This document shows positions 1 to 24,458 of a stretch of 24,458 nucleotides of DNA, one piece after another. The stretch is from the IMG/VR virus record IMGVR_UViG_3300025065_000037, positions 1 through 24,458 of that record, one strand, 5' to 3'. The notes beneath the pieces were generated by a model, which was not told where the DNA came from, searched no databases, and saw only the letters and a program-made list of their open reading frames with translations. This DNA comes from a virus. How positions within the stretch are numbered: the first letter of the stretch is position 1; every line of letters starts with the position of its first letter. The position numbers and the translations under genes were made by a program.

Positions 1-784
1 TTCCATAAGGCATATTGTACTGAAACAGCATATTAGCTAAGTCGGCTATGCCCTTATAATCTTGCTGTTTTCTCATAAAATCCTGATACCCTACGCCTTC
101 TAATAATCTTGGTAGAGAGCCTATATCCATAATCGTAGAAAGTTTTTTCTGTATCTCGCCTTCGGTAGCCCCTCTGAATTGCATAGCAGTCTGGATCGCA
201 TTAAGCTGTCTTATCCTTTCTCCTTCCTGTAATTGAGCTAAAACATCAGATACTTTTTCAAAACTTTCTTGTCCTATATCCCCTACTCTCCCGGCCCGAT
301 AGCTTGTGCCACCAAGTCCGTATTTACCAAGATATTTATTCAAATCACTAATGCTTTGCTTTCTTTCTTTTTCGATATTTTTTCTCAGAGATTCGTAGTA
401 TTTAGAAGTAAAAGGATCATACTCGCCGCCCAATGTTTTACTTAGAACATCCTGAGCTTGCCCCATTACTCCGGTAGGCTCTATGCCGCCGCTTATGTAT
501 TTTTGGAGATAATCAAGACCTTGCGTTTCAAAGCCAGAAGGAGTCATTAATTTAGATAACCCACCGTATTCTTTTCCGGGTTCGAATGAAGGAATATATT
601 GTTTTACAATATCCGAAAGTTTAGTGCCTAATTCCATCTGCCAATCTTCCTTCATTGGCTCAAGGGTCACTGTTTCTTCGCCTTTCTCAAAGAGCCTGCC
701 ATATCCTATATTTAAAGGATCCATCAAACCCGAAAAACCCTCTTCGCCAGTTCCTCTACTATAAATATCTTGCCACCATCCCAT
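1..784 (-). CDS. Virion-associated protein, partial (3' end outside window)
   Basis: The frame is open from an ATG at 784 to the window edge, giving at least 261 residues. A strong AAAGGAGG lies seven to eight bases before the ATG. The visible protein starts MGWWQDIYSRGTG and is mostly helical and Gln/Lys/Glu-rich. A Gly/Tyr-rich stretch (KYGLGGTSYRAGR) is followed by long amphipathic helices, and the visible part ends FQYNMPYG. It is the last gene after the nozzle-like gene, a position where short-tailed phages often carry internal or ejection proteins. The function is inferred only from position and helical character. No enzymatic motif is visible. Confidence 0.75.
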   Translation of the reverse strand, partial: MGWWQDIYSRGTGEEGFSGLMDPLNIGYGRLFEKGEETVTLEPMKEDWQMELGTKLSDIVKQYIPSFEPGKEYGGLSKLMTPSGFETQGLDYLQKYISGGIEPTGVMGQAQDVLSKTLGGEYDPFTSKYYESLRKNIEKERKQSISDLNKYLGKYGLGGTSYRAGRVGDIGQESFEKVSDVLAQLQEGERIRQLNAIQTAMQFRGATEGEIQKKLSTIMDIGSLPRLLEGVGYQDFMRKQQDYKGIADLANMLFQYNMPYG

Positions 785-796
785 AATTATCCTCCT

Positions 797-1207
797 TTAA
801 TCACCAGTTATTATCATAACAGCGAACTCTTTCGCCGAACCTATTCTATTTTTTAATCTTATTCCTGTAGTATTGTCTATAAGACAATATTTCGCATCGG
901 TATCAGTAGTAACCCAATTACCGGAATCATCAAGCAGAGTAACAGCACTATCATATTTACAGTTAGCAATGACGTAACTTGCTCCATCATCGGCGGAAAT
1001 TATGTATATCCCCCTTCTTAGATTATCCCAAGTTCCGTCATCGGCTAACCCGAATTTATTGTAATATACGGGAAACCCGGCATCAGGAATTGTTTTTAAA
1101 ACTCTTAACAAATCCTGCAAAAATTTATGGATAGTCAAGGTGGCAGGATCACTCTCTTTTTCTAATGATAAAGGCGGTAAAATTAAACCATCAAACCTAG
1201 AACCCAT
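797..1207 (-). CDS. Small putative virion protein (136 aa)
   Basis: I do not recognise a family. The protein begins MGSRFDGLILPPLSLEKE. It has a helical N-terminal part (about residues 20-45, KFLQDLLRVLKTIP) and a beta-rich remainder with Gly-Asp turns (ADDGTWDNLRRGIYIISADDG). It has no signal peptide or membrane segment. Its start overlaps the stop of the nozzle-like gene by one base (TAATG), so translation is probably coupled. Its place between nozzle-like and internal-type genes suggests a minor tail component, by position only. Confidence 0.7.
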   Translation of the reverse strand: MGSRFDGLILPPLSLEKESDPATLTIHKFLQDLLRVLKTIPDAGFPVYYNKFGLADDGTWDNLRRGIYIISADDGASYVIANCKYDSAVTLLDDSGNWVTTDTDAKYCLIDNTTGIRLKNRIGSAKEFAVMIITGD

Positions 1208-2733
1208 TATCTCTCTATTGCCTCCCTTTGAACCGGTTTCTTATAATATAAATTTCTCATAGTAAAAGTTTCGCTAGCCACAGCATTAGATACTTTTATT
1301 CTTAATTTTTCTGCAAAAATATCGCACTTAACAGAATAGGTTGTCATACTGCTAGTTAAAGTCAAAGTTTCAAGCTCGGTGTAAGTTGCTCCTTCGTCAG
1401 TTGAGTAAGATATTGTTACCGTATCTCCTAACCCTTCAAAAAATAACTCAGTAAAATGAGAATAATATCCAGGAAAAGGTACTATGTCAGCCGAACACCA
1501 ATAAGCTGAGATAGCTGTTCCGTCTTCGTTGGTTAAATCATAATCAAATTTAAAAACTTTTCCATCTTTATCTCCCAAAGATAAAATCGGATAAAAAGTA
1601 TCGCTTATAATCTGGTCGAATATTCCGGTATAAGAATCTATCGTATCGGTTAAATCATCGATTAAAGTTTTAGTAAGTTGCGTCCAGGTCCCGGCCGCAG
1701 TTAGATTAGTTACTAAGTCTTTATAAACTTGGCCAGTATAATAATTGTACCTATAAAGCCTTGTAGGATAATCTTGTCCTCGTATCGGGATAAAAAGCCA
1801 ATATTCGTGAAGCTCGGCCACTATAACCGCAAAAGACTTTTGAATAAGATTAGGGTTTGCATAGTCTTTTAAATCCTCAAATATTCCCGGCACTACTAAT
1901 TTTCCTCTTAATCCATTAAATTGAACTATACCGTGTTTACTTAGGCCTATCACTAAACCTCCGGGAATAGTTTTAACGGTATTCCCTACAAGAAATCCTA
2001 GCCTTCGTTCTACTGAGTCAAACTGCCATATCCGATCATCACCAGTTAAATACCCAACCCAGATACTATCTGTTTTAGGTACAATAGCATTATTGCCAAG
2101 TCTGAATAATCCGGTTATCTCATAGCCATCATCTAAGTCAAAGCTTCCGGCGTGGCTCGCAACCCCTTCTGTCCAACTTTCCGGATCATCATAATCGGGC
2201 CATTGCACTCTTTCCGGATAAATATTAGCTCCATCCTTAATATAACCTAATAAAAGATACCTATTGAATCCAAGTAAATATTTAGGGATCGGAGGACTTC
2301 CGCCTAAAGCAGCAATATTATTTCCTGATCCTTGCCACTTTTGAATAGCGTCAACATAGTTAGTAAAAACCAGAAAATTCTTTCCGCTTATTTTGGCAGT
2401 AGAATAAGAGCAAGGATTTACTACTGTTCCGTTTAATGTTCCATCTGTATAATCTGTCCAAACCGCCCCGGAATTATTCCACCAATAAAATTTAGTAGTA
2501 GTTAAACAGAAAAAATATTTAGTGCCTTCTCGATCAAACTCGCCAAGTAAGACTACATCGCCGCTTAAAGTTGCACCTAACTTAGAATACCCCTCTTTCT
2601 TTTTAATCTGAGTACGTTCTATCCTTACATTTTGACAATCAGGCGTAGCCCGACCGTCAATAAATGCGCCCGGCTTTGAAGTATCAAGCGATAAAACCGG
2701 AATAGGTAAAACTTTCTTTGTCGTTTTTACCAT
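1207..2733 (-). CDS. Tail nozzle / stopper-like protein (P22 gp10 / SU10 nozzle type)
   Basis: This 508-aa protein is rich in beta strands with repeated blades of the form GxxxFxx(Y/W)xxxDxxW. The N-terminus (FIDGRATPDCQNVRIERTQIKKKEGY) resembles phage proteins that open with a 'list of data plus GG/EGY' segment before a beta-propeller-like body. Other visible pieces are YWWNNSGAVWTDYTDG, a central LGFLVGNTVKTIPGG and a C-terminal beta domain. In short-tailed phages such proteins close the portal channel and form the tail tip. The start overlaps the fibre stop by one base, and it sits three genes below the adaptor. The fold assignment rests on length, composition and position. It could also be a different tail hub protein. 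Confidence 0.6.
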   Translation of the reverse strand: MVKTTKKVLPIPVLSLDTSKPGAFIDGRATPDCQNVRIERTQIKKKEGYSKLGATLSGDVVLLGEFDREGTKYFFCLTTTKFYWWNNSGAVWTDYTDGTLNGTVVNPCSYSTAKISGKNFLVFTNYVDAIQKWQGSGNNIAALGGSPPIPKYLLGFNRYLLLGYIKDGANIYPERVQWPDYDDPESWTEGVASHAGSFDLDDGYEITGLFRLGNNAIVPKTDSIWVGYLTGDDRIWQFDSVERRLGFLVGNTVKTIPGGLVIGLSKHGIVQFNGLRGKLVVPGIFEDLKDYANPNLIQKSFAVIVAELHEYWLFIPIRGQDYPTRLYRYNYYTGQVYKDLVTNLTAAGTWTQLTKTLIDDLTDTIDSYTGIFDQIISDTFYPILSLGDKDGKVFKFDYDLTNEDGTAISAYWCSADIVPFPGYYSHFTELFFEGLGDTVTISYSTDEGATYTELETLTLTSSMTTYSVKCDIFAEKLRIKVSNAVASETFTMRNLYYKKPVQREAIER

Positions 2734-4097
2734 TATTCACCTACTAAAGCCTCCACTTCATCTTTAGTTAATCCCAGAGCTTTTAATTTAGTTTTACTAG
2801 CTTCTTTGTCTTGTTCTTTTTTTGCTTTTTCTTGTTCGTATTCAACTCTTTTTTCCTCAGCTTTGATGATTTTCTGAGCTTTCTCCGCAGTAGTTAATCT
2901 TACAAGTTTGCGTACTTTTATATAATCAGGGATTGTTTCAATCAAAACCGGATCCGTGTCTATAAACTCTCCTGAATGTAATGGTACATAGGGTAAATTC
3001 TGGTTAGTAATTTTAAACTCTTCATTGATTAAGGTTGCGATTGATCTGCCGGTAACTTCGCTTTCCTGTTCAAGCAAATTAGTAGTATCTTTGTCTAACA
3101 AAAATAATGTATGATCATCTTCATTGTAATTCAAAAAAGGATGAGATATTTTATCTGGATCACCACCATTACCATAGGAAGGATGATCTTTGGCTGTTGA
3201 AACGGATAATATTTCTTTAGTGTTTTTGTCAATCATAAGAAATGTCCATCTGTCGATACCTGAAGCTGTTACATAACGTTGCTGAGCGTAACAAGTCCCG
3301 CTTTCAATATTTATATAAATAATCGTTGCATAAGAACCCGTGTCTTCACGATTTCTTGCAATTTGAATGCCAGTATCATTACCTATATCTCCTTTTACCT
3401 GTGGATAAAAACCATATTCGCCCCCCGGTAACGTTAAATGGGCATTAGTTGCTGTGCTTACTTCTCCCGAAGCAGTTTTTAAGGCTGTAGTATCTACAGT
3501 ATCATCAGGCATATAATTGTCTGCCCCACATCTGTAAATGACATTTGCCGCTGCTGTCGTTCCTGTATTATATCCATCTAAAGTATCGGCATTGAGATTG
3601 CTTACTTTAGTCGTTGAAGTAATAATCATAGGAGTTGTGCCGTCTGCAATGTCAGCTTGAAGCTGTTGTGCTCTAAATTCGTGTGCCCCTATATCCAAAT
3701 CTCCGCTTGCGGTAAAAGTAGTAACTCCTGTGGCTTTAGTTAAAGTCGTGTTGGTTATAGTTGTTGCTACACTTCCACCCAAAGTAATATTGTCAAGCGT
3801 TCCCCCGTTTATATCAACTGTAGTTACCGTTCCCAAATCAGCGCAAGTTACATTAGCCGCCGTCCAGTTAACCCTCATTTCCGGGCTTTCTCCATCGGCG
3901 GACAAAACCCTTTCGTGGATGTCTTGAGATAAGGTATTTATAAAAGTATCAACTGTGTCCATTGTATCGACAGAACCATCCACCCTGCTATCGTCATCTT
4001 CCCAAGAATTGGTCAAAGCATAAGCAAATTGGCAGCATAAAAATAAAATTGCCCCCACAACTAGAATCTCAAAAATACTTATCCTTTTTTTAATCAT
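2733..4097 (-). CDS. Putative tail fibre with N-terminal Sec signal/anchor (454 aa)
   Basis: Residues 1-27 (MIKKRISIFEILVVGAILF, then CCQFAYA) form a basic start, a hydrophobic core and an AYA cleavage site. This is unusual for a fibre. After it comes a phage-fibre-like segment (WEDDDSRVDGSVDTMDTVDTF), then Thr/Gly/Asn-rich beta repeats (TVTTVDINGGTLDNITLGG), and a 'LNADTLDGYNTG' motif typical of fibres that list variants. The last 55 residues are a Lys/Glu coiled coil (EKAQKIIKAEEKRVEYEQEK). AAGGAGG lies seven bases before the ATG. The gene lies between the adaptor and the nozzle-like gene. Fibre identity is likely. Whether the hydrophobic start is cleaved, anchors the protein, or is used at all is unknown. 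Confidence 0.7.
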   Translation of the reverse strand: MIKKRISIFEILVVGAILFLCCQFAYALTNSWEDDDSRVDGSVDTMDTVDTFINTLSQDIHERVLSADGESPEMRVNWTAANVTCADLGTVTTVDINGGTLDNITLGGSVATTITNTTLTKATGVTTFTASGDLDIGAHEFRAQQLQADIADGTTPMIITSTTKVSNLNADTLDGYNTGTTAAANVIYRCGADNYMPDDTVDTTALKTASGEVSTATNAHLTLPGGEYGFYPQVKGDIGNDTGIQIARNREDTGSYATIIYINIESGTCYAQQRYVTASGIDRWTFLMIDKNTKEILSVSTAKDHPSYGNGGDPDKISHPFLNYNEDDHTLFLLDKDTTNLLEQESEVTGRSIATLINEEFKITNQNLPYVPLHSGEFIDTDPVLIETIPDYIKVRKLVRLTTAEKAQKIIKAEEKRVEYEQEKAKKEQDKEASKTKLKALGLTKDEVEALVGE

Positions 4098-4108
4098 CCT
4101 AAACCTCC

Positions 4109-4765
4109 TTAATAATCATTACACTCAGTTATTGTTTCCACATTACTATTGCGTTTATCCAGTATCGCCAAAGACCTTAGTAGCGATATTCCTTTGAGTT
4201 CTTCTTTGGCTTCTTTATCTTCATCGTCAAGGACGTGCCACAGCTTAGCTTTTAATAAATGCTTAATTACATCTTTAAAGTGATCTCTGAAAGCTATCGC
4301 AACTGAATTAGAACTTACTGCGGCGTGAAGCTTGGTATATGGAAAAGTAATCGTATAACTAGCATCACTCATTGGAGCAAAGTCAAATTGATTCTTTTCT
4401 AAGCAATAATAAGATGGTTTACTCTTACTGCTTGAATTATTTGCCCGGTTAGGATAATGCCAATTCATCCATTCAAGACTTTTCTTTATTAGTGTCCGGC
4501 CTTTGTCGGTATCGTATAATAATTCCGGTTCGCCATACTGAAAGACAAAATCGGAAGGCAAAGCCACAAAATAATCAGTATCTACTATTGATAAACTCCC
4601 ATCTGTTTTTAAATCCTGCAAAGGTATAGGCTCTCCATCCTCAGTCATTGCCCGGCTCATAGCATAAAGAACATCAGGGAATACGGTTTCAAGGTAACTC
4701 TGCTTATCAGTCCTTTTGGTTTCAGTCATCACTTCTGTTATGATTGCGTCTCTGGTTAACGACAT
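4109..4765 (-). CDS. Head-tail adaptor protein (SU10 adaptor-like)
   Basis: This 218-aa protein follows the pattern of phage adaptor proteins that sit under the portal ring. It has an N-terminal helix (TRDAIITEVMTETKRTD), a conserved central piece with LPSDFV and a following Pro-rich YYCLEKNQFDFAPMSDASYTITFPY. A helical C-terminal arm follows, with 'FRDHFKDVIKHLLKAKLWHV' and an acidic DDEDKEAKEELK. The length fits the family (about 180-230 aa). A TAGGAGGAT site precedes the start. Unusually, it is about 9.4 kb away from the capsid gene, while adaptors usually follow the capsid gene closely. Confidence is fairly high because motif order and size agree. Confidence 0.7.
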   Translation of the reverse strand: MSLTRDAIITEVMTETKRTDKQSYLETVFPDVLYAMSRAMTEDGEPIPLQDLKTDGSLSIVDTDYFVALPSDFVFQYGEPELLYDTDKGRTLIKKSLEWMNWHYPNRANNSSSKSKPSYYCLEKNQFDFAPMSDASYTITFPYTKLHAAVSSNSVAIAFRDHFKDVIKHLLKAKLWHVLDDEDKEAKEELKGISLLRSLAILDKRNSNVETITECNDY

Positions 4766-4780
4766 TCTTATCCTCCTAAT

Positions 4781-5311
4781 TTAATCATCAAACCAATATC
4801 CTAGAATCTTCATCTTAAGATGCCTTTTGAAAATCTCGTTTATATCCGAAGGTGCCGGATGCTCAGGGGTAGCTATACTAAAAATCTTGCGTATATAAGG
4901 AACGACCCTCTCTGAACAGTATCTAGCCCAGGGAATATTGATTTTGCGTATTCTGATTAACTGTCCGAATATTCCCAAGAAGTCATACATATTTCTCCAC
5001 CAGGGAGCCTTGAGGTCTTTCTCAACCATTTTGAGAAATTCCTTCTTTGCGGTTTCTGAAAGATTCTCACATTGCCAGAATTTAAGCATAATCGAGGGCT
5101 TCATATATTTTTTAACTGGAACCTCTTTATGGCCATTAAAACCCTGAGAAGCAAAGTAACTCTCTCGATGCATAACCATAACGTGATTATAATTTCCCTT
5201 AGTGTGCATCTTTATTCCAAAGCTAATGAAAGTCCGACGATTGTCAGAGAACACTATTAGAGGTAAATCCTCCTTAGTTATCTGTAAAGGGTTTATGAAT
5301 TTCCTACTCAT
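4781..5311 (-). CDS. Permuted NlpC/P60-like cysteine peptidase (candidate endolysin)
   Basis: The order of the likely catalytic residues is His first, Cys later, as in circularly permuted NlpC/P60 (YiiX/LRAT-like) proteins. His43 lies in GNYNHVMVMHRE and Cys132 in ARYCSERVVPYI. An N-terminal strand (LPLIVFSDNRR) precedes the His. The family hydrolyses amide or ester bonds, often in peptidoglycan. The length (176 aa) is normal for such a domain and no signal peptide is seen. The ATG overlaps the lipoprotein stop (ATGA), and GAGG lies about eight bases upstream. With the spanin-like pair upstream, a role in wall cleavage during lysis is inferred. A virion-borne hydrolase is an alternative. Confidence 0.6.
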   Translation of the reverse strand: MSRKFINPLQITKEDLPLIVFSDNRRTFISFGIKMHTKGNYNHVMVMHRESYFASQGFNGHKEVPVKKYMKPSIMLKFWQCENLSETAKKEFLKMVEKDLKAPWWRNMYDFLGIFGQLIRIRKINIPWARYCSERVVPYIRKIFSIATPEHPAPSDINEIFKRHLKMKILGYWFDD

Positions 5312-5484
5312 TTATCTACCTCAATATTCTTAAATTCTATCATCGGTTTACCTTCTATGCTTGTGCCATCCGGCCAGGTAGCCTTACCAAAGCCGTGAAT
5401 TTTAAGAGTTTCCCCATCTTCTCTTTCAGCAGTAGTTATACAGCCAACAATAAGGAATATAAACAATAGAAGGCTTTTATTCAT
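5308..5484 (-). CDS. Small lipoprotein (58 aa), possible o-spanin
   Basis: The reading is ATG at 5484 to TGA at 5308. The protein starts MNKSLLLFIFLIVGCITTAE: a basic start, a hydrophobic stretch and a lipobox (IVGC, Cys15), so a lipid-anchored mature form of about 44 residues is expected. The mature part holds 'GFGKATWPDGTSIEG', which resembles a MORN repeat. The gene overlaps its upstream neighbour by 8 bases and the peptidase gene by 4 (ATGA). A moderate AAGGCGA precedes the start. Small phage lipoproteins next to a membrane-anchored coiled coil are often outer-membrane spanins. This one is not Pro-rich, so that role is only inferred. Confidence 0.7.
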   Translation of the reverse strand: MNKSLLLFIFLIVGCITTAEREDGETLKIHGFGKATWPDGTSIEGKPMIEFKNIEVDK

Positions 5485-5644
5485 TTTTTATCGCCTTGTT
5501 AATTCTAGCCCGGCCATAAGCTATGGCAGCATCAAACAACAACTGCCTTATTACTTTCTCCTTATCCTCCGGAATAATATCAGGTATTTCTTGAATCTCC
5601 GCCTTTACTTTGTCAACGACCTCTTTAAGTTTCTTTAGTATCAT
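5477..5644 (-). CDS. Small helical protein (55 aa)
   Basis: The frame runs from an ATG at 5644 to TAA at 5477. GGAGG seven bases before the ATG, inside the end of the upstream gene, strongly supports translation. The product begins MILKKLKEVVDKVKAEIQEI, contains IIPEDKEKVIRQLLFDAAIAYGR and ends INKAIKNE. It is mainly amphipathic helix with no membrane segment or Cys. Overlaps: 20 bases with the upstream gene and 8 with the lipoprotein gene. I do not recognise a family. Its place between a coiled-coil gene and a lipoprotein suggests the same small cassette. Confidence 0.7.
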   Translation of the reverse strand: MILKKLKEVVDKVKAEIQEIPDIIPEDKEKVIRQLLFDAAIAYGRARINKAIKNE

Positions 5645-5825
5645 CTTTGCCCTCCAGCTTATGTATCTTTTTAATTAACCTTTCGGCTTCCTCTAAATTA
5701 GTAGTAACAATGGGGTAGAACTTTTCAAACTTGGTTTCACACTCAGCGAGAGCTACCCTTAACTCTGTCATAGCGTGAACTACGGTGTGCATTTTCTCTT
5801 TTACTAATTCAGCATCTTTTATCAT
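5625..5825 (-). CDS. Small coiled-coil protein (66 aa)
   Basis: The protein is almost wholly helical (MIKDAELVKEKMHTVVHAM, then ECETKFEKFYPIVTTNLEE and AERLIKKIHKLEGK). It has no membrane segment. Its ATG shares one base with the stop of the membrane-anchored coiled-coil gene (TGATG), so translation is probably coupled. It could be a soluble partner of that protein. Family unknown. Confidence 0.65.
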   Translation of the reverse strand: MIKDAELVKEKMHTVVHAMTELRVALAECETKFEKFYPIVTTNLEEAERLIKKIHKLEGKDDTKET

Positions 5826-6166
5826 CAGCGATCTCCGTTGGATATTTTATCCCATATTTTATTTATCGTGCCTTTCATCTCCCCTACATCGTTTTTAGTA
5901 TGGGTTACATCGGTTTGAAGCCTTACTATATCTTCGTTTTGTTTCTGATTCACCTCAGTATTTTTAGCTACTTCAACCTTCATCAACGCATCAGTTTCAG
6001 CAAGTGCCTCGGTCTTAGTATTCATATTAGCCCACCAGACGATAGCTAAGAACACCGCTCCAATAGTAGGAAACAGAAATGCAACGTATTCCCTCATAGT
6101 AAGTTTTATCACTATCGGAGTCTTTCTTCTTTCCTCGCCTTTGTGTCCGTTGCCTTCGAGTTTCAT
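5825..6166 (-). CDS. Membrane-anchored coiled-coil protein (113 aa), possible i-spanin or holin-like
   Basis: A basic N-terminus (about residues 1-25, HKGEERRKTPIVIKL) is followed by one membrane segment (about 27-46, VAFLFPTIGAVFLAIVWW). The rest, to residue 110, is predicted coiled coil (KNTEVNQKQNEDIVRLQTDV). The charge pattern predicts N-in, C-out topology, as in inner-membrane spanins. XhlA-type holin accessories have the reverse order (coil first, membrane segment last), which speaks against that family. The start overlaps the upstream stop by 4 bases (ATGA). The 58-aa lipoprotein lies about 340 bases downstream, which supports a spanin-like pair but does not prove it. Confidence 0.65.
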   Translation of the reverse strand: MKLEGNGHKGEERRKTPIVIKLTMREYVAFLFPTIGAVFLAIVWWANMNTKTEALAETDALMKVEVAKNTEVNQKQNEDIVRLQTDVTHTKNDVGEMKGTINKIWDKISNGDR

Positions 6167-6534
6167 TCCACTACTTCAATAACTTGTCCTATCCCCGTAG
6201 CGTAAAGTTCCCTGTAAGCCTTAGCTAATTTTTTACCGAAAGTTTTTTTTAGGAACTTAGCTATCTCTTTCTCGGTGTAGGGTTCTTCTCTGAGTTCCCC
6301 GTAAACAATAGGTCTTATCGGGATATTCATATTTACATTATCCCCGACCGCCTGTCCGTTTAGCTGGACTATAATCGGGCAATAAGCACTTCCACCCCTG
6401 CCATCGCCTATCTGTTGATTAAAAACCATTGTAGCTCTTACATTACTTATCCTATCTAGCTCAATAGTCCTCTGTGCCCAAACTGCCCCGAAAATGGAAA
6501 GTGAAACCAGAAACAAACCTAATGCTTTTCTCAT
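6163..6534 (-). CDS. Exported protein of unknown function (123 aa)
   Basis: I place the start at 6534 rather than at an earlier ATG at 6603, because AAGGAGG lies directly upstream and the resulting N-terminus (MRKALGLFLVSLSIFGAVWA) is a clean Sec signal peptide with cleavage after VWA. The mature part has a beta-like first half (RATMVFNQQIGDGRGG, one Cys in GSAYCPIIVQL) and a helical second half (EKEIAKFLKKTFGKKLAKAY). No family recognised. It overlaps the spanin-like gene by 4 bases. Location in the periplasm is predicted from the signal peptide. Confidence 0.7.
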   Translation of the reverse strand: MRKALGLFLVSLSIFGAVWAQRTIELDRISNVRATMVFNQQIGDGRGGSAYCPIIVQLNGQAVGDNVNMNIPIRPIVYGELREEPYTEKEIAKFLKKTFGKKLAKAYRELYATGIGQVIEVVE

Positions 6535-6547
6535 ACAAACCTCCTTT

Positions 6548-6829
6548 TTAACCAAAGAAAAATGGTTGACTATATGGTGGACCAAAAACAAACAAACTCT
6601 CATTCACAACCCTTGAATCTATTTTCATTTTCTTCATTATATTTAATGCTGTTTTTTTCTTTTTCGGTTTAACATATTCTGCTTTAGGGGCTATAAAATC
6701 TTCTGCTACAGAAGTCCCCATTATTAAATTATAAATCACTCCTGCTGTAAGGAGTTTTTTATAAATACCTTGCTTTTGCGTCAACATGGAACGGCCTCGT
6801 TTCGAAATCCGCATAGACTTCTCCGCCAT
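6548..6829 (-). CDS. Small unknown protein, uncertain start (up to 93 aa)
   Basis: Three in-frame ATGs are possible, each with a weak or fair upstream GGAG/GAGG: 6829 (93 aa), 6814 and 6787 (79 aa, MLTQKQGIYKKLLTAGVIYN). The last overlaps the glycosyltransferase by only 29 bases and is my preference. The protein has a short hydrophobic stretch (LLTAGVIYNLIMGTSVAEDF), a Lys-rich middle (YVKPKKKKTALNIMKKMK) and an aromatic end (FGPPYSQPFFFG). It is not obviously a membrane protein. I recognise no family. Confidence 0.5.
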   Translation of the reverse strand: MAEKSMRISKRGRSMLTQKQGIYKKLLTAGVIYNLIMGTSVAEDFIAPKAEYVKPKKKKTALNIMKKMKIDSRVVNESLFVFGPPYSQPFFFG

Positions 6830-7559
6830 TTTTAGTTATCTCCAATCCAAGTAGAATATCAAGACCATAAGGCCGTGCCATACCTTTAGGTTTAGTAACT
6901 GGTTTAAATGGATATTTTCTTTTTAATATTTTAGGCATCCGGGAACGGATAAAAAGATTTATCCCTAAAGCCCCAGTAACTACCTTCTGCACTCCCCAAG
7001 GGCAAGAAGGCTGCACAAGCACTTGAACAAGTTCAACCTTACCCTTTTTATCTACTACTGGTATTTGTGCCAAATCAAACGCCATTACCGCCTGTTCAAA
7101 GTGCCTATCATTGAATACGCCCATCAACTCTACCGCCTTGGGCTTTTCATCTATAATATTGACAAACTTCTTTAATGTTCCGTGAGGCAGGATTATGTCA
7201 TCCTCAAGGGTAAATACATAATCAGTATCTATATACTGCCAAGCTGCGTTATAAAGAGAAGCTATGTTGTTTAAATGCCTATGTGCTATATTCAGTTGTT
7301 CACCTTTCTTATGGTCTTTCATCTGGGAAAGGCATAATTGAGTAGGCGGGAGTGTCTGGTCGTGGATAATTTTTATATCCTTAAAACCTATCAAAGATTT
7401 TGAAACTAACCTAAGAGTATCAGCAAATATTGTCGGACAGTTACAATACCATAAAAGCCTTAATTTCTCTTTTGGATAGTCAATGTTTTTAAGCCCGTAA
7501 AGATAATGGCTTAGACTTCCCCACCTGCCTGAGAATAGAGATACAACTGTTATTTCCAT
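6759..7559 (-). CDS. GT-A-type glycosyltransferase-like protein
   Basis: The 266-aa protein opens with a Rossmann-like strand and turn (MEITVVSLFSGRWGSL). The acidic metal/nucleotide-sugar motif is YVFTLEDDIILP (Glu119-Asp121), preceded by a helix (ASLYNAAWQYIDTD) as in GT2-like enzymes. Later pieces (PSCPWGVQKVVTGALGINLFI and RPYGLDILLGLEI) would form the acceptor side. No membrane segment is seen, unlike GtrB-type phage transferases. The start is ATG at 7559 with GGAG five to six bases upstream, overlapping the sulfotransferase stop by 10 bases. It likely transfers a sugar to a host glycan or virion component. Donor and acceptor are unknown. Confidence 0.65.
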   Translation of the reverse strand: MEITVVSLFSGRWGSLSHYLYGLKNIDYPKEKLRLLWYCNCPTIFADTLRLVSKSLIGFKDIKIIHDQTLPPTQLCLSQMKDHKKGEQLNIAHRHLNNIASLYNAAWQYIDTDYVFTLEDDIILPHGTLKKFVNIIDEKPKAVELMGVFNDRHFEQAVMAFDLAQIPVVDKKGKVELVQVLVQPSCPWGVQKVVTGALGINLFIRSRMPKILKRKYPFKPVTKPKGMARPYGLDILLGLEITKNGGEVYADFETRPFHVDAKARYL

Positions 7560-8179
7560 ACTAACTCCGTATTGAATTTATCTTCTAACTCAAGAAACTG
7601 AGCCATTTCCTTACATACTTTCTTAGGATTAGCTTGCAAGGCTTCAAGCTCTATTACCAATACATTTGGTTCTTTTTGTATTTTTTCTATAATAGCTTTA
7701 AAGCGTTCATATTCTATTGATAACTTCTTCATCCACCCAGTCTCGACCCAGGGCTGCTGCATAAAAGATTTCAAAACAGCTTCCCTTTTTCTTATAGGAA
7801 TAATCATTCTATAATCAGGAAATAACATCCTAAGATAAGGAAGATTCATAAGATATTGAGCATACTTATCCCCAAAGTATTCTACTCCCTCATCATAGTA
7901 GATTTCCTCAACAGCCCTTCTAAGGTTTTCAGCTATTGTATTCCTTATCCTAACCCATTCTCCTACATTGTTGGCTACATAAGAGAACTGGTCGGGGTGT
8001 GTTTTAAAGTCTACATTATTATGCCAGGAGAGGCTTTTAAGATACATAAGCATAGTCTGTATTACCCGCTTCTCAGTAGTCATCTTAATTTGGGGATGAG
8101 AGTCAAGAAGCTTTGCTGTAATCGTTGTGCCGTTTCTACCTTGTCCTGTTACAATTAAAGGTTTCATTTTACGTATCAT
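7550..8179 (-). CDS. PAPS-dependent sulfotransferase-like protein
   Basis: The 209-aa protein carries the two PAPS-binding signatures. The 5'-phosphosulfate loop is IVTGQGRNGTTITAKLLDSHP (about residues 9-30). The 3'-phosphate site is PIRKREAVLKSF, with Arg130 and Ser138 eight apart as in known sulfotransferases. FGDKYAQYL before it and VLVIELEALQANPKKVCKEM after it also match. It would move sulfate from PAPS to a hydroxyl of a glycan or other substrate. Two starts are possible, 8179 (10-base... 11-base overlap with the fibre stop) and 8167 (MKPLIVTG). Neither has a strong ribosome site. It is shorter than many family members, but both motifs are complete. Confidence 0.75.
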   Translation of the reverse strand: MIRKMKPLIVTGQGRNGTTITAKLLDSHPQIKMTTEKRVIQTMLMYLKSLSWHNNVDFKTHPDQFSYVANNVGEWVRIRNTIAENLRRAVEEIYYDEGVEYFGDKYAQYLMNLPYLRMLFPDYRMIIPIRKREAVLKSFMQQPWVETGWMKKLSIEYERFKAIIEKIQKEPNVLVIELEALQANPKKVCKEMAQFLELEDKFNTELVWK

Positions 8180-10601
8180 TATATTGACTTATTCCATATT
8201 CAATTCTTAAACCCATAAATTTTGCGTCTACGCCTAAATTATCGTCTGATACATCCCTATACACTCTGAAATGGCAGTATTCCCCCGCTGTGGCTCCTGT
8301 CAAGGTAACCGCCCCGCTTTCGGCTGACTCGTGCAAATCATTGGCTGTGATTAAAGTGTCCACCACTTCAACCGCAGTTCCCCATGCTTGGTCTAAAGCG
8401 TCGCTATCGGCGTATGACCTGCCCTGTAAGTCCCATGCTACCGTTCCTGATCCTGATGCCGCTGTCCAAACAACATGAAAAGTAACTGTTCCTGCATCCC
8501 AATTCTTCGGCATAATCAGAGAGAATTGAGCATATTCATCCGCACTCGTATCAAAATCTAAAGTCTGTATATCCACATCATTCGTGCCAAGTTCTGTTTT
8601 AGTTATAGCTGAACACCCACTTGTTGTAGACGGCCACATAGCGGTTGCTGGTATGAAGATTGACTTTTTGGGATCAGCGTTGGCTATCTGTATATTGTCT
8701 GTGGCGTTAGTAAGATTAATGTCACCGGATACTTCTAAAGGATCGTTAGGACTCGTTACTCCGACCATACCGACATTGCCATTACCCAAGACTGTTATAT
8801 AATCTACATTGCCTAATATATTTTGAAAACTAAACGCTACATCAGTTCCAGTAACATTCTGCCAAGTAGTGCCGTTAGCCTTACCTGCCCTAAATGTCAC
8901 TACACCAACAGAAGGTGCTGCTCCACCAGATATACCCTGAAAGAGAAAACCACCTATATCGCTTGTTTCACTTAATCCCCTAAAAGAGCATCCTCCTTTT
9001 GAACCCGACCATTTATCTACTACCATATAAACATCTGTAGGGGCTAAGTCTGTCATGCCGTGAGCTATATTGGTGCTATCGCCTACATATACTGGTGTAT
9101 CACCAGCTTTATTTACATGAAGCGTGTTCGCAGGACTCGTTGTCCCTATGCCGACATTGCCTCCTTGTGTTACCCTAAACTTCTCATCATTATCAATTCT
9201 AACTCTAAAATCATCACCTGCTGAAATATCCATCGAAACAATGCTTGACCCTATGCCCCACACCGCAGTTGTTCCGTCATCATCTTCAAGTTTAACCTTG
9301 TCAGTAGTAGTATCATAGATATAAAGTCTCGGCCCAGCAGTCGTAGTTCCTAGGCGTAAGTCCCCCGTCATTATTACGTCATTACCGCTTGGAGTAATGG
9401 TCAAAAGACCGTCGCCATCCACCCCGAAATCACAGTGGTCAACACCGTCTGTGTGGGTCAACCTTAACTGCGTACCAGAGTCGTCTAAAACCTCTAATGC
9501 TTTGTCAGGTCCTGTATCATTTATACCAACCATCTCATAAAGTCCGTTTATGAAAAGCACCTTGGGGTGGTTGGCTGAACCAAACGCCACGTCTCGGTTC
9601 CCATCTCCCTCAAATGTTAAGTCACCTGCGCTGTTGAACAACCTGCCGATCTCCGCTGTTCCGTCAGCACCGCCAATGTAGAAAGATGTGTTACCGCTGA
9701 TCCTGAGGTTTGCATCGCAGACGTCCAGGGTGTCGGGAGCTGGCGTAGCATCAAACTCTAGTCTGGCGTTGTTGGGGGAACCTAACCCTATCCAGTTATC
9801 ATCCGCAAGATATATGTCTTGTGTGAACACCACATCCCCATCGGCTTCTATTTGGATAGCATCTGTGTCACTTACAGAACCAATATAGCGAGCATCGCCT
9901 ATTATAAGATCATTTATCGTAGCATTGCCAGTAGTAACAATATTATCACTATCGTCTATTGTTACCCCTGTGGGTTGGGTAGTTACCCCATCAGTTCCGT
10001 CAAAAGCGGGTATAGAATTATCAACGACCGTTCCTGCATCAGTCAGATAAAGTCCTGCGTGGTTTCCCCACCCATAGGCAGTATCCCAATTAGAGAAGTC
10101 CTTCCAGTCTAAATTACCAGGGTCGTCATCCCACATTAAAAGCCTGTCAGCATTAGGGTCAGCCGGAAATATTGTATCTGTTCCGCCCACTGCTAGAACT
10201 GACTCAGTTATATCAGTAGCGTCATAAGTTCCGGTTACATCGCCTGCAAAGCTATCGCCTAACTCTATGTATTCGTCATCGTGAATACCTGAGTCAACGG
10301 TAGGTGAAGCCCAGGTGCCGCCTAGTTCTCCCCCAGGGGTTGTGCCTACTGCTATTTCTCCTGTAAGAGTAGCGTTGGCTGTGCCTACGAGATAGTCGGC
10401 ATCTATGGGGGCAAAATTCCCTGCTGTTCCGGCCCCAATCTCTTGGAGGGCAGCTTCGGCAGTAGCTCCAGTATAATAAGCTCCCGCATCATCAATCTTG
10501 ATATACCGGGCTCTATTGATTGGAACGCTCCGGATATTTTGGGAGTATCCGGCTAACCAAAACAATGATAGTAATATAATGGAGAATGTTTTTTTAATCA
10601 T
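8169..10601 (-). CDS. Large fibre-like protein with N-terminal signal peptide (810 aa)
   Basis: I set the start at 10601. GGAG lies eight bases upstream and the N-terminus becomes a Sec signal peptide (MIKKTFSIILLSLFWLAGYS). The earlier in-frame ATG at 10712 would overlap the previous gene by 119 bases. The body is Gly/Asp/Thr-rich beta repeat. Fibre-type segments include LTGEIAVGTTPGGELGGTW near residue 100 and three 'GIG..SP...L.V' motifs near 360, 485 and 610, a form common before S74-type fibre ends. No S74 peptidase follows. The C-terminal domain (about 660-810) is a beta sandwich-like AWDLQGRSYADSDALD...GLRIEYG. It may bind receptors as a tail fibre or be displayed outside the cell. Confidence 0.75.
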   Translation of the reverse strand: MIKKTFSIILLSLFWLAGYSQNIRSVPINRARYIKIDDAGAYYTGATAEAALQEIGAGTAGNFAPIDADYLVGTANATLTGEIAVGTTPGGELGGTWASPTVDSGIHDDEYIELGDSFAGDVTGTYDATDITESVLAVGGTDTIFPADPNADRLLMWDDDPGNLDWKDFSNWDTAYGWGNHAGLYLTDAGTVVDNSIPAFDGTDGVTTQPTGVTIDDSDNIVTTGNATINDLIIGDARYIGSVSDTDAIQIEADGDVVFTQDIYLADDNWIGLGSPNNARLEFDATPAPDTLDVCDANLRISGNTSFYIGGADGTAEIGRLFNSAGDLTFEGDGNRDVAFGSANHPKVLFINGLYEMVGINDTGPDKALEVLDDSGTQLRLTHTDGVDHCDFGVDGDGLLTITPSGNDVIMTGDLRLGTTTAGPRLYIYDTTTDKVKLEDDDGTTAVWGIGSSIVSMDISAGDDFRVRIDNDEKFRVTQGGNVGIGTTSPANTLHVNKAGDTPVYVGDSTNIAHGMTDLAPTDVYMVVDKWSGSKGGCSFRGLSETSDIGGFLFQGISGGAAPSVGVVTFRAGKANGTTWQNVTGTDVAFSFQNILGNVDYITVLGNGNVGMVGVTSPNDPLEVSGDINLTNATDNIQIANADPKKSIFIPATAMWPSTTSGCSAITKTELGTNDVDIQTLDFDTSADEYAQFSLIMPKNWDAGTVTFHVVWTAASGSGTVAWDLQGRSYADSDALDQAWGTAVEVVDTLITANDLHESAESGAVTLTGATAGEYCHFRVYRDVSDDNLGVDAKFMGLRIEYGISQYNDT

Positions 10602-10890
10602 ATTCAATTCTCCGAACGTTAGCTGTCTGACCGGAAGCACAAACAAGATATATGCTAAAACCGGTCTTGCAATTACTGAATATCTTGCCTCCCATAATCG
10701 GTGCTCCATCATTAGAATCTACCGAAGAACCTCCATAGTAAATCTCATTTGTCTCGGCCGGTCCGGGGACAAATTCAATACTATTTCTACCAGTAGTTAA
10801 GGTAACTTCCTGAGGCGTGTCTGTAACCGTCAAGGCACTTTGGTTATAGACCTTGCCTACTTCCTGGACTCCTGATGGCGTTCTTTTCAT
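10594..10890 (-). CDS. Small beta-rich virion-type protein (98 aa)
   Basis: The sequence (SALTVTDTPQEVTLTTGRNS, then EIYYGGSSVDSNDGAPIMGG and FSIYLVCASGQTANVRRIEY) follows a pattern often seen in small phage decoration proteins: a strand, an IYxGxxxV turn, a Gly-rich loop and a final strand. This is a pattern match by memory, not a database hit. The Shine-Dalgarno sequence is weak (AAAAAAGTAA before the ATG). The stop overlaps the fibre start by 8 bases. Role inferred: a head or tail decoration protein. Confidence 0.6.
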   Translation of the reverse strand: MKRTPSGVQEVGKVYNQSALTVTDTPQEVTLTTGRNSIEFVPGPAETNEIYYGGSSVDSNDGAPIMGGKIFSNCKTGFSIYLVCASGQTANVRRIEYD

Positions 10891-10898
10891 TTACTTTT

Positions 10899-11465
10899 TT
10901 AAGGTTTTTTTACTTTATCAGAAAACCCAACACTTTTACGTCCACAATGCGGACATAAATGGTTAATAACGCAAGTCTCAACCGGCCTTTCAGTAATAAT
11001 CGCATTTTCAACAACAACATCCTTCATAACTAGATTCGGAACCGGAGTATCGACCTTTACTAAATTAGGGACTTTTTCATCGTAATAAGATAGCTTTGGA
11101 ACTCTTACTACATACTCTTCGATTACCGGAATCCTCTTAATCACTTTTTCAAATTCATAAATAGTAACCTTTTTCGTTTCGGTATTAAGGATAAGGTTTT
11201 TAACTACTATGTCTTTTGGGATGAAGTTCGGCACTTCAACGACCCTGTCCTTCTCGATAATATTTACTTTCTCAACCGGCACGATTTTATCCTGGAGTAT
11301 CGGATTGATAACAACCTTATCTTCTTCGACGATGTTAATTTTTTTGATTTCTTCTTCAACGAACTTTGGCTGTTTAATTACTATAGAATCTTCAACTATA
11401 TCGATATTATTTACCTCAATAACCTCAATGATAGCGCCTGAACTATTTCTCCTAATAACCTTCAT
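10899..11465 (-). CDS. Val/Pro tandem-repeat protein with C-terminal CPHC knuckle
   Basis: The 188-aa protein is built from imperfect repeats of about 22-24 residues: INIVEEDKVVINPILQDKIV (about 43-62), then VNIIEKDRVVEVPNFIPKDI (about 67-86), with a weaker copy at 21-40. Shorter VPNLVxxDxxV units (about 132-152) follow. The alternating V/I, K/E and P pattern resembles the EKxVEVP repeats of alveolin-type and other filament-forming proteins. The end has Cys165, His169, Cys171 and Cys174 (NHLCPHCGRK), a possible zinc site. GGAGGGTTGGT precedes the ATG. No function is known. An extended structural or anchoring role is inferred. Confidence 0.7.
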   Translation of the reverse strand: MKVIRRNSSGAIIEVIEVNNIDIVEDSIVIKQPKFVEEEIKKINIVEEDKVVINPILQDKIVPVEKVNIIEKDRVVEVPNFIPKDIVVKNLILNTETKKVTIYEFEKVIKRIPVIEEYVVRVPKLSYYDEKVPNLVKVDTPVPNLVMKDVVVENAIITERPVETCVINHLCPHCGRKSVGFSDKVKKP

Positions 11466-11476
11466 ACCAACCCTCC

Positions 11477-11776
11477 TTACATTTTGCGTAGATACCGCAC
11501 AATTATTTTGGCATCTGAGCCGCCTGCTCTTATCGCTCTAAAACCCAATATTTCGGCTTCTCCTTCCAATTCAAAGGAACTTCCGGCAAATTCGCCAAAT
11601 CCAGTAGTAGATGTCGGATCTGTTCCATCAAGATAAAATCTTATAGGTGCGTCTAATACTTGAACTAGAGCTTTTTGAGCACTGCCCCATCCTCCGGAAG
11701 CAGCATAAGTGCCGGCAGTTAGAGTTTTAACAGCAGAACTAACCGTAATTGTTTCTTTCGCAAATTCTCTTAACAT
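11477..11776 (-). CDS. Small beta-rich virion-type protein (99 aa)
   Basis: The start is supported by AAGGAGGAAGGGTT upstream, and the ATG overlaps the membrane-protein stop by 7 bases. The protein (ITVSSAVKTLTAGTYAASGG, ALVQVLDAPIRFYLDGTDP, then AEILGFRAIRAGGSDAKIIV) has the form of small phage beta-sandwich proteins that report 'value at a Gly-Asp loop'. It has no membrane segment or signal peptide. A decoration or head-fibre role is inferred from size, composition and neighbours. Confidence 0.65.
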   Translation of the reverse strand: MLREFAKETITVSSAVKTLTAGTYAASGGWGSAQKALVQVLDAPIRFYLDGTDPTSTTGFGEFAGSSFELEGEAEILGFRAIRAGGSDAKIIVRYLRKM

Positions 11777-12777
11777 AACCCTTCCTCCTTTTTTTGTTCG
11801 ATAGCGAAATAGGCTATCGTGAATATTAGTAATGGATACAGCCTGGGTATCTCAAAAGGGTATTCAAACAGACAAAGAAATAATAAAGGCACCAGATACC
11901 ATTTGAGCTTTCTTAAACATAAACCGATAAAGACTAACCCGGAGCTTCCGACCCCATAAATCCATTGCAGAAAAGATGACAAACCATAATCCCCTATCTT
12001 GAAATTCCCCAGACCGAATCCGGCAAGCGGCCGTTGAGCTAGATGGTTGATTATTTCTTTCCAAACCAGGAATCTTATCGCAAAAGAATCCAGTATGCTT
12101 TTATGAAAAAATGAAACGGCGATCAGGGCGCTCCCAATAACAGCCATTTTTATCCAGGAAACATCGAATCTTTTAGCTTCATAACCCAAGACCACAAAGA
12201 CAGAAACAAACACCGAAGCCTCTTTTAGCAAAACTCCAATAATCAATGCTGGTATTATATAAATTCTTTTCACAAAAGGAAGGCTGAGAGCTATAAAGGC
12301 AGCAAACCGGGGAGAATTGCCGATAATACCTCCATATTCGTGGATAACAGACGGAGTGCCTCCAGACCCGGTAAAGGTAGCAGGATCGATAAAGGGGCTA
12401 TACCCGAATAGCTGACCGAAAAAAATTAGAGTATTTATCCCTAATCCGATCATCAGCCAATTCAGGCATTTCTTTAAATCCTCAGAATAGACGGCGAGTA
12501 TATAAACATCAACACAAGAAAAGAAAAGAATGGTAAGGGCTGATAAGCACCTGTTCTGGAAATTGTTTACTGCAACCGAGAATAAACATATCCCCAGAAA
12601 CAAAACGGTTATCTTTTTTATATTAAATTCTCTCTTCGGCGTATCAAACATAGCCGAGGCAAAGAGAATGATTGAAGCGAGCTGAAAAAATATAAGCTCA
12701 AACTTATAGGGACCAACCCCAACGCAGTAAGCTATTGGGGTAAATAGAAGAATAACTTTAAATATTCTATCTACCAT
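11770..12777 (-). CDS. O-antigen polymerase/ligase-like polytopic membrane protein
   Basis: At least eight hydrophobic segments span the length. A late periplasmic-type loop carries the Wzy_C/WaaL signature: FAIRFLVWKEIINHLAQRPL (Arg plus Trp), then AGFGLGNF and SSFLQWIYGVGSSGLVFIGL. In such proteins this region handles undecaprenyl-linked glycans in the inner membrane. The usual His of the motif is not seen. I prefer ATG at 12777 (335 aa, MVDRIFKVILLF) over ATG at 12807, since the first ten codons of the longer form are a GC-rich hairpin. Neither has a clear ribosome site. It sits among virion genes. Phage D3 of Pseudomonas encodes a polymerase that changes O-antigen linkage, so serotype conversion is a fair hypothesis. 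Confidence 0.7.
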   Translation of the reverse strand: MVDRIFKVILLFTPIAYCVGVGPYKFELIFFQLASIILFASAMFDTPKREFNIKKITVLFLGICLFSVAVNNFQNRCLSALTILFFSCVDVYILAVYSEDLKKCLNWLMIGLGINTLIFFGQLFGYSPFIDPATFTGSGGTPSVIHEYGGIIGNSPRFAAFIALSLPFVKRIYIIPALIIGVLLKEASVFVSVFVVLGYEAKRFDVSWIKMAVIGSALIAVSFFHKSILDSFAIRFLVWKEIINHLAQRPLAGFGLGNFKIGDYGLSSFLQWIYGVGSSGLVFIGLCLRKLKWYLVPLLFLCLFEYPFEIPRLYPLLIFTIAYFAIEQKKEEGLC

Positions 12778-12779
12778 AA

Positions 12780-12805
12780 TAAGGCGGGCCGGGGGTTGCC
12801 CGGCC
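12780..12805 (-). other. GC-rich hairpin at the 5' end of the polymerase-like gene
   Basis: On the minus strand GGCCGGG and CCCGGCC form a 7-bp stem with a five-base loop, placed between the stop of the exported protein gene (12812) and the preferred start at 12777. No T-run follows, so it is not a classical terminator. It could limit translation of the membrane protein or stabilise an mRNA end. It could also just be coding sequence of the longer start at 12807. Confidence 0.5.
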
Positions 12806-12811
12806 ATTAGC

Positions 12812-13198
12812 TTACTGTGTGTATTCTACCGAAATATGGAAACCCGAGTTATAACCCGGAGCGTCAACATACAATCCTGTAGCAATCTCGCTGTCATTAA
12901 GCTTTAGAAACACCGTATCTCCGGCTGTACCTATTGAAATATCCCATTTAGGGGTACCGGTTGCGCTAGTGTTATCATAAAGCAAAAGATAATCGAGCGC
13001 CGTTGTATGCGGCCCACTTACAGTTATGCTCTGCAAATTACATTGCCCGGTGATCAACTGGTTTCCTGCGCTAATCTGGCTGCCGCTTGCTGTTGCTATC
13101 GATGATGGATTGTCAGCGTAGAACAAACTCTGGGCAAAAACGGACGGCACCCAAAGCAACATCATTGCCAACGCTAATAAGATAAACTTCTTTCTCAT
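12812..13198 (-). CDS. Exported small beta-rich protein (128 aa)
   Basis: Residues 1-22 (MRKKFILLALAMMLLWVPSV, then FA) are a classical Sec signal peptide with cleavage at VFA|QS. The mature 106 residues (QLITGQCNLQSITVSGPHTT, then DYLLLYDNTSATGTPKWDIS and EIATGLYVDAPGYNSGFHIS) read like the small beta-sandwich virion proteins at 11477 and 10594. AAGGAGG precedes the ATG. A virion-type domain with a signal peptide is unusual. Possible roles are a protein secreted to the periplasm or surface, or a virion protein with a borrowed leader. Confidence 0.7.
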   Translation of the reverse strand: MRKKFILLALAMMLLWVPSVFAQSLFYADNPSSIATASGSQISAGNQLITGQCNLQSITVSGPHTTALDYLLLYDNTSATGTPKWDISIGTAGDTVFLKLNDSEIATGLYVDAPGYNSGFHISVEYTQ

Positions 13199-13241
13199 TC
13201 AATCCTCCTTGACTTTTTCTTTCCTTATTTAAGGCCTTGCC

Positions 13242-13718
13242 TTATTTACTTTTCTTCTTTGAATCAGCGATTATTTGATCGATGGTTTTTCCTTTCTCTT
13301 TTTCCACGATTTTCTTAGCGACATCACTTGGCAATATTTTATTGCCATCTTTATCTACTAACTTCTCAGCGTGAACATCGCCAACGTGGCCATCGGTGCT
13401 AACTTCGGCTTTTGGAATCGGCTTTGCCCCATCCTTGTCTAATCGCTTAAACAAACTGCCGGAACTGTTAAGTAAAATAGTGGCAACTTCCTCATCAACC
13501 TGGATAGATTTAAAAGGTGTAAAGCTATATTTACGACTTTTCCCGGTTGACTTGATTAAAGTAACTCCGCCGCCTATACCGGCATTAAACCCCGTACGAA
13601 CCTTTCTTTTGTCCGCATCCCTTTCCATTTCAAATAAATCAGGCTGAACAGTCTGAATCACTTTAGGCCTTTTTCTTCCAAGATAAACTATTTCCATCGT
13701 CTTTTTCTCTTCTTCCAT
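13242..13718 (-). CDS. Unknown head-region protein (158 aa)
   Basis: The protein has a charged N-terminus (MEEEKKTMEIVYLGRKRPKV; an alternative start is Met8), a Gly-rich beta part (TGFNAGIGGGVTLIKSTGKS, then FKSIQVDEEVATILLNSSGS) and a helical Lys/Asp-rich end (GNKILPSDVAKKIVEKEKGK). It has no membrane segment. AAAAGGAGAG precedes the ATG. It lies two genes below the capsid gene, where head-completion proteins are common. I recognise no family. Confidence 0.65.
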   Translation of the reverse strand: MEEEKKTMEIVYLGRKRPKVIQTVQPDLFEMERDADKRKVRTGFNAGIGGGVTLIKSTGKSRKYSFTPFKSIQVDEEVATILLNSSGSLFKRLDKDGAKPIPKAEVSTDGHVGDVHAEKLVDKDGNKILPSDVAKKIVEKEKGKTIDQIIADSKKKSK

Positions 13719-13766
13719 CTTAATCTCTCCTTTTGTTTACAGGCGAGAGTGCCTGAATTTCATAAA

Positions 13767-14078
13767 TTATATCGCCGTATCTTTGCAAAGAACCAACAAG
13801 CGGAAATCTTTAAAAGTGGCCGCCGCTACATTCGGAGAAGCCCATAACTTCAAATCAATCTGATTATTCGTCGATGAGTTTTTCAATGCTTGAACTGTGG
13901 CGTGATCGGTTACTGCGTCTGGATCTTCGATCAAACCCACAACTCCTATCGGGTACGCATAATCCACATCAGTAATAGTGATATTCCCGATTGCCGCATC
14001 TGGAGATACATCTACAACCAAAAGAATATCTCCACCAGGGGTGCCAAATCTACCTAACTCGGTTTGACCATAACTCAT
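13767..14078 (-). CDS. Small capsid-associated protein (103 aa)
   Basis: The protein (MSYGQTELGRFGTPGGDILL, IGNITITDVDYAYPIGVVGL, then FKDFRLLVLCKDTA) is beta-rich, with no membrane segment. GAGGAGG precedes the ATG. It follows the major capsid gene directly, the usual place for a decoration or head-stabilising protein. That role is inferred from place and size only. Confidence 0.65.
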   Translation of the reverse strand: MSYGQTELGRFGTPGGDILLVVDVSPDAAIGNITITDVDYAYPIGVVGLIEDPDAVTDHATVQALKNSSTNNQIDLKLWASPNVAAATFKDFRLLVLCKDTAI

Positions 14079-14138
14079 TTTAAAACCTCCTCTAGTTAAA
14101 CAATCAAGGGGAGCCTATTCAGCCCCCCTATCAATAAA

Positions 14139-15158
14139 TTATAGACTGGTCGCGTAAGTATCAATCGCTACGATTGCGTGATCAACACTATTAAAAATAG
14201 TTTTCTGAACTCCCCAGATAGCGCCGGTACAAATAGCCCACTTGTTGTCATAATCAAAAGATTTCTCAACCCACTTACCCTCTTTACCTAAGGCCAAAAC
14301 TAGAGCCTGTGCTCCCATAACCAATGCTCTAGCTCCCGGCTGATCAGAAGTAGATCCCCAGGTTGAAAAAGTAGGCACGTAATTATGAGTATGGATAATG
14401 AGATTATCGACTATCGCATCGGCCCCCGAGAATAAAGGATTACCCAAACCTCTTAATCCGGCATCTTTCTGCAAGGTAAGGTAACTATCATCCTGCATTA
14501 AGTCATACCTCTGATTCGGATGAATTAACATAAGATAGTAGGATTTTCCTTTATACTTAATAGGCCTGATCTTAGGAGTCAAAGTCATAATTGTATTGCT
14601 GATTTTGAAAAGCAAAGATAGGGTCATTTTATCGGCGCTGTCAATATCGGCATCCTCAGTTGCATTTCCACCGTAAATAACCCGAGTCGAACTAGGAGCA
14701 ACCGGAGTATTCGAGAAAGTGTAAGCTACGATTCCTCCGCCTTTTCTGAAAAACTCTTTAGTCATAATCTCAGACTGCCACTCTCCCAACAAACGCCTTG
14801 CCTCAGGCCGCATATTGATTTCATTCTTCTGCTCGTCCATTTCACCTTGAAGCCTGACCGCATTACGTTTTTGATTGATTTCAATATCCTGGCTATAGGT
14901 CGTTGCTTCTTCCTCGTTGCCTTCCTGTTCATCGTCTCCATCTCTACCTTCTCCGCTTAGCTTGATGATCAACGGAATAGTAACCTTAGAACCTTTCTTG
15001 GTCTTAAAATCCGGCTTCAAGAAAATCGGGGCCGGAGCTGCCCGATTAGCAGACATCATACCGTTTTGCTTAAAAAATATTTCTTCGATCGCATCTATCA
15101 AGGTCTGGCGCTGCCATAATTGGGATCTCATCGCACTTATTGAACCAGTATTACCCAT
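14139..15158 (-). CDS. Major capsid protein (N4-gp56 type)
   Basis: The 339-aa protein matches the N4-gp56/DUF4043 coat family as I know it: an N-terminal helix (SQLWQRQTLIDAIEEIFFKQ), a loop with KKGSKVTIPLIIKLSGEGR, then an acidic loop (DDEQEGNEEEATTY). The hallmark IEINQKRNAVRLQGEMDEQK and REARRLLGEW-type helix follow (PEARRLLGEWQSEIMTKEFF). A late beta part holds YLMLIHPNQRYDLMQD. The length fits. AAGGAGGAAAA lies before the ATG. It follows scaffold and portal genes, the order expected for a head module. It forms the icosahedral shell with HK97-type fold (family knowledge). Confidence 0.85.
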   Translation of the reverse strand: MGNTGSISAMRSQLWQRQTLIDAIEEIFFKQNGMMSANRAAPAPIFLKPDFKTKKGSKVTIPLIIKLSGEGRDGDDEQEGNEEEATTYSQDIEINQKRNAVRLQGEMDEQKNEINMRPEARRLLGEWQSEIMTKEFFRKGGGIVAYTFSNTPVAPSSTRVIYGGNATEDADIDSADKMTLSLLFKISNTIMTLTPKIRPIKYKGKSYYLMLIHPNQRYDLMQDDSYLTLQKDAGLRGLGNPLFSGADAIVDNLIIHTHNYVPTFSTWGSTSDQPGARALVMGAQALVLALGKEGKWVEKSFDYDNKWAICTGAIWGVQKTIFNSVDHAIVAIDTYATSL

Positions 15159-15182
15159 TTTTCCTCCTTAATTGCTAATAAC

Positions 15183-16235
15183 TTACCTCAATGCCTTATT
15201 CCTGATCTTGCGAGGTACTTTCATATATTTGGACATAGGCATTGCGCTTAAAGTTTTTTCTAATTCCTCACCTTCCATTTCCTCCAATGCTTCGTTAGTT
15301 ACGCTGCTTCCGGAAACACTACCGCTCGGAGTTTTCTTGTTGGCATTTTTAAGGATGCGTTTAACATCCTTTGGCGGCTTGCCATCGGCCGGGTTTTTCT
15401 TAGCGGCATACATTCCTTTAAACTTCTGACCAATCTCATAGACCCTTTTCGCGGGATCGCCGTCTGCCCGTTTTAACTCGGCGATTATTTCGAATTGCAA
15501 GGCCGGAAATTCTTTAACAACTTGTCCGAATATATTAAGCATTTCGTCATAATCCGAATGAGTCTTTCTAAAGGCCGTTTCAAATTCATCCATCTTTTGA
15601 ACAGCCTTATCTTGAGCGCTCATATTTTTACTGGCGTCTCTCTGTTGTATTTTCTTTTGATTCCTTGCTTCTCTAGCCTCGGCTGCCTTTATCCTTTTTT
15701 GTTCGCCAACGCTAAGCAAATCATCATCAACTTTATCTTTTAAAATATCCTCTACAGTTTCGCCTTCTTCAAGGTCTAACTTTTCTTCGTCCTCTGGCTT
15801 AATTTCTGTTTTATCCTTTGGGCCATACTTCTTTTGCAATTTAAGCCAATCGCGCTCGGCTTCGGCGGCCTGCGCTCTCTTTTTCATTTTCTTGTGAGCA
15901 TAATAAAGACCTTTAGCGTCCTTAGGGAGTTTTTCAACCTCTTCCTTAGTTAAATCCTTAAAAGGCTCATCGTCGTCGCCCTCTTCTGGTTCTTCCTCGG
16001 GGGTTTCTTCTGACTCCTCCTCAGGTTCTTCTTCTGACTCTTCCTTGGGCGTTTCAGATTCTTCCTCTGGAGTCTCTGGCTCTTCCGGAGTCTCTTTCTC
16101 TTCTTTTTTTTCTTTCTTCTCCGGCTCCCCTGTTGGTTCCCCGGTTGGCTCTTCGGTATCTAAACCTAAATCTTCTATAAAACTATTCTCTTCTGGTGTT
16201 GCTTCTTCGGGAATCGGTCTGTTATCTTCTGGCAT
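15183..16235 (-). CDS. Acidic scaffolding protein
   Basis: The 350-aa protein opens with about 90 residues dominated by Glu/Pro/Thr (degenerate ETPEEPE units). A helical, charged middle (KKMKKRAQAAEAERDWLKLQ) and a Lys/Arg-rich end (MKVPRKIRNKALR) follow. Phage scaffolds are helical and acidic, with a basic end that binds coat protein, and they lie between portal and coat genes, as here. The ATG has AGGAGA upstream and overlaps the portal end by 14 bases. The antisense frame opposite the acidic part is an open but artefactual Ser-rich ORF. Confidence 0.75.
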   Translation of the reverse strand: MPEDNRPIPEEATPEENSFIEDLGLDTEEPTGEPTGEPEKKEKKEEKETPEEPETPEEESETPKEESEEEPEEESEETPEEEPEEGDDDEPFKDLTKEEVEKLPKDAKGLYYAHKKMKKRAQAAEAERDWLKLQKKYGPKDKTEIKPEDEEKLDLEEGETVEDILKDKVDDDLLSVGEQKRIKAAEAREARNQKKIQQRDASKNMSAQDKAVQKMDEFETAFRKTHSDYDEMLNIFGQVVKEFPALQFEIIAELKRADGDPAKRVYEIGQKFKGMYAAKKNPADGKPPKDVKRILKNANKKTPSGSVSGSSVTNEALEEMEGEELEKTLSAMPMSKYMKVPRKIRNKALR

Positions 16236-18096
16236 ATTGTCTCCTTTTCTTTGCGGAAGTTCTTTTGCCTGCTTCCGGTTCAGGTGTTTGCGCTTCTGCT
16301 AAAGCGGCTAGAATCTCTTTTTTTGCACTCTCGGGTATGTCCGAGTATTCTATTAAAATCTGAGGAGGTATTGGTATGCCCTTCTCAGCTAATTCCATAA
16401 GGCCGGAATATTGCGCGTACCTTTCAGTTGGGCTTTCAAGGCCTTGACCTATACTTATGTCGTAATTGCATAAATCAGGATCATTGAGTATTTGCTGTAC
16501 CATAGCTCCGGCAGCCCCAGCTATAATCTCAGGAGTATCGGTTTCGTTCCTACGGAAATGCTTATCAAGGAACTCGCCGCCTAAAACTCTCAGAGCTTTA
16601 TCGACCGTGAATAACTCTGATAACTGAGATACTATGTATTTGCCTAATAACTCCTGAGTCCAGGCAAGATTATCAAACAAGGGTTTAAGTATCTTCAAGC
16701 CTTGTGCTTGTCTTAAAGCAATCGCCCGGCCGGAAGTAGTCTTGTCCTCAACCGAAAGCATATCCGGATTGATACCGGAAATTAACTTAATATCCTCTTC
16801 GCTCTTCTCTTCAAAGTAAATATGGGCTGATGGAACGCCTCCCGGCTGCAATTCCTTAGGTTCTGCCTTGCCCTTTTTATAATAAAGAGTAACCCCAGGC
16901 GTGCTTCCGAATTTCTTAACTTGTTCAGGATTAACCCAAGAGCCCTCTTCGGCTTTCCATCCCCGGTTAGCAATAACATTGATGATATGCAGAGATTGAC
17001 TCCGGCGCTTGTTTTTCTCCATCTGAGGATCTCTTAGGCCTGAAACAATCCCTTGATAGGCTAAGTCCTCTCGTTTCAATACTCGCTTACCTACGGCTGA
17101 ATACCAGCCAAATAGGGGTATTAAAGGGAATCCTCGCCAATTAGGGTAGCCGTCAGACAGGCTATCATCGAGAATCACCTTACCGACTGAGCTAACCTTC
17201 CAGATTTCAGGTATTTTTTTCTCGATTACCTTATCGCCAGTCCGTAACTCTTTCTCCTCTCCAACCAAATGCCTGTGGGCGCGTCTTTTAGTCGGAAAGA
17301 ATTTAGCAATATTCTTCTTAACACTTATAGCCAGATACCGGGTAGCATACTTTTTATAAAAATACTCGAGATACTTATAGGTCTTTTCATCCTCTTCGAC
17401 CGGAAGGTCCTTGTCCATTTCCTCTGTATCAGGATAATCTTCGCCGGCTTCAAGAATATCGTCCTCATCTTTAGTGCCCTCATCATCAGCCAGGGGCAAT
17501 CCGATACCATTTTCAATATCTTTTTCTTTATCCGGGAATAGCTCAATAATCTCTTCTTTTGTTAGCTTTTTCTCCTTAGTCATAAACCGGCCGTCAGATA
17601 AGTCGTATTTAATCGAGTTCGGATCGAGCCTTACTTCCCATCCATCCAAGACATTAAATTGAAGAGAACCATTAAGTAAATCATAGGTATAATCAACATA
17701 AGGCTCGATGAAAGACTTACCCCGGGCAGTTATGCAAGTCTCAAAAGCCTCTGAAAGCATATTCTCAGCCTTGCTCCGCTTAATAACGTTTTTAAGCAGT
17801 AAGGTTACAATCTCGCTAGTCAACTCATCCTCTCCGCCCTCAGGATAAGCTTTAATCGATGATTTGCTATCTCTCTGGTATCCGGAAACAAGACGAATGT
17901 TAGGCCTGATAATATTAAGAGTCAATGCCGGACGGCCCTGGCTTTCTATCTTATCTTTAATTTCCTTTTCCCATTGCTCGCCAAGACAGAATTTAACATC
18001 CTCGAGAGCTTCCTTTCGCCATTTCTTGCCGAATCTTCCGGCTCTGCGGTAGTCCTTCTCAACCTTTTCGATGGTTATTTTTTTTGGTTTTGGCAT
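16222..18096 (-). CDS. Portal protein (P22-like)
   Basis: The 624-aa protein shows the P22-type portal layout. Helical start RAGRFGKKWRKEALEDVKFC is followed by GEQWEKEIKDKIESQGRPAL and LTLNIIRPNIRLVSGYQRDS. An acidic insertion lies near residues 190-240. WRGFPLIPLFGW and the long helix SGRAIALRQAQGLKILKPLF come later. It forms the dodecameric gate at one head vertex through which DNA is packed and released. The length is shorter than P22 gp1 (725 aa) but within the family. The ATG comes 3 bases after the previous stop with AAGGAT upstream. The following acidic scaffold gene overlaps it. Confidence 0.85.
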   Translation of the reverse strand: MPKPKKITIEKVEKDYRRAGRFGKKWRKEALEDVKFCLGEQWEKEIKDKIESQGRPALTLNIIRPNIRLVSGYQRDSKSSIKAYPEGGEDELTSEIVTLLLKNVIKRSKAENMLSEAFETCITARGKSFIEPYVDYTYDLLNGSLQFNVLDGWEVRLDPNSIKYDLSDGRFMTKEKKLTKEEIIELFPDKEKDIENGIGLPLADDEGTKDEDDILEAGEDYPDTEEMDKDLPVEEDEKTYKYLEYFYKKYATRYLAISVKKNIAKFFPTKRRAHRHLVGEEKELRTGDKVIEKKIPEIWKVSSVGKVILDDSLSDGYPNWRGFPLIPLFGWYSAVGKRVLKREDLAYQGIVSGLRDPQMEKNKRRSQSLHIINVIANRGWKAEEGSWVNPEQVKKFGSTPGVTLYYKKGKAEPKELQPGGVPSAHIYFEEKSEEDIKLISGINPDMLSVEDKTTSGRAIALRQAQGLKILKPLFDNLAWTQELLGKYIVSQLSELFTVDKALRVLGGEFLDKHFRRNETDTPEIIAGAAGAMVQQILNDPDLCNYDISIGQGLESPTERYAQYSGLMELAEKGIPIPPQILIEYSDIPESAKKEILAALAEAQTPEPEAGKRTSAKKRRQYARR

Positions 18097-18099
18097 AGG

Positions 18100-18264
18100 T
18101 TAATCCTTTTTTCCATTGAATCCTTGAATTTTACCCTCTTTTGCTATTTCCAATAAATCTTCTACTAATCGAGCTAAGTCAATATAAGTAACCGTAACAG
18201 ATGGGCTATCTTTATAAATCCGTAGTTGCTCTTTTAGGCGAATAATCAAACTTTCTTTAGACAC
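18100..18264 (-). CDS. Small protein, GTG start (54 aa)
   Basis: The frame runs from GTG at 18264 to TAA at 18100. No ATG is possible, since an in-frame TAA lies two codons upstream. The product begins MSKESLIIRLKEQLRIYKDS, contains VTYIDLARLVEDLLEIAKEG and ends GFNGKKD. It is helical, with no motif. GGAGG lies 14 bases upstream, further than normal. It overlaps its neighbour by 8 bases and ends 3 bases before the portal start. Unknown function. Confidence 0.55.
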   Translation of the reverse strand: MSKESLIIRLKEQLRIYKDSPSVTVTYIDLARLVEDLLEIAKEGKIQGFNGKKD

Positions 18265-18403
18265 GATTTATCAATATCCTCCAAGCTAAACCTAATCTCT
18301 TAATAAAACTCTGCCCTCTAATTACCTTTCTAAAAGCCTCTGCGTTCTCTTGGGCCGAACGCTTTAAACTCTTGCGTATCTTTTTAGATAGCTTTTGGTT
18401 CAT
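18257..18403 (-). CDS. Small basic protein (48 aa)
   Basis: The frame runs from ATG at 18403 to TAA at 18257. The ATG overlaps the previous stop (ATGA), and AGGAGAAG lies directly upstream. The product is MNQKLSKKIRKSLKRSAQEN followed by AEAFRKVIRGQSFIKRLGLA and WRILINRV: very basic with a possible short hydrophobic end. Possible nucleic-acid or membrane contact is a guess. No family recognised. Confidence 0.6.
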   Translation of the reverse strand: MNQKLSKKIRKSLKRSAQENAEAFRKVIRGQSFIKRLGLAWRILINRV

Positions 18404-18654
18404 CTTCTCCTGAACAAATCACTTAACCTTTTTAGGCGGCTGCCGCCATAAGCAGCAGCATCATCAGCGCTTCGTGTGCGTGCTTGCCGCTCCCGTAATA
18501 GTTTTCTATATGCTTTTTCTTTTTCTGTATTCCAAGGCCCTTCCTTGAATATTCGGTCATAAACCTTTTTTTCGCTGAAACCCTCTTCTTTTCTTTTTTT
18601 CTTCGCTTCCGGTAAAAATTTTTGTTTGTAAGTATATTTAGGTTTATCTGCCAT
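18400..18654 (-). CDS. Small basic protein (84 aa)
   Basis: The protein is Lys/Arg-rich (KYTYKQKFLPEAKKKRKEEG, then KAYRKLLRERQARTRSADDA) and ends LSDLFRRR. GGAGGAAATAA precedes the ATG, which overlaps the previous gene by 11 bases. No domain recognised. It sits between terminase and portal genes, so a packaging-linked role is possible but unproven. Confidence 0.65.
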   Translation of the reverse strand: MADKPKYTYKQKFLPEAKKKRKEEGFSEKKVYDRIFKEGPWNTEKEKAYRKLLRERQARTRSADDAAAYGGSRLKRLSDLFRRR

Positions 18655-18847
18655 TTATTTCCTCCTTTTTTGAGCTAGTTGCTTTGGCATAAGCCATTTC
18701 TACCAAATTAAACATTTCAGCCATTGTTATCCCGACCGGGAGATCTAACCCCTTCTCTTCTCTTAGAATCTTGAGCGCCTCAGGTATCTTCATTTTTCCG
18801 TAGTCCGGACCAAGATAATAAACCATTGCTTCGTGAGGTATTCTCAT
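18644..18847 (-). CDS. Small unknown protein (67 aa)
   Basis: The protein (MRIPHEAMVYYLGPDYGKMK, then EALKILREEKGLDLPVGITM and AEMFNLVEMAYAKATSSKKE) is mainly helical with no Cys and no membrane segment. GGAGGACGA lies before the ATG. The start overlaps the upstream stop by 4 bases (ATGA). Function unknown. Confidence 0.65.
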   Translation of the reverse strand: MRIPHEAMVYYLGPDYGKMKIPEALKILREEKGLDLPVGITMAEMFNLVEMAYAKATSSKKEEINGR

Positions 18848-19128
18848 TCGTCCTCCAAGTATTTATCGAAATCAAAATCACCCAAAGTTACTTCGGACAA
18901 GTAGTCAACCGGTACAGTAAGATATATCCTTTCCCGGAAGTCATAGAAGTGAGCCTTTAGATTCTCTAGTTTAGTTGCCTTCCTGGTTAATGATATTACC
19001 TGCATATGTTCAGTCCCGGCTATCCCCACTAGCACAATAAAACATATCAATATCACTACTAGCAGTCCTTTCATTGTTTCTCTTCTCATATGAATCTCAG
19101 CCAGTCCTTTCATTGTTTCTCTTCTCAT
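18844..19128 (-). CDS. Small membrane protein with partly duplicated start (94 aa)
   Basis: The start is set at ATG 19128, with GGAGGGGAG upstream inside the last terminase codons. The earlier ATG at 19149 lies inside the terminase gene. The N-terminus repeats itself: MRRETMKGL, then AEIH, then MRRETMKGL again, before one membrane segment (LVVILICFIVLVGIAG). The rest is RKATKLENLKAHFYDFRERI and an acidic end (FDFDKYLEDE). The second copy at 19089-19087 could also serve as a start. Function unknown. Confidence 0.65.
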   Translation of the reverse strand: MRRETMKGLAEIHMRRETMKGLLVVILICFIVLVGIAGTEHMQVISLTRKATKLENLKAHFYDFRERIYLTVPVDYLSEVTLGDFDFDKYLEDE

Positions 19129-19130
19129 AT
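19063..19130. repeat. 29-bp direct repeat, 39-bp period
   Basis: The 29-base string starting cagtcctttcattgtttctc occurs at 19063-19091 and again at 19102-19130. The two copies start 39 bases apart, so the duplication is in frame (13 codons). It doubles the start region of the small membrane-protein gene. The 16-base stretch catatgaatctcagcc at 19087-19102 also occurs inside the large terminase gene at 19402-19417. Confidence 0.9.
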
Positions 19131-20440
19131 TAAGCTCCCCTCCAATCAACCGCTACTTCCTCTTCCTCCTCTTCGTAAACATCCTTACGCCAGGCTTGAG
19201 CGAACTGCAAACCCCAAAGGCCCTGCAAGTAAGCATCTGCCCTATCCGGAGACTTCTGTATTCTCTTGCGCATTTCAGCTTTACTCTCTATTCTTATCTT
19301 TCGTGAATTGATAGGCTTAATAAGGATATTGCATAATTGCTGCACCATTATCGGATCATTAAAATACTCTACCCGGTGCTGTATAATCTCTTGCTGAGCA
19401 TACATATGAATCTCAGCCCTGAGGTTTAAATAATCATCCGGCTGGCCGCTCTTGCCTGAGCCTATGTTTTCAATCATATTAACGCCCTTGATAAGCTCCC
19501 GGATTCTGTCAGCTATGCCTTTAAAGCCTATAATATCGATAATGTAGTCCTTTACGCCGTATCTGTTAGCAAAAGCCACCCAGGCACCGGCTATCTTCAT
19601 TTCGTCCCTTTCATGGAGAATCAGAGAATCGATCTTTTGGCCGTTTTCATCAAGGATATAACCTACGCACTCATCGCCCCCGAGAGAAGGATCACCAGTA
19701 AACAACCTCTTGGTAATCGCGCGGTTAAACTTGATCCCTCTTAGCTCGTTGTACATAGCCGGGGTAACAAGCTTAATTACTCCGCCGTCCTTCCGGGGCA
19801 TACCTAACCAAATATGCTCGTAATCTTCGGTACTAAGCTGCTTGCAAACATCAGCCTCATCGATCATCTTTTGAGGGCAGGTAGGATTCTCTAGGTAGTT
19901 AATATAAATATGAAGGCAGCGCTTATGATCGTAGAATCGATTATAAACAGCGTCCTCTTCGATAAACCTATTCATAGTCCAGAAAATAATAGAGTTTTGC
20001 TTCCGGATGGTAGGAACGATAATATCAAGAGTTTCTTTAGTGATCGACTGAGATTCATCAACCCAGAGAACATCTACACCTTCAAGACCTTTGATATTCT
20101 GCCGGCCTTGTTCCCGGAAGCCTCTAAAATTAAATACTGATTCTGTTCTGATGTGCCTTATTTCTGTAGCGAGGATTTGATAATCAAGCTTGTATTCACG
20201 GATTAAGTCAACCAAGATACTATAAACTGATTCATCGATTGAGTGCTGTATTTCTCTACCGCAGACGATTCTTAGCTTTTTCCGATCAGCCAGGTATAAA
20301 AGCAATCTTGCGACTGCGTGTGATTTTCCTCCGGACCGGCCGCCTTCGAGTAAAAAATAATCCCATAGATCAAGCTCAGTAATAAGAGGATATAATTTCG
20401 GGGGGATTTTGGCTAAAATCTCTGGTAGTTTTAGCTTCAC
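19130..20440 (-). CDS. terL: Terminase large subunit (PBSX-type, ATPase plus nuclease)
   Basis: The 436-aa protein has Walker A GGRSGGKS (33-40), Walker B VLWVDES (124-130) and a coupling motif near TMNR (155-158). The RNase H-like nuclease domain has acidic residues at Asp250 (LFTGDPSLGGDE), Asp302 (KDYIIDIIG) and the late Asp of PDRADAYLQGL. This enzyme pumps DNA into the head at the portal and cuts the concatemer. The start is GTG at 20440, overlapping the small-subunit stop by 4 bases (GTGA). Size and motif order are as expected for the family. Confidence 0.9.
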   Translation of the reverse strand: MKLKLPEILAKIPPKLYPLITELDLWDYFLLEGGRSGGKSHAVARLLLYLADRKKLRIVCGREIQHSIDESVYSILVDLIREYKLDYQILATEIRHIRTESVFNFRGFREQGRQNIKGLEGVDVLWVDESQSITKETLDIIVPTIRKQNSIIFWTMNRFIEEDAVYNRFYDHKRCLHIYINYLENPTCPQKMIDEADVCKQLSTEDYEHIWLGMPRKDGGVIKLVTPAMYNELRGIKFNRAITKRLFTGDPSLGGDECVGYILDENGQKIDSLILHERDEMKIAGAWVAFANRYGVKDYIIDIIGFKGIADRIRELIKGVNMIENIGSGKSGQPDDYLNLRAEIHMYAQQEIIQHRVEYFNDPIMVQQLCNILIKPINSRKIRIESKAEMRKRIQKSPDRADAYLQGLWGLQFAQAWRKDVYEEEEEEVAVDWRGA

Positions 20441-20910
20441 TTACTGCCTACCTTTGGATTGATGGGTTTACCGTCTATCTCGATTGCCGGCATAATAGTA
20501 ACGCCTCCGCTATGTTCGACCTCTTGCTTCTCCTTCATATCGGTAATATTCTTTGCTGTGAATATAAAAGAAGCCGGAGGATATAAACCTCTCAAGGCAT
20601 TTTGAACTAAAAATTCTTTCTGTAATGCTTTGGCGATGTTATATGCTTGACGAAACTCATCGTACTTTTTAGCCCAAATGCTTATCTTTTCGGGGCTAAC
20701 CCCTATTTTCCTAGCAAAAGCTGAAAAGAAAGGGACCTTATTGGCTACGACCTCATAAGTAGTCCACTCCGCCCCACTCTTTTTATTTATATGGTGCATT
20801 TCTCTCTCTCGATTTGGCTCTACGGAAAAGAAGTCAATAATCTCTTGGCAGTATTTTGGATTATACTTGGTAGGCCGCCCTCCGGCGTGTTTGGCTTTAT
20901 CTTCACTCAT
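20437..20910 (-). CDS. terS: Terminase small subunit
   Basis: The 157-aa protein has the GRPTKYNPKY start common in small terminases. A helix-turn-helix-like stretch follows (FSAFARKIGVSPEKISIWAK), then a helical oligomerisation part (NIAKALQKEFLVQNALRGLY), ending with a beta-like tail. It would recognise the packaging site and load the large subunit, whose GTG start overlaps its stop. Unlike most genes here it has no clear Shine-Dalgarno sequence before its ATG. Instead its leader holds two inverted repeats. Confidence 0.8.
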   Translation of the reverse strand: MSEDKAKHAGGRPTKYNPKYCQEIIDFFSVEPNREREMHHINKKSGAEWTTYEVVANKVPFFSAFARKIGVSPEKISIWAKKYDEFRQAYNIAKALQKEFLVQNALRGLYPPASFIFTAKNITDMKEKQEVEHSGGVTIMPAIEIDGKPINPKVGSK

Positions 20911-20919
20911 AGTATTCAG

Positions 20920-20960
20920 GTGCGAGGCACAAGCTGGAGCGCTCCAAACTTGTTTTTTTT
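20920..20960 (+). terminator. Dyads with a plus-strand T-run in the small-terminase leader
   Basis: A perfect 12-base palindrome TGGAGCGCTCCA lies at 20935-20946, extended by CAAG/CTTG arms to 20930-20952 and followed on the plus strand by eight Ts (20953-20960). A second short inverted repeat, GTGC/GCAC, lies at 20920-20930. The form fits a factor-independent terminator for plus-strand transcripts. No plus-strand gene is seen, so it could instead be an operator, an mRNA leader structure or a packaging site. Confidence 0.4.
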
Positions 20961-20999
20961 CAGTCTTGATAGCCTCACCCTATAAAAAACTATGACAAA

Positions 21000-21005
21000 A
21001 TTATA
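21000..21005 (-). promoter_or_regulatory. Possible -10 hexamer for the packaging/structural operon
   Basis: A perfect TATAAT reads on the minus strand at 21005-21000, just after the stop of the HTH gene (21012) and about 90 bases before terS. This intergenic gap is one of the few non-coding stretches in the window. No good -35 hexamer is seen at 16-18 bases. It may be used with an activator or a phage factor, or be chance in an AT-rich gap. Confidence 0.3.
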
Positions 21006-21011
21006 TGATTT

Positions 21012-21272
21012 TTAATCAGAAATAATCTCAAAAGCCTTTGATAACTCTCGCCAGATTGTTCTTTCGGTGGGTTTCAAAAACTCTGACATTTCGGCGGCAC
21101 TAATTCCGCACTTATGAAGGATGTAAATTGATCTCATTCTGAGGTTTTTAATCTTATGCAGTGGCCGAAGCTTTTGGAAAGGGATTATCTCCCGGTACTG
21201 AAAAGGAGTATCGTCCCTTTCCTGAGCTATCTTGATTCTTTTTATAATCGTAAGCTTGGCCCTAGATTTCAT
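21012..21272 (-). CDS. Small helix-turn-helix protein (86 aa)
   Basis: The C-terminal half (MRSIYILHKCGISAAEMSEF, then LKPTERTIWRELSKAFE) reads as a helix-turn-helix of the sigma-region-4/transposase type, with TERTIWREL as the likely recognition helix. The N-terminus is basic (SRAKLTIIKRIKIAQERDD). It overlaps the upstream gene by 4 bases, and AAGGAAGAA precedes the ATG. It lies just before the possible late promoter, so it could control packaging genes. The function is inferred. Confidence 0.6.
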   Translation of the reverse strand: MKSRAKLTIIKRIKIAQERDDTPFQYREIIPFQKLRPLHKIKNLRMRSIYILHKCGISAAEMSEFLKPTERTIWRELSKAFEIISD

Positions 21273-21553
21273 TTCTTCCTTTGAAGAAGTCTTTTAGTTT
21301 CTTCATAGGAATACTCTGAGATTAGCCAGGAGAATTGCCCGGACTTCTCAGTATAAATGATAACCCCGTCCCGATACCGGTCCGCATCGCAAATAGGACA
21401 CATTTTCTCAGTATCTTTAGGGTGATCTTCGTCTCTGGTGGTACATTTACTCTTCTGGCCAGGCGCAAGAGGCAATTTAAGCTTCTCTCTCCGTACTGTG
21501 ATCACCTTCTCCGGGTTAATCGATACGCCTTTCGCTAACTCTACTAGCAACAT
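21269..21553 (-). CDS. Small protein with CPIC pair (94 aa)
   Basis: The protein (MLLVELAKGVSINPEKVITV, then GQKSKCTTRDEDHPKDTEKM, CPICDAD and GQFSWLISEYSYEETKRLLQ) is beta-rich. Cys38 and the CPIC pair near residues 52-55 could bind zinc with a nearby His. The outline 'INPEKVITV ... EETKRLL' recalls FlbD-like small beta proteins, but this is weak. AAAGGAGGTATCGCG precedes the ATG. Unknown function. Confidence 0.65.
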   Translation of the reverse strand: MLLVELAKGVSINPEKVITVRREKLKLPLAPGQKSKCTTRDEDHPKDTEKMCPICDADRYRDGVIIYTEKSGQFSWLISEYSYEETKRLLQRKK

Positions 21554-21584
21554 CGCGATACCTCCTTTGTTATTCTGCTTCTCC

Positions 21585-21833
21585 CTACTTTACCGGCCCC
21601 CCTATCCCATCGTGCCGGTGATTTAAAAATATTCTTCTAATCCTTTTTTTATAGGCGTGAAGCTCCTTATCTTTTTGTTCCAAATAATTATCCAATTTAG
21701 CCTGGTTGTTGATCGTTAGGTTTTTCAAACCCTCTATTTTTCCTTTAGACCCAAAATATCTTGACTCTGCTATTGTGGCTATCACTATAAATAAAGTTCC
21801 AATAATAAAAAAAATCTTGGCTTCTTTTGTCAT
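21585..21833 (-). CDS. Small membrane protein with coiled tail (82 aa)
   Basis: ATG at 21833 is preferred, with AAGGGG about eight bases upstream. A GTG two codons earlier (21839) would overlap the previous stop. Residues 5-25 form one membrane segment (IFFIIGTLFIVIATIAESR), followed by a charged helix (NNQAKLDNYLEQKDKELHAY) and a basic end. This outline is also that of small phage holin accessories or inner-membrane spanins. No family recognised. Confidence 0.6.
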   Translation of the reverse strand: MTKEAKIFFIIGTLFIVIATIAESRYFGSKGKIEGLKNLTINNQAKLDNYLEQKDKELHAYKKRIRRIFLNHRHDGIGGPVK

Positions 21834-21835
21834 TT

Positions 21836-22039
21836 TCACCCCTTCGTTTTTAATTCAAGCCTTATAAGCCAGGCTAATATCATTACACTAAACACTGTAT
21901 CTTCATCTAAGGCGTGCCAGAGTCCGGCTATGAATTTTCCTATCCATACCCCTAAGATGCCGTCAATAAAGACTAAGACTGCTATCCCTACTGCTATGAT
22001 GGCTGTTGTTTCAATGGTCAGTTTTAGTTTTCTTTTCAT
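21836..22039 (-). CDS. Small two-segment membrane protein (67 aa)
   Basis: The protein has a basic start (MKRKLKLTI), a first membrane segment (IIAVGIAVLVFIDGILGVWI), a short loop with HALDEDT and a second segment (VFSVMILAWLIRL) before LKTKG. GGGAGGAGAA lies before the ATG. The size and two-segment layout are those of small class II-type holins, but nothing else supports that. It overlaps the upstream gene by 29 bases. Confidence 0.6.
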   Translation of the reverse strand: MKRKLKLTIETTAIIAVGIAVLVFIDGILGVWIGKFIAGLWHALDEDTVFSVMILAWLIRLELKTKG

Positions 22040-22205
22040 TTCTCCTCCCGTTTATATAATGGCATAGACAGATAATTGCTAGGGCAAATCCTCCAATTAT
22101 CATTACCCATTCGGTTGGAGTTGGGCTTTGAGAATAAAACCAGACATCAAAGGCTGTTATCTCTTCATCAAAAAATACAGGGATTTCGAGGCTAAACTCT
22201 GGCAT
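22011..22205 (-). CDS. Small one-segment membrane protein (64 aa)
   Basis: An acidic N-terminal part (SLEIPVFFDEEITAFDVWFY) is followed by one membrane segment (WVMIIGGFALAIICLCHYI) and a basic end (NGRRNEKKTKTDH). The charges predict N-out, C-in topology. The ribosome site is weak and the start overlaps the previous gene by 14 bases. It is first of three consecutive small membrane proteins. Function unknown. Confidence 0.5.
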   Translation of the reverse strand: MPEFSLEIPVFFDEEITAFDVWFYSQSPTPTEWVMIIGGFALAIICLCHYINGRRNEKKTKTDH

Positions 22206-22422
22206 CGTTAGTTTCTTTTTTTCTTATTATCTCGACATACAAAACATTTTTCTTGTTTATTATCCACTCTCTATCCGAGCCGCTTATAATATGAGTCCAT
22301 TCATTCTCCCAAATCTTTTGGACATTGCGGATGGTTCTCTTAACGTCCCCTATAAAATGAATTATCTGGGTATGGCCTTTGGGTAAAACATTTTCAGTAT
22401 TTTTAAATTGCATATTACACAT
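22192..22422 (-). CDS. Small unknown protein (76 aa)
   Basis: GAGGGAGA lies directly before the ATG at 22422. A second ATG at 22413 is possible. The protein (GHTQIIHFIGDVKRTIRNVQ, then EWTHIISGSDREWIINKKNV and LYVEIIRKKE) looks like small phage beta proteins that end 'I(I/L)NxxNVxxVE'. No Cys cluster beyond Cys2, no membrane segment. It overlaps the upstream gene by 61 bases, the largest overlap in this region. Confidence 0.55.
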   Translation of the reverse strand: MCNMQFKNTENVLPKGHTQIIHFIGDVKRTIRNVQKIWENEWTHIISGSDREWIINKKNVLYVEIIRKKETNDARV

Positions 22423-22760
22423 TCTCCCTCTTTATTTGGCAGCGGATTCCGGCACTGGCACTTGCCTATGCTTACTGCGATCTTACAATAGTCGCAGTTT
22501 GGATTGTCGCAATAGTAGACTTTCTGATCCTTGTCGTAGGCCAGCGACTCTCGACAGTTGATATTCGGGCATATTAGTTTCCGCTTATTCATAGTTCCTA
22601 CCTGTTCTCTACGCCACATATCTTCTGCTTGCCATATAGCCACTATAATCATTTCTCTAAATTCTTTTAATTGTTTAAGGCTTAAATTACACACTGCCCC
22701 TGATATACCAAAATCCATTTCGTGCTTGTGATAACCTACTTCCAACAATGTTTTATCCAT
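22362..22760 (-). CDS. Cys-rich putative zinc-ribbon protein (132 aa)
   Basis: The N-terminal part (about 1-55) is helical (LSLKQLKEFREMIIVAIWQA). The C-terminal part has clustered cysteines (ICPNINCRESLAYD, YYCDNPNCDYCKI, GKCQCRNPL, GECVICNL) that could bind one or two zinc ions. AAGGAGGGGAAG precedes the ATG at 22760. An internal ATG (MNKRKLICPN) with a fair GGAA site could give the Cys-rich part alone. No family recognised. DNA or RNA contact is possible. Confidence 0.6.
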   Translation of the reverse strand: MDKTLLEVGYHKHEMDFGISGAVCNLSLKQLKEFREMIIVAIWQAEDMWRREQVGTMNKRKLICPNINCRESLAYDKDQKVYYCDNPNCDYCKIAVSIGKCQCRNPLPNKEGECVICNLKILKMFYPKAIPR

Positions 22761-22774
22761 CTTCCCCTCCTTGT

Positions 22775-22997
22775 TTAAGGTTCTCCAGTTAAACTCCTAA
22801 ATCATCTTCGCATTGTTTAGGTCTAATTACTTGTAAACGGTTAGTTACCTTCAAATGTTCTACTTCCATATCTTTTTCAAAATAAACACATCTTAGCTTT
22901 AAAATTCCATCTACATTAAGATACTGCAAACAAGGACAATCATCACAGAATTGAGGATTTTTAAGTTTTATGTATAGTTCCATTAAGGTTCTCCAGT
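22775..22997. repeat. 15-bp direct repeats bounding the small Cys-rich gene
   Basis: The string ttaaggttctccagt occurs at 22775-22789 and at 22983-22997, 208 bases apart. One copy carries the TGGAG ribosome-site-like string before the gene at 22789-22983 and shares two bases with its start codon. The other begins at the last base of its stop codon. The gene thus lies as a cassette between identical copies. Confidence 0.85.
22789..22983 (-). CDS. Small Cys-rich phage protein (64 aa)
   Basis: The protein begins MELYIKLKNPQFCDDCPCLQ, has a further Cys in LKLRCVYFEK and ends VIRPKQCEDDLGV. The layout (ELxIKLxNP, CxxCPC, a single Cys in the middle, and RPxxC at the end) is common among small phage proteins of unknown role. 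The gene is bounded by two copies of the same 15-base string. TGGAG upstream can serve as ribosome site. Confidence 0.65.
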   Translation of the reverse strand: MELYIKLKNPQFCDDCPCLQYLNVDGILKLRCVYFEKDMEVEHLKVTNRLQVIRPKQCEDDLGV

Positions 22998-23088
22998 AAT
23001 TGCTTAAGTTTTGACATTTGTATCTTTATTGTTGGGGGCAAAAGTAAATTTTCCATAAGGGTATTTCTCTGGCATACCGTGGTGGGGG

Positions 23089-23577
23089 TTAGATATTTTT
23101 TTCTATCCATTTTTTTGTTTCTGGATGTAATTGCATTTTTCCTTTATTCTTTTCATACCAAGTTTTCGTATTATCCCCATAGCCTTGAGCTTTTCCTGCT
23201 CCTCGCCAATCAGCTAACATTTCTTTTCGGAATTTGAGAGGTATATCTAAAATCTTAGTTCCGCCGTCATCTTCAATAAGTATCCACCACTGCCAATGAT
23301 GAGGGTTTCTTTTTTGATGGAGTAGCCACGCAAAATCAAAATCCTTTTCTACATCTTCTTTAGTCTTGCCAAAAAAGGTTTCTTTTATCCCAGCAGGCAA
23401 GTCTTTAAATGAAGGACAATTCCCATAAAAATAATTAGCATAAGGAAACCACTCATCAGGTAATAGTTTCGATAAATCGTGAGTTAATCCTCGCCAATAA
23501 AGACCGACCTTAAAACACTCAAGCATTACAAACCATTTGTGCCTTATAACATAAGAAGCATATTTTAAATGTTTCAT
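23089..23577 (-). CDS. DUF5662 family protein
   Basis: The 162-aa protein fits DUF5662 as I know it: HKWFVMLECFKVGLYWRGLT, then HDLSKLLPDEWFPYANYFYG. LLHQKRNPHHWQWWIL, ADWRGAGKAQGYGDN and LHPETKKWIE follow. The conserved His/Asp pair (THDLSK) and HHWQWW look like a metal or HD-like active site, but the activity is unknown. It is found in many phages and bacteria. The length is typical. Its start is preceded by GAGGGTGAG. Confidence 0.85.
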   Translation of the reverse strand: MKHLKYASYVIRHKWFVMLECFKVGLYWRGLTHDLSKLLPDEWFPYANYFYGNCPSFKDLPAGIKETFFGKTKEDVEKDFDFAWLLHQKRNPHHWQWWILIEDDGGTKILDIPLKFRKEMLADWRGAGKAQGYGDNTKTWYEKNKGKMQLHPETKKWIEKNI

Positions 23578-23586
23578 CTCACCCTC

Positions 23587-23721
23587 CTACTTTCTATCTT
23601 GCCCCTCACACTCCTTACTCATACACTTAGGACAGATATTATCTCCATAGACATCGTAGGCACCTTTAGCTCCACAGATTTCGCAGATTAAATCAGGTTC
23701 AAATTCAAGTTCTCGGCTCAT
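23587..23721 (-). CDS. Zinc-ribbon-like small protein (44 aa)
   Basis: The frame runs from ATG at 23721 to TAG at 23587. GTGGAGGAGG lies just upstream. The product is MSRELEFEPDLICEICGAKG followed by AYDVYGDNICPKCMSKECEG and QDRK, with two CxxC pairs (13-16 and 30-33) plus Cys38. This is a four-Cys zinc ribbon in form. The partner is unknown; nucleic acid or protein contact is likely. The gene ends 9 bases before the DUF5662 start. Confidence 0.75.
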   Translation of the reverse strand: MSRELEFEPDLICEICGAKGAYDVYGDNICPKCMSKECEGQDRK

Positions 23722-23736
23722 TCTACCTCCTCCACA

Positions 23737-24387
23737 CTAACCTTGATTACTTGGAAACTCTTGCCTTAACTTGCCTTTCCAAATCGGCTTTAGATTGTTT
23801 TTCATAAAGACTGGTTTTTCATATTTATCAACTTGTTTCAAAACACCTTCAACCCACTCTCTTTTAGTTTGTTTTTTACTTCTTACCCAACCAGTTAAAG
23901 CCCCTACAATAACCCAACTTAAATGAGTTAAGCTATAATGAGGAATAGCAGACAACAAAGGTTCATACGAAACAAAAGTTTTGTTTTTTAACATATAAAG
24001 TGAGGATAATCTATGGCTATCTTCATCATTAGTAATTGTCGCTCCAAGCCAACAGTTTTTGGGATATTTTCTTATCCGTCTATAACCTGAAGGATATTTA
24101 GTAAGAAACTGAAAAGTATGCTGAGGATTTTCTTTAGCAACCTTTATAATCTGGTTAATCCAACCTACAGGAATCCAGGGAGCAAATAAATCAGACATAG
24201 AGCATACAAATATCTTACTTGGCTTTGCTTTATATGGTTGTTTTAATCTGTCGGGATGAAAAGTAGGATTAAAATGTCCTTGAAATCTCAGTCCTATCTT
24301 TCGAGCATAGCAATAAGAACAATCATTATGGCAACCTGTTACTGGATTCCAAGTATAATCAGTCCATTCTATTTTAGTTTTATTCAT
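23737..24387 (-). CDS. Gp37/Gp68 (DUF5131) radical-SAM-like phage protein
   Basis: The protein matches the family known from mycobacteriophage Gp37/Gp68: KIEWTDYTWNPVTGCHNDCS, then YCYARK, with Cys19, Cys23 and Cys26 in CxxxCxxC spacing, the iron-sulfur motif of radical SAM enzymes. FVCSMSDLFAPWIP, FQFLTKYPSGYRRI and FVSYEPLLSAI are typical of it. The substrate is unknown. At 216 aa it is slightly short. The start overlaps the stop of the preceding gene (ATGA). Confidence 0.85.
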   Translation of the reverse strand: MNKTKIEWTDYTWNPVTGCHNDCSYCYARKIGLRFQGHFNPTFHPDRLKQPYKAKPSKIFVCSMSDLFAPWIPVGWINQIIKVAKENPQHTFQFLTKYPSGYRRIRKYPKNCWLGATITNDEDSHRLSSLYMLKNKTFVSYEPLLSAIPHYSLTHLSWVIVGALTGWVRSKKQTKREWVEGVLKQVDKYEKPVFMKNNLKPIWKGKLRQEFPSNQG

Positions 24388-24458
24388 TCAGGTTTATTCC
24401 ACCAAAGGTTACTTGAGCTAAGATTAGAAGGGGTATCATAGTTTAAAAAATGATTTAT
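24384..24458 (-). CDS. 3' end of an upstream gene, partial
   Basis: From the window edge a frame is open for 24 codons and ends in TGA at 24386-24384, overlapping the next ATG (ATGA). The visible end is INHFLNYDTPSNLSSSNLWW followed by NKPE. The overlap style matches the other genes, which supports reality. Nothing can be said on function. The rest lies outside the window. Confidence 0.5.
   Translation of the reverse strand: MNHFLNYDTPSNLSSSNLWWNKPE

Follow-up and report, generated by a model that had tools for sequence, protein, structure and literature searches.

The late operon of an uncultivated podophage carries two layers of glycan-related genes: a Wzy-like gene that belongs to the conserved core of the lineage, and a private cassette with a sulfotransferase and a glycosyltransferase gene next to a divergent fibre gene. 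Our preferred reading, held tentatively at a probability of roughly 0.4, is that both layers form a glycan-modifying set that would alter the surface glycan, or receptor, of the host. The DNA concerned, here called the window, is the whole stretch that was analysed, i.e. the 24,458 bp of IMG/VR virus record IMGVR_UViG_3300025065_000037, which comes without an attached host genome.

Organization of the late operon

The window covers the late region of a podophage, a bacterial virus that has not been cultivated. PHROG family matches include terminase subunits, portal, major capsid, and a head-packaging virion protein. Among the best public phage matches of the capsid are podophage-type capsids, at 27-34% identity. 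All genes followed in the window lie on the minus strand (ORF list), to which every coordinate below refers. The major capsid protein (14139..15158; phrog_334) serves as the anchor of the late operon, and an SU10-type adaptor, g5 (4109..4765; Pfam PF24175, E=1.7e-10), marks the other edge of a variable slot. Neither a prophage nor a host emerged when GTDB genomes were scanned with alignments of WZY and of the capsid, and a promoter/terminator scan of the window gave fewer promoter-like sites than shuffled sequence.

The three ORFs named in the original prediction, coding for a Wzy-like membrane protein (WZY), a sulfotransferase (ST), and a glycosyltransferase (GT), are all found where it had placed them on the minus strand. 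It had described them as interleaved with virion genes on one strand at tight spacing, which is right, with overlaps of 7 bp (WZY/g16), 11 bp (fibre/ST), and 10 bp (ST/GT); the late expression that it proposed is consistent with their late, co-directional position. Two starts deviate from it: the fibre gene probably begins at 10601 and g9 at 6534, where a Shine-Dalgarno sequence precedes a signal-peptide-like N-terminus. Three late proteins between WZY and the fibre are conserved in a sister phage, namely g14 (10594..10890; small, 73% identity to its counterpart), g15 (10899..11465; 43%), and g16 (11477..11776; small, 66%), the last of which overlaps the end of WZY.

A Wzy-like membrane protein in the conserved core

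WZY (11770..12777) is a polytopic membrane protein resembling the Wzy_C superfamily, as suggested by sub-threshold Pfam matches in the window and the sister and by synteny. Its ATG lies at the 12777 end, with an alternative earlier ATG at 12807. About 11-12 TM helices are predicted, and helices also appear in a low-confidence structure model computed from two sequences (mean pLDDT 37). The topology that characterizes Wzy_C proteins, a polytopic protein with a loop R...W...P..G.G.G.F between late TM helices, is present in WZY, where R245...W249...GFGLGNF, followed by SSFLQW (residues counted from 12807), occupies this position; the loop is kept in both phages. An hhalign comparison placed IRFLVWKEIINHLAQRPLAGFGLGNF of WZY on the equivalent loop of known Wzy_C members (P=0.0009, at a probability of only 24%).

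Searches against all 24,736 Pfam models returned Wzy_C (PF04932) as the best family of the sister protein (19.3 bits, E=0.001) and as the only family among the listed matches of its window counterpart (6.5 bits, E=8.8). When each record was searched on its own, E-values of 3.5e-4 (window, 14.5 bits) and 1.6e-5 (sister) were obtained. Neither protein reaches the curated cut-off of 31.7 bits, and D3 Wzy-beta, a proven O-antigen polymerase, likewise remains below it at 21.9 bits, whereas E. coli WaaL, the second positive control, scores 50 bits. Local shuffling removed the signal: none of four decoys made from the sister protein matched Wzy_C in the Pfam scan. A home-made profile of six Wzy members did not score WZY above shuffled copies, and the Pfam model with its D3 and E. 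coli WaaL controls was therefore relied upon.

O-antigen ligases possess an HN-type catalytic histidine after the loop. This HN is absent from WZY and from its sister counterpart, and SSFLQW is found there instead. Because both phages have SS where ligases carry the histidine, activity is rated below superfamily membership: WZY is quite probably a divergent member of the Wzy_C superfamily, and its catalysis is uncertain. The original assignment as an O-antigen polymerase/ligase-like protein is borne out with respect to the best family and the retained loop, though not by a Pfam score above the cut-off. The Pfam check proposed for all three proteins likewise places ST and GT above their cut-offs and WZY below that of Wzy_C.

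The sole near-full-length sister phage (3300003885_000018; 38,432 bp) is syntenic with the window from the terminase to g1 and harbors a Wzy-like gene of 59% identity in the same slot, between g18 and g16. Non-synonymous divergence (dN) between the two phages amounts to 0.30 for WZY, compared with 0.28 for the portal, 0.33 for g18, and 0.35 for the adaptor; synonymous sites are at or near saturation. Since it occupies the same slot and its dN resembles that of portal and adaptor, WZY is regarded as a constrained core gene of the lineage.

A private cassette beside the fibre gene

ST, GT, and the small ORFs g10 (6548..6829; overlapping the end of GT) and g9 (6163..6534) are all absent from the sister, and family searches of the sister record yielded neither a sulfotransferase nor a GT2. 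Judged from one contig and one sister, they appear to form a private, tightly packed cassette beside an altered fibre; the near-identical contig L004 ends within the fibre, and ST and GT are known from one contig. The fibre-like protein (8169..10601) has a conserved N-terminal part and a variable distal part: window and sister fibres have only the N-terminal part and a short stretch in common, and the sister fibre is shorter and runs straight into the next genes. That the cassette and the fibre vary together is seen in a single phage pair only. The three genes had been proposed to act as a module, with the same gene set sought in related phages. This was not supported, as the sister, with its distally different fibre, keeps WZY alone, and the ST/GT cassette occurs in the window contig only; a single co-inherited three-gene module was rejected.

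ST (7550..8179) contains a complete Sulfotransfer_3 domain (Pfam E=1.7e-16, profile positions 1-213 of 216, above the cut-off) and both PAPS motifs that had been noted before, GQGRNGTT with R15 and R130...S138. Residues R15, E36, R38, K105, R130, and S138 are kept in the alignment to protein-tyrosine sulfotransferases (PDB TPST) and are common to a Caballeronia homologue. Essential for sulfotransferases are an arginine in the 5'-PSB motif, a serine in the 3'-PB motif, and a Glu/His base between them (PMC6637879), and R15, S138, and E36 of ST stand in register with the TPST and Caballeronia residues. ST is hence assigned as a PAPS-dependent sulfotransferase. Its fold prediction from a single sequence gave a mean pLDDT of 36.

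GT (6759..7559) is a GT2-like glycosyltransferase, in agreement with the first assignment. It scores barely above the cut-off of Glycos_transf_2 (PF00535; 24.7 versus 23.3 bits, E=2.5e-5), with a match that covers only profile positions 47-115 of 168. The LEDD metal-binding motif lies inside the matched stretch (79-148). Both GT and ST are devoid of TM segments and signal peptides and are therefore probably cytosolic. Close relatives of the two were absent from the viral contigs and phage records scanned.

The location of these two genes suits the main rival of host-glycan remodelling, a rival nearly as plausible if in itself somewhat unlikely, in which GT and ST would modify the fibre or another virion protein and ST would sulfate tyrosine or a fibre glycan. 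Both genes come straight after the fibre gene with overlap, both are missing from the sister with its different distal fibre, and protein-tyrosine sulfotransferases are the only solved structures convincingly matched by ST. Glycosylated capsid and tail subunits of phages are on record (PMC12619734, PMC11256854). Fibre decoration leaves the conserved Wzy-like gene unexplained, however, and the fibre seems to be Sec-signalled, so that it is uncertain whether it would share the cytosol with GT and ST. The TPST likeness, moreover, concerns the generic sulfotransferase core, and the nodulation protein NoeE, which sulfates an oligosaccharide signal, matches ST as well (E=6.8e-6); this likeness therefore leaves the acceptor of ST unfixed.

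The slot itself was followed into more distant phages. Between its decoration proteins and its adaptor, the Manatee Spring podophage, whose capsid is 34% identical, encodes a TPR protein, an HNH endonuclease, a methyltransferase, and a GT8. In record L008 (capsid 33%), the corresponding stretch has a g19-like gene followed by a weak GT4-like gene. Glycosyltransferases thus occupy the capsid-to-adaptor slot of one distant podophage and probably also that of the second, L008. None of the 14 other viral records searched (L005 and G004-G016, several of them short fragments, L008 included) matched any of the three Pfam families, and the slot is therefore not always filled by them.

These data also bear on a quite improbable alternative, according to which the genes are unrelated single-gene accessories (morons) that lack a shared pathway, WZY being separate and ST and GT being passengers or degenerating. 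In its favour, the sister does not have the three genes together, and WZY, ST, and GT are all without a relative in the phage records searched. Against this stand the constraint on WZY, which resembles that of core genes, the retention of all catalytic residues in ST, the overlapping or tightly abutting arrangement of ST, GT, g10, and g9, and the glycan enzymes in the same slot of distant podophages.

Signal-peptide-like starts on fibre-type proteins

Several late proteins begin with a putative signal peptide. The fibre is read from an internal ATG at 10601, preceded by GGAG, and starts with MIKKTFSIILLSLFWLAGYS followed by QNIRS. In g18, a small protein just upstream of WZY (12812..13198; 60% identity in the sister), in g9, and in the second fibre-like protein g4 (2733..4097), an AGGAGG precedes a positively charged, hydrophobic N-terminus of the AxA type, which is particularly clear in g18; in g4, it is accompanied by LWEDDDSRVDGS... 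Such starts are retained in the sister for g18 and the fibre, and for g4 both in the sister and in a third phage (L018), the distal part of g4 being variable among the three phages. In the g4 region of the sister, the long ORF is overlapped in its upstream part by endonuclease ORFs that run antisense to it.

The calls derive from a simple heuristic that is also passed by 5 of 96 late genes from five control podophages, so that the number of signal-peptide-like genes alone is unremarkable; what is notable is the conservation of these starts on fibre-type proteins. The C-terminal domain of the fibre is 44% identical to EBPR siphovirus 2 gp74, and parts of the fibre are common to gp74 and a Pelagibacter phage protein, neither of which starts with a signal-peptide-like segment. 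A literature search on exported phage fibres returned nothing relevant. These N-termini had escaped the original prediction and bear on its idea of fibre decoration.

The enzymes related to Wzy_C include protein O-glycosylases. WZY might accordingly resemble an O-oligosaccharyltransferase that transfers host lipid-linked glycan onto Sec-exported g18, fibre, g4, and g9, with the glycan tailored by GT and ST. This periplasmic protein glycosylation is rather improbable. It would fit the conserved signal-peptide-like N-termini of g18 (which adjoins WZY), fibre, and g4, the Shine-Dalgarno sequences at these starts in the window, and the co-conservation of WZY, g18, and the fibre N-terminus in the sister. 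Conversely, no protein O-glycosylase family was matched, and both export and incorporation into the virion are putative, given heuristic calls of the kind that some control late genes pass too. A more elaborate version, in which g18 and the fibre-type proteins are Sec-exported, glycosylated in the periplasm by WZY with host lipid-linked glycan sulfated via the GT/ST cassette, and acquired by the virion outside the cytoplasm, is very unlikely.

Remodelling of the host surface glycan as the preferred reading

Enzymes of the Wzy type act on lipid-linked glycans on the outer side of the inner membrane. From the WZY gene with its conservation and from the ST/GT gene content, we infer the following steps for host-glycan remodelling. 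A core inner-membrane enzyme of the Wzy_C type would be produced late, together with the capsid genes, and would take host lipid-linked surface-glycan units at the periplasmic face, polymerising or ligating them in a way unlike that of the host. The cytosolic GT2 glycosyltransferase and the PAPS-dependent ST would alter the glycan units prior to their export. The infected cell and its debris would then stop presenting the receptor for the phage fibre, so that superinfection would be limited and fewer progeny lost. Since it is the fibre that determines which receptor needs altering, the cassette would change in step with it. Lytic phages have been proposed to mask receptors by altering the O-antigen (PMC12373910). 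This reading is favoured by Wzy_C as the best family of WZY, by the constraint on WZY, by the intact, fibre-coupled state of ST and GT, by the distal fibre difference in a sister devoid of both, by the glycan enzymes in the slot of distant podophages, and by the proximity of Wzy_C and sulfotransferase genes on S. meliloti pSymB; it is weakened by a sister that manages without ST and GT, by the lack of HN in WZY, and by the score of only 6.5 bits of the window protein.

Relation to known systems

The cluster of Pseudomonas phage D3 (iap, O-acetylase, wzy-beta) resembles the window in that a phage polymerase of the Wzy_C type, with a sub-threshold Pfam score similar to that of the sister WZY, lies by the tail-protein region. 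The comparison with D3, drawn from the outset, is sound for the polymerase family and fails in two respects: D3 wzy-beta is transcribed from the strand opposite its acetylase and tail gene, whereas WZY lies on the same strand as its neighbours inside the structural operon, and Pfam detected neither an acetylase nor an acyltransferase among 10 proteins from this region of the window. A seroconversion cluster of the D3 type combines a polymerase with an acetylase and a polymerase inhibitor; with a polymerase candidate and no matched acetylase in the window, such a cluster was rejected.

The Gtr cassettes for O-antigen glucosylation (gtrA/gtrB/gtr-type) have in common with the window a phage glycosyltransferase that would, in one reading of GT, act on a host glycan. 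GT is soluble, however, and is found among late genes, with neither a small multi-TM flippase nor a polytopic specific transferase nearby; a Gtr cassette was rejected, WZY being the sole multi-TM protein among the listed window genes. In mycobacteriophages (Che8, Rita-type), phage glycosyltransferases are proposed to act on virion proteins; these belong to another phage group, and the portions of the accounts considered mention no sulfotransferase or Wzy-like partner. Sulfotransfer-family genes are described from uncultivated phages and environmental viral contigs (PMC8290583, PMC10829341, PMC12285232), in the parts consulted without the fibre-coupled or Wzy-associated context that distinguishes ST. 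On S. meliloti pSymB (803-818 kb), a Wzy_C gene lies within about 15 kb of several Sulfotransfer_3 matches, but there as a cellular polysaccharide-type cluster on a megaplasmid.

Each of the three kinds of gene, polymerase, glycosyltransferase, and sulfotransferase, is already known from phages. What is new and unusual is their arrangement, in which a Wzy-like core late gene is combined with an ST/GT cassette linked to the fibre and with fibres that look exported. The signal-peptide-like N-termini of the fibres raise the question of virion-protein export in some tailed phages, and ST offers a concrete, assayable chemistry, the predicted PAPS-dependent transfer of sulfate. If WZY is active, this podophage lineage would remodel glycans as a conserved late function and not as a trait of lysogenic conversion, and the slot between the decoration proteins and the adaptor would be a site where phages swap receptor-altering enzymes along with their fibres.

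A cellular parallel to the pairing of Wzy_C-like and sulfotransferase genes in the window is found on pSymB of S. meliloti (NC_003078.1), where several sulfotransferase matches and a Wzy_C gene all lie inside 15 kb (803-818 kb). In the Manatee Spring podophage, the same capsid-to-adaptor slot as in the window is occupied by genes for a TPR protein, an HNH protein, a methyltransferase and a GT8 protein (L029, 19284-22717).

Within its g4 fibre region, the sister phage carries two antisense HNH/NUMOD-like endonuclease ORFs (L003, 15479-15913 and 17340-17813, both - strand), and because of them the long + strand ORF across g4 in that phage is probably an artefact. A helicase-like gene of the same phage (G001; L027, 10002-11579, - strand) appears to be split by an intein-like segment with the C-terminal sequence ...FYANDILVHNT, and an endonuclease-like ORF sits between the helicase-like gene parts.

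In the window, g6 (4781-5311) matches phrog_1128 weakly; its H/C motifs (NHVMVMH and YCSERV) are suggestive of a permuted NlpC-like amidase, and it perhaps belongs, with g7/g8, to a lysis cassette. Signal-peptide-like N-termini, preceded by Shine-Dalgarno sequences, are carried by fibre-type and small late proteins (2733-4097, 8169-10601, 12812-13198 and 6163-6534), several of these four keeping them in related phages. If exported, such proteins would represent an unusual case.
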